Below are positions 1-64,000 of a stretch of 64,000 nucleotides of DNA, in pieces (within the stretch, counting starts at the first letter, position 1; every line of letters starts with the position of its first letter). Below the pieces are notes generated by a model. That model had not been told where the DNA came from, did not search any database, and saw only the letters and a list, made by a program, of their open reading frames with translations. Origin of the DNA: Hypholoma sublateritium FD-334 SS-4 (lineage: Eukaryota > Basidiomycota > Agaricomycetes > Agaricales > Strophariaceae); contig KN817657.1 in the NCBI GenBank assembly GCA_000827495.1, forward strand, positions 1-64,000, in the 5' to 3' direction. A program made the position numbers and the translations under genes.

Positions 1-3000
1 TAATGCCGAGTAGACAGCCAGACAGACCTGTGGTGGCCGATGACTGATACGGACTTGATACGGATGGCATTGCACGGCATTTGTACTTTGTATTATATCT
101 GGCTCTGCGTTATTCAGCGAAGCCGCTGCTCCATATGAAATAATACAGTGTAATCTACTATATGCAGTAACTACTTATTCACGAGTCCACCGAATTCGGT
201 GGACACATATTATATATCTACACTGTACCCGTTCGGTGGACCATATTATATACCACAGTGTTCTAGCACTATGTGGCCACCTGAGCTCCCACCCAACCCC
301 ACGCACCGACCGTGCCCCGCACGCTACTGGCAGACTTCAGGTCCATCGGCATGTGGCGGTGACGGGCGTCTTGGATCGCCCGGAATAGACTATGCCCGTG
401 GCATATGGGCGTGATAAGCAAACGGCGGTCCGATTCGAGGCGCGAGAGGGCGAGAGATAACGCAGGGGTATCCAAGTATCTAATCGCCATTTCCCGTGCG
501 CCCAACGCTCGCTGCGCGCACAGAACCGCACCACGCGTGAGCACGCAAGGCGCTCCTCAGTGGTGTATAGGGCGCGTCTAAGTAGGTCACCGTGCTGTCT
601 CGGAGGCAGTCCCGCGCGTGGCGCTTACTCGGGAGCTATTTGGGTACGCGCCTGCCCACGCACACCTACATGAACACATATAAGGGAACGTGCCAATTAG
701 GGATGTGGCGCAGGCTCGGTTTGGAGCAGCCCGGGGTCGCGTGGTACGCACGCTGTGAGCGCTATTCGCGTCCGCGCTCGGCGTGGCGGCGGTGCGCGCT
801 GCGGGCTATGCATGCGCCCGTTATGGCAGGTGGATGCACCGAATGCGGGCGAGGAGAGGATTATCTTTATTCGATCCCATCAGGCCTCCCGAAAGCAACC
901 AATCTGGTGTATTATATCCAATCAAGCCTTTCAGAGGCCGTGTGAAGTATGCTGGCGTACGCCATGTGAGTCCCGCTCTGCGGTTCTGCACTTACTGAAT
1001 CGGGGAAGTACGCCTCGACGTCTCGAAACCCGTGATTTTTCCGGCATGCGAAAAGGGTTGAAGAAATCCAATGGCGAGCTGGTTAAGACGGTTAATGGCC
1101 GGCTTCTGTCAGTGACTGTGGGCTGGGTCGGTATACTGACGCCAGAATCACAAGATACATACATGTATAAAATTCGTATGCTATCGAGGCACTATGAGGA
1201 TTACTAGAACAAGACACATCATATCGTACCTTGCGCAGCCTTGTGTTCTATATTCTGCTGCTGACTTCTCCAGCGTGCATTTAAATGATCAGGTTTCCAG
1301 TGACATACAGAGTATAAGATTGCAACCACACTTGTCAAATGATTGGTTTTGAAACTCAAGTGACACAAATGATTACAATGTGTGTAGGAATCGAATATGA
1401 TTTCCAACATTCATTTCGTTATTTTTAGAATACATATGTTGTCGGCGTTGGTCTAGGCCATGCCTAAATATTTTAGCGGGCGGAATTGTGTGATGTGCAG
1501 GATCATGCGCACCAGTAATATTCTGTAATATTGCAACGAATCAGGTAGATTATCGGAATAAGCCTGGTGAGCTCTATTGGTCTGATTTTCTTGACTTTTA
1601 TGCATCAGTTGCCAAACACGCTTTTGGATGGCAGCAAACGCGGACGGCTTGACTGCACATTCTCCCAGACGAATACTCGGCGAATTACCACCCAACCGTC
1701 GTCATATGGTGAGTAAGTATGCCGTGCAGTACATCTCCGCCCCTCGGCGACATTATGCGATAACGCGCCTGTGAACCCCGCCCTCTCGTAGACAGACAGG
1801 CAATACATATCCTGGAATAGCAGCGGCAGGCGCCATTGCTACCGCGCCGGATCAGCGGTCAACGCCCATTACCAGGTGCCAATGCGGCAGCAGAGAACAG
1901 CTACACAGCAGCGCGGGCCAGCGTTGACGCGGGCCTGGACTGGGCGCTCGCTGTGTAATATGCATGCAAGGAGATGAACATAGGGAGAAGCAGGGAGAAG
2001 CACCGTCCCCGTCGTGCGTTCGCGCGCTGCGCAGATCGCAGGGGGGTGCATACTGGGAGTCAATGGGAGTTAGTATCCCTCGCGCCGAGCACCGGCGCTA
2101 TAGATAGGACGAGCTTATTAGTTCACGACGCTAATACCCCCGCGCGGGGCGTGCAGCGCGCTTCGCACCGTCGGCGGCGGGGCGTCCTGCGCGCGGGGGG
2201 TGAGGGGCGCAGACGCGCACGGAGATTAGCCAAGCGCACGCGCGCACGGGCGACCCGCGCATCCCCGCGCCCGTGTACAGCGCTCCGACTCAGCCCGCGG
2301 CGAGCCGGCGGGGCTGCTCCAGAGCCAATACCAGGCCCAGCACGCCGCGCCGGTCCGCGCTAAGTATACCTGCGTGGTATGCTTGTGCTTATACTTATAC
2401 TTGTGCATGCCCATGCGCAAGGCGACTGGTGCGGTCCTCGAGCGCGTGTGAGGGCGGGCGTGCGCCGTGCGTGCATCGATCTCGCGGCGCCCGGGGATGA
2501 CGAGATGTCGCCTGATGGCCACCCACCCCCGCCGCACCGTGGCACGCACGGCGGCCAATGGAAGGCGAGAGCGGTCGGCGCCCAGACCGCGGTCGCGCGA
2601 TGGGAGTGGTGCATCGCGCATCATGACGGTGCGGGTGCGCCTGACGTAGCAGTACGACATGGCGACATTGGTGGTATGACACCATTGGATTTGGCATGCA
2701 CAGCAGATGGTGTTATATGTACGTTAGCTCTGTTAAGGTTACGCCAACGCCAATGCTGCCCCTGCGACTGGCTGGAGCCTGCTGGAGCGCCGGCGATGGC
2801 GCGGAGTGATCTGGGCTGCGCGGGCGGCGATTGGGGCTACCAAATCTATGGAACTTTAATTCTAACTTTAAAGGACAGGGTGCGCTGGCAGGGTGAGGCG
2901 TCCCGGTCCAGCCTGCCGACGGCTTTCAACTCGCGTAGCGATTCATGAGCGCGGCAGTGGGGAGAGTGCGCCTGCCTCCTTGCCCTGCGTCATTACTCCG

Positions 3001-3523
3001 TGGTGCGTCACCGGCACGGCGGAACCTGAGCGCGCCTGCGCCGCACCCCACCGGACGCGGTGTTCGCTGGTCATCACAGAAAATTTCCTTGTTGATTTCC
3101 CCGAAGAAAATCGAAGCGCACGCACGCGGGCGCGATGGGATGCGCCAGTTTTTTTAGGTGGATCCGTACAGCGTCGAAGTTCTTGTAATCTGTGCGTGCT
3201 AAGTCAGAGGGCAGTGAACGCATCAGGATGCAGTGGACACCTTGCGCCTTGAAATTTGAAAGTACACTGACCCCAATCTAACAGTAATTATCGGTCTGAT
3301 CGACACACGCGGAGTCGATAATCGCACCCGAGCCAGCCGTGTTCGATCGTCAGACATCTACCTACAATAAAATAAACAAGCATATCCATCTATAAAACAA
3401 ACATACAAAACATAAGCAAAAAACACAAAACAAGAACGCAAACGAACGCCAAAACGCAAATGCAAAAAAAATTAAGCAATGGCAAAAAAAATGAAATAAC
3501 CGAAAGCTAAGGAAGGAATCCCC
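1..3523. other. Gene-poor stretch, no supported gene
   Basis: Open frames here are short, overlap on both strands and are rich in Arg, Ala, Cys and Pro, as expected from GC-rich non-coding DNA (about 1.9-3.1 kb is very GC-rich). A short direct repeat is visible near the left end (CGGTGGAC followed by an ATATTATATA-type tract, around 199-255). The last 200 bases before 3523 are A-rich on the plus strand and form the downstream flank of the F-box gene on the minus strand. I see no splice-consistent coding chain. Confidence 0.6.
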
Positions 3524-6119
3524 TCACGCCGCGAACGCCGACGCGTCCCGGATCATCGCGTCCTCGCACCCGAGCCACTCGAGCCACTCCGTCGCGTGAT
3601 ACAGCGCGCGCCGGCGCGGCCACTGCTCGAGCTCGAAAGCGCCCCCTGCCCCTCCCATACCACCCCCTCCGCCGCCTTCCCACTCCCTTTCCCTTTCCCT
3701 CTCCCTCTCGCGCTCGGACGATCCACCCACACCACTGCGTTCCAACCCACCCCCTCCTCCACCCGCAGCTATCGACGTGGTATTTGAGCCCGGCGACGTC
3801 CGCACGCGCCCCGCGCCCATAACAGACGTAGGAGAAGAGGAAGAAGAGGTGTGCGCGGCGACGCTCGCGCCCGTGCTCGAGATACCCCCTCCGTTCGTGT
3901 GTGCGTGCGAGTGCGGGTGGCCCGCGGCCATGCGGATGGCGGGGGCGAGAGCGAGGGGTCTGTGGGGTGGTGCTGTTGTATGTGGGTGTGGGTGTGGGTG
4001 CGCGTGCGCGTGCGCGGACGAGAGTATCGAGGACGAGGAGGAGGAGGATAATAGGGTGGAAGAGGAGGATGAGCGGGACCCGCGGTGCACCGTCCAGTAG
4101 TCGCCCCCGATCCGTAACACGCGGACCATCGGGAACCCGTGCTCGACGACCAAGGCAGGTGCGCGCACGGGCAGCTCGCTCAGCCCGATGAAGCGCAGAT
4201 CGGGAGGCACGCCGTGTCGCAGCTGCGCGAGGAACGAAAGCGCGTCCCGACCTCGCCCACCTGCACCTCCAATGTCGGCGGGGGAAGAGGAGGACGAGGA
4301 TGAGGGGGAGGACGCCCAGTCCATCGTCAATCGGAGGGCCAGTACGCTGCGCGGGATGAGCCAAGCGGCTAGGCCCGGCGCGAGATCCGGCGGGTAGCTG
4401 ATCTTCAGCCCCTTGAGCCCGACGAGGCTCGGCAGCACGCCCCAGCACGCCGCGTCGAAGCCGACCGCGCGCTGCACGCCCTCGTCGGGTACCACCAGGT
4501 GCAGGCTGCGCAGTCCCGTGCGCCCACGGAGGAAGGCGGCGAGCGCAGGGATGAGGTCGCGGTCGGTCGTGCGCCGCGCGAGCGAGGTGACGGTTAGCGC
4601 GAAGTGGCGCAAAAACGGCAGCGCGTGCGGGTCCGCGGCGTGCGCCGCGCGCACCTGGGCGGAGCACGCGGAAGAGGAAAGCAGGGCACAGGCGATGTCC
4701 AGCGCCTCGAGCTGGCGCCCGTGCTCGAGGACCTCGCCGAAGAGCGTCGAGTGCGCGGGGACCGCGCCCGTAAAAATGATGCGCGTCAGATTGCGCGTGC
4801 TCAGCGCGCTCGCGGGAAACACCCAGTGCGCTGTGAGCGCCGGCGACGGGGGAGCGCACGCGCCGGGAGACGGCGCGGGCGAGTACGGCGTGGGCACGAG
4901 CGCGAGCGCGAGCGTCCGCAGGGTCGCTTTGTTCGCGGCGAGGAGGGTGTGTAGCCCGGCGGTGGACGGCGAGGTGGGCGCGGCGCCGGCGCATGCGGCG
5001 GTGGCGTAGGAGAAGTGCGCGAGGTGGTGCAGCTCGAGGAAGGCGAGGTCCGCGGGGCCGTCGGGCGATCTGAGCTGTGTCAGCGCGGGGCGTCAAGGGA
5101 AGAGGGACACGTACTTTAAAGACAGCCCGCGTAGGCGCGGGCTCGTGCGTTGGAGGATGCGCAGCACGGGGACGATCCCCGCGCGCGTTGCACTAAGGTG
5201 CACGTTGCGCAGGTTGATGAGGCGCGGGAGCGCGTTGGCAAGCATTCCCGTCTGGAATGCGGTGCCGCCTTCGTCGCATCGCAACGCGTAGATGCGCAGC
5301 GTGCGTACGGCGCTCGCGAAGCCCGCGTCGGTGATGATGCGTGTGAGGATGTCCGCGCTGCGCTGCGCGTGTGCGGCGTCATCGCCGTCATCGAGGCGCC
5401 GATGGGCACGGCGGTAGCCGGCGTCGGGGTCGTCGTCGTCGTCAGCGGGGTCATGGAGCGGTGCAGCGGCGGCAAAGTGCAGGTCGAGCTCCCAGAAGAG
5501 CAGCTGGGAGGCGATGCGGGAGAGCGGGTGCGGGACGAAGAGCAGCGCCTTGAGGTCGCGGCGTGGGAGGTGCAGCGCGACCTCGCGCCAGACCTCGTTC
5601 GAGATGCGCTCCTTGAAGTGGTGCGTGGGCAGCGGAGCAAGGAGCTGCGCGGGTTAGTGCGGGTTGGCAAAGGTGGCGGCGGCGCACCTTTTCAACGGTC
5701 ACGGAGCGCTGGTGAAGCAGCGCCTTGGCCTCGGGGTTGTCAGGCTCGGCGGCGAGCGCGGCCTGCAAATCTATGCGGGGGTGAGCGGGGCCACAGACGG
5801 GAGGAAAGGACATACCATCGTGCGCCTGGACGTGCCAGCCGTTGGCGGTGCGCGCGCGGGCGCGCAGGATGCGGGCCTTGGCGATGTTTTCCGGTGTGAG
5901 GGTGGCAACCTGGAGACAGGACTGGATCGCGTTCTCGATCACGGCGCGCGAGCGGCTGCGGGAGGGTCAGCGGGGGCGGGCAGCGGACACGGCGACGGAC
6001 CCCTTGAACGGTAGGCTGCGCATCGCGTACAGCAGCAGGTCGACCTTCTGGTTGTCCGACAGGTACGACGCGACATCGCGGATGCTTGCGTCGAGGATCT
6101 TGGGGTTGAACACCGCCAT
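3524..6119 (-). CDS. F-box protein with TPR-like N-terminus and low-complexity tail
   Basis: F-box proteins recruit substrates to SCF ubiquitin ligases. The model has five exons: 6119-6001, 5955-5816, 5770-5688, 5644-5115 and 5069-3524. All introns are GT-AG, 43-45 bp, and the phases agree, giving 805 codons. Residues 1-114 form a helical, TPR-like region (motifs SDNQKVDLLLYAM and EPDNPEAKALLHQR). The F-box lies at about 121-160 (HFKERISNEVWREVALHLPRRDL). Leucine-rich-repeat-like sequence follows to about 550. The C-terminal third has Ser runs, His/Ala-His/Pro repeats, Gly runs and an Arg-Glu repeat, then ends in a non-repetitive WLEWLGCEDAMIRDAS segment. The start is the first ATG in the chain, followed at once by family-like sequence. 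F-box identity is by pattern and the substrate is unknown. Confidence 0.85.
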
Positions 6120-7894
6120 CGTGCGCACTCGTCCACGGACTCCTTCCCTATATCGCTGCCCGCCGTGTCTGGGCCCGCCCAGGCCCCACCCAGGCACGCC
6201 CGATCGATCGCCACCGTCCTATCACAGCGCGGCCATTTCCCTGACGGCCACCGAGGCGTCCCACGCCCCTTCCCAGCCCCCCGGGCCCCGCGCACCCGCC
6301 CGCGGAGCGCTCGCCGTGCGGCACCCACCCGGCGCACCCGCGCAGTCAGGCGTCCACGCACGCATGCACGCAACCTATTGGCCCCGCACCCTGGCATCCC
6401 CCGGGCGTTACGTACCGCACCCCGCCAATGGGCGCAGCCAATCGCATGCCGTACATTCACCCAAAGATCGAGATCAGGCGGCGCTAACGCTGCTCGAAGG
6501 GCGCACGCACGCGTCATCGCGCATCCTCTCAGATCGACGCCCTTATCGAGTGGGGCATTCGCGGCGGCCTGCGCACCGCGTGCTCCTGTTCGCCGTGTTG
6601 AATGAGCGTGGGGAGGGTATGCGAGTTACTTGGTTGAATAAGGTTATTAGCACAGGCCACTGACTTGGGTTAGGCCAGGGCGCGCCGGCGTCCTAGATGT
6701 CGTAGGCCCTGCTCCACCGCATACCCCCCTGGACATCATGCATCATGCATCAGGAATGATAAAACAACGGACATGATACCACACGCACCGTCTCCGGAAC
6801 AAAGCTAGAGGACACAGATGCAGCGCAGGCGCGGAATTACACTGCACGACGGCTGGTAAACCTAACGCGGCTTCAGCGCGTCGTGTGTCGCGTTCAAATG
6901 CGCCGCTCAGCCCGCCTGTGGAGGCGGCGGGCGCTTAGAGACGGTGTGGCACGCGAATCAGCGTTTTGGGCGCGGTTAGCGCGAGATTCTGCTTGGGTAC
7001 GACGCTGTACACAAATGGAGCATCAGCAATAAGGTCAAAAGTGCGTGAAATCGAGGCGACATAGTCGGTAGAGTGGTAGGACGTAATTTAACTGGATATA
7101 TGCGGTCAAATGGTGGATACATGCGGTATTTCGGAGGTTATATGCGGATATATGCGGTCTATTGGGCACGGTTTGGGGAGCACGGTCACGAGAAGATGAT
7201 TATGCAGACGACAGGTGCGGTAGGAGATGATAGGAGACGGTAAAAGAAGGGGGATGCAAAAAAAACTTGTGAACAGTGTCCACGCGTCGTCCGTGCTCAA
7301 AAAGTAGAAGACAGCGCTTGGAGGAGCGCGGACAACACTACGTGCTTCGAACTCTCAGAGAAAGATGAGGAGAACTCACAGGGAACACAAGGATCAGGAA
7401 CGGCGCGTGGATCCGCGGGAGGAGACTGCGGCAAAGGAGCAAAAAGGGAGGAAGGATGGGGGGGAGAGAGAGAACCGAATTCCGGACCCGCGGCATATGA
7501 AGCTCTCGGCGTATGCCGAACCACCATCCTCGCAGCCTCTTCTGAGGCAACGCAGGCCATCGTCAACGCCCGCGCGCTATGCGCCACATAGCGCAGCACC
7601 GCACGTATTCATGCGGTTTACCACTAAATTGGAACCTCTCGGGCGGAGCACCAGGACCTCACGGCGTGGTCCGCGCATATACGCAGCACATTACAGCTGA
7701 GCGACGGAGGCGGCGGTGACACCGACGCTTTGCTGCCAAACGCCAGCTTCAATCGTCAAGCCGCCGAGCGCGTGCGGACGCGTACAAAAAGCCAATCGGC
7801 ACATCGCACACCGCACACGACGCGGATACCGTCCGTCGCGAGTCTCTGAAGCGCGGATGTCTGAGCGGTGTGGCGGCGCCCTATACTGTCCGGA

Positions 7895-8345
7895 GCCCGA
7901 CGCCTTTCAGATGTAATTGCAATGGAAGATATCATCAAGGAGAGTGGATGCATTATACAACCCCGCGTGGTGCACACAAACAATAGGCTATTTTATGGAG
8001 GTATATATAACCTGTGGAAACTGTATCAGAGACCACCGATCGACATACACGGAGCCTGAAGAACGCGGAGAGCGCAAGTTCTCGCCGGGTACTCCGTATG
8101 TATATCGCGGAGTGCAAAGGAAGACCTACCCGATGGTGCGCGTGGGCGGCGATGTAGATTTGCAGAAGAGTCTGCACCTTTCACGGCGAGGCGTACTTTG
8201 CGGTGTGATGGAATCGAATCGGCGCCCTTCCACGCCCTAGCTAGCCAGATCCAAGACTGCCTCCGAGTCGACGCCTTCTCCTGATGTAATGCAGGATATT
8301 ATTAACAAAAGCGGGCACTTTAAGCTACACTTCGAGGTGCAGACA
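7895..8345 (+). repeat. Diverged repeat, two units about 360 bp apart
   Basis: Two stretches, starting near 7895 and 8262, share the order GACGCCTT, GATGTAAT, then a purine-rich ATATCATCAAG-like segment. Read in frame they give MEDIIKESG and MQDIINKSG. A weaker third similarity may start near 8590. The units are too diverged for a recent duplication and could be relics of one repeated exon or of an old transposon. Confidence 0.3.
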
Positions 8346-8874
8346 CGCAGAGAGCAGGCGAGACTATTTACCGCTGGTAAATTAAACTATAACCAACGAT
8401 CTGCGCGATGTCAGGAGAAGGTCGGCCGCCGCTCTGAGCGTAAGTATAGTTCCACCAGTACACCGCGCTGTCGGCGGCCACGCACGCTGCTATGGTCGTC
8501 CCACGGAAGAGGTAAGGAACACCAGCCGCACTAGCGTGCTCACTTGATGGTGCCCTGAGCCACCTAAAGCCAGCGGCGGCGCCATGTAATTTACATGGGA
8601 GACGATCGCGGAGACGGCGCTGTATGGACCCCTCGTAAGTATGCGGGATACTGCGAAGTGAAGATACACCTCGCGAGAGTGGCAGCAGCGCAATATGACT
8701 GGATACACATTTATTAGAGGGATGTCACAGCCTGGACGGGACATAGAAGGTAACATGGCCGCGATCGAGGTCCTCCTTTTAGCCGAGCATATATGCCTCC
8801 CTGGGTGACTTTACCGGATCATCTCTCAAGGTCACCTGTGCACTGCTCGCGCTGAATCGAATATCATACCAAAG

Positions 8875-9183
8875 TTAGACCACCAACAAGGCTGGCAGAA
8901 TGGAAGCAACACCCCAAGAAACATGTCCATCCCACTCGATCTCCGTCAATAGACTCAAGGTGCGAGGCGCGGAGGCGGCGTGCCGCTGTACGGCGGCTGT
9001 CATGGATTGATGCACATTGATATAACACAGAAGATCTAGCAGTCTTCGCGGGGAGTCGTACACTGCGGACAGCATAGAAGAAGCCTGATCACGCGTCTCG
9101 TAAACATAGTTTTGCATAATCCCACACCCTGTGTACGCGTATAGAGAAAATAGACCCATGAACATTTGTGCTACAAATAACAC
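8875..9183 (-). pseudogene. Possible DUF6534-type membrane protein fragment
   Basis: A 102-codon frame has the pattern of the second and third membrane segments of basidiomycete DUF6534 proteins: a hydrophobic stretch, a Gln-x-Tyr-x-Tyr signature (QNYVY) followed by an Arg, then RLLDLLCYINVHQ resembling the LLDTLHxxxxxH motif. Neither an N-terminal start nor downstream exons can be recovered, so it is most likely a relic. The frame could also be chance. Confidence 0.3.
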
Positions 9184-11811
9184 AAGAATACAGGGAGCAG
9201 TCGTTTTTCATTGGGATAAAAATGGTTAAGAAGATCAAAATTGATTGTTTTATTTCATACGATTACGGAAATCTAACCATATCCTGCACAATGGAAGGTC
9301 CAGCGGGCAGGGCTGCTAGCACCCTGTCCTCCACCCCCACCGTGTCACACGGAAAATGCTGACCACGCGACTGCCGTGACTTGAACTTGAGCACGGCTAC
9401 AAAGTAGAACTCTCTTATCTATGCACCGAATCGAATATACACAGTCTGGAAAAATTTCGACACTTGGGCTGGAGTCACCCATTCGCAGCGCTGCAATCAA
9501 TATGATCCATACGACTGATCGTCCCTCCCCGCGCCCTGATGGCGATCAGAACCGCATCCAGTGCATCCACTTGCCATACCGGGCACACGTCTACGCTGGA
9601 GGCGAATAGCGCGCGCCGCGTGCGCGGCACGCGACCGGCGCCTCTAAGCGTGTTAAAGTAGTACAGACGTATGATAGCGTCTTTGATTGGCGCGTTCCCT
9701 TATATGTGTAGAGTATATACTTACGTGCCGCTGCTTTCCCATGTGGAGCGCGAATTGGCGCCAGGCGTGCTGCCGCTCAGCGCGCAGGCTGGAAATAATG
9801 CAGCTCTAGCGCCGTGAGCGCTGTCACAGAGAAGGCGCGATCGGCACCCGCGCAACGCGTAGTGCACGGCGGTTGGCTGAGGCCGATTGGCCCAGGGTCA
9901 TTCCCCATATCGCATGGCCATGCCGTCCACGGGAATGCATCACGCACCAGGAAGCCCGTCAGCGCGACGTGCCGCTGGGCCTGACGTCTGCCAGCGGCGT
10001 GCGGGGTAGGCACGCTGTGGGGCTGATTATGTAGGGGTACATTTGGCATGTACGTACGCGCTGGGTCGTTCGCTTACCATGAACGGCGCCGTGCTCGTGC
10101 GCGTGCTGATATATTTGAGGGCGCTGGTGGTCATGCTGAAAACTTATGAGTACCTGGGAGCGTCGACGGGGTCGATTCTGAATTTCAAGAACATGAATCG
10201 ACGAAAACGTCTATCCCACAGCCAGTGACATCAATCAAGGCATCGATCGATACAGCCTGTGCATAACGTAGACGCCCCGCTTGAGCGTACGCTGACGTTT
10301 AGCTCCACTCGTATCCCACAAGTTTCAAAAGTGGGCATTATTAATGATTTTACCTACACTAGCATTCTAACGCATTAGTTGAAATATAACATAAAAAATA
10401 TTCAATTGCGGCGCGGATAGCTGGATGGAATGAAGATCCAAGAGCGCAGGGAGCGTTACTTCATAGATACTCTTACATCTCCTCGCGCTGTCTCGCCGTG
10501 CGCCGTCTGCCTACCGCGAATAACGGACGCATCTTATTCTAGGCGGTGAAGGATGCCCGTCGGTGCTACACGCCGGGGGCCCTGCCATCAGAAGCGTGGA
10601 AAATAAGGCTGGTGCGGGGGGTAGCTGGAAGCCCATTTGGTACAGCTTTTATGAGGGCGCTGATGATAATGTAGAGCCTTGTATTGTGTACCCAACATGT
10701 TTCCGTAAGTGCAGTCTATGCACTGAGACATTTAGATGCAGAGCGCGTGCGTGCGCAATCGCCGCAGCTTGACATCCGAATTAGAATCGTATACTGTGGC
10801 AGACGTCCTAACCCAGAACCTATCAAATGTCCAGGAAGATTCACAGCTCAATATAAACGTTGCCATCGTGTACATCGAGCCTCGCTACCCCACCAACATC
10901 CCACAGGTTGCAAAAGGGATCGGGATGCATGTAGCAAAGTGAACGAACATACGTTTAGGCGATCTGACACATCAAATAAAATACAGACATATCCGATTTC
11001 GATGTCACCGCCGTTCGGCGGGTAAATTGAGAATAACAGCACTCAGGTGCGCATCAGGCGTAGTGCTGAGAACGCGATATCGGCAGAACGAGTTGTGCGA
11101 ACCGTCGAGGAAGTCGCCCCACGCCCGTCCACCGCTTCACTTCCGCAGCGTTCTCGAAAACGTGGAAAAGTGCCGCTAGTCAAGGTCAAGCGAGACGGCG
11201 CGGCTACGTGCCGATTTTCCACCCCACTTCGACATTTTCGACAGACAATTTTCACCCAGTCTGACACAAGAATGACACAAAGAACTGCACACGCCCAAGA
11301 TAATAGACGTGGCCTCTCACAGATATCACAACTCATTAGAGACGATGTAGAAAATTAGGTATATTCTTCTGACATTGACCTCAGCGGCCTAACAGCGACG
11401 CGATGCGTGCGTACCACGCACGGGAGTCCGTCGCTTCGCAATTGGGAAACAGCGTACCGTTAATTGTCAGTTTGCCTGATATGTGCGGACACGAATGCGC
11501 TCCCGAATAGGGCTAGGGCGGATGAATGGTCCGCTCTGCACGCGCAATTTGGTGCGCAGCTCGAGACATTACTAGCGACATCAAGCCTATGCCTCTAAGA
11601 CTGCATTAATATGTACGCGTTCATGATATGTTCTTGATGTTACGGATTCCGAAAATTACTTTCATACTGGAGTGGGATTGTTTAGCCTTATGCTACCACG
11701 TTGCGTACTGTCACCATTGCGATGGTCTAGCCGACCCTCCTACAAGTGGTCGTGGGACGGATCCTTCCACACTCCATCGGGCGAATTTTGGAAGTTCCAA
11801 CTACGACGTCT

Positions 11812-13080
11812 CTCCGTTCACTGACATGCTTCCCGAGCTTTTGGACCAAATTATTGACTGTCCATGCGATGACAGGCGAAAACTACTGGCGCTCAGCCTC
11901 GTTGCAAAACAAGCCCTGGTTAGAAGTCGGCTTCATCTCTTTTCCGATCTTGAATTTGTTGACAAAGACCGTAAAATCAGCACTTTCGCCCTTCTTGACG
12001 TCCCATGGACGACACTTACCAATGCAGTCAAATCTCTCAGCATCAAAAACCAATTTAAATAATCGTTTCAGCGCCAGGAAATGAGGCTCGTTCACCGCTG
12101 AGGATACATCTCGCATCGCGGCCGATCTGTTCGGTGTGAAGTTCCTCCGCCTAACGTCTGTATCATGGTCGTACATTCGGCCTATATTTGGGACATATTC
12201 TTCCACCTCAATCTCACCCCCTCCCACCTTGACTCTGCGGAATTTGGAATGGACGATACAGCTGGCGACTTCGCTTTTTTTTGTCAAGCTCCAGTCATCG
12301 GTCTAGTCGATTTCGCTATACGACTTTCAATTTGATGATGACGAGCTTCCGGACCTATCAACAAACCCAAAAACCCTAAAATATTCTGACGCCCAATTCA
12401 TCTGAGAACCTGGACACTTATTAGCTCTTACTCTTGGAAGATGTATGGGATCCATTGCATACCGGCGAGCTTGTCATCACATTTAAATCCTTCCATCCGC
12501 ACTTTAATTACGTGCCAATAGAAATTCGAGAGACGTACACTCCTTTTTTCTCTAGGTTCTTGAAGCATGTTGGACCCTCTATTTTATAAAGCTGACTGAG
12601 GGATATGCTGATTATGGTAAGCTGTACCTCATTACGGTGCTCTGGAACTTACACACTGCGTCAATGTACTCAGAATTCACATCGATACTCTCATATTGGA
12701 CGGCTTTGCCGGATCCGGAGAGAAGATACTACCCGTTACCATCCACGATTTGGGCGACGTTGCCCACCTGGACACCATGTCGTCATTGCTGGAGGATATT
12801 GTATTCGTATTTAGACCCACTTCTGTTTCTTTTGAAACCGTGGAAGTTGAACAGGAAAACTTCGAGTGCATGAATTTTATTGGGCGAGTGCATGGTATGT
12901 TCCAGAACTTGAAGGAGTCACTATTGCTGTAGGATGTTACGAAAAGGAGGACTCAAATCTTCTTCTCGGTGCGGTACGCAGGGCTCCTGGAATACAGGAA
13001 CTTGAGCAGAAAGAGTCGGCGATTTCGAAGACGATCCCTTGGAAGGTGTTCGGAGCGGTCAGTGTTTTTCTATTTTTTAA
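11812..13080 (+). pseudogene. Decayed F-box/LRR gene
   Basis: The frame from 11812 gives FTDMLPELLDQIIDCP followed by DDRRKLLALSLVAK and RLHLFSDLEF, a standard basidiomycete F-box start with the conserved Leu-Pro, Ala-Cys/Ser-Leu-Val and Leu-Phe elements. It stops at 12060-12062. Family-like segments then continue in other frames: VKFLRLTSVSWSYI and LTLRNLEW around 12140-12250, and LDGFAGSGEKILPVTIHDL around 12690-12760. Several stops and frame changes separate them and no intron chain rescues the frame, so I call it a pseudogene. The start and end are approximate. Confidence 0.65.
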
Positions 13081-14125
13081 TTATTGTTTCTAAAAGTATC
13101 CTAAAGCCCGACCTGCCGTTCGAGTCGCCATGCTCGAAAATATAGTCCGGGTACCAGCCAGCTATTTTCATGCTAGAATAGGGTAGACCGCATCCTAGGT
13201 TTCACCGTAAGAATTCTTCTTGTACGATAAGGTATAAAGTTACACAGAATAATAGCCCGCGTGCGCATCCAAAGAATGCCATGTAACAGCACGTAAGTAG
13301 ACTGAAAACTCTCAATCCTCATCCCCGCCCCCAGCGCAGAGCCACACCGCGCTGAGCACCGCGCCGCGCACCACGGCCGCGTGCGCCAGACACCATATTC
13401 TCGATCGCCGCGAACATGGAACTCGCAGCGCCCGCCGCCCCGTCGACGGGCCGGGCACCAGGACTTTAAGCGCCGGCGCACCCGGTGCGAGCACATTTAC
13501 ACACCGCGCGCACGCCCGTGCCTCTGCACACACTCTGCGCCAGAGGGACGACCGCCTGAGGTGAAGTTCCGTACGCCGAGCCCGCCCCTGTATAGTTAAC
13601 CTCTTGCACGTCGCTCGGGGCTATCCGTGCACAAACGCGCGCCGCGATGATGTGCCATTTACCATTGTCTTACACTGGCTTCATCGCGTGCGGCCGTGCG
13701 GAGGGGGAGAGACGCGGATGGTCGTTAATGGCGAGGCCCGTGACGCCTCTGCCTGCCTCTGCTCTGGTAAAATATCAGAAAATGACAGAGTTAGACAGCT
13801 CGTCCCCGCCGGCGTTAGCAGGTGCCTGGCCACTATGCGAGGGCGCCGACGGCCTGTGGAGGCCTGGATCGGCCGTCCGGCCGGCGATGCTTATGATACT
13901 CATTGCTGTCTGTACTTTCAGTGAAATTATTTGGACATTAGCACCAAATTAGCACAGAATCTGAATTAATTCGGCCCATATACCTATGGGTTTTTCTCCG
14001 GAAGGGGTATGGGTTATGGGTTATTGAGGTTGTATGGGTTATGGTTTGCATTTCCCTGCGAACCAACTTGGTGGACTGAAAAAAGTATGGGTTATATGGG
14101 GGTATGGGTTATGCGGGCTATGGAC

Positions 14126-14145
14126 TAAGAGGGAGTCGACTGTAC
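14126..14145 (+). mobile_element. Mariner/Fot1-like transposon terminus A
   Basis: TAAGAGGGAGTCGACTGTAC here is an exact copy of 14692-14711. On the reverse strand it reads TACAGTCGACTCCCTCTTA, the style of a Tc1/mariner-pogo (Fot1-like) inverted-repeat end beside a TA target. Just inside it, 13990-14125 carries several copies of TATGGGTTA, so the relic probably covers about 13.98-14.15 kb. No matching left end or transposase frame is visible; this is a solo or truncated end. Confidence 0.45.
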
Positions 14146-14691
14146 ACCTATTTTCAGCGGGCTTGACGACTCGGCCACTACGTACAATTTCCGACGCTGC
14201 ACAAATTTCTTATAGGCAGCGCTTCAGCAAAATCAGCTGCTCGACGCACACCTGTAAATGTCTCTCGAGGTTTTTCCTGGTCTTGCGCCTCTACTTGGCT
14301 CTACATAAGCGCCCACAGAGCGGATTCGCCAAGGCAGTGCCAAGGACCAGCATTCAGTGTAACGGGGGACGATCGAGGACGATGAACCAGACTGATGGGA
14401 AGCATAGGCGTAGCTCCATAAGTCAATAATATGTTAAAATCATGACATCTTATCGTGTACCAACTGTTACCAAGGCCCCAAAATGTCTCGAAATTCTTTA
14501 GAAAAAGGTTTGAAAAAATCAAAACTCCTCAAAGCTGTAGTTAGCAAGCCAAGAAGGCATTTCTTCGGTTGAAGAAAGGTGATTAGAACATGAAGCAAAC
14601 ACCGCTGACAAATAAATTTTCAGCCGACCACCCTCTAAGTACATACTCTCTCATAAGCCATACTTTTGGCTGTCCACCGAGAGGTATGGGT

Positions 14692-14711
14692 TAAGAGGGA
14701 GTCGACTGTAC
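14692..14711 (+). mobile_element. Mariner/Fot1-like transposon terminus B
   Basis: This is an exact 20-bp copy of terminus A in the same orientation, 566 bp downstream. It is preceded by GGTATGGGT, and TATGGGTTA is also repeated inside terminus A. The sequence further inside differs from A, so these are ends of two related elements rather than the two ends of one. Confidence 0.45.
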
Positions 14712-15159
14712 TTGTACTTTAAATTGAATACCTAGCCCGATGGTCCACATGCTTTTCCGATAGGTTACACAGTGAGTACAAAGGGGCGCACCTAATGTGT
14801 CTGCGCGCCCGCGACCCGTTGTAAACAGAAGAGCGCTCGCCGCTGGACGGCACGTCATCCTGTGCAGTGCCGTCTGACGTTCTCATTGAGTGCAAAATGA
14901 CAGCAAGCGCAGACGGTTGCTGCGATGGCGGACGTATCAACAGTTGCTCGGTGTCCGTCGTGGACGGCGCTGGCCAGGTGTACGCGTAGGACACGGACTC
15001 GGAGGAGCATGTTGTGGTTGGCATCTATCCGGAGTGTCCGCGCCGGTGGCTGATGGGCTCGGGTGTCGCGTTGCAAAGGGGCGATGGGGAAATGCTGAGA
15101 TGGCACTACGGCGGCCCTCCCCGTTTATGGTCTGCGAGGAATTTTTCTCTGCAGGGAGG

Positions 15160-15270
15160 CGGCGAAGGATGCCCAGTTTGTCGCGGAATATATAGAATTG
15201 GGGGCGGAGGAGCAGTCCAGGGAGGACTGGGCGTGCGAAGGGTGCCGGATCGGGCGTTTTAGACCCCCCT
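15160..15270 (+). other. Short coding-like segment, possibly an orphan exon
   Basis: After a good acceptor (TTTCTCTGCAG) one frame runs to a stop at about 15270 and reads EAAKDAQFVAEYIELGAEEQ followed by WACEGCRIGRF. The acidic, helical composition contrasts with the Arg/Gly-rich shadows around it. No upstream exon could be joined. It may be the end of an unrecognised gene or a relic. Confidence 0.25.
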
Positions 15271-15377
15271 GAGAGGCACGTGGTCGGGTACTGTGAGCAA
15301 GTTTTTGCGCTGTTTCTGGTGCTCGACGGCCGACATTACTCCCCTGACAATCAGCCTGTTTTCTCCTTCTAACCACC

Positions 15378-16076
15378 ATGCACCGTCTCTCTGCCCTCCT
15401 TTCCCGCTGTTCCGCCGCCTACATCCTGTTATCCTGCCTCGCGGCCCAGGTCTCGGGTGAGCACCGTCGCTGGCCACCCTGACGTCCAGCTAATTCTGTC
15501 ACCAGCATCGTATTTTGTGATATCGGAGCCGCAGAATGCAACGCAATGGGTGAATGGAAACGCAAATCTTGTGCAGTGGGAAAAGGGCCTGCTTGACGGC
15601 GTGTATGGCTTCGACGTGGAGATGGCGCGCCTCTCGCAGGATGGGCTGATGCTGCTGGCCATGAACGGTGCGTCGCCGGCTCTATCGCCCGTCCCGATGT
15701 GTGCTGACCGCCACGCCCAGTCCCTGCCACGCAGGGCAAAATCAACCTGTATCTGCAGGACGTGCCCGCAGGCGACGACTACTTCCTCATCTTCATCAAC
15801 AGCACGAACGGCATCCTGCACGCCACCTCTTCGCGTTTCGAGATCATGGCCGCCTCGTCGACGCCTACATCCCCCGCCTCGCTCACCGCCGCCCCGGGCG
15901 TGCCTACGGTGACCGTCAGCGGCGGGCCCAATCCGACACAGCAGTTCAGCACGACCTTCCCGGCCATCGTGAGCCACGCCGGCAGGCGGAGAAGCATCGA
16001 CGCAGGGCTGCTCGTGGGCGTGCTCGCGACGGGGCTCGGCGTGCTGCTCGGTGCTGGCTGGACCGCACTCTGGTAG
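15378..16076 (+). CDS. Kre9/Knh1-like Ser/Thr-rich GPI-anchored surface protein
   Basis: This belongs to the basidiomycete family related to the N-terminal domain of yeast Kre9/Knh1, secreted proteins linked to cell-wall beta-glucan. The model has three exons: 15378-15456, 15506-15667 and 15721-16076, giving 198 codons with matching phases. The second acceptor is placed at 15720 because it yields the family sequence NVPATQGKINLYLQDVPAGD. Residues 1-26 are a signal peptide. The core domain follows, with YFVISEPQNATQWVNG, VQWEKGLLDGV and DDYFLIFINST. A Ser/Thr/Ala/Pro linker and a hydrophobic C-terminal tail suggest GPI attachment. The protein is shorter than many relatives because the Ser/Thr linker is short. 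The exact cell-wall role is inferred from the family. Confidence 0.88.
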
Positions 16077-17901
16077 GCGGCGCCCCCGCCCATTCGTGCG
16101 CCGCGCCCAAAATTCGATCCCCCGTCCCGACACGCTATCCCCACCGGACCTACCCCGCATCGCCGCGCCCAGCATTCATGCCCGCATAGCATATATAACA
16201 TACATTACGAACTAGTATCGCACTCATTCACATCATGGACACGCACCCCCGCGCCGTCGCCCGGCGGCGGGTATCTTTATAGATGGACTTTCCGTTTTCG
16301 CCGCCTGCGCGCACCTCGACTCCGCGCACCGTATTCCCTATTGCCTTACACCCACCACCCGCCCCACCGCCCCACACCTGATACCCTTCGTTGCATACAT
16401 CGGGGGACGCCAAGCGCTGCCTGCATTCATACATCTACATGCTCGCTCGCCGTTCGGACAACATATGCCAGCCTCCTCCCTACCTACCAGTCGCGTGCCG
16501 CCGGTGCGCGGACATACTTAATTGGGCCTGTCGTTGTCGTTGGATTTTTTGGAATATATTATATTCGCAGCTTGGACACCTGCATGCCATCCTGTACCAC
16601 CTCGAGCCTGCTGGCCCGCTGTATCTTCGCGCTGTGCTCGCGGCGTGTCATGGGACACACTAATTTTCGATGGCGGCCGTCTGGATAAGAATAACTGGCC
16701 CATCCATAGCCAGTGCTGACGAGAACAAGGACAAGTATAGCACGGCCTCTGTTCCGTCGCGGGGTCGCTCCAAATGCGCATGCTGATTGGGCCGGCACCG
16801 CGGCGACGCATGGTTCGCATAGTGTAAATATGTTCTGACTGCATGAGACCGTCCAGAGATAGCACGCCGGTGATGCAAACAGGTTGTCAGCCGCAGGCTG
16901 CGCACATGCATTTTTAGATATTCTTTGAACGCTTGGAACAATGCACACTTATGTAGCGAAGGCGGGCTGATGCACCGCCCGCCGACCATCATCGACCGCC
17001 TCGGGAGTCGGCGCACGGGCATCGCAGCCCGCGCCGCGAATCTGATGCGTGCCCAACGCTGACTAACGACTGGTCGCCCGCCGTGCGGCCGGCGCGCCGC
17101 GCCGCGACGACGTCACGACGCTGCCAGTGGCCGCGCAGCCTGACGTGCGGCTGACAGACGCTGACGCCGACGTTAAGTCACCGGCGGCGCTAGATCGCGC
17201 AATGCGTCGTGCGCCGTGGGCGCGAGCGGACGCGCCGCAGCCTGGGAGCGCGCCCAGGGATAAGTATCGTGAAAGGAACAGGAAAACCTGGGAAAGCGCA
17301 TATTTTATCGTATTCTATCGCGCGCCGCGTGGACGGGCGCACTCGGTGTCGCCGCCGCGAGGCGCGATGGGGGTGCACATCCTTAAGCTTTACGCGCGGA
17401 GTATTTTCGTACGTGCGTATTCGCTGGCGCCAGCGATACTCATACCCGCACCCCAGCGCACCCCCCTGCGTGGTCAAATTTTGAGAATTCGAACCGCAGC
17501 AAGTCGCCGGTGGGTGCGTGGGCGATGGCCGGCATGTTGGTGTATTTTTTGCTGAGAGCTTTCGAGGCCTCGCCCTGATGTCATGTCATCTCAGTCCGTT
17601 GGTCATCAGACGCATGCATCTTCCCGTGATGCTTTCAGTGTGAAGGAGGGGGGAGAGCAGATACCGTGTGCCAGTCATGATGGTGTTTTATGCGCATCCA
17701 TATCGCTTCACGGCCGTTCCTGTGGAAAACTCTCGGTGATCATCATGCCCCGCTATACATATCTCTGTCTGATCGTAAAGTTGAAGTCGCACAGTGCGGT
17801 GGGTTCTATCAATAGTCGCGATATGTACGAATTCTTATAGCGCTGATCATGATAAGCAGTATATGATAAGTTGTCGACAGCGGGTGACATGTGTCTGCGT
17901 A
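16077..17901. other. Intergenic stretch, no supported gene
   Basis: GC-rich sequence with several CpG- and GACGTC-rich tracts at 16.97-17.25 kb, which might be promoter-like but have no gene beside them. Frames are short, cysteine- and arginine-rich, and cannot be joined by splicing. Nothing recognisable. Confidence 0.5.
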
Positions 17902-18448
17902 TCAGAGTGGCACTCCTGGGGCCACATCTGCCGTGGCGTCACTAAACATTTTGCGGTACCAGAGCCACCCTATGTTTGGCGACCCCGACTCGTAGGCACT
18001 TTGGAGGAGTGCGTTCCGGGAGTGAGTTTTCTGCCTGGTGTACGGCGATATTGGGGTAGTAGGGAACGCCCCGCAGTCTTCGGCCTCCTGCACTTCCGGA
18101 GGCGGCGTTTCTTCTCGCTCCTCTGGAGCCGGCTCTTCCGGCAAAGTAGGAGGGAGATGTCTACGTTATGTATCAGCGACGCGCACGAAAAGCCAGCGAT
18201 ATCTGGCGTACTTGTTCTTGACATGTCTCTGCACGTCTGCGGCCCGTGTATATCTTTTCTCGCAGCCGGGGTGGGTGCACGCCTATTTGATCATGAATAG
18301 AATATCCAGATGAAAGTCCACTGGTGCGCACATGCTGCTTTCGCGTTTCTTGATCGTTTTGTGCAGAACTGGTGCCACTAAATCGCCTGACATCAGAGAA
18401 TGCCGTAATCGACTTGAAAGAGGCTCTCTTACGGTGCAGCATTTTCAT
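17902..18448 (-). CDS. Small single C2H2 zinc-finger protein
   Basis: Probably a nucleic-acid-binding protein. The exons are 18448-18332, 18282-18212 and 18160-17902, with introns of 49 and 51 bp and phases 0 and 2, giving 148 codons. Splicing assembles one complete finger: CTHPGCEKRYTRAADVQRHV, then KNKH. The spacing is C-x4-C-x12-H-x4-H, and the last His comes from the third exon. Without splicing the position is Tyr and the finger is broken, which supports the intron. An acidic Pro/Glu-rich segment (PEEPAPEEREETPPPEVQEA) follows. The start ATG at 18448 is the first in the open frame, but an upstream exon cannot be excluded. It resembles its neighbour at 18903-19456. Confidence 0.65.
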
Positions 18449-18902
18449 TTGTGTGCACGTTTTTCGTGCTACTTCTCGTTTCGTATCGCCGTGCTGACAT
18501 TTTAGACGCTGTTATTCCTGTAAAAAAATCAGGAGTGAGTACGTGTGGCGGGGGATAAAACTGGGACTTCCTTTGACGAGGTTTCTACACGGAGATTGTT
18601 GTAATGCGCGTCTTTCCGCCCTGCTTTTATAGCTTTACTGAGCAATCGATAGCCCTCGGCTTGAGTAGATTATGAGGCCTGTCCTTTGTGGCATTCCCAT
18701 TGTGCCCCGCTTCCAAAATTCAAAGAGGCCTTTGTATAACGATAGAGGACTTCACAATGGCAAGTCGCGCCAAGCGCAAGTTCAATGTAGCTTTATGCGA
18801 CGAGACTTTAAATATTCAATAGATAATTGTCAATCATGTACAGCATAAACATGTGGGAAACGACTTGATATACAAAGCTTGCTGCTTAGGAGCGCTCCAT
18901 GA
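18449..18902. other. Spacer between the two zinc-finger genes
   Basis: This would hold the promoter of the 17902-18448 gene and the 3' end of the 18903-19456 gene, both on the minus strand. No clear TATA box, repeat or ORF was seen. Confidence 0.4.
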
Positions 18903-19456
18903 CTATATCTCACCGGCAATTAGGGGAAGCAGGCGGCCAATACATATCTCCATACGTTCGCTACCCCACGGGTTGTGGGGAAGGATGCACTCGTAATAAG
19001 CTTCCGCAATCCACTCCTCATATTTCGCGTCGCTGGCCATATCCACGTCGCTACCCTCCGTCGTGGGATCGGCCGCCTGGCTCATTGGGCCGTCGTCGGA
19101 CAAAGACATGAATTGGATGAGCAGGTCCATGGGCACGGTGGCCATGTACTTGTCCATGGCGTTCTGTCGGCCCGTTAAGCAAATAGGATCCGGCAGGCCG
19201 AAGCCTTGTAATTCGGAGTCGGAGACGGCTTCAATGTACAGAACGTGTTTGGCCTCAGCGAAGGTTTCTTTGGGCGGCGCAGGGATATCGCGTAGAGAAA
19301 TTGGTTCGGAGGGGTCCTCTGCGACGGCAGCAATTTCACTGAGTATGTATATGAGTACTGGCTGCGGATAATTGTGATACTGGTGACTCACTGTGTAGCT
19401 ATGTGCTTTTCCAACGACCCAAGTCGCGAGTAGGATTTACTACATTTAGGGCATGT
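18903..19456 (-). CDS. C2H2 zinc-finger protein, 5' end unresolved
   Basis: Exons 19456-19392 and 19338-18903 are joined by a 53-bp GT-AG intron in phase 2. The first exon begins after a TTTAG acceptor. Together they encode TCPKCSKSYSRLGSLEKHIA and then TH, a perfect C-x2-C-x12-H-x3-H finger whose last His codon is split by the intron. The rest is an acidic region (SLRDIP, ELQGFGLPDPICLTG, TEGSDVDMASDAKYEEWIAE) ending at GRLLPLIAGEI. The 5' exon or exons must lie beyond 19456. A minus-strand frame around 19570-19791 is a candidate but was not joined convincingly. The length given is therefore partial. The function, probably transcriptional, is inferred from the finger only. Confidence 0.6.
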
Positions 19457-21693
19457 CTAAATCAGATTTTAATAATGCGCCAGTAAAATACACAAATCAT
19501 AAGCGTACGCACTGTACGGGCGCAGCCCCTAGGTGTCTTCTCGGAAATCATCCTAACAATCGTTCATTTTCAGTCTGTAATGGATGTAGAAGAGAATATC
19601 GACGCACTTTCTGGTATGGATGGCGCTGCGCAGAGAATATGCTTTGGGCTTGGAAAACTTTCTTGCTTTACCTGTCGCAGACTTGGATCCCTTTTGAACG
19701 TATTTTGCCATTTGTTTCTCTGATAATAGAGAAAGATTACAATAAGCTGAAAGGATGAATGTTGTTCTGCGCCGAGATGTGTTTCAACCACACGCTTTCC
19801 ACCATGTTTTATAGTTTATCGGCGCTACTTTAGGTTCAGTGTAAGGCGCGCATGCTCTGACGAGTGGCGCTTGTTTTGTTCCCCTTTCAGATTACGCTGG
19901 CCGACCATGACTGCTGCGGGCGCTTAAGAAATTGCAAATAGAAGTACTTACAGCGCGGTTTTACGTGCTTCTATCCACATATACGGACGTACACGGCGTT
20001 CGTTAGGTACCGAAGAACGAAGAAAAGACGTTTTCCACGTGATCATGAGCCACAGAGGACAACTAAACGCAGCGCAACAAAAACGATGCCACTCGAGCTG
20101 GTCGTGACGCTCTACAAGCTTCAGATTACCCAGTTACTATCGAGTGGCACTGGCCATTACGCTGCTAGGTGGGGATATCACTGGTGCCGAGAAATGGAAC
20201 GACAGGGCGAGTGGTCGGTAGCCAGAACCTCAAAGCCATTCGGACGAGGATTGGTGCCATTTGCATGTTCGTAGAAAAATAAAGACCCACAAAATAATGG
20301 GCGCTGAAGAAAATAAATCTCCGGGTTGCAAGCCAGGAGGACGAAGCGCACTAGAGAGCAGACCAACGAAGTAACAGACCTTCCTTTCTATGCACTGCGT
20401 CTTCCGCCCGTGATTTTCTACAGGCATCGACATTTGACGATCGATGCTCCAGGCAACGCTCGATAGCACATGTATGCTTTGAGGACAACAAAGCAGTGAT
20501 GCTAAATTGGAATTTCAAACAAAAGGCGAACGACCTTGTCAGAAAAACCAATCAAGGAACGGCATTTGGTCGAGTCGAGAACAAAAAGCATGTGTATTAT
20601 GGAATAACTACGCGAAAGCTTCGAGCACAGAAGGAAGGAAGCGAAAGTAGAGAACATACACGGCTGGCCCGAAACACTGCAACAATTCAGCACATTCCGA
20701 CCAGAATAAGAGAGCCAAGCAAAGGTAGGGAAGGAAGGCCGCCATCAGATCCATATAGCCCGTCCCTTTGTTGTAAACAAGGTATGCGGTGCCGAACGGG
20801 CGAGGTCAACGCCGCCTGCGTGCTAGGCACGCGGCTGGCTCATCGCACTGCACCAAACTGGTTATCATCATGGGCGGTTATGATTGTGGAAGAATCAAAG
20901 AAAAAGAAGGGCGTGGGAGCAGTCTCTATTTATCCTCTGCCGTACTTTCGCACGCTGGAAACAGGCACGGACCACATCATACGGTCATGTGTTTGAGTGG
21001 CATCAGAACTTAACTCGAAACCCATACGCCTTCTTTCTTCAAGTAGATATATCCCTCACATATATCTTGGTCGAAATTATCTTACGAGTTAGAGTCGGAA
21101 TGAATGAATCTATGAGAATACAAATTAGGGGAGCCGGGCATGTACTTGTACCGGCGTTTCACAAGCCTTTGACGCACAATTCTCATGGCCTGTACTCCAC
21201 ATTAGTTTTTATCCTTTTCCATGGCCTGTAGTGAAATTGTAGTGAAATTTTTAGTCATCATCTTCCCCGGTGTTGAGTGAATACGCACTCCTCCTTATTG
21301 GGTATATAATATTTGATTCTGTTTTCATGATTTTTCTGCGGCTGAGGTCTGACCGACTCCGACGCATTCAATAATTGCACCACCTATCTGCCACCTGTCC
21401 AACGTTTGAAGACGCTAGACGATTTTTCCGTGAAAGCCAACACCGGAAGATCCACTAAGAATATGAGAGGGTCGATCTAGTAAATTTATTTTGGTGTGTG
21501 TCTCAGTATTATGGAGTTACTCTCATAGTATAGACAACAGGAAGATATATAGTTATATGAGAGTATTGGATGCACTACCGGAGAGTACTAGCTTTCTGTC
21601 AAAGTGTGTACCTCGTAGAAGAAAGGACTGATTACTGGAAGCCAGAATGGCGCAGTAATCATGATAGAACATTTATGAACCCTTTCGTATCAT
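19457..21693. other. Intergenic stretch with unassigned frames
   Basis: It may include the 5' exon of the zinc-finger gene (19.57-19.80 kb). Between 20.2 and 20.7 kb both strands have open frames of 60-80 codons with no recognisable domain. At 21.45-21.60 kb the AT-rich DNA repeats ATGAGAG / CTCTCAT in both orientations, a weak hairpin. No transposase or complete gene was seen. Confidence 0.4.
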
Positions 21694-21767
21694 GGCCGAC
21701 TAGCTCAGCTGGTTAGAGCGTCGTGCTAATAACGCGAAGGTCTTGGGTTCGATCCCCACGTTGGCCA
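21694..21767 (+). tRNA. tRNA-Ile(AAU)
   Basis: A 74-nt cloverleaf. The 7-bp acceptor stem pairs GGCCGAC with GTTGGCC (one G-U) with discriminator A. The D stem is GCTC/GAGC. The anticodon stem TCGTG/CGCGA encloses loop CTAATAA with anticodon AAT at 21728-21730. The T arm contains GGTTCGATCC. There is no intron. AAU (read as IAU) is the usual major isoleucine tRNA of fungi. Confidence 0.95.
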
Positions 21768-21773
21768 AGTTTC

Positions 21774-21778
21774 TTTTT
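21774..21778 (+). terminator. RNA polymerase III T5 terminator
   Basis: A run of five T on the plus strand, seven bases after the tRNA 3' end, is the normal Pol III stop signal for the tRNA-Ile gene. Confidence 0.75.
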
Positions 21779-22288
21779 CAACTGCTGTTTGATTTCGTAA
21801 CTCGCTTAGTTGAAAGTTTTTTAACTAACAATCTTTTTGTCGCTCACTGCCTCAGACCTCTGGAGTCTGATGTCTGGACTCTGCGCGGTGGGAGAAGCAA
21901 GTCCAAGTATTGTGTCTCCCAGTGTCTCCCATTTCAACTCGGCTCTAAACCCAACTGTTGAGACCGGCGGGACTCTTTATTTTATAAAGTGCAGAGGCAA
22001 ACTTGGCTTGAACTTGGCCTATTTTAATTTTTACAAACCGTATTATTGGATGTTTTTATTCAGTCTTTCATTTATTCGATAAAGTTGGGATGAATATACG
22101 ATTGACCTCAGGCTGACACGATCAATGACTTTCAGCCACCTGTTCTTCCTTATGACATTACAGGTGCATTAATTATCGGAAACGCGGTGTTGTCGGGTGA
22201 TGCGATGTCACAGAAGGTCACTCACCGGGGTTCCACGTTGATCATTGCTACGAAGTTGCCACAGAACAGTACAGCTGGTCCTTATTCA
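21779..22288. other. Spacer upstream of F-box gene
   Basis: AT-rich sequence with no supported gene. It should contain the promoter of the F-box gene starting at 22289; no clear core element was recognised. Confidence 0.4.
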
Positions 22289-23801
22289 ATGAGCGCTTTC
22301 CTTTATCCAGGTATGTAACTGCGCTGAAAATTAGACAGTACATGCTACAACTCACGTAGATATGCCGGGTACCGGTGAACATCTGTCGACCCCGCTTTCA
22401 CCGTTCGAAAACCTTCCGCTGGATGTGATCGAGGAGATTTGCGTTGCATGCTTGGATACGACCGCACCAAGTGCTATGTCACCTCGAGAGGTACCTTTGC
22501 TTCTCACCTCGATTTCTCCTCATCTCCGACATGTTGCACTGAATACACCGAAGCTCTGGACGTCTATCAGCGTGTTCGACGCAAACGCACCATTCAGGCG
22601 TAGACTACAAGTCCCAAAAAGGGCTCATGACCCACTCGACATAGCGCGTGCGCAGCTGCGCATTGAAGTGGTCAAAATGTGGCTTCGCCTCTCAGGGAAC
22701 ATGCCGCTAAGCATACACTACGTCGGGCCCTCTGGATATCCAGTAAAAATTGACGTGCTTTTGGAGCAGGCGATGACGGACGTCTTTCTGAGTTGCTGCT
22801 CACGATGGCAGGACATTGACTTTGAGCTCAGAAATTGCTCGGCGGTATGCGTGGCGAAGCTTACAGCCCCCGATGTCCCCCTTCTCCGTTCCTTACGCCT
22901 TCGCAGTACAGACAGCAATGGATCCTTTCTGCTGTCTAGTACGCTGCTCCAGGCACCAGCATTGAACATATTGTCGCTTGCTGGAGTCGGAAGACACATT
23001 ATCAAATATCCTGCAATTTGGGCCAATATCACACATCTTGTCCTCCATGGAGTGGATGCTGGGCGAGAATCAACAGCGGGTCTCGCGCGTCTATCAACGA
23101 TGGCAACGCGGCTCGTCAGCCTCGACATCTCTCTCCAAAACCATTCCCAAGTGTGGCTTCATCAGCTCCAGCACGACCACGTAATCGTCCTGCCCTGCGT
23201 CCAGGTGCTATCAATCACGGAACCCCATAGGCTGGGTATCGTACGCACCATACACGCTCCAGCTCTCCGCACTCTGATTTTGCGGAATATTCCACACCCC
23301 CCTGAGTTGACCGCGCTCCTCTCGTGCTCGCCCGTACTCAGAAAACTCGATCTGTGTTGCGACGATTTCGGCGCGCTGGTAAAGCCTTTGCGCGCATGCA
23401 CCGCGCTGACATCTCTGCGTGCGGTCCCGCTTGAGATGCCGTATCCGCGGGCATCCGGCAGTTACGACAACGTCTTGGACGCGTTCGTGTACGACGACGA
23501 ACGTGATCGAGTGTGTCCGCGCTTAGAGGTGCTCGACTGCGAAGCGTTTACGCTTGACGTCTCGTTCACTGCTCTATATCGATTTATTACCAGGAAACAA
23601 GGGCGGGTCCCCGGCCTCAGCCGTTGGAAGAAACTCTGCATGCATGTGCGCTTCGAGCAGGATGAGCATCAGGCAATCAAGGCGCTTATTTCTGAGCAAC
23701 GGCAGGCCGGTTCGGTATTGTCCATCACCAGAGATGCCCGGGAAGGCTTTTATTTGCTGCAAACCTCCGCCAACAATGCTATAAGTTTGGAATTGCCATA
23801 G
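22289..23801 (+). CDS. F-box protein with LRR-like body
   Basis: SCF-type substrate adaptor by family. The main exon 22360-23801 is open throughout. I extend the start to an ATG at 22289 because 22289-22310 joins it in frame across a 49-bp GT-AG intron (22311-22359), giving 487 codons. If the intron is only in the 5' leader, translation starts at 22362 with 479 codons. The F-box lies near the N-terminus: FENLPLDVIEEICVACLD and then HVALNTPKLWTSISV. Leucine-rich segments follow, including NILSLAG, ITHLVLHGVD, LRTLILRNIP, LRKLDLC and RLEVLDCEAF. The C-terminal part (RWKKLCMHVRFEQDE) is shared with the F-box protein at 51212-52924 (HWKSVMLRVRFRHDD), so the two are paralogues. The substrate is unknown. 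Confidence 0.9.
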
Positions 23802-24777
23802 AATATGTCATCGGACGCCAGAAAAGATGGTTAATACACCTTCAAGTGCTTCAACCGATAACGGAAGAATGGGCATGCATTCCAAGACGCTCAAGACCGT
23901 AGAATGAAAAGCTGCGCGGGCATCGAATTCATAGTGCGTATAAAGTATCCTAACATAGGTGTAAGAGATACGCAACACCTTGAATTAGTGCTGCCTAATA
24001 TCGCATCTACATGTAATCGTTTTATATTTGAATGGTTTGGGAAAGCGAATAGCTATTTTTTCCGACCCCTTGAAACTTATCCCGACTCGAATGAATCTGA
24101 GGCAGTAGGCTTGGAATCATCCTCCTTCAGCCATATTGCGCGTTCTCTTCAGAGCTGCAAAAACTTCGGGATTATTTTCTGGTGTCGATTGATTTTTAAC
24201 CTACAGTAAGTCTCTATACATGCGTGCACACAGGTGCCCACCCGAGGGTAGCCTACGTATCTGGATGCCCTAACCGAACTCCTGTCAATGATAAATATCT
24301 TCACCTCGAACCTTGCTCGAACCCCTTGACTTGGTAGGCTTGGTTATATTTTAGTCACCGGGGGTTATTGGGTGGTTACGTCTCCGTATGCCAACGCTGC
24401 CCATCTTCCACACCTTGTCCACACCTTGTAAGTAATATGTGCTATTGCACCAACCGCGTCGGCTCTAATGATTCTGCACTACAGATTTCGTACCTATCTT
24501 CTCGTGGCTTCCAAGGGTCAAAATATGTGAAAGTCAGACACAAGGCACACAAACATGCACGAAACAGTCGAAACTGGCATTTCGAACACACGCCATGATG
24601 GGCGCCCGTCTTTGCTGATTTCTAAAATTAGCTTGATCTTTGCCAGCCATCACGATTTCATCGCTTGTGTGAAGATGGACGAGGAGTAACTTTTTGGTTG
24701 ATATGGTGACATCTTGCGAACTAGGCAGATCTTTTCTACCACACCATCGTTCCCTTCCCTCCACGCACTTACATGTA
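23802..24777. other. Intergenic stretch
   Basis: No supported gene. A plus-strand frame at 23904-24209 has no domain and looks like chance. The last 80 bases are pyrimidine-rich and form the promoter/5' leader side of the gene at 24778. Confidence 0.5.
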
Positions 24778-25989
24778 ATGAGTGTAACCGTGTTCGACGA
24801 CCGTAACGCCCTTATCGTGTACTCGACAAGTCCCGGATGGACGCAAGGTGGTAATGTGTCGGACTTTCAGGGCACGTCAACATGGACGACGAGCGCAGGG
24901 GCCTCATTCACGTTCAAATTTACCGGTCTGTACACTTTTCACGCGCCAGCCCCGTCGATTTACTCAAAACCTACTTTCCCAATGTCTAGGTGTAAGCATT
25001 AGCGTGTATGGGACCTTATCGGGCACGACCGCTCCCCAACAGTCAGCATACAGCATTGACGGTGGGGACGCTCAGGCGTTCACGGCCGTCACACCCACGG
25101 GCGTCGTTTTCACCTTCCATCAGTTGTTTTTCAGCCGTTCGGGACTCACAGCGGGCGTCTCACATACCCTCGTTGTAACCAATCTGGTGGAAAACACTTG
25201 GTACTTTCTAGACTCCATCCAAGTGGAGGCGGCCAGCACAACCACAACGACATCGAGCCCATTGCTTCCAATCACCACAACGTCGTCCACTGTCTCTACA
25301 AGTTCTACTACCACAGCGGCAACAACGCCAACCACAACTTCTTCAAGCGCGCTCAGAACGTCTACTACAAGCTCTCAACAATCCAGCGGTACATCTCTAG
25401 CAAAGACTTCAAGTACCGGAGCTCAGTCTATTGCGACGTCGGCTACAGGAGGCACCGTCGTGACTGTCACCACAGGCGGCGCATCGGTAATTTTGGTCCC
25501 TACGGTATCTCCAGACTCCGTCAATCTCAAGAGTTCAGCTCCAACTGGCCCGATCATCGGCGGGGTTCTCGGTGGAATCATTGTCTTGCTGCTCATCATC
25601 GCTGCGTTCGTGTTCCTGCGGTGGCGCCGAAAACGTGCTGTGCAGCCCGCATTGCTAGCTGTGCATCCCATGATGAGTCAGTGTTGTGCATCGCTCTTTG
25701 TTGGATTGGATCACTTATATTTGATACAGCGGCTGCAACAGATGACGCCCCTTCGCGTATTGATGCAGAGCCAGCGCCTGCATCTCCGCCTTCTGCTGAT
25801 TTCCAGCCGCATTCCAAATTTCGACCATATGATACCTCTCCATCCAATTTCTCGTCCCCTTCGGGAGCCTCTGCCTCTGAATACCGCGAAGGTTCCGTGA
25901 CTACAACACCCTCTTCTCCGCACGGGTACGACAGACTCGACGCGAATCACTTTCCGCCACCCAAATACGAGCGATATGAGGAGGATTAA
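24778..25989 (+). CDS. Single-pass membrane protein with Ser/Thr-rich stalk
   Basis: Three exons, 24778-24925, 24990-25676 and 25730-25989, with introns of 64 and 53 bp, give 364 codons with consistent phases. Residues 1-145 form a beta-rich extracellular domain typical of basidiomycete proteins that begin with VxFDDRNxLIxYS and contain a SVYGTLSG-type strand and an LDSIQVE-type end. A long Thr/Ser stalk follows, likely O-glycosylated. One transmembrane helix lies at about 238-262 (GGVLGGIIVLLLIIAAFVFL) with basic RWRRKR on the cytoplasmic side. The cytoplasmic tail is Pro/Ser-rich and ends in PPPKYERYEED. No classical signal peptide is visible, which is common in this family. Without the second intron the tail would be read in a wrong frame. 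It may be a surface sensor, but its function is unknown. Confidence 0.85.
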
Positions 25990-26487
25990 TATATTATACA
26001 GTAAGTATGTAATTAGATTGCAATAGTGCACGGACATTCCCGATGATAGCAGTGTAAATGTGTACTTGGTTCGAACGCATTTCATTTTGGGGTGATTGCC
26101 ACATTTCCCTGACGTAGCTTGTATGTACAAATATTACTCTCAGCGGGAAAGTTGGCACGCATCTGAGGATATACGAAGGTTGCGATCAGTAGCCGTTGGT
26201 TTTTCGAGCTCAGACTTGAGTTGCCTGCGCTTGACTGGATGGACAGTTTCACCGTCATCAGGCATAATTTAAGGGTTGTTAATATTGTTAGACTGTGTTC
26301 GAAACGTTCGGACGCGATAAAAATAATATTTGAATGTCTCCAAGTAATAAATGTTTATACATATGTCCGCCGTGCATACATTTAAATTCTGAAAAACATT
26401 ATCAGTATCTGGGCACGTGGATATACTCAAGGAATAGGTCGTACCGTTGGGATGATCGTTAGTATCCGCCTGGATAAAGTACTGACT
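25990..26487. other. Convergent 3' spacer
   Basis: An AT-rich stretch between the 3' ends of the membrane-protein gene (plus) and the peptidase gene (minus). No gene was seen; it presumably holds both polyadenylation regions. Confidence 0.5.
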
Positions 26488-27340
26488 TTAAGTATGGGCG
26501 ATGGTGACAGAGGAACTGCTTCCAATGGTAACACTGGTAAGCACTTTGGAACTCTGCTTGATGTCGAGGATGGCGGCATCAGTCAATCCAACGCTGGAAG
26601 ACGACGTCGATGCACTGGCACCAGTGAAGGTGACGGAGCCAAAGTTGGTGAGGGTCACCAACGATCCATTCTCCTCGAAGTCCTCGACGATCCACTCCGC
26701 GTTCTGTCCGACAAGGGCAGCCTGGTGAATTTTGTTAGAGGGGGCTTATAAACTTGATAATTTCGCAACTTACCGAGGAAGAAGGAGCCTTGACAGTCTG
26801 GGTGACAGACTTTCCAGTGGAGACGTTCTCCAGGACGACTGTACCGGCGGTGGTGGAGGTGGAATGAACAGTGACTGTGATGGTGTTGCCAGCGGCGATG
26901 GCGAAGTTGGAGAAATCGATGGAGGCGGTCGGGTACCATTCGTACCATGCCTGGTACGAGACCTTACCGCCGCTAACGGTGAAGTCGACACCAGCCTGGA
27001 GAATGGAGTTTTGGGCAGTGTCGCCGTCGATTCCGACCCACGCAGATGCCGCGCCAGTTCCAGTCGGGGTGGGGACGACGAACGTTCCGGTGACGGTGTT
27101 GAATGTCTGACCGGAGGGAGGGCTCTCCAAAACGGCGCCCGACCAGTTGGTGCTGTATGAAATAGCCTCGGTGGCGTTTCCGGCAACGGATTCCGTCTTC
27201 AACTCGGATGCCTCGACATAGCTGACAGGGCGTGAAAGACGCGCACGAGAAGCAACACGCTCTTGGAGTCGAGACGGGCGTGCGACAGCGACGTCGACGA
27301 AGAGGAAGATGCAAGAGAGGGCAACGGCGGAGAGCTTCAT
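26488..27340 (-). CDS. Secreted glutamic peptidase (eqolisin, MEROPS family G1)
   Basis: Acid-acting endopeptidase related to aspergilloglutamic and scytalidoglutamic peptidases, secreted to digest protein. Exons 27340-26774 and 26721-26488 flank a 52-bp phase-0 intron, giving 266 codons. Residues 1-20 are a signal peptide, followed by a propeptide to about residue 55. The mature domain starts near SYSTNWSGAV. Family hallmarks are SAWVGIDGD, WYEWYP, LENVSTGKSVT and NAEWIVEDFEE. By alignment with scytalidoglutamic peptidase (Q53, E136), the catalytic pair is Gln115 (in SILQAG) and Glu198 (in NAEWIVEDF); both are present, so the enzyme should be active. Length is normal for the family. The Cys seen after GIDGDT in related enzymes is replaced (GDTAQ). 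Confidence 0.95.
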
Positions 27341-27407
27341 ACTTGCAAAGACGTCTACTCGATATTTGAGCGGTACTGGTAGAATATTACGGCGCCGACG
27401 AGTAGGG

Positions 27408-27414
27408 TTTTATA
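27408..27414 (-). promoter_or_regulatory. Possible TATA box of the peptidase gene
   Basis: TATAAAA on the minus strand about 70 bases upstream of the peptidase ATG, a typical position for a fungal core promoter. Supported only by sequence and place. Confidence 0.45.
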
Positions 27415-29240
27415 GTCAAAATCTAGCCTTGTAGAGTAGATATATGATATGAACGCATAATCGCGACATCTCTTGTAATTCGCTGTGCACATGTGTCTTG
27501 TTCATTGAATCATGTGGAGGATAGAAGCTCTGCAGCATGCTACAGCTGGACCATACATTGCATCTCGTAATGTGAGGGAAGTACTTGATGCCGACAAGCG
27601 CCAGCTGACAGCTGAAATACCAACATATTTGAGCGGGTATTACAGCTGGCAGGTGGAGATATACGATAAGAAATTAGGATGTCAAACCTATTATCGCCTT
27701 ATGCAAGTAGTGGTGATATTCGTACGAAATTCAACATTCGCTGTGCTGCTCAAATTTATAGCATTCTCCAGGAAATATCTTCCTGTCACGATTAAAAAGC
27801 AAGAATTATCATATCTTATTCTTGTGAGAGGTGCATATACACCAGATGTTCGCTATATCTAAGCAGAATGAACCTGTGGACGGACATGCCTCGCGTCTAA
27901 TTATAGCATAGACGCTATTCTATTTTTAGTTACATCTAAACATGCAGAGCGGCGCGCGCTAATTGTGTGCGCACCGTGTGGATGACGGTAGATGGGGCGT
28001 TCTTCGCATATTATTCGGCAAGTGTTCTCAAGAGTGGTGTAACTGGTATCTGTATATATTTTATGTGAAATTAAGCAGCTAACTGATAGTACACACCGAA
28101 CTACCCTTCTGAGTAATATAACCCACTGAATGGATGCGGGCTAGACTGAACGGTCACCTATGTAGCTGCAGGGCGTCACTGAACTGTTTCAAATTTAAAG
28201 TAGTCCCTCGTTTAAGGCGCGGAAGCACGTCAGCGACTCAGAGTATCTTCAGCATGCTGGGTGAAGGAGGAGATTAGATTGCCCTTATTCTATTATTAGA
28301 TTACCCGATGTGCGCACGGACTGCGGATGGAAGACTTTGCGCGACGCTTAATTGTGGATGCACAACGGATTGCCTGTGATTTACGATAGCCATGTGGTCA
28401 CCGGTTCCGCTGAAACTCGGACGGTCAGTAAGCAAGGACGTGAGGACGTGATTTGGGGCAGATGCCAGGCGAACACCCGCAAGTGGTTTGTCTGCACCGG
28501 GGAGCTCTCCAGCCTGAAACAAATCTGTTGGTAACTCCTATGTCATTTTCAAACTGCAATTAATTGACGGAAACATTCCAACACATCTATGATCAGGCTA
28601 TCTTCGGTTCTTCTCAGGCGTTAGATGGCCACAATTACGCAGTACTATTTAGACGCCATCCGCGAAGCAGTGCTGTACGCTCAGATGTCCAAAAAACACT
28701 TGCCTCCAATTACATGGATGAATGTCTTTTTTACGCCTCTAAATAGAACCAATATACTCTTTGACGTTGGTAGTTCGTCCTGAATCCAATCTTGTTTTCG
28801 GCATGGAAGCTTGCTATTTCTACTACCTGAAGGGAGTCCGAATCACTGATTCCACGACATGACGCACAGGCTGGATAACTGGTTACGCGCTTCGTCTTTA
28901 TACACTCTACTACCATACATCAAAGTCCCATAATAAAATGGGGAAATAAACGGCTGAGTGATGGGGGGAAAAAGTCTCATGACCACCAAGGATGTTGAGA
29001 GCGCAATATGCTGCCAACGGTGTATTATATACGTGAGGATCCCTTGCAATTCGCATGACATCCTACTAGTTTGCGGTCAGTCTGCTGCCACATAATCCAG
29101 AGAAACGAATCTGCAGTCCACGAACGTCCTATTTTTTCTCGAACCGTAAGAGGTGCGCACTCCCCAAAGTTAAATGTATTATTGATATCTCGTCTGGAAT
29201 ACGCTATGGTGTTCAATAAGTAATTAATCGGCTCAGTTCC
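27415..29240. other. Intergenic stretch, no supported gene
   Basis: AT-rich to balanced DNA. Frames at 27512-27862 (plus) and 28843-29216 (minus) are open for 60-116 codons but carry no domain, and no splice chain was found. Nothing is recognised as a transposon. Confidence 0.45.
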
Positions 29241-30799
29241 TTACTGCATGTGGCGTTCACCGAGCAGATTCATGGACTTTGTTGTCTCGTTGTAGAGCAT
29301 TTCCGTGGCCATCTGGTAGTCCCCATTTCGGTCGGCGCGTATCTACCGGCGAAATAATATTTATATGTCAGTAAATCTGATGGCGAAGGAAAAAAATGTA
29401 CGCTGTTGTGGTGTGCGATGTACACCGATTTGGAGGACGCATGGATGCAGAGAGGGGGGAGGCCGCTGCGCAGCAGAGGAATCGACGCTAGAATTCGGGA
29501 TAGGCGCCCGTTTCCGTCCTAGTACGCGGCTGATCCAAGCCGCAGATGCAAATGGATCCCTGTCGGCTTGACGAATAAGCTCCTACCATGTACGGCGTCG
29601 CGTCGGTCAGACTAAAAAGCGAATCACTATTTTGTTTACTTACATTAAAGCGCTCGCAGAATGTGCGAAGCTCAGAATCAATTTCGTCGTACGGGCAGAA
29701 TTGGACCTTCGTGCGTCGTCCTGTGGTTGCGGTTGCTGCAGTGACGTTGATTTGCGAGACCTGCCTTGTCGTCCCCGTATTGATGTAGGAGATCTAATGT
29801 CTGAGGCCTAGATCGATGTATAAAACTCGGCTCGTCTGCATGAGCTGGGTGTGGAGGCCACATATCATCTCCACAGTGAGATTCGGAGGCTCAGGCACTG
29901 TGAAATCGGTTCCGAGTCTTCAGCTCGGCTTCGCGGGAAATTTAAAACATTTAATGTACCTTGTGCGTGTCGCGAAGCATGCTTGCTGCGTCTGAGATGT
30001 TGCGCACTTCGCCGCCTACGATTTGCTTCGAAGTGAGGGGTGGCATTGGATCGAAGCCTGATTTGACCAGCTCCGATGTAGCCTGCGACAGACATGATTC
30101 AATTCAGTAACATATGTGCAGAACTGGGGTTATGATGCCTACTTTTTCGTCAAACTGGAATGCGCCTTCCATCACACTGGTCTCGAGACAGTGAAGGTTG
30201 AGGAAGCGAGCCACGACGTCCGCCGCGGCGCCCATGCTCGTCCACTGGGCGCGCATCGCAGCGATCTGAGCACGCTGGAGCTTGCAATACGGGAACGCAT
30301 CATGCGCGGCTGGCTCGGGGAAAATCCAAGAGACGTGTCGGTCTTGTATACGAGCAGCCGCCGATATGCGCCGGCGAGGATCTCAGCCCTTGATCGTGTA
30401 GCCCACTCCCCGAAATCCGAGTCGTCTAACACGCCACTTAACTGAGAATAAACATGTGGGAGCATACCTCGGGGTGGGGGGCGCATGGGGTACACGAACC
30501 TCTTCATAGAGGGCCATGACCGTGACCTTGCTACCGAGCGACATACGCATGTCCGCGACCCGTAGCAGGAGGAAGGGAAGACGGTGGGCCTCGAGAAGGG
30601 ATTCCCACAGCCTCGCGGATGCTGCGCGTGCTGGGCCATCGGACGGGCTCATGGCGAGAGACCTTTCCAGATTTGCGCATTGTTCTGGGCCTAGCGCGTC
30701 TAGTGGCAAATCCTATGGGAAAGAATGAGAAATGTTGCATTGGTCATCAGATAGGTATGGTAATGGAGGAGTGCTGAAGCAGTCGGGGGCGCTCAGCAT
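29241..30799 (-). pseudogene. Broken Fic-domain (AMPylator-type) gene
   Basis: Fic proteins transfer AMP or similar groups using the motif HxFx(D/E)GN(G/K)R. Coherent minus-strand exons read LPLDALGPEQCANLERSLAM, GVLDDSDFGEWATRSRAEIL, MRAQWTSMGAAADVVARF with LNLHCLETSVMEGAF, then ELVKSGFDPMPPLTSKQIVG, VEMICGLHTQLMQTSR and INTGTTRQVSQINV, in the order of basidiomycete Fic proteins, ending IRADRNGDYQMATEML and GERHMQ at 29241. Two lesions are clear. An in-frame TAG lies at 29794-29796. In the active site, only DGNGRLSRILASIPLL (about 29470-29519) remains after WISRVL, in a shifted frame; the HPF part with the catalytic His is gone. The 5' end is uncertain (ATG at 30799 is a guess). The residual product, if any, cannot be a normal Fic enzyme. 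Confidence 0.75.
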
Positions 30800-31830
30800 T
30801 TATGTAAAGGGTATTATTCGACATAAGTAGTTGCATGCCAGATGAATCACAGATGGAGGGAAAGCATCACTATCAGTGCATCTGATGTCCCCGCAGTTTA
30901 ATTTGTGGATGTGCTGAGCGGAGCCAATAGGAAGCCCGGCAACAAAACGGATCGCCTCATTGACAGTGAACATTCAATGTACGATTCTATCCGGACGCCA
31001 GTGTGAAAATCGATGAACCTCGTTCCAATCGATTTCGAGTCGTTTGATCCTTGGACTCGAGGGCCTGACGCCGGTGACGACGAACCAAGCGGCTTGCGTC
31101 TTTGTTCCATTTTTGAGCGCAGTACGCCACACAAGAGACTCTCACGCACACCTTATCGCAGGCGTTGCAGAGATGCCCCTATGCGTATATCAAAAACACA
31201 CGCCGTGATCTCCACCGTAAGGCCGTTCGCTTTGAGAGCGAGACCACGCCCCGGGTATGCTGCCGTACGTGCAATGGGGACCAAGAATGACCCGCTTTGC
31301 CTGTCGAGCGGACGTGTGTGATCATTCGCAGCCTATCCACCGCATCGTGCTGCTCGGTGACGCGGTGACGTGGCCGTATGCTCTACTTGGTGCGTGGGTG
31401 GTTTATCACCGCGAGACGTTCCATCAGGCTTCTTAAAAATGGATTGGACCAATCAACGTGGACCATAGCAACCCCTCCAAAGCGGTGGCCAAGGATGTCC
31501 CATGCTTGTTTCTTCTCGCGGTCATCACGAATGTTCGCCTCAGAGGTTAATCGCAGTACAATGGGGCTCGTCTTTGTTGAGGTGCGATGAAAAGATATGT
31601 TTCATAAACGAAGGAGGCGATCTGCGGGCTTTGATAGCGTGTGCTGGAGTCAATGAAAGTGTCTGACCGAGCAGATGATCGTGAAAGCCAAAAGCAAAAG
31701 TTTTAGGCGCCTAAACAAACAAAAAGAAAATCACGTGTGTTGTTTTGATTCATTTGTCAAAGGCTTCTGAGTCATCAGGGAGGTGTTGGCCGTGGATGAG
31801 CGCACATCGTACGCCCAGCAGCGCCCCGCC
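30800..31830. other. Spacer with one coding-like segment
   Basis: Between the Fic relic and the SET gene. On the minus strand about 31405-31560 reads EANIRDDREKKQAWDILGHR and then VHVDWSNPFLRSLMERLAVI before a stop, with natural amino-acid use; it could be an orphan exon of an unknown gene. The rest shows nothing recognisable. The region next to 31830 should contain the SET gene promoter. Confidence 0.35.
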
Positions 31831-34800
31831 ATGAACGGTGGCCGCGCTTTCTACACACCCAACTCGCCCCATATGACAATATCTCACGTCGCTTATGCGT
31901 CGCCAGCCCCCGCGACGTCGTCGGCGACGCTCAACTCGATTCTCACAACCACGGCATCGCCTAGGGCGGCCGCCCAACAATTTCAGCACACAATACATCA
32001 CCAACAACAACGACGACATCAAGAACCCCCCATGACAGTTCCAGCGAAACGGAAGATCCAGGAGATGTCCCAGAGCCCGCAGGGAACGAGCTACCACCTG
32101 GACGAACCCCTCCACACGCCTCTCAGCGGGAAAGGCTCGCACATCGGCCACAACGGCCTCCACACACCACCCACTGCGGGCGCCACAGACGTCTCAACGG
32201 AGGCGGTCGACTGCATATGCGGCTTCGCCATCGACGACGGCTTTTCCATCGCCTGCGACATCTGCTCGCGGTGGTGCCATTCAGCGTGCTTTGGCATCGA
32301 CTCAGGCGGTCTCGTCCCCGACTCATTCGTATGCTGGGTATGTAATCCACGGTCACACCACGTCAAGGAGATGGCCATCGCCCTGCAGCGGAGTCGTCTC
32401 GACGCTGGTCTTTTGGGGGCTTCGGGATTGGGTCTGGGGCTTGGGCTTGGCGGGCTGGGCGACGATGGAGGGAAGCAGCGACGGAGGGTCAGTCCCGGGA
32501 CGGACAGGAAGGCGAGGAGAGGCAGTACGACCACAATCGAGAGTGGAGGGCCAACAAAGAGACGACGGCGGCCGTCCGTCGTACAACACCCAGTCGCAAT
32601 GCCCCCCACGCCCTCCATCCCATCCTTGCCCACACTACCAACATTGACATTGCCCACGAATACCGTCACTGCGCACCCCATGGCCCCATCAACGTCATTA
32701 ACGAACGGAGTTGCGGAGGAGGAGCATGTGGATATCGACACGGAGCCGTGGACGGCGACCTATGTGCCGATAACGAAAGACATCATCCCCGACGACGAGA
32801 CCCGATCCAAGTTACGCAGGCAGGCCCGCGCCTGGCGGGGCGTTACCGCCGTATCATCATCGCCTCCGCCCTTTGCATCGACTGAACCAGTCTCGCTACC
32901 GAAGCCACCTTCGACGCCGCCCATAGCTATCCGCGCCCTGCCCCCAACACCATCACCCCTTCTACCGTCAACTAATCCTCATTGTTTGCCACCCTCGTAC
33001 GCCACTTACACCACCCGCCCGCTACCCTCATCTTCCATGCTAGTCCCCTTTCATTCTCTTATCACCCCCACCGCATCCTATCTCCGCGAACCCACGAACG
33101 GGTACGCAGGCCTCGGCATGCCAAAACCCCATGTCCATCTACTCGGGCCGCCGCTGGGCGTCGCACTCGACGCGAGAGGTGTAGGAAGCGAGGGCCGCTT
33201 TGTTCGTTGGGGCTGTCGGCCAAATGCCGTGCTGCGTCCCGTTATATGCCGCGAGGCCAAAGCGACCCAGAAAGGGATCAGGAGAGAGGAAGCTATCGAC
33301 ATCGTAGATGAAGATGCAACGGAGGATGAGGATACGCACGCCGAACATGAGCGCCGCAACAGACGCAAGGCTGAGAAAGCCCGTGCAGATGACGCCGAGG
33401 CCGAGGACGACGATACAACGCTCGGCTTCGCCGTTTTCGCACTGCGTGATCTCAAGGAGGGTGAGGAAGTGGTGCTGGGCTGGGAGTGGGACGACGGCCA
33501 TGCGATCCACCGGCTGCCCGCGCTGCTGAAAACGCCGGGTATGTTTCCGTAAGTCCCATTTCTTTGTTTTACCTTGGATGCTGGTTGACGAACGTGCAGT
33601 CCGCTACCTGCGCACCACGCTAAACATAGCCCTGCCGAGCTCCTCCACCTTCGAAACCAACTGTCGAACATCCTCCACGCCCTCGCCTCGACTTTCACCA
33701 CCTGCGCATGCGGATCCACCGCGAACGACTGTGCGCTCATCGCTATGGCCAACATGGTCGAACGTCTGGAGAGCGCCGGTGCAGATTTCACCGACTGGAC
33801 GCCACTGGATGCCAACGAACGCCGCTCGTCGTATGGCTGGGATCAGTATGGCACAGACGACGAGGGACGCCAGGAGCGCGGACTGCCTCCGTATCGCGCG
33901 CAGCAGCCGACATGGCCGGATGCGGACATGGGGCCGTTGATTGGACGGAAGCGGGGGTTCAGGACGCGGGAGCGGGTTCCATTAAGTGGCGGGCTGGGAG
34001 GGATGGAAATCGTTGACGAGGAGGCCGATGCAGAGCGACGGGCGAAGGATCAGACGAAAAGACGTACGAACGGGAAGGCGTTTGTTATTTCTGCAACGCC
34101 GGAGACGCCGAAACCGAGTCCCAGGTTTAAACTCTCCGTTGTGACCCCCGACGGCGAAAGTCATGGGAAGGTGAAGGGAAAGGAGCGCGCGGTGGACGGC
34201 GACGTGGAAATGCGGGATGGAGATGGCACTGAGTCTGCAAGATCTATGCCTGTGGACGGTATTTCTCCAATTATTTACAGTGATAAAGTTGACGCTGACC
34301 TATCCATTTCTGTCGCAGATCGCCCGGTCGACAATGTCCATCTACATCCCTACTCGATACTGAACTCGTCGATACCTGCATCGCGCGCGCATCCTAATCT
34401 CGAACCGCGACCGCCGGACCCACCGGACGAGAACAAGATGCCACCGAAGATGCGGAAGCGGTGGATGCACCGCGAGGTTGAGGCGCGCAACAGTCGGCGC
34501 GATGTGCCCCCACAGAAGGACACATTGTTCAGCATGAGTCCAGGGTCGGATGTGATGTCGGTTGATGCGGCCTTTCGAAATGGGGGCGTTGGCCTTGGGA
34601 TCCGGTTCGACATCCCAGAGGCAGAGCACGGTGAGTCTCCCACAGGGTATTTTATCGAAGCCCTCTCTAATCGCGCGCGCCTGACAGACGAGGTACCTCC
34701 CACTCGAACTCCACCGCCTTCGAGCGAGCACGATCTGCCCACCGATCTGCCCGATCATGCTGAGCGATCTCAGTCGGAGCACCCGGAAACTTCCCTGATG

Positions 34801-37578
34801 CCCCCGCCGCCGCTACCTGCCCCGCGCGACACGAGCCCCGTATCACCGCAATACCTTTCGCCCACCACACCAACGCCGTCTCCACCCTCGCCGCACTTGG
34901 CTACGCCCTCGCCGACGCACAACTTCGCCAATGGCCGACGCTCGCCGCGCATCGCGCACGCTGAACACGGTGACCACAGCGACCGTGACGCTGCGGCGAC
35001 GCGTCTGTTCCATGATCCTTACCAGCAAGCCAAGGGCGCGATTGCTCCGCCGCTGGCGACGTCACCGCTGCATGACTTTGCGAATCTCTCGCTCCTGAGC
35101 CCAGCAGCGCTTGCTCAAGCGCGGGCGCAGGCGGTCAGCAGGGCTCCGTTTAGCACCTTGTCGGAGCCAGACGATGCGGCGCGCGAGACAGAGGCGGAGG
35201 CGGAGGCTCCACGCGATGATGACGTGGACATGGAGTCGGGCGAGGATGAAGAGCACAAGGGTGGCGAACAGCAGCTCGCCGAGCAGCCGGCGCCGGTCGA
35301 CGAGGGAATGGAGGTGCAAGATGAAGTGGAGTGGAGTCCGCTGCGTCGAGTGGAGAAGGTGCCCGTTGTCGAAGTCGAGGTGCATGCAGCGTCCGACCAT
35401 GAGCCACCGAGTTCGTCTCCTGAGGTCGAGGCTGTCCGACAGAGCGTGATGCTAACTGTGTCACCACTCGACTCGGTCGCGTCCACGCCCACCGCGCGGC
35501 TCTCGCCACAGCCCGTTGTCGCCACGGTTATTCCACCTGTGAATGGGGCAGTCGAGGAGGAAGAGGGCGTGCACGAGCAGTGCGTAGCGAAGATGCAGGT
35601 CGATGAACAACATCCGGACGTTCCAGTTCAGAGCACACCATGTGTTGCTGTGCCAGAAAACACAGCACCGCCGCCCGCGAACTTCTTCGACACAGACGAC
35701 CCAGACGAGTGGAAGCGCCAGATGGAAACGAGCGTGTCCCTACCTTTCCCTGCGAGGGCACCCTCGCCGGAAGTTGTGCATGGCGAACCGGACGAAGACG
35801 ACGCCGCTCAGAAGACGCCCATTCCTACGTTCGTTGCGCCGCGCGAGCGACTGCAATCGGAAGATTCCTTACGCTCGGGCTCGCCATTCGAGGAGATCAC
35901 TGTGACGGTGGTAGTACAAGACGAAGCGGAGGTTGAGGAACCACCTCCACAGTCATGCCCCACGGCTGACTCGGAGCCGCCACCGGCGTCTGCGGAGTCA
36001 TCCGCGGCGGTTGAACCTTTAATGGGTGATGTTGAGACGCCTCGGCCTACCGTGGAATCCCCGGACGCTCCCCTACCCGCAAAGGACACCAACTTCGAAC
36101 CCACCGTTGGCGATCATGTTGTATCGCCCGTCGAGCAAAGCACCGCCGCTACCCCGCGGCAGGACTCCCAGGAACCAACATCCCCCGCAACGCAGCCCAA
36201 GGTCAAAAAGATCACCCTGAGAGAATTTGTGGAGCGCAAGAAACAGCTACGCGAGGAGATGGAGGCGGCGAAGAGCGCGCAGGCGTCTCCCATGAGCGCC
36301 ACATCGGCTCTCGCTGCAGATGAGCGCGAGGGCCAGGGCCAGGGCGGGGGTGCCACCCCCAAGTCGTCGACTGCAAGCCCTGCCATCGTCAACTTCACGC
36401 CGCAGTGGATGCGCGAGCCGGCTGTTGCCGCCGGCCCGGTCGCAGCGACGCCGAAGGCGCCGGACGCCGTTCCCACCCAGAAAGACAAGGATCTGGGAGA
36501 GCTGCAAGCGCTCACTCTGGCCAAAGCAGCGGAGAATCTGGCGGAGATCGCGAAGCGCAGCGTCAATCTGAAAGCCTTCCAGGAAAGCACGAAGCATTCG
36601 GCAATCAAGCCCGAGTGGTTGCTTGCGAAAACCGCGATTGGGAACGACAAGCTGCTTGACGCTCCTGGCGCTCCCGCCCTCTCCACGTCTGTTGTCCCCG
36701 CTCCAGTTTCTAAGCCTCTAGAGCAGCGCCCGACGTTGAATGGGTACCATCAGCCACCTCGGGTACCTTCCCAACCTCCAGTCCTGCCTTCGTTCGTCTC
36801 GAAGGCTGTTCCCATTACCTCAACGCCCCCTCCTCCATCGATGCATGTTTCGACGCCCATCCCTGCAATATCCGCGGTAAATACTCGGGAAGCGAAAAAG
36901 GAGCTCATTGACATCCCTATGAGCAGCCTGTCCGCCACGCGACCATCAACGTTAAAGCCGGACATTCCTCCAATCTCAAGCCCGTACCTCGCACCGCCCA
37001 TGCGCTCGATGTACCCCGACCGCTCAATCTCACCCATGGGCCCGGATCTGGCGCACTCATTTCACTTCCGCCGGCCGTCGCACGAGGACGGCGAGATCGG
37101 CGAGGGGTCGCCGCCTATCGTCATTCCGCGCTCCAGTGGGGCGAACAGCACGTTCATGCCAAAGACGCGCCCATTTGCGTCGGGTCTGCCGCCGGTGCCA
37201 TCATCATCACATTCACCACCAACGGGGCCGCGTTCCCTGTACGCGCCCTCGGCATCGCCAACGCCATCCTTCAGCGGTGGTGGCGGTTCGCACTACCGTC
37301 CTGCGCCGCCGCCGCATGTGGTACCGCCTGGCTCCGCCGCTGCCGCAAACAGGCCTTTGCCACCGAGCGCACCACGGGCGCTGAGGAATTCGATGATGTC
37401 GGGGAGGTCGGGTGGTGGTGGTGGTGGTGGTGGTGGGAATGCATCGTCGTCGTCTTACCCGTACGGCGGGTCGCAATACATCCCCCGTGGTCCGTTAGCT
37501 GACCAGCGGGATCGTGATCGTGACAGGGACCATTCCCGGCCTTATCGGCGGCGGCCTGGCGGTGGTCGGGCGCGATAG
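31831..37578 (+). CDS. SET3-like: PHD-finger and SET-domain protein, Set3/MLL5 type
   Basis: Likely the chromatin-reading scaffold of a Set3C-type histone deacetylase complex. Exon 1 is 31831-33548 and exon 2 begins at 33600 after a 51-bp phase-2 intron. Two further stretches in exon 2, 34259-34318 (60 bp) and 34631-34687 (57 bp), have GT-AG ends but stay in frame; the product is about 1859 codons if both are removed, 1898 if kept. I start at the ATG at 31831; the open frame begins earlier but without ATG. The PHD finger is at about 128-175 (CICGFAIDDGFSIACDICSR, WCHSACFGI, CWVCNPR). The SET domain spans about 380-573, interrupted by an acidic insert. Its NHSC-like motif reads RFVRWGCRPNA, as in catalytically silent Set3/MLL5 proteins. 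A Cys cluster (CACGSTANDC) follows. The C-terminal two thirds are disordered, Pro/Ser/Glu-rich, with a Gly run and an Arg-Asp tail. Confidence 0.9.
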
Positions 37579-39901
37579 TTGCGGACGGGTGCGTGGCGGC
37601 TTAATTTCTCTCGTTTCTTTTTTATTCATCCATTATATCATCCTCTGTATCTGGTTCTCATTTCTGTTCTCACTTCTGTCAGACCCGGCTTGCTTTCTCT
37701 TATACATGTATTGCCCTTTTCCTCAGGTTGCTGCGTTTTCTTTCCTTGTGTTGTCATTCATTGCTCTGCTATTATTATCACCTTTACTAGTTGGTATTCG
37801 GTACGATGTGTGTAAGGTTACTCCTTTTCAAGGAAAATATCTCTGATTTGGAAAGCGAGCGTCTGACGTGAAAAATGGCGCGTCTTTAGAAAGTGGACGG
37901 AAATTCAAGTTACACAGCGTCGAAAGGCCCGTCGAGTCACCTATTCCTCTGCCCACGTCGGGCCTGGCGGCCGGACCTACCTACCAGCATCTGGTCCGGC
38001 GCCCCCTTGCCCATCTTTACAGCCGAAACGCACGCGCGGGAAGACGGCCCGACCGTCAATATGTTGGTCTGTGCGTGGTTGTTTCCGTCACCTTCCTTCC
38101 ACAATCCTTCCAGCGCCTGTGTGCAAGACCAGAACATCCGAATTTCAGACATTCACCCGCGCGTCTATAATGTGCGTGGATTATTCTCTTATTTATCGCC
38201 TGTCATACTTTAACACCGTCGCAGTACAGACACTCGACCGTCGTATCTTTGCTAAACTGCTCTTTCAGATGGGTCATATCATCTGTGGAACACGTCGGTG
38301 GGTCGCCGGATCGTGCACTACCTCCTCCACACCTCCTTACATCCACGCTGTCCCGCTGCTGGCCCATTCCGCCCACCCCGCCGTCCCTCCAGAGCACGTT
38401 CGCGCTGTGGCGAGTGGTTCTGGCACATGCTGGACACTTGTGCGCGCGGACTTGGCTCCTTCGCGTGGACGGCGGTGTGTATGTTTGGGTTTCGCTGGAT
38501 GCCGTTGCCACAGAGTCGCTGTCTATTTCCTTCTTCACGCAGCTCTGACCTCTATCTGACACAGTTTTTCAAGAGGGCCTTCCTCCTCGGCTGATCCAGA
38601 CGATCCAACCACAACTTGCGTCTTGTATGCCCGCGACTGCGTACCTGTTATACAATGACGCACCGCACCCCAGCTCTTTCGCCGGGACCCCCCTTACCAT
38701 CAGAGGTCCAAGCGTTTGGCATAATACTTGGTCCCATCAGCATCGTGGTCGCGGTGCGTGTCCATCAAATCCATGGGTTAATCCTGCTCAATTCCACGGC
38801 GCCGACCAGCTACGAATCTTGCTTTGCAGACTTCTTGCTTCCCATCGGCTGTTCGTGTGGCTGACAACCACGATACACGCTCTCCGAGCCTAATCCAATG
38901 CCGTACTGCAAGCCTGTTTCTCATCTTCCGACTACAGACGAGCGTTCCCTCTCCTCCACACACGCAGATTCTAGGAATTTTTCTAACATTGAGGTCAAGG
39001 CACGTCGGTCCGTTCTATGTTGCAGATCTCAACTTACGCGCTGTTGTAGATTCGGCAGCGTCGCGCTATTGACTGATGTGCAACTTTATGCATCATGCAT
39101 CATGAGGCGAGTACATCAATCGCTCTTCATCGTCTCCATTTCATCCCGTTCCCACCCCGCCATCTCTGTCGCCGATATGCTTCGCTCTCCCCGTCGTCGT
39201 TGGGATTTGGAAATGATCGTCCACGCTGCTACGAGTGCACCACGCAAGTGCTGGCCACAGGTGCACGTGGGCTCCCCCAGACCGATCCTTCAGACGGCGG
39301 CATGTGCTAAGTCAAATGATATCTCCCGCTTGCGATTCTACTACCCCCCTTTCTTACTTTTGAGCTGGGTTGCTTTTATCACTGACCATTCCCAGGTGCG
39401 GTCTCCTGCTCTGCTCAATTGGTCCCCGCTTCTTTCCTCGCTGCACGGCGCCGTCATGCTCCCGGACGGACATGCCTGACACATCCCGCCTTCGGTGCGT
39501 CGCGCTGTTCCTCGATCACCTCACTCTTCCTCAGCCTTCTCACGAGCACACCATGAACACAGCACGGCGCTATAATGCGGCCCTTACACCGCGCACATGC
39601 CTGATGAACGTGTACCGACATTTACGCATGTTCGAGGCTTCAAATCTGATATACGCTGCGCTGTGCATGCTGCGCGTGCGCTTCAAGGCGCTCGATACGC
39701 CGCGGTGTCATTCGCTTGTGTTGGGTGCCAACTTCGCTCTCGCGCGCTGGATATGGTGCCGCTTGCACGCGCGTAGAACAATTCAGTGTGTTGATATATG
39801 TCGACCGTTCAAGTCAAGTTCACAAAAAATATAGGTCCGCTGGAATTTTATACGCTCAATGCTCTCCGACGCCTGGTACTTACGATGTAGATTACACCGC
39901 A
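37579..39901. other. Long pyrimidine-rich intergenic stretch
   Basis: The first 250 bases are T-rich and form the SET gene 3' region. Beyond that, both strands have overlapping frames. The best minus-strand one (38203-38562) has a CPAC and a CLYC pair that could suggest a small zinc-ribbon protein, but its Gly/Arg-rich middle looks like an antisense shadow and I do not call it. No splice chain was found. Confidence 0.4.
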
Positions 39902-40843
39902 TTAAATACGTTCATCCGGATCCTCGCTGCCACATGTATATTCCATAATCCCTTCCACCGCCGAGAGTCTATATAGCACCTTCAGGCCCTTGAATCTTGC
40001 AAGTGCGTGTGATTCGGGTGGGGCATTGAGAGGTAGATAATTTGAAATGTCCACCGTGGTAATGGGATGGCCTTCTTGCAACCTTGAAAGAAGGAATGCC
40101 GCGGCACTTCGGTTAACGAAAAAGGAGCTTTGAGAAGAGCTGATATATTTGCGAAGGTCGATGACTTTGAGGATGGGGAATATAATAATTGGCTTTTTGG
40201 TGACTCGATTGATGTTTTGGAGATGCACGAGATGGGAAAGTGTTCTGAGATCAGTAGAAAGAATTTCCACAGATGGAAGGTGGCTAAAAAATGGGAGGAA
40301 ACATGAATTCAATCGACAGTTGGAAGTGAACGAGAGCTTCGTAACGCTTGTGAGATCCAGCGGGATTGGCTCCCGTGTCTTCAAGAATGTTTCAAGCAGA
40401 GGTGCGTCAGAATTTGCTTGCAGTGGTATTGATATACTGAGTGAGTGCTCAACCGGAAGAGTGGTTCGATATGTCACGCAGAACGTATGGTACTGTTGAT
40501 AATTAAAGTCTATATGCGATTTCAAAGCAGTGGCGCATTTGGTGTGCTGGGCGAATATGTTGACAATGGAAAGAAGCATTGGGTTTTCTTCGGTAAACGT
40601 GGCGCGGTCGTAGTAACCGTTAATCCGAATGGTCAACGAGCAATCCACGGGGATCTCTATGTGATCCAGAATGTAGACGCCTTGTTTAGAGCGACCAGTG
40701 AGCTCCAGGTGCTTTAGGCGTGAAAGAGATGTAATGGGGAGGGCGATGTTCATGTCGCAGTCGGAAATACTCCTGAGTTTTAGCTCTTGAAGGCTAGGCA
40801 TCGTCGGGAGTATTGAAAGGACATCAGAGACACTGTACGACCA
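39902..40843 (-). pseudogene. F-box gene, C-terminal half (split by element)
   Basis: Codes for the leucine-rich C-terminal part of an F-box protein, starting WSYSVSDVLSILPTMPSLQE and containing LKHLELTG, VTKLSFTSNC and VEILSTDLRTL, ending EDPDERI. It has no F-box and no good start of its own. The reading frame continues exactly from the N-terminal half at 42759-43391 once the inserted element and one target-site copy are removed: 211 codons plus 313 codons, a 524-residue protein without stops. The half gene is undamaged otherwise, so the break is recent. Confidence 0.85.
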
Positions 40844-40850
40844 ATTTAGT
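40843..40850 (+). repeat. Target-site duplication, left copy
   Basis: AATTTAGT, identical to 42758-42765 and directly flanking the inverted repeats. An 8-bp duplication is the only length above 6 bp that keeps the element ends symmetric. Confidence 0.8.
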
Positions 40851-41506
40851 ATGGCGGTCCGATTATGGAAGTATTCCGCGTAAATTCAAAACTGCGCGTG
40901 AAAGTTTTCAATGCAATGAAACGTCCCTCAAATGAATTGTAACTGCCCCGTAGATTATGACGACTTCCCCGTAAGAATTAAACACTCCCCGTAAATATTA
41001 AGTGCTCCCCGTAGATATTGAATAGAGCCCCGAAAAAGTTGAGCAGTCCCCGAAAATGTTGAGACACATTTCAATCTGCCCCGTAAATGCTCCCAGCTCC
41101 CCGAAAATTACCAGGCACCCCCATAAACGCTCCCCGCTTCCCCGTAAATATCAAGTTGCTCCCCCGTAAAGACTGAGATATAAGGTTTATGAGCAGGCCG
41201 AGGTGCCGTGATTAGGTAAATGATCCGTCGGCATGCGATCGGCTCTGCTGGCTGACTTCAAAATTCAATTCCCACCACTCAGAAGCAGCGCTAGGTGTGT
41301 CGCCGTCTACGCCAGGGCATGCTCACCTCGTCGAAACGGCGCTTGCGCTGCTCGACGCGTATGCCAGAACCTCAAACGCAGGCGTCCTCACACTCAATAT
41401 CGTCGCGAGCATCGGCGCGGAGGCGCGGCGCGGCGCGGAGGCGTGCGTCATTGGAATATGATCGAGGAGTCTCGGGACTCAAATGACTCAANCGTTTGGC
41501 CTGTAA
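40851..41506 (+). repeat. Terminal inverted repeat, left arm
   Basis: Pairs with 42102-42757 (position sum constant at 83608 across the arm). The outer part is gene-like AT-rich sequence, the middle (40946-41166) an array of CCCCGTAAA-type motifs, the inner part GC-rich with a coding-like frame (ALALLDAYARTSNAGVLTLN and onward). Confidence 0.9.
40946..41166 (+). repeat. Phased CCCCGTAAA motif array, left arm
   Basis: C-runs followed by GTAA, GTAG or GAAA begin at 40946, 40967, 40987, 41007, 41028, 41048, 41079, 41099, 41118, 41132, 41140 and 41161. Most steps are 20-21 bp. The bases between motifs vary, so only the motif and spacing are conserved, unlike a simple minisatellite. Confidence 0.75.
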
Positions 41507-41889
41507 ATTACACAGGCCNGCGGAACGCCGCTGCGACTCCTTGATCGCGGTGCAGTGACTCGGCGCGTCCCCCTGGTGGTATCTGTGAAACCCCCACATG
41601 TGTAGCGGCGCTTGGCAAGACTATAATGACGGACATGCTGTTACGAACTAATTGTCCTCTGTTCTCGTGCGGGACGTTGTGCGCTTCTAATGAACGTCTG
41701 CAGACCCAGATCCCTCATTTCCACCACCATTTACTTACTGATGCAGTGTTGCTCGACTGGGACACGGTCCCTTACACACCACATGCTCGCAGCTGGTGTA
41801 CTGCAGGTAACTTGACGTGTCCGCTGCATTTGGCTAGGACAGAATCANAGTACTACCGCCGCCGCCCGTGTTCATGCACGCGTCCCGGC

Positions 41890-41928
41890 GGAACGTCAAG
41901 ATCAGGCGCCGCCTGATCTTGACGTTCC
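41890..41928. repeat. 39-bp perfect palindrome in the element spacer
   Basis: 19-bp arms (starting GGAACGTCAAGATCAGGC on the left) around one central base at 41909. It is not at the centre of the outer inverted repeat (about 41804). Confidence 0.9.
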
Positions 41929-42101
41929 ACGCTCCACAGGCCGTGGACTCGCGCACCTTTGAGAAGGTGTGCTGCACCGAACGGTATCTACAGGTTGTAA
42001 CAGTATCGCCGTGAATATTTGTCCCTTCCAAGACTGACTGATGCTCTGTGAAATGAGCATCTATTACATCGGCCCATTCAGCGCAGGCACAGAGCAAGCA
42101 C

Positions 42102-42757
42102 TTACAGGCCAAACGCTTGAGTCATTTGAGTCCCGAGACTCCTCGATCATATTCCAATGACGCACGCCTCCGCGCCGCGCCGCGCCTCCGCGCCGATGCT
42201 CGCGACGATATTGAGTGTGAGGACGCCTGCGTTTGAGGTTCTGGCATACGCGTCGAGCAGCGCAAGCGCCGTTTCGACGAGGTGAGCATGCCCTGGCGTA
42301 GACGGCGACACACCTAGCGCTGCTTCTGAGTGGTGGGAATTGAATTTTGAAGTCAGCCAGCAGAGCCGATCGCATGCCGACGGATCATTTACCTAATCAC
42401 GGCACCTCGGCCTGCTCATAAACCTTATATCTCAGTCTTTACGGGGGAGCAACTTGATATTTACGGGGAAGCGGGGAGCGTTTATGGGGGTGCCTGGTAA
42501 TTTTCGGGGAGCTGGGAGCATTTACGGGGCAGATTGAAATGTGTCTCAACATTTTCGGGGACTGCTCAACTTTTTCGGGGCTCTATTCAATATCTACGGG
42601 GAGCACTTAATATTTACGGGGAGTGTTTAATTCTTACGGGGAAGTCGTCATAATCTACGGGGCAGTTACAATTCATTTGAGGGACGTTTCATTGCATTGA
42701 AAACTTTCACGCGCAGTTTTGAATTTACGCGGAATACTTCCATAATCGGACCGCCAT
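42102..42757 (-). repeat. Terminal inverted repeat, right arm
   Basis: Reverse complement of the left arm. It reads G at the position opposite the N at 41492. It contains the mirror copy of the CCCCGTAAA array at about 42442-42662. Confidence 0.9.
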
Positions 42758-42765
42758 AATTTAGT
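42758..42765 (+). repeat. Target-site duplication, right copy
   Basis: AATTTAGT, identical to the left copy at 40843-40850. Confidence 0.8.
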
Positions 42766-43391
42766 ACTATGGAATGGAGGTGATATAACCATGGCGCGCG
42801 TTGATTAATAAAATGGCGGTTGAGGTAGATACTGCGAAGCACCGGTGCGTGGTTGGCGAAGAGAGGTCCAGCGCTTGCATCGTTGCCTGGCACATGAGCC
42901 TCCCGCATAATTAATGACACTTCACAGTGTTCTAGCTGCGGTGCTGGAAAGCACAACATAGAAAAGGCGAGCTCTCTGTCAATATAAGTGTCAAATACAA
43001 ACTTTTGAATCCGGTGCCAGTTCCCGCTGACAAGATCAAACAAAAACCGCGCGATGTATCTTGCGTGGATTGACTCGTGCCTCGCGATCATGTTGCCTGA
43101 TGACTCTACTCTGATCCACAGCAGTGCGTCCCCACTTCTTCGAATAAGCTCATTGTGCCATTCGTGGGTCCTGCATTTGGAGATCTCATCCATATCAACT
43201 TGAATGAGTTTAGCCCACAGAGTTGGCGTGTCGAGCATCAAGTTGCGCCATTGGCGGCACCCCTGTGATGCGATGCGCGTGTTGTGAAGAGCTTGTCTGT
43301 CGGCGAACATGTCGGCGTTGAATGCGAATATGTACAAGAGGACGTCGTCGTAGAGTGCGTGAATAGAAGCAAATGGCGGGTTGGCTGGCAT
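42759..43391 (-). pseudogene. F-box gene, N-terminal half (split by element)
   Basis: Starts at ATG 43391 and encodes the F-box (ASIHALYDDVLLYIFAFNAD, then QGCRQWRNLMLDTPTLWAKL) and the first leucine-rich segments, reaching LYHLHSIVLN at the element boundary. Reading continues 31 codons into the right inverted repeat before a stop at 42666, so any transcript would give a 241-residue protein with an intact F-box and a foreign tail. Such a truncated product could still bind Skp1; this is an inference. The C-terminal half is at 39902-40843. Confidence 0.85.
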
Positions 43392-44662
43392 TTCGATAAA
43401 GTGCTCGGTCTGAGAAGGGCGAACAGGTTTTAACTCGGGACCGACCTTTACTTATTACTTAGTCATGATCGGATCACATGTACGCAGAATGCAGTTAATC
43501 AGGACGGTCATCGTTCCCTTAATACTAACAACTTCGTTATGGGCGATCTAGCAGGAGGCATCTCATCGAGTGTACCTTTCGGCTGATTATTATTTTCTTG
43601 GTTTAAATAAAGAGTGGATGTGTCCATATTTTTCAGATCATCGTAGGCTTTTCAGAATTCAACAGCGTACTGACACAAGCGAAAAATGGGTATTGTGGTG
43701 ATCGAGCTCGAAGCCTCGAACGCCCAGCTGCAGATTTGAAGTAGATATCATAGCTAAGATAAGAGGATATTTTATATATCGTTCTTCACTTTCACCCTGA
43801 AGGAACGGGAGCGATTTATCGCTGACAATCTTGAAGACATTGAGTCGGGACCTAATTGGGACCAGTAATCACTGGTCTTAACTTTCCGCAGTGGTTTTTG
43901 TGCGTGGAATTCAGGGGGTGCTCTACTCTGCCTAATTTATTGGACGAATAAGAGTCATGGAGCCGAACGGTTTTGCAGATAACTGTCTGGCCTTGTAATA
44001 CAAGTACGAGACTACTTTGTGTGTGGCAGCGACGCGGGATTTGCCGAATACTGCAACCGTCTCTCATATTGCTTCGTTCTTTGAGCCTTGCGCGCCTGGG
44101 CCGTGTGCCTGTCTTACGCTACACACACTTGGCCCGCTCGGAGTCCCTCTAATTTCAGATACCATAAGCTATATCTGGAAGGTGCGTCGACCACCTTCTT
44201 CCTGTCCGGCCTCATCATATCCTATCAGAGCCACCGCTCATCTCACTCATCTTCAGCGCCTACTGTAGGCTCTGATCTTTAATGTAATAAATTCGTCTCT
44301 CATTTATTTATCCTCGCCGGTGCTGCAATACTTATGCCCACCTCACCGCGGCCCTACCAACCCCTTCCTGCGCATCATGTACTATCATAGAGCTCATATT
44401 GGCAAGGACAACAAGGCCATAGAGCGGCTATTATATGCTTAGGGAAAGTAAAAAGCCGCAAAGCAAATGATGCCCTGGCCTGTCGTTGGAAGCCACAGGA
44501 AGCCACTCAACCCAAATTTGATGACCAAATGTAGCAACATCATCCGAATTGGGATTTGAAGCGCAGCGGCCTGGGTGTGGCCCTGACAAGGCCCTGAAAG
44601 ACTTTATAAAGCTGAGATTTTTTTGCGTTATCAAGCACCGTCTCCAAAACCTCTTCTCCATC
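43392..44662. other. Intergenic stretch between divergent F-box loci
   Basis: Upstream of the split F-box gene (minus) and the truncated F-box gene (plus). The frame feeding into 44663 is open back to 44525 but has no ATG, so a missing upstream exon may lie here; I found no F-box in any frame. Confidence 0.4.
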
Positions 44663-45816
44663 ATGACCCACCTCGATCTTGGACCGCGTGATGATTTTCC
44701 AGATTTTCTGAGGACCGAAGACACAGGAATAACATCGCTGTCCATGAACGGCGTCAAATTCAGTCCTGAGGAGATCGACGCGATGGCGTCGTCGGGACGG
44801 CTATTGATCGGGTTACTGGGGGTCACCTCTCTGAAGATCGAAAACATGACAAGTTTTCCCTGGGTAATACTGATCAGCTGCGTGATGCTGAAGAAAGTCG
44901 AGATTCGGAATGTCGATTTTCCAAATGCCGCATGGAAGTCGTCGCATCACAGGCGCCGCCCACGGCTGCAGAGCCTCACGTGTACCCGTCTTCAAGAAAC
45001 CACAGTTCTGAGTCTGCTGGCGATCGTGGACGTGGCTGGGCTCCGTTATTTGGAATACGAGCTCGCGCCTGAGGAACTGGATGGGGCAAAAGGATTGCAG
45101 CACATCCTCGACTTGTGCGGGAACACACTTCAATCACTGACATTGCACTCTCGTACGTCTTCCTTCGCATAACCGATGATCATAAAATTATTATTTGTAC
45201 AGCTGTGTCGTTCCTGCTATACACGGGAGATGACAAGACCGTCTGCGACCTCTCCCAACAATTTGCTCTCAAACGTCTGGTCTTTATCTCCGCGTTCTAT
45301 CCCGAACTCGAAGCTGCCGACGACGCCTCGCCACGGCTCCACGTTCTCAGTCCGATGTTGTCGACCATTTCCCGGCGGTCATGTGTGCTGGAGTTGATCG
45401 AGTGCAAGATCTCCATACCGCTGGACGTCGAGAATATGATCATGTTGCGCAGCCGCCGCAAGTTCCCGTGGCCCTCCGAATACCCTGAGCCTATACAGTT
45501 CTTCCGGCAGCAGGGATGGACCGCTTTGGATATTTCCATCGCGCGGGTGGCGAGTGTACATCCGATGCGCGTATTTGTGAATGTGACGGGAGTCATAAAT
45601 GAGGCGATGCACTGGGCCTATAATCCTGCACGTTATCCAGGGGACAATTTCACGATGCGAGTGCTTATGGATCATTGGGGGAAGCAGACGTTTGTCGCGG
45701 TCAGGGAACTTCAAAATGTTGACTTCGAAGTAGATGTGAACATCCAGCAGCTCCCCTTGAGCTCCGCGATCGTTGAGTCTCTCTTTCCGAGTTGGAAATG
45801 TGTAACGCTTGGATAG
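44663..45816 (+). CDS. F-box/LRR-type protein lacking a visible F-box
   Basis: Exons 44663-45152 and 45203-45816 join across a 50-bp phase-1 intron and give 367 codons. The sequence is the leucine-rich body of a basidiomycete F-box protein: ITSLSMNGVKFSPEEIDAMA, GVTSLKIENM, LKKVEIRNVDFPNAAW, LRYLEYEL, NTLQSLTLHS, KRLVFISAFYPELE and CVLELIECKISI. It ends at FPSWKCVTLG. No F-box precedes it; the open frame extends 38 codons upstream without ATG. It is either 5'-truncated, has an undetected first exon, or starts at the ATG used here. The body itself has no stops or frameshifts. Confidence 0.65.
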
Positions 45817-46199
45817 ATATCACCTGCGTATGTATATAGATACTGTTTAGCCCCATAATACCTCTCCCCGTATAGTACCTTCCCGTATACCGTAGACTTT
45901 TCTCCATTCTAGAGTGTTTGTACGGACGCGACCAAGATATATGAATAAATATATATAGTACACGCTTCTTATCGAGATCGACTCAGCTTATACCAATAGG
46001 TACATATATACATTTTCCCCTCCCCGCGCATAGCGCACATATCAACACCATCCCGCCCAGCGGCTTGTGGTCCCATATATTATTTTTTTATGCTGTCGAT
46101 GCTGCGTCTAGGTGATCCTGCGATAGGCACGCGCACGTAGCAAATCTCCCTCTGGGGACTATAGTATATCGGGTGCTAGAGCAGCGCTAGCACTTCCAA
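45817..46199. other. Convergent 3' spacer with small CCCCGTATA array
   Basis: AT-rich 3' region. Just after the stop codon, at 45850, 45866 and 45882, three C-runs followed by ATAATACC, GTATAGTACC and GTATACC are spaced 16 bp apart, echoing the motif style of the inverted-repeat element but with different spacing. Confidence 0.35.
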
Positions 46200-47249
46200 T
46201 CCGCAAATTCGGTGTCCTCGCACGACGCGCGCGTCCGCTTGGAAATGCATCGTCAGTTGCGTCTCGCCGGCGAGCGCGTGCGTGCTTCTCGTGAAGGGCT
46301 CGGTGCGGGCGCGTCGGTGCAGTGCAAGACGTCGACGTAATGCGGAGCAGATGAGGGAGCTGGTGTATACTGAGTCGGGGGTGGTTATCACGGGCAGGAA
46401 TGGGAAATGCGGAGGGTGCGTACGCTTGGAGAGGGATGTGCACACCGCGAGAAATATTACCGTGGGTATCTCAGCCGGCGGGGAGGGGGAAGAACGCAGG
46501 AAGGGAAAACGCATGGTTATATGGCATAAATTTGTACTAGATGAACGTCAGCACGGGGAAGATGGCGAGGAAACGGGGCGTACGATGATGATCACAGTAC
46601 GCGCCACGACGCTGCAGGACGTGGCAACCCACTCAGCTGTGGATAATTTACGAAGTAGAGCGGCGCACATCGTAAGGATCCCCGTGCGCAGCGTACAAAA
46701 ATTAGCTGCACGCATCGCGTGAGGACCCACGCGTGCATGCGCGCGACGAACACGCGGCGACCACCGTCGCGCCGGTGTACGTCACGAGCGCGCAGCGCAC
46801 GGCCGCGGGTCCGACGTGGCGGAAGGGCGGCGGGAGGACGGTGTGTGGTCTGTGGCAGAAGGAGAGCTACGCGCAGGGGTTGTTGTATTTTGGTTTTGGG
46901 AATTGGACGCCGAGCGCGGGGTGTGGAGCCGGAGAGGAGGATGTTGGTGCGGCATTTCATATGAGACATTGATGGTGCGGCCGAGCTCGAGCAGCTTGGG
47001 TACGGAGCGCGTCAGCAGGCGCGGCGTCGTGGGTACCGTTCTGACTCACCCAATACCGCTGCTTTGTTTATAAGATAATTAGAAAGAAGCGTTGATAGGC
47101 GTAGACGCAAAATAAATTCGAGGCACGAGCGCCTTTAAGTAGCGCCGGTTCTCGGAGACTTGCTGAAAGTAGTGACGACGCCGAACAGAAACACAGACCC
47201 CACGCTTGCAGATCTTGAGCGCACCGAACGTCGTGGCTGTTGTCGCCAT
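46200..47249 (-). pseudogene. DUF6534-type membrane protein relic (copy 1)
   Basis: The ATG at 47249 begins MATTATTFGALKI, matching copy 2 at 62012 (MTTIATMFGVLEIGGAVSVF). Copy 1 then lacks the bases encoding the TFQTHIY segment and runs out of frame, but resumes ENRRYLKALV, equivalent to RYRRFFKVLV. Downstream exons survive only as scattered similarity shared with 61.2-61.6 kb (for example the frame with ARMHA around 46.74 kb). It forms the left, divergent half of the duplicated block with the ARMC8 gene. The 3' limit is approximate. Confidence 0.5.
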
Positions 47250-50125
47250 CGGTGCCGCTGGAGAACGCAAGGCGAGGAGAGGAGTATGGAAGTGGGCGTG
47301 GCCGCTGGGAAGGCTCAGTCATCCTTATACGCTGGCGTGAATAGAAATGCCGTATTTTTTTAGCGACGCGGTGCCGGATTCGAGTCTTTTTCAAGATCCT
47401 CGTTGGTTGCGATTAATTGGTGTTTGCTCTCGGTGAGTTCTTGGAGCTATCTTGGAGCGCGAGTACTTATGTAAAGGATCGGCGTGGCGACGCACCCTGC
47501 GTTGGATGTGGTTGGTGTTCTACTACATAGGCGCTCTTGTGCACTCGGTTATATGTGAGTCGAATAAAGCGAGAGGGAACTGATAGAACAAATGTTTCAA
47601 TATTCTGCGAGCTGCTGGGGACAGTCTACGTACCATATTCACTGCGATTCTTGATCGTTAGCGTGGAAATTTGAAATAAAATTCCTTAGGCTGAAAATTT
47701 CCGTGGGCTAATTATCGAGGGGAGATTGACTAGCTCCCATTACTTTCACTTGATTCACTGCTGCTACGGCGAGCTAAGGCGAGCGAAACGGATCGCGAGT
47801 CGCGGCGGGATGCCAAGAATAGAAATAGTGGCATTGGATTGATGGCGGGCCGCGATGTTCCCACACTATCTTGTTCGTCGACGACGATGACGATCAGCGT
47901 CGGGCGGCTCAAGGCCGTCAAGAACGCCGCCATCGGCAACCCCAAGACGAAGGCGGCCCTGGCGCAAGACCCCGTCCTCCTCGCCGCGTACGTCCCGCCC
48001 CATCCTGCCCCGCCCGCCTAACCGCGCCCAGCCTCATCGACGCCCTCCACGACCAAGACCTCGCCGCAGAGGCCGCACATGTCGTCGCGTCCATCGCTCT
48101 CGGCGCCGACGCTGCTCTCCATGCCCTACTCGCTGCCCATGCACCCCGCGCCCTCCTATTCGCTCTCGCCGCCCATCGCGAGCCCCACACACGCGCCGCC
48201 GTCGCCCGCTCCCTCCGCGTCCTCGCAGCTAGCATCGCCGACGCCGTCGGTCCCGCGCTCTGGGGCCTTGCACGAACACCCACGCGCGAGCTGCGCGCCG
48301 CCGCCGCCGCCGCGTGCGATGCTCTCTGCATGGCGGAGGCGCTCGACATCTACTTACCGTTGCTGGCCACTCCGTCCCCCGCCGCGACTGCCATTGCACA
48401 GTTGCTGGAAACGCTTCTGCGTACCCCGGCTCGACGCGCCGCAATTACGAACTGGACGCCGTCCCCCGCGAGTCCGGAGCAGACGACTCGCAGCAGGCGT
48501 GGGTGGGAAAAGACGGCCGCGGCGACGACGCCTGTCGTACCTGTCATCGCCAAGTGGCTGGTCACCTTGTTGGATGCCCCGGGGAAGAATAACAAGGTGC
48601 ATGATTTGCTATCTTACTGTTCTGCTCATAATCGAGCTCGTAGATGGACGAAGTCGTACTATATGCGCTCGCCGCGCTCGCTCAAGAAAATCCCACCATC
48701 GCAGGATACCTGGGCCAAAGTGGTGCGTGGCTTCAACCTGTTTTTCGACCATTTTCTGACGATATACAGACGCCATTCCGTTAAATACAATCATTACCTT
48801 TGCTAAAAGCCGCTCCGCCGAGGTCCAGGTCGCCGCCTGCCTATGGTACGTGCCTTAACTCAGTAATTCTCGCGCATATATTCACGTTTTCGATGCGTAG
48901 CATAACCCACACGTTACGCTCTCTCCCACCCCGCCCGCCGTCCTCGTCTCACCCGCAACCCCGACATTCGCACTCGCACTCTGCGAGCACGTCGTACCCC
49001 CACGCCCACATGCCGACCATCCATAGCCTCGTCCACGCTCACGTCGCAGCTGGGGGATCGACCCATGCCCTATCGCCCACGCTTGAGGAGACGGGCGTGC
49101 GCACTGTGCTCAACGTCGTTAATCGCATGTTATCCGCCGCGCCAGCGGAGAGCCCGCTCGTGCGCATGCGCGCGTGCTTCGTACTCCGTGGGTATTTCAC
49201 ATATATTTGTCGATAATGATCTAATGTATGATATAGACCATCTGGTCGCTGACGACCTGCAGCTGTGCAACGCTGCGCTCGATCGCGGCTGCCTCGACGC
49301 TCTGGGGGCGCTTATACTTGCGCTAGGACCGACGGAGCCTGCTCCGCCGGAGTGGGAAGAAGCAGAAGCCGCCGCGACGCAGGCTCTGCGCGAGGTGCGC
49401 CGTCTCATTTCTTCATAACTTGTATATTCAGTCTAAATTATGCCCGCATTTAAGGGCGCCCTCACAGCCCTTGCCTCGCTCGCCCTTGCATCGGACGACG
49501 TCCGGCGGCGCATCGCATCACCACCGCTCTCCCTCTTCCCGTCCCTCTCCCGCGCGCTGCGCGCGACGCACGTCGGCACGCGCTACGCTGCGACCCAGTG
49601 CGTGCGCGCGATGAGCCGCGGCGTCAGCGTGCTCAGGACGGGCGTCGTCGATACGGGATTGGGCCTCGATGTTTTGTGCATCGTGCTCGGGACACCGCTC
49701 CCTGCGCGCATTGGTGGGAGCGGTGCGGGTGCGAATACGGCCCCCGGTGCGCGGGTGACGGATGTAGAGGCAAAGTGGGCCCCCGAGGACACGCCGTTGG
49801 GTGATGGCGGCGACTTTCTACGCGGGGAGGATCGGCGGGTGCTTGGCGCGGCGCTATCGGCGGTGTGTAATATCGTGAACGATTTTTCGCCTCTGCGGCC
49901 CGTGCGTGCTCTGTTTATTCATAAAAAATATAACGCTGACTTCTGTGCGGACAGGCGTACCTCGAGAAGAACCTCGTTCCGCGCCTTGTGGAGCTGCTGC
50001 GCGCGTCGAGCGACGGGCCGCTGCGCGTCAGCGCGCTGTGGGCGGTGAAGAACCTTGTGCGCAAGGCGAGCACGGAAACGAAGCGCGATGTGATGCGGTG
50101 TGTGGGGTGGGAGGAGTTGCTTGGG
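46270..50125 (+). repeat. Segmental duplication, left copy
   Basis: The block of DUF6534 relic (minus), divergent spacer and ARMC8-like gene (plus) is repeated at about 61.2-64.0 kb in the same orientation. Exons and several introns align by eye; the right copy carries deletions. The block limits are approximate because the right copy leaves the window. Confidence 0.75.
47250..47841. other. Divergent promoter region, copy 1
   Basis: Lies between the DUF6534 relic and the ARMC8 gene. The last 100 bases resemble 62250-62345 of copy 2, so the promoter was duplicated with the gene. No distinct core element was recognised. Confidence 0.4.
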
Positions 50126-50921
50126 TGCGTTATCTCTGGGCTTGTTTCTGCGTATGTTTACTAATTTGCATTTTTTCCTCACTCGTTGCCTTTCGTACTT
50201 CTGCTTTACCCATTCCATTTTGCTCCGCCTATGCCCATATACTCCCCAATCCGTACGCTGGATCTACAGATACCTCGATGATCCGGACCCCGCCCTGCAC
50301 GAGCAGGCTCTCAGCCTCGCACGAAACCTTACTGAAAACGAAGACGGCATCGCGCTCGTCCTCACACACCTCTCCGCACAGCTCCTCCTCCCCCTCCTCG
50401 GCACAGCCCTGCGCGCGCCCTCCTCCCTCGATGCCGCTTCGCACGCCTCCGCCGCCCTCGCGAACCTCGCCAACGGCCCGCCCGCCCTACAGACCGCGAT
50501 GTGCGCCACGCCCGGCGTGCTCGGCGCCCTCGCCAGCGCGCTCGACGGCGCTGCGGGCCCCGGAGCGCGCGCACCCGCCGTCGCGTGTGTGCTCGCGCTG
50601 GCGAAGGGCGACCCGCGCCGCCGTGCGGCGATGGCGGGCGCGGGCGTGCTTGCGGCGCTGCGCCGCGTCGTGGAGTGGGGCGTCGCGGGCCCGGCGCCGG
50701 CGGCGACATATGGCGCGTATGGGGCGGACGGGGTGGGGTCGCCGAGCGCGGGTGCGGGTGGGGTGCTGCACTCGGCGCTGGGCGGGCGCGGTATGCTTGG
50801 TGCGGGTGGTGGGGGCGCGGGCGAGGAGGCGCGGCATGTTATTCAGCAGGCGGAGCTCGCACTGCAGTGGCTGGAGCATGGGGAGATTTATGGGCGTGGG
50901 GGCGCGGATGCGGGCGAGTGA
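47842..50921 (+). CDS. GID5/ARMC8: Armadillo-repeat protein, ARMC8/Gid5 (Vid28) homologue
   Basis: Scaffold subunit of the GID/CTLH E3 ubiquitin ligase, which in yeast holds the substrate receptor Gid4 for degradation of gluconeogenic enzymes. Nine exons: 47842-47987, 48032-48596, 48644-48722, 48770-48845, 48901-49187, 49237-49394, 49455-49901, 49955-50124 and 50270-50921. All introns are GT-AG, 44-145 bp, and every phase agrees, giving 859 codons. Matches to ARMC8 in order: RLKAVKNAAIGNPKTKAALA (ARMC8 GVIDMKNAVIGNNKQKA), ALTALASLALASDDVRRRIA, AATQCVRAMSRGVSVLRT, ALSAVCNIVNDFSPL, LRVSALWAVKNLV and DPDPALHEQALSLARNLTEN. A His/Ser/Pro-rich insert (about residues 300-340) is extra. A second ATG at codon 16 is an alternative start. 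Length lies between human ARMC8 (about 670) and yeast Vid28 (about 920). A broken copy lies at 62346. Confidence 0.85.
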
Positions 50922-51211
50922 GCGGTGCTGCGATTGGATCCAGCCTGGTTCTTCGGATAATCATGATAGGGATCTCATTAAAATTGATTATATATGCTTC
51001 CATAAGTACAAACTGAGCTTTTGGGACATTTGATGTCGTTTCGACTTTCTGGTTTCCATCTTCGCATCGCTACTTATCTTACATAAAAATGCTTAGTATA
51101 ATGCTTACACAACATACCAACGCTCACATGCCAGTGCACACACGGTTCGAGATTCGAATGAATCAATGATTTAAACATAAACCCAACATAAACCCGCTGT
51201 CTACAACTGAA

Positions 51212-52924
51212 ATGTCATCCCTATCCTTGCCAGAGAACCTGTTTACCACTAATTGCGCTCCATCGGACGAAGATCACAAGAAACTTGTCCATCTCATCGG
51301 AGAGCACAAAAGCAGAATTGACATGCTCACTAGGCAGATTGCCAACCTCGAGGCTGAGAAGACAGCACTGGTCGAAGGCCTTGCGCCACTGAAACGCGCC
51401 ATCTCCCCGTTCCGCAGTCTTCCGGACGATATAATCCGTGCAATATTTGTAGCGAGTCTCGAGCCCACGCGTAATCCCACTATGGCGCATACTGAAGCCC
51501 CCGTTCTTCTCACTCGCATATCCAGCTACACGCGGCGCCTCGCACTTGCTTCCCCCGAGCTCTGGGCCGCGCTCCACATCCCGATAATACCCCAAAGTCC
51601 AATCAACGCCGATGATGAGGCAATCATGGCCGCGCGCGTCCGCGGCGTCGAGGAATGGCTTCTTCGTCGTTCCGGCGCAATGCCGCTGCGTCTCTCAGTA
51701 CACGAGCCATGCCCATTCGGCAAGCCACCGAGAGCTGACTGCAACAACCCGTTTACACATCAAATTATTACCGTCCTCCTGCAGTGCTGCACGCGCTGGC
51801 GGGATGTCAACTTCCTCCTGGTGTCGATTCCCGCTGTGCGGCGCGTCGCGGCATTGAGAGCTGCCGACTGTCCTTTGCTTCATTCGGTGGCTCTTCGCGG
51901 ACGATTCACTGACTTCCATCTCGAGGCCGACGCCTGGAAGGATAGTCATCTCTTTCGCGGCCCTGCTCTCCAGAAATTCAGTACGACATTGGTCGAACCA
52001 GGCAACGGTGGGCCTATATATGATTTCAACATAAACTGGCAGAACATTACCCACCTCCACCTTCATGGTTTATACAGTGACAGGCAACACGTTCACGAGA
52101 CTGCGTTCAAGCGAACATTTACGGATACCATAAGGTCTATACTCCGCCAGGCAATCCAGCTCGTCAGCCTCAATATCGGTATTATACTGACTGCTGACAT
52201 TGGCGGCGAAATCTACCTCCCGTTCCTCAAGTTTCTGAAGGTGTCCGAGCAATATATGGACGAACATCACTGCGGAGTACTAGGGAAGGTTCGAGCACCT
52301 CAACTGGAGACAATCATGTACCTTGGGGAATTTCTGGACATTCCAATACCACCCCCATCATTGATCGCATTGCTGGCACACGCAACAAAAGTACAGGAAA
52401 TGTCCATAACCATTGAACATGAGGTGGAAGTAGACACTCTATCGTACCCATCCGTATACCCACCAATCCTCGCCCTTTGCCCGCTCCTGAAATCACTCCG
52501 TATCGGGTATTCAGACAAAATCCCTGCAATCAGCCTACTCCGTGGTCTCGCAGGAGACGGGGGGGGGCAGCTGTGCCCCGAGCTTGAATACTTCCACTGC
52601 GACGCCATGCTGATTGCTTCTCCCCGGGCATTATACAACTTTTTCAAATGCAAACATGATGACTTGTCCGGCAGGATACACTGGAAATCAGTCATGCTTC
52701 GTGTGCGCTTTCGACACGATGACCCAACTCCTGACTACGCTGAATTTCAGCGACTATCGTCCGCAATCAATCTTCAGTTGATTATGCAAAATATGCCTCG
52801 AACAATGAGTCCAATCGAGCGGCGGCCGTTGGACGAAGGTGCCATTTTTTTATCGGATGACTGGTCTTTACCAAGTCTCTCTCTCCCATTACATACTGGA
52901 TTTGACTGTGTTGTAGATATGTAA
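51212..52924 (+). CDS. F-box protein with N-terminal coiled coil
   Basis: An intronless 570-codon gene. Residues about 20-58 form a coiled coil (HLIGEHKSRIDMLTRQIANL, EAEKTALVEGL), a common start for Agaricomycete F-box proteins. The F-box follows at about 64-110: FRSLPDDIIRAIFVASLEPT with LALASPELWAALHI. The body is leucine-rich (ITHLHLHGLYSD, QLVSLNIGI, LPFLKFLKVSEQYMD, LCPLLKSLRIGYSD). The C-terminal HWKSVMLRVRFRHDD block is shared with the F-box protein at 22289-23801. It probably acts as an SCF substrate adaptor; the target is unknown. The frame is clean. Confidence 0.92.
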   Translation: MSSLSLPENLFTTNCAPSDEDHKKLVHLIGEHKSRIDMLTRQIANLEAEKTALVEGLAPLKRAISPFRSLPDDIIRAIFVASLEPTRNPTMAHTEAPVLLTRISSYTRRLALASPELWAALHIPIIPQSPINADDEAIMAARVRGVEEWLLRRSGAMPLRLSVHEPCPFGKPPRADCNNPFTHQIITVLLQCCTRWRDVNFLLVSIPAVRRVAALRAADCPLLHSVALRGRFTDFHLEADAWKDSHLFRGPALQKFSTTLVEPGNGGPIYDFNINWQNITHLHLHGLYSDRQHVHETAFKRTFTDTIRSILRQAIQLVSLNIGIILTADIGGEIYLPFLKFLKVSEQYMDEHHCGVLGKVRAPQLETIMYLGEFLDIPIPPPSLIALLAHATKVQEMSITIEHEVEVDTLSYPSVYPPILALCPLLKSLRIGYSDKIPAISLLRGLAGDGGGQLCPELEYFHCDAMLIASPRALYNFFKCKHDDLSGRIHWKSVMLRVRFRHDDPTPDYAEFQRLSSAINLQLIMQNMPRTMSPIERRPLDEGAIFLSDDWSLPSLSLPLHTGFDCVVDM

Positions 52925-55900
52925 CGGTAGACGACGGAAAGTAGATGTCTTGTTGCACTTTGTGTGTAATGACTCTTTGATAATCTGCTGCCACTCGGAA
53001 ATAAATATAATATCGTGCTGCCCATTTCGGGATTCAAATTTTCATCTGCACTGCTGAGTTTGTCTAACGTTCATTGATTTCTTGGTATGGAAAGATGTGG
53101 ACAAGACGAGTATTAATCATGACAGCAAACGCCATCTACTTAAGTAATTTACCTACGAGCAGCCCAAGAAACAAATGGACCGCACCGTACTCCCAAACAT
53201 TGTCCCACACCACCACCTGCACCCGTGCGGCTGTCCGAATCATGCGCGGCACGGCAAATTTGCAAGCATCGCACCTACGCAGGGAGCTGAGCGCGATGTG
53301 CAGTAGGCTCCGAGCGCTCGATGGGAGGGCGGCAGCGAGCCGGGCGGGCGCGGTCCAAGAATGCCGGCGGGTCGTTATGCATAGACGGGCGCAGGACTGC
53401 GCTGTTTCAGGCCTGCATTACACCGCCCAGATCAGCGCGAGAGCAGGGCAGCGGTCGGAGGAGGGACGTACCAAATTCAGACTGGTGGAGGGACGCTCCG
53501 CGCCGGCGTCGTGCAATTTCAACGCCCTTATTCCTTCATGGCCGCGGATCTCGCGGAAGACGTAGTAGCTGTGCGTATAGATGACGCAGTACGAGATGCC
53601 GGGGATTTTACGAGAGCGCGCAAGCTGCTGCCGAACGGGACGATGTAGCTCGCGATACGCTTGCGCGGAGGGGGCCGGCGTTAAACGAGCTTCTCGAAGG
53701 CGTGCTGGAACGCTTTGAATCGAGGGGAAAATGGGCGGTACACGTAGGAGGTCAGCGTCGAGCATCGACGACGCTGATGCGCTGGGAGGCGTGGTCATGG
53801 TACCACATGTATGCAGAGACAGTGTGACAGGAAGGCAGCGGTCGTGGGGTGGCATTCCGGATATTTTCTACGAAGGGACACATGGACATCAGCGGGAAAG
53901 CAGTAAAAATAAGCTAGTAGACACACTGTTGGCGTAGAGAGTGTACCGTCGGACACCTCTCCCTGTCCCACCTGCGCATCGTCACCCACGGGCGCAGCTT
54001 TCCAGCCCAGCGCTACCCATGGCATGTCGAAAGGACCGCCGTTGAAAAAGTAGCCTCCAGCCTCATCCGCGCAGCCTGCGACCCGGCTTCATTTTCAGAT
54101 GGTGCCGGAGCCTCAGCGTAGAACATTGTGCGTGGGAGGGACCGTCTAGTCTTCAATACTTCAACATTCGCCATACTGTTACTGTTCTGCGGCACTCTCC
54201 ACGCCCTGAGCGGATATACGGCGTCAGCATCCAGCAGGTCGGTCCACGGAGAGACGAGCGCGACGCGCGCGATGTCCAGATCGTCAGAGCACCCAACACG
54301 CGCGGGGGAGGCGGGAGTGCACTGCGTTCTGGGCGAAGAGCGGAACGCAAGCGGCGTCCTCGACGGGCGGGGTGCAAGATACTGTAAGTGGGCGTCAGAC
54401 AGTTGCTGTGAAGCGCAGGGGGAGGCTTACCTCGACGTATATGTATCGTCTTCCATATCCTCCCCTCAGACCATGTGCATCACATAACGTTATCCGTCCA
54501 TACGCACTGCGAAAGCGGGGAACACGACACGACGCATGTCCGCAGTGCATAACCCAAAGTATAGCCGCGGAAGAGCGCACGGCGCCAGCGCACCGTCTCG
54601 AGAAAGGGCAGAGAGAGCAACAAGATCCGGCAGGGAACAGGCAGACGCCTGATGTCAACACGGCATGAATATGCGCCTGGGTTTTTGCGGAAAGGGCAGA
54701 AAAAGGTATGCATATAATTATACAATACGTGCCAGCCCGTCAGTGCATCTAGCAGGTGAGACGCTCGGGCACAAGGCGGCGGAGTGCGCAGTGGTAGAGA
54801 CATGCACAGTCATTTCATACTGCAGAATGCGTCAGTGCGGTGCCAGAGTCGTTGAGATGTATACCAGCGCGGAGCCAATCGGATGAGCACGCAGGGGAGA
54901 AACGAGCGGGAAAAAGCAGAAAGCCATGGCGCGGAAAGGTACAAAATCCGCAGGGCGAACGAGGAAGAGCGAGGAGTGCGTAGAGGGAGTAAGACGAGGA
55001 GGACACGAAACAAGAGCACAGATCGGTGATGACGGCGACGACGCACGAGAGCAGCATGTCGGACACCAGCCGCCGCAGATGATACGCAGCGTCGCGATGA
55101 CGGGGGGAAGCAAGAAGGTAAGAGGCGGGAGCGGACAGCAACAGCGACGGCATTGACGTGCGAGAGCGGTAACCTCTTGAAAAAGCTGGACCTGACTGAA
55201 TGCAACGATCAGCCGAAAAGCTCGCCTGAGCGGCGACGGGAACACCTGAATATATGCGCCTGTTCACGCAGTATACATACGGCCAGGGGTTTCACTGCGT
55301 GCGCGCGAAACGGGGAGTGATCACAGCGTAAGCTTAATGCGCTGAAGACCGAACAGATGCTGTACATCCATACTCGGCTCTTGAATCGTGATCTAGGCGG
55401 AGTCGGCTCCTTGACTGAAATAGCTGCAATTTGATCAGTGTAACGATCAACCGAAAAAAGAGCCTTAGCTGCGCTCGGCGTACCTGAGAATATATGCGCG
55501 CGCCGTCGAGCGTTATACTGCACACCACGGATACGCAGCAGGGCCTGGGAGCGGGGGGTGAACACGCTCGTCGCTTGATGTGTTGAAGAACGAATGGATG
55601 CACTCACCTACGCGGCGGGGCATCCAGCGGAGCAGGCAGCTTGAATTTCAACAACACGAACGCCAAGCGAGCACATGAACATGGGTCGAGGACGTGAGAA
55701 GATAGACAGACACCTCACTGGAACAGTGGAACGGGAGCAAAGAACGAGGACGAGATCAGAGCAGAGGTCAAGGGGATGGAGCGAAGACTGAGGAGCAGGG
55801 ACACGGACGACAGGCGGTGGTCTGGAGAGTCGGGAGTCAGAGGGAAGGAGTTCCGACGAGAGAATGGGAGACGGAGCGATCAGTTCAAGGAAGACGAGGA

Positions 55901-56517
55901 GCGATGAATATGAAGAGTACTACGGCGGCGGTGGAGGTCGACTGGAATTAGTAACGGCAGACGCCGACATGGAGAGGTTTTCCTCAGCGGATGGACATGC
56001 GCGAAGAAAAGAGGTGCCTATAGGAGTTCTAGTGAGCTTCTAGGGAAACGAGCACTGGGGAGGAGTCACAGGCGCGGGACGACGAGGAAGCTCATCAGCG
56101 TGATGTCTGCCAGCGTTCATCTCATGAATCCCATCTCCGATTCAAGTTCTGCAGCGTCCTCGGTATTCCACCGGCAACTCGGCTTCCCGGCTTCTGGCAA
56201 CGCACAGCAATCCCGCCCCGCTGCTGATCGGTACAAGCCGCGGGGTCGCGCTCGCTTGGAGCAGCACATACATGGCGCGGAAGAGAAATGGCGTTACCCA
56301 CTGGCACGACATTCATCTATACGCCTCGCGGTGGTTAACACATGGCGCCGAACATGAATAATATGCGCATCGCACATTGTAATTTGTAATGCTCTTCGAA
56401 CTCCGTCTACGGCGTCTCGAGCAAGGGGGTGAGGGTCCTCTCCACAGCTTTCCGTGCACAAGCATAAGTACAAAACATAGCACACGGAGAGTATGCCAGA
56501 AAATAAAATTCACGTAC
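52925..56517. other. Decayed GC-rich stretch
   Basis: Many overlapping Arg/Ser/Cys-rich frames, none joined into a gene. Two similar segments, around 55181-55262 and 55425-55500, share AACGATCA(G/A)CCGAAAA and GAATATATGCGC in order, a diverged tandem duplication about 245 bp apart. Minus-strand frames at 54.0-54.3 kb and 53.4-53.85 kb have some natural-looking stretches but no domain I can name. Probably relics of several dead genes. Confidence 0.4.
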
Positions 56518-56729
56518 CCGCATTGGCAATGACCGCGTCCACCCTCCCGTGGGCCGTGCTCCGCCTGGGTCACCTCCACCAAGGGCGCATTTCCCACCGC
56601 ATCGGCAGATACGTACTTCACGATGGCGATGCGCCCGTGGTGCGCCGCCGCCAGCGCCTGCGTCAGGTTGCGCACGCCGGCGTACACGAATGCAGTCGGA
56701 CCCGGGGTGGCGACGATGTACATTACCAA
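56518..56729 (-). pseudogene. Short-chain dehydrogenase fragment (copy A)
   Basis: Encodes the second to fourth strands of an SDR Rossmann fold: TAFVYAGVRNLTQALAAAHH, then GRIAIVKYVSADAVGNAPLV, and in another frame HGRVDAVIANAG followed by a GTACGTG donor. The change of frame near 56560-56575 is a small indel. The glycine-rich TGxxxGIG cofactor motif and the Tyr-Lys catalytic part are not found around it. A sister fragment on the opposite strand is at 60790. Confidence 0.65.
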
Positions 56730-58392
56730 CGCATGTCCCGTAGTGAGGCGCCGTCAGTCTCGTGCATTACAATAGGGCTATACGAGAGATACTGTATACC
56801 GAGCCCGGGATAGTACACGGTAGATGGGGGTGAGAATATGGTTGATTATCTTTATACTACACACATCACGATATCGCAAAGACCATATCCGCCAGCCTAC
56901 TCTGTAAATACGAAGTCCCAGTCCCCAACGTAAATCACTTGAAGTCATTTGCCCTGCAATTTTGGCCCGCATTGCACCTTCACGCGGCTTATTTCCATCC
57001 GAATATAAGGTGTGTCGGTGCAAAATTGTGGAAACATGTATGATACAGAAATATTCGTAAAATTCAAAGAAAATATCCCGTGTGTCGCGGTATTTCGCAA
57101 TGATTTCGAGAAAATCCATCCGAATATTTGCGGCAAATGGTTCACAGTTATTGGGCGATATAATTCTGCTTGCAGGCAATTACGACGAGTCTCATGTGAC
57201 TCGCCGAGAACTTGGCCTTTCACGAACGTCGCCGTTAAAGACTTTAAAATATGCATTTATCGCTCAGCGCTTCAGGCAGAATACTCCGCATCCCTGACTG
57301 TTGTATTTTCATTCAGAAATGATTCTTCAATCCACGAAGGTTTTGGCGAGCTATCTACGCTGGTACGCACAATCGAATGCGCCGCGACACGAGATGCGCC
57401 CTACCCAGGACACCGGAAATAATCAACGTTGAACGGTAAATATCCGCCGGACTTCTCTTCCCATCTCAATTGACAAGAACGCGGGCGGGTTCAAAAACCG
57501 GGCGTAGGCGATGGCGCAGACCTGGTGAAAGCGCGGACGGGCAAACAACGGCACACGCGGATTCGGACCCAGTTACATAACTCTCTAACGAGCTCAAAAC
57601 ACCTTTTAATTCGCTTGAACTGCCCGTTGTGAGCGTGAACGTCAAGTCCAGCGCTCCCGTCATTGAACTTTGAGGTATTGATGACTCACCACCTCCTCTG
57701 TCAAGGGTCAGAAGAGCCAGGTGACCATTGGTTATTAAAACTTGCTACGCCTGGGCTAGGGTCACTGCTGATCCTGTATTGCACCATCACCATATCTGGG
57801 CACACCAACCTTCCATAACAGAGCACCTGCAATGCAATTGTAGACCTGGTCGTGCAGTCCTACGCGGTGTCACTCGGCAGTATTGCTTATATGGGGTATC
57901 TTTTGGCTCCACATACGCATCAACTCCCACGATGCCCACGATACCCACCAACATTCTCGCCATAAGTACTTGTCGTGGATAAGCTACATTGAATCACTAT
58001 TATATTCTAGGGAATACTGCCGACAGTCATGGTCGCGCGAATAGTTCATGTGCGATTCAAGGATCAGAATCATGAGATTTTCATAATTTGTGTGTCAGAC
58101 CTCGAGTTTCGCTCCGAAACTACACATGTCATGGTTTCAGCCTCTGGGGCTGAGTGCTGAGCGCTGACATGCGGCAACGTCTACCCGGGAAATGTTGAGT
58201 TCAATTTAGGGCGCCTACGCACCATCAATGCACCATCAGGACATAGAAGATCGGATCGTTCATCGCGACGGCGCGCAGAATAGAGACTACTATTCTGCAG
58301 CCGGAAAATAATCGCGGTCCCTTTCATGTTGAACGGTACTTAAGAGGAGATGACACAGAACTAAAGTTTCAGCCGCCTTAACCCCCCTTTCC
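56730..58392. other. Stretch with possible decayed copy of the following gene
   Basis: Frames at 57012-57422 on both strands have no known domain. At 58003-58045 the sequence resembles that after the stop of the membrane-protein gene (59480-59515; shared CTAGGGA and ATGGTCGC words). This hints that 57.4-58.0 kb is the decayed 3' part of a tandem copy. Confidence 0.35.
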
Positions 58393-59466
58393 ATGGTTCT
58401 TCACACCATCACCGAGAGAAATAACCTCGAAGACGTGCTTATTAATTCGCAATTTGAAAGCTCATTATTGAATATACTATTGCTAGGCACGATCAATTCA
58501 ATTCGCAATATGATTTCTATGGCTGATCGTTGTAGTTCTCCTCCAGGGATATACACAACTATCTATTTTGGAACAATACACATATACCGTCAGTTCTAAT
58601 TGCAATATACAGCACACTACACTGCTTAATTAATTTTTGCCGCCAGTAACTAGCAAAGTGGACCGGAATTGGGTAATCCTGGTGGCCGTTACACTTTTAT
58701 ACCTCATCAACGTCGTGCAAGCCTCTATTCAATGGCTTTGGATAAGAAATATTATAGGAATGGTCGGAGGGCCGAAGTTGGCTACAGCAACTTACGCTGC
58801 GAGTGGTCCTAGTTGGAGCTTTCTTATATCGAATATCAATGCCTTTCTTCTTGCAGCCGTTGCAGATGGACTACTGGTATGATCGTTCATTAAAATCCGA
58901 AGCGTTCTCTCAGCAGCGAGCCTGCAGATATGGAGGTGCTACAATGTCTGGGACAAATCAATTTGTTCAATTATAGTACCCTCTGTGCTATACTTGGTGG
59001 ATATAGGTGAGTCTGGTTTTGTCCTTGAAACGTAAACCAGGATCTGACATTGTTATCAGGTGCATGCATAGCGAGCACAATAATGATATCTATCGACAAT
59101 TTAAACCCTCAAAAACATGCGAAATATTTAACTGTTCAAATTGGCATTGGAATATTTTCTTCGTCTGCGTTGACGTTGGCAACGACACTGCTGATTTCAT
59201 ATCGCATTTATTCCTTTGCCCACCATTCTATAACACCACGGAAGAGTATGCCCTACAGAGGTATAATGGATCTTCTAATTCAATCGGCGGCCATATACTC
59301 AGCCGTGTCCCTGGCTTACGGGATATCATGGATTGTAACACTGTCACCCAATAGAACGCCTGAAAGCGAGATGTCAGAAAAATATCTCCAACAATTCATG
59401 CAAATACTTTTTTTTATTACTGCCGTGTGTATTCAAAAAGGCTTCGATGCATTGAATCATCACTGA
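58393..59466 (+). CDS. Multi-pass integral membrane protein, fungal 7TM-like family
   Basis: Four exons, 58393-58588, 58647-58876, 58928-59006 and 59060-59466, with introns of 51-58 bp and agreeing phases, give 303 codons. About six or seven hydrophobic helices are visible: NWVILVAVTLLYLINVVQAS, SFLISNINAFLLAAVADGLL, CSIIVPSVLYLVDIGACIAS, GIGIFSSSALTLATTLLISY, IQSAAIYSAVSLAYGISWIV and FMQILFFITAVCIQKGF. The junction LLIWRCYNVWDKS matches the conserved IWRCYxxWxxS element of many Agaricomycete membrane proteins of unknown function, and ISYRIYSFA matches the following helix end. The product is slightly shorter than relatives at the C-terminus. It lies between two oppositely oriented SDR fragments. 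Function unknown; receptor-like proposals would be speculation. Confidence 0.78.
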
Positions 59467-60789
59467 CTGTCATATGCTAGGGAGTAGTCCCCACGATTAT
59501 GGTCGCACAAATTACGCGCCTGTCTTCGAACAAATCATGTCACCAATCCGGGCCACAATTGTCGACCTTGCGCTTTCAAGATGACAGTACAGATACAGTC
59601 TAGTATCAATCTAGCCATCCCAAAGTTGCTATACATCACTAATACACCAGTATATATCTTCTATACTTTGCAAAGTACCGTATAATGACATTAGAAAAAC
59701 GGTCGAGCTGGACGTCACGTCCTCTGCAAGTCCTCTCAGAGAATTCTGCACACACGGCGGAGGCGGAGCGTTCAGGCCCGAGTCGGCCCGGCTGCGCCGC
59801 AGAGGCGCGCACGATCTGGGAAGTGCGCAACGCGCAATTGACGTAGGCGCGAAGGGGGAAGCGTATGTTGAGCATGGTAGGGGAGACGTGTACGAGGGAG
59901 CCAGGCGAGGGAGAGGGAGATGGGAAAGGAGGACGAGGACGATGAGCGAGGTCAAGAACATGGTGGAAAGAAACGATACAAGCAGCTTCAGATCCAGTGC
60001 AGCAGTATGTAGCAGCGTACACCGACACGGAGTCACGCACGGGTGGAGATATAGCGTGAGCGCAGCATCTAACAGAGAGAGCGACATAATACTCACCGTC
60101 GTCAGTCGCGCGCCAGCGGAATACGGTTGGAGCGAGGAGCGTGGGCGAGAGCGGGGAGTAGGTGGGAGGGCGAATATGGAAAGCAGAAGCGTGGCGGGAG
60201 GTAGAGGACGAACCGATACGGAGTGTCAACGGGGGTGAGTCACGCCAGGGCAGATACCCATTCTTGTGGAAGAACGGCGGCGTACATGTCGACGCAGCGG
60301 GTGGGTAGAATAGGCGCATATGCGGCAAGCCGCAGATCCGCCGTGGTGAGAGAATCGCTATGCGCGTTGCGCATCGCAGTGTGCACGGTCCAGCTGCAGC
60401 GGCTGTCGAAGAATAAGACTCAAGTGGTGCGGGGGTGCGATCAGATTCACCATTTCTCCTGCCATCCTCCCGCGTGCTGGCGCAATACCTTGTCAATTCG
60501 TCGGGAGGGAGATTAAGTCGGACAAGGCGGCATTTAGATCATTGTTAAACAATACTCAGCGTGTACCTTGAATCCTCGTATCTCTCTACCTTTATGCTAG
60601 CTGAAAACTCTCTGGCCCACTTCACTGCGTGCAGCAGTATACGACCATCCGCAATGTAATATTGATTTCCAGCGCCAATTATGATTGAGCGAGTGCCTTG
60701 CGTATAACGACGCTGGCCACTCGGTCAAGAACTTTGTCAGACGCTGAGTTTCCGCCTGATTCTGGCGCAATTTTTTCATGTATTTCATG
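59467..60789. other. Stretch with no supported gene
   Basis: A minus-strand frame at 59639-60496 is open for 285 codons, but its composition (Ser/Arg/Pro/Ala) and lack of any domain mark it as either a shadow or a dead gene. No splice chain was found. Confidence 0.4.
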
Positions 60790-61020
60790 CAGCACGCAGT
60801 TGCATCTGGAAAATTAAAGTCGGCACTGCGCCTTGACGTGTTCGTGTACGCCGGCGTGCGCGATCCATCCAGCACGTCTGCACTGGAGGACCTTTCAAAT
60901 AAATACCCGGGGCTCGTGTGGATCGTTAAAGCTATCTCTGCGGATGCAGCGAGAAACGCGCAGGTGAGCAAGGCAAAGCAAAGACGCGTGGGCACGCTCA
61001 TTGCTAAAACTGGTGCGTCC
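60790..61020 (+). pseudogene. Short-chain dehydrogenase fragment (copy B)
   Basis: Reads VFVYAGVRDPSSTSALEDLS, then LVWIVKAISADAARNAQV and RVGTLIAKTG before a GTGCGT donor, equivalent to copy A at 56518-56729 and to residues about 30-90 of SDR enzymes. The NAG motif is changed to KTG. The preceding sequence should hold TGxxxGIG but reads GKLKSALRLD, and no catalytic Tyr-x3-Lys segment follows. It is a relic, inverted relative to copy A. Confidence 0.65.
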
Positions 61021-61199
61021 CAATACACGTGTCAGAGGCTACCGATATATTCTAACGTCTGGGCTGATGAAGCGGAGGCGCGTATTGAAGACACAGTTCT
61101 GAATACGAAGGCAATCGATTTACCGGAGCGTTTCACTGTGCTTCAATTCTTTTTTTCTTTTTCTTCTTGTTTTGTGACCTTGACTATTCCGAGCGCGTG

Positions 61200-62012
61200 C
61201 TGCTTCTTGTGAAGCGTTCGGTACGGGTGCGGTGTAGAACGTCGACGGAGTGCGCATGGCAGTGCGTGCGTGGTACATAGGGAGAGGAGGAGGCAGCGTA
61301 CATGGTGATCACGCTCAGCGCTACGACGACGCAGGATACAACGATGCAGTCACCCGGGGATAATTTATCTCTTAAGGAGCCCCGCGCGCAGTGTGAATGT
61401 TATGAACCGCTTGTTCATGCGCGACGTCCGCGCGTTGCAAATAGAAAGCTCACCAATGCAGCGGCGATCGCGACCTCAATTGTCGCCCCAGCGCTTGCAG
61501 CTCGAGGACCCGTGCGTGCATGCGCGCGACGAACGCGCGGCGAGCGCAGTAGCGCCGGTGTATGTGAGTAGCCCGAAGCGCACAGTTGCGACGAGGCGGA
61601 AGGGCGGCGAAAGGACGGTGTGTAGTCTGCGGTAGAAGCAGACTCAAGAGTTGCGGCTGTTTTGTGGGGTGGTGGGGATGGGGGCGAACACGCACCTGGG
61701 TGAGAGTGGCGATGTAGGTGCCCATCGCACGGAAGTGGAACGGTATGGCCAATACACGCGTCAGAAGGGGCGGAAAAGTACATTTGTAGTGTGGAACTCA
61801 CCAAATGCCCCCGACCCATACAAATAATATCCGAAGTCGATATCAGGAGTAGATGAGAAGCGAATGCACTGTACGAGCACCTTGAAGAAGCGCCGATATC
61901 TGTGGAAACGCTGGAAGTATATGTGTGTCTGGAAGGTGACAACACCGAAGAGAAACACAGAGACCGCGCCGCCGATCTCGAGTACACCAAACATCGTGGC
62001 TATTGTCGTCAT
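61200..62012 (-). pseudogene. DUF6534-type membrane protein relic (copy 2)
   Basis: The first exon is well kept: ATG at 62012, MFGVLEIGGAVSVFLFGVVT, then FQTHIYFQRFHRYRRFFKVL before a GT donor near 61890. This is the first membrane segment and the Gln-x-x-x-Tyr-Phe-x-Arg motif of basidiomycete DUF6534 proteins. Later parts are only echoes: TIEVAIAAALVSFLFATRGR at about 61.4-61.5 kb and CIVVSCVVVALSVITMYAAS at about 61.3 kb, in frames separated by stops. It corresponds to the relic at 46200-47249 and is part of the duplicated block. Confidence 0.6.
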
Positions 62013-64000
62013 CGGTCACGGTTCCGCTGGAAATCGCAAGCAGCGGGGAGGAGATAAAATATGTGTGCACGATTATAGGGAAGGTAAACACAACGAGCGT
62101 CGAGAGGCACCTGATAAAATGGTCTGTTACGTTCTGCGAGCGGCCGCGGAGGGACTACGCATCATATTCACTGCAATTTTCCAACGTTGCTGTGAAATTC
62201 GAAATGAAAGTTTGTCACGCTGAAACTTGAAACGGAGTGATTATCGAGATATTTTCGGTGACCTGACTAGCGCCCGTTGGTTACAGTAGAGTTTCCACTA
62301 ATGCGAGCGAAATGGATCGCGGATGGGCTAAGAATAGAATGAGTGATGGCGGCCCGCGAAGTTCCCATACGATCTTGTTCGTCAACGACGATGACGATCA
62401 GCATCGGGCGTCTCAAGGCGGTCAAGAACGCTGCCATCGGCAACCCCAAGAGCAAGGCGACTCTGGCCCAGGACCCCGTCCTCCTCGCACGTACGTCCCG
62501 CCCTATCCCGCCCCGCCCGCCTAACCGCGCCCAGCCTCATCGACCCCTCCACGACCAAGCCCTCGCTGCAGAGGCCGCCCACGTTGTCGCCTCTCTCGCC
62601 CTCGGCGCCGACGCCGCCCTCCATGCCTTACTCGCCGCCCAAGCACCCCGCATCCTCCTCTTCGCCCTTGCCAACCACCGCGAGCCCCACACACGCGCCG
62701 CCGTAACCCGCGCCCTCCGAGTTGTCGCAGCCAGCACCGCCGACGCCGTCGGGCCTGCCCTCTGGGGCCTGACGCGGACGCCCTCCCGCGAGCTGCGCGC
62801 GGCCTCCGGGTGCGTTTTTGTCCCACCTTACTGTGCCGCTCGTAATTGTTGTTGTAGATGGACGAAGCCGTACTATATGCGCTTGCCGCGCTTGCTCGCG
62901 AAAATTCCACCGTTGCTGGATACCTCGGGCAAAGTGGTGCGTACCCGCGATCTCTTTTTTGACCATTTTCTGACAGTGTACAGGCAGCCGGCGGCTCAGC
63001 CAACGCCCCGCCGCCCACGATAGAGGAGATGGGCGTGCGCACGGTACTCAATGTCGTCAATCACATGCTCTCTGTTGCGCCGGAGGAGAGCCCGCTTGTG
63101 CGCATGCGCGCGTGCTTCATGCTACGTGGGCATTTTTTACTTGTTAGTTGTAGACAAAGATCTAATTGTGGTATAGATTATCTGGTCGCCGATGACCTGC
63201 AGCTGTGCAATGCCGCGCTCGATCGCGGCTGCCTCGATGCCCTTGGGGCGCTCATACTTTCACTGGCACCGACGGAGCCGGCCCCGCCAGAGTGAGAAGA
63301 GGCAGAAGCTGCGGCGACGCAAGCTCTGCGCGAGGTGCGCCGTCTCATCTCTTTACGATTTTCATATCTGATCAATATTATACCCGCTTCGCAGGGTGCC
63401 CTCACAGCTCTCGCCTCGCTCGCACTCGCATCGGACGACGTCCGGCGGCGCATCGCGGCCCCGCCGCTCTCCCTCTTCCCGTCGCTCTCCCGCGCGCTGC
63501 GCGCGACGCACGTCGGCACACGCTACGCCGCGGCCCAGTGCGTGCGCGTGATGAGCCGCGGCGTCAGCGTGCTGAGGAAGAGCGTTGTCGATACGGGATT
63601 GGGCCTCGATGTCTTGTGCATCGTGCTCGGGACACCGCTCCCTACACGCAGCGGCGGGGGTGCGAATACGGCCCCGGGCGCGCGGGCGGGTGATGTAGAG
63701 GTGAAGTGGCCTGCGGAAGACGCGCCGGTGGCTGATGGAGGCGACTTTTTGCGCGGTGAGGATCGGCGGGTGCTCGGCGCGGCGCTGTCCGCGGTGTGTA
63801 ATATCGTAAACGACTTTTCTCCCCTGCGGCCCGTGTGTGCACTTCTGTTTGTTCAAAAAAAATCAATGCTAATATATGCGCGACAGGCGTACCTCGAGAA
63901 GAACCTCGTTCCGCGGCTGGTGGAACTGCTGCGCGCGTCGGGCGACGGGCCGCTGCGCGTCAGCGCGCTGTGGGCGGCGAAGAACCTCGTGCGCAAGGCG
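61220..64000 (+). repeat. Segmental duplication, right copy (runs off the window)
   Basis: Same gene order and orientation as 46270-50125. It includes the DUF6534 relic, the divergent spacer and the ARMC8-like exons. Confidence 0.75.
62346..64000 (+). pseudogene. Broken second copy of the ARMC8/Gid5 gene, partial
   Basis: Aligns with the intact gene at 47842 from its start (MAAREVPIRSCSSTTMTISI) to the window end (RLVELLRASGDGPLRVSALW). Lesions: one base is missing at the end of exon 1 (CTCGCAC before GTACGT) and another at the start of exon 2 (CGACCCCTCC for CGACGCCCTCC). About 0.3 kb encoding the segment after SRELRAA is deleted. The exon with AKSRSAEVQVAACL and the His-rich insert is absent. 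The Trp codon TGG of EPAPPEWEE is TGA at 63293-63295. Later exons (LTALASLALASDDVRRRIA, SAVCNIVNDFSPLRP) remain clean, so decay is uneven. It cannot make a full ARMC8 protein. Confidence 0.8.

Follow-up and report, generated by a model that had tools for sequence, protein, structure and literature searches.

A 1909-bp transposon with giant inverted arms splits an F-box-like gene of the basidiomycete Hypholoma sublateritium FD-334 SS-4. The preferred reading, to which we give a probability of roughly 0.78, is that of a non-autonomous IS3EU-like transposon in this gene, with arms derived by inverted recruitment. The window is the whole stretch of 64,000 bp that was analysed (contig KN817657.1, positions 1–64,000); it represents contig 140 of the 46.1-Mb, 281-contig genome that was searched for relatives, and the window copy is named C140. 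The insertion event itself is ordinary, a non-autonomous transposon having entered one gene out of a large family. The features are as follows.

39902..40843, minus strand: 3′ part of the split F-box-like gene, 313 codons and stop
40844..40849, plus strand: left target duplication ATTTAG, 6 bp
40850..42758, no strand: putative non-autonomous IS3EU-like transposon, 1909 bp, ends TATGGCGGTCC..GGACCGCCATA
40850..41506, plus strand: left terminal inverted repeat, 657 bp, one N as its only discordant column
40946..41169, plus strand: subterminal repeats of the left arm with the core CCCCG(T/A)A, many of them spaced by about 20 bp
41208..41226, plus strand: inner arm box GTGATTAGGTAAATGATCC of the left arm, common to the other arm subtype
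41507..42101, no strand: core between the arms, no coding assigned
41890..41928, no strand: 39-bp near-perfect palindrome within the core, also kept in copies C183 and C30
42102..42758, minus strand: right terminal inverted repeat, 657 bp
42382..42400, minus strand: inner arm box of the right arm
42439..42662, minus strand: CCCCG(T/A)A subterminal repeats of the right arm, coordinates from mirror symmetry
42759..42764, plus strand: right target duplication ATTTAG, 6 bp
42759..43391, minus strand: 5′ part of the split F-box-like gene, 211 codons

The inverted repeat is gapless over 656–657 bp, its single discordant column being an N of the left arm at window position 41492, and the arms are spaced 595 bp apart. 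A perfect repeat of 656 bp together with the flanking duplication excludes chance. An earlier note, made from the letters of the window, had described a 1907-bp element with 656-bp arms and an 8-bp duplication. The long gapless arms stand, but the arms are now 657 bp long and the element 1909 bp, with a duplication of 6 bp, because the outermost T and A are part of the element itself (49 of 50 tips; 19 copies). The flanks read AATTTAGT at either side; these eight letters are, on each side, the 6-bp duplication, a terminal base of the element and one base that agrees by coincidence.

Relatives elsewhere in the genome, which had been expected, do exist: a search with the element arm gave 25 matches. 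The tip ATGGCGGTCCGATTATGGAA was searched in the genome allowing up to three mismatches, and a T precedes it at 49 of the 50 sites (the exception is C28:365742). The sample read comprises 19 complete copies and 11 single ends; C183 is truncated and not counted among the 19. All 19 complete copies fit TATGG..CCATA ends. Their duplications are exact at 6 bp in 15 copies, 5 bp long in three, all of which have GCGCA-type arms, and 6 bp with one mismatch in the remaining copy.

These flanks bear on whether the window element might instead be one of the transposons with 8-bp duplications, i.e. hAT, Mutator-like or Zisupton, which is extremely improbable. AATTTAGT flanks ATGGCGGTCC on both sides, and ATGCGCAT occupies the equivalent positions in copy C16. 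However, C16 is the only one of the other 18 complete copies with identical 8-letter flanks in this register, and all 19 fit T..A ends with 5–6 bp, one of them with a mismatch. The 8-bp duplication of these three groups is thus not a feature of the family, and the 6-bp duplication indicates IS3EU-like elements.

No transposase was found in 40850–42758, as the earlier note had also observed. The open reading frames of at least 100 aa, two mirror 103-aa arm frames and a host-gene frame that enters the right end, have no assigned function. The element must therefore be moved in trans, and because the copy is non-autonomous it is placed in IS3EU only by its ends and its duplication; the IS3EU label as such is based on ends, duplication length and one domain match. 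A transposase acting in trans would have the 12-bp tip as its recognition site, with the subterminal repeats as a probable second one. Long matches to the core (41507–42101) are confined to copies C183 (98%) and C30 (96%), and two further short matches of 77–78% lie in C18:168882–169142.

Arm subtypes and the origin of the giant arms

The family has two arm subtypes, with CCCCG(T/A)A repeats in nine complete copies and GCGCA repeats in 10, and both have the 12-bp tip and the inner box in common. When the box was searched as GTGATTAGNTAANTGATCC with at most two mismatches, 40 matches were obtained, whereas the reversed control gave four; of these 40 matches, 38 are inside family elements, mostly about 340–375 bp from the tip (117 in C44). 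Judged by alignment, the subtypes hardly align between these two landmarks. Three CCCCG-type arms are there 44.5–50.9% identical to arms of the coding elements, compared with 35.8–48.8% for shuffled sequences; the window element's arm outside tip and inner box gives 46.6–49.1% vs 40.8–42.3%, only slightly above shuffled sequence, the real and shuffled ranges overlapping for C18_167. No coding copy with CCCCGTA arms was found in the genome.

Four copies are asymmetric, with arms only 69–73% alike: C131, C79_124 and two large elements of 13.7 and 7.8 kb. The fifteen others have arms 89.7–100% alike. A tree was built from 49 arms, 38 of them paired and 11 single; in it the two arms of a copy are exclusive sisters in 11 of the 19 copies, whereas those of the asymmetric copies fall in different clades in all four cases. 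Both arms of C18_445 group with right-type arms, their mean identity being 85.8% to these vs 73.3% to left-type arms. For C18_457 and C92 both arms are among the left-type in the tree with a mean identity advantage of only about one point, and C183b leans toward left-type arms by 2–3 points. C79_48 and C138 favour right-type arms by identity (about 81% vs about 75%), yet their tree position is outside both groups. Several small family elements have two near-identical arms where larger elements carry two different ones, and some of the small ones seem to have received the same end of an asymmetric parent twice. The giant arms would most likely result when repair of an excision gap takes the same end as its template.

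The closest trio of copies adds detail to how arms may lengthen. C30, C140 and C183 have a common left half and core, but differ in their junctions, and the arms are 432 bp, 657 bp and 913 bp long, respectively, because sequence beside one arm was copied inverted beside the other. C30 has a unique right interior; in C140 and C183 an inverted copy of the left side stands there, at different junctions. C183 is without the outer 149 bp at its far end, and 64 bp are missing from both arms of C140 in comparison with C183 (about 70 bp in comparison with C30). The C140 and C183 arms may represent two independent extensions, or one extension and a subsequent internal deletion with conversion between arms. 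From these comparisons the giant arms look derived. One 46-Mb genome thus holds copies with two different arms, copies with near-identical arms and sister copies that were differently lengthened, and the family provides a way to test how giant inverted repeats arise.

The split gene and the age of the insertion

In silico excision of 1915 bp yields one open minus-strand frame of 524 codons (211 + 313), in agreement with the earlier note. The join is exact; it aligns without gaps in 29 of 30 related proteins, and the remaining one (P0085) has a one-residue insertion. The interruption of the gene therefore stands, but its domain does not reach the profile cut-off (PF12937 F-box-like, 16.7 bits vs 24.3), hence the term F-box-like; the name appears to depend mainly on source labels of some related proteins.

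The F-box-like family is represented in the genome by at least 83 matched stretches, two of which are the halves of the split gene; 83 is a lower bound, and 82 of 127 candidates were scored. The closest other copy, at C18:443183, is 54% identical. An uninterrupted allele, which the earlier note thought worth seeking, was not found among the 83 genome matches, where nothing but the halves exceeds this 54%, and an uninterrupted second copy is also absent from the protein collection (30 matches, best 53%). The TATGG..CCATA transposon with its 6-bp duplication entered one of dozens of F-box-like genes; the family is large, and the loss of one member may have had little cost. A dense cluster of F-box-like genes is located at C18:307826–515154 and holds two transposons, C18:445324 and C18:457596, the first of which lies about 0.6 kb from the split gene's closest relative.

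Other features of the window include two regions (46721–50068 and 61504–64000) about 14 kb apart in direct orientation, which have blocks 78–95% identical and are a segmental or gene duplication. A 589-codon frame at 31783–33549 contains a PHD finger (PF20826) as well as a SET match below threshold, and a 1277-codon open frame at 33745–37575 has no Pfam match at E 0.01.

The insertion had been called very recent. This is in keeping with zero differences at 656 comparable arm positions and with the intact duplication and host frame, but the identity of the arms cannot serve as an independent clock: in 11 of 19 copies they pair with each other as exclusive sisters, so that arms were made alike during transposition or earlier. 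For the divergence since the two arms last matched fully, the upper bound is about 0.0023 per site (Poisson 95%, 656 positions), a figure that dates homogenization or insertion, whichever came later, because the arms of most copies were made alike. In the outer 555 bp the window element differs from C183 by 1.3% and from C30 by 2.3%; the corresponding values for the next 700 bp inward are 2.6 and 4.4%. These two are the nearest relatives, and a donor close to identity was not found; a transposon that moves by cut-and-paste does not have to leave one behind.

It is fairly unlikely, although not far-fetched, that the arm identity and the impression of recency are partly an artefact of assembly, or came about when the arms of an older insertion later converted one another. 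The assembly is a draft in which read collapse may have inflated arm identity, with three N in the 1909-bp element, one of them in the left arm, and up to 14 N in related copies. Arms are also made alike in general, those within each of the nine CCCCGTA copies being 94.1–100% alike and those across copies 84.2% on average, and both C140 arms are without the same stretch, as described above. However, diverged arms do occur, in copies C45, C8 and C93, and a young insertion agrees with the intact 6-bp duplication and the intact 524-codon frame. We infer that the age of the insertion is low.

Candidate transposase genes and comparison with known systems

An active source elsewhere in the genome had been predicted. 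Contig C18 has two large same-ended elements with transposase-like genes, the 13.7-kb and 7.8-kb elements, but both are of the other arm subtype. The 13.7-kb element has a 6-bp duplication and a PF24764 rva_4 integrase core (E 7.3e-39); its integrase gene appears in different frames and looks interrupted. Among 10 scanned open reading frames of this element there is no TET/JBP or alpha-kinase domain. The rva_4 domain is found at eight places in the genome, one of which is between family tips; at the other seven, family tips were not found nearby. End scans took in C10 and C135 of these seven, the other five being on C45, C16, C59, C173 and C216, and gave weak candidates only, e.g. C135:54376–56030 with TGCGCA.

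The 7.8-kb element (C18:154244–162077) has a 5-bp duplication and an open gene of 13 exons and 1615 codons at C18:155828–161332. The encoded protein has DUF6729 and a WRN-like exonuclease situated between acidic residues that resemble a DDE triad. In an alignment of 54 sequences including the query, counted over non-gap rows, the DDE-like residues are kept (D486 in 47/49, D554 in 49/49 and E1195 in 46/46), as are those of the exonuclease (D627 in 44/47, E629 in 47/47 and D777 in 52/52). Most of the 54 homologues carry the label hypothetical protein or exonuclease. The noncoding interior of the element recurs in C18_445, C131, C79_124 and the C97 locus, and on C26 over 614 bp at 99.8%; that of the 13.7-kb element, when compared with the loci fetched, had a match in the C10 rva_4 locus alone.

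Perhaps, then, the driver of the family is this 1615-aa protein, DDE-type with an embedded WRN-like 3′–5′ exonuclease, and not an integrase-type protein, the TATGG ends having been acquired by exchange or convergence. This is a real possibility, if somewhat short of an even chance. It would fit the open 13-exon gene, the conserved residues and many homologues, the recurrence of its element's interior in several family loci, and the different frames in which the integrase gene appears. The protein core, however, shows no link to a known transposase: Pfam gives DUF6729 and exonuclease, and PDB sequence and fold searches gave exonuclease-type proteins only among the matches listed. In a homologue the order of predicted strands and helices supports the core, but the model of homologue P0050 is weak, with a mean pLDDT of 63.9 and values below 50 around its E1070. 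Furthermore, DUF6729 occurs at six places in the genome and family tips flank just one of them; end scans at C36, C180, C167, C34 and, in one scan only, C49 gave weak candidate ends (C36:135332–143795 with AGTACT; C180:11865–17734 with TGCTT) or none. It should be pointed out that the scans are themselves weak, as the stretches were possibly short of the ends, and TAYGG scans missed the 7.8-kb element because of its 5-bp duplication; a general scan detected it.

A broader proposal, and quite an unlikely one, is that Agaricomycete genomes have an undescribed DDE recombinase family (D486, D554, E1195) with a complete WRN-like 3′–5′ exonuclease between the second and third catalytic residues, TATGG ends and a 5–6-bp stagger, in which exonuclease processing often leads to one end being copied back inverted. 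If true, an exonuclease-bearing recombinase would generate giant-armed non-autonomous elements, the window element among them. A literature search on DUF6729 gave no paper, and neither literature joining transposase and exonuclease nor literature on Hypholoma and transposable elements has a title on the 1615-aa protein among the matches listed. The DUF6729-exonuclease homologues may be transposases, and the same-ended element is a concrete lead.

Two further loci belong beside these elements. At C26:15249–16402 a tip is followed by 7.8-kb-element sequence (the 614 bp measured above) that stops after 1154 bp; it is either an incomplete copy or a break in the assembly, and has been taken as a sign of recent activity. 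At C134:43428–51753 facing tips 8.3 kb apart, one with a single mismatch, delimit a third large same-ended element, which was read in part.

Returning to the IS3EU-like reading, the excerpts available of the relevant papers describe IS3EU elements of rust fungi with 6-bp duplications, TIRs longer than 30 bp and ends TAYGG..CCRTA (PMC12730594), and complete IS3EU families with TA..TA ends and usually 6 bp (PMC10045372). IS3EU is a superfamily of eukaryotic DNA transposons, treated also in PMC8955403; fungal members are found in rusts and Tuber indicum, and Styx of Zymoseptoria is a relative (PMC12730594, PMC10853768). The family here is alike in its TATGG..CCATA ends, which fit TAYGG..CCRTA, in its 6-bp duplications (exact in 15 of 19 complete copies; ATTTAG in the window copy) and in TIRs well over 30 bp (TATGGCGGTCC..GGACCGCCATA, 657 bp). 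Autonomous IS3EU copies have an IS3/IS481-like integrase-type DDE transposase; the same-ended 13.7-kb element bears an integrase-type core domain, in a frame that looks interrupted and between arms of the other subtype. It is unlike IS3EU in that the window copy has no transposase or other gene found, 657-bp arms and subterminal repeats, and in that a second same-ended element bears the DUF6729-exonuclease protein instead.

Mutator elements have 8–11-bp duplications, unlike the 6 bp of the family here. The likeness is in the long arms, which in long-TIR Mutator-like elements carry transposase-binding sites, as far as the source excerpt goes (PMC3310237).

The closest likeness in the way arms grow is with Galileo, a Drosophila element of the P superfamily with 7-bp flanking duplications, in which, in the part of the account available, arms lengthen when internal sequence beside one TIR becomes inverted beside the other (PMC3573991). 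Its two-TIR and extended-TIR (2RT) copies, as described there, are also non-autonomous and about 2 kb long, with mostly giant arms of variable length. The trio's graded arms on a common left half and core are what such inverted recruitment of adjacent internal sequence would produce. Galileo differs in superfamily and duplication length, and here small elements seem to double one parental end. Arm growth thus resembles Galileo-type fold-back evolution, in this case in a fungal IS3EU-like family, and the resemblance would be one of a way of working and not of kinship.
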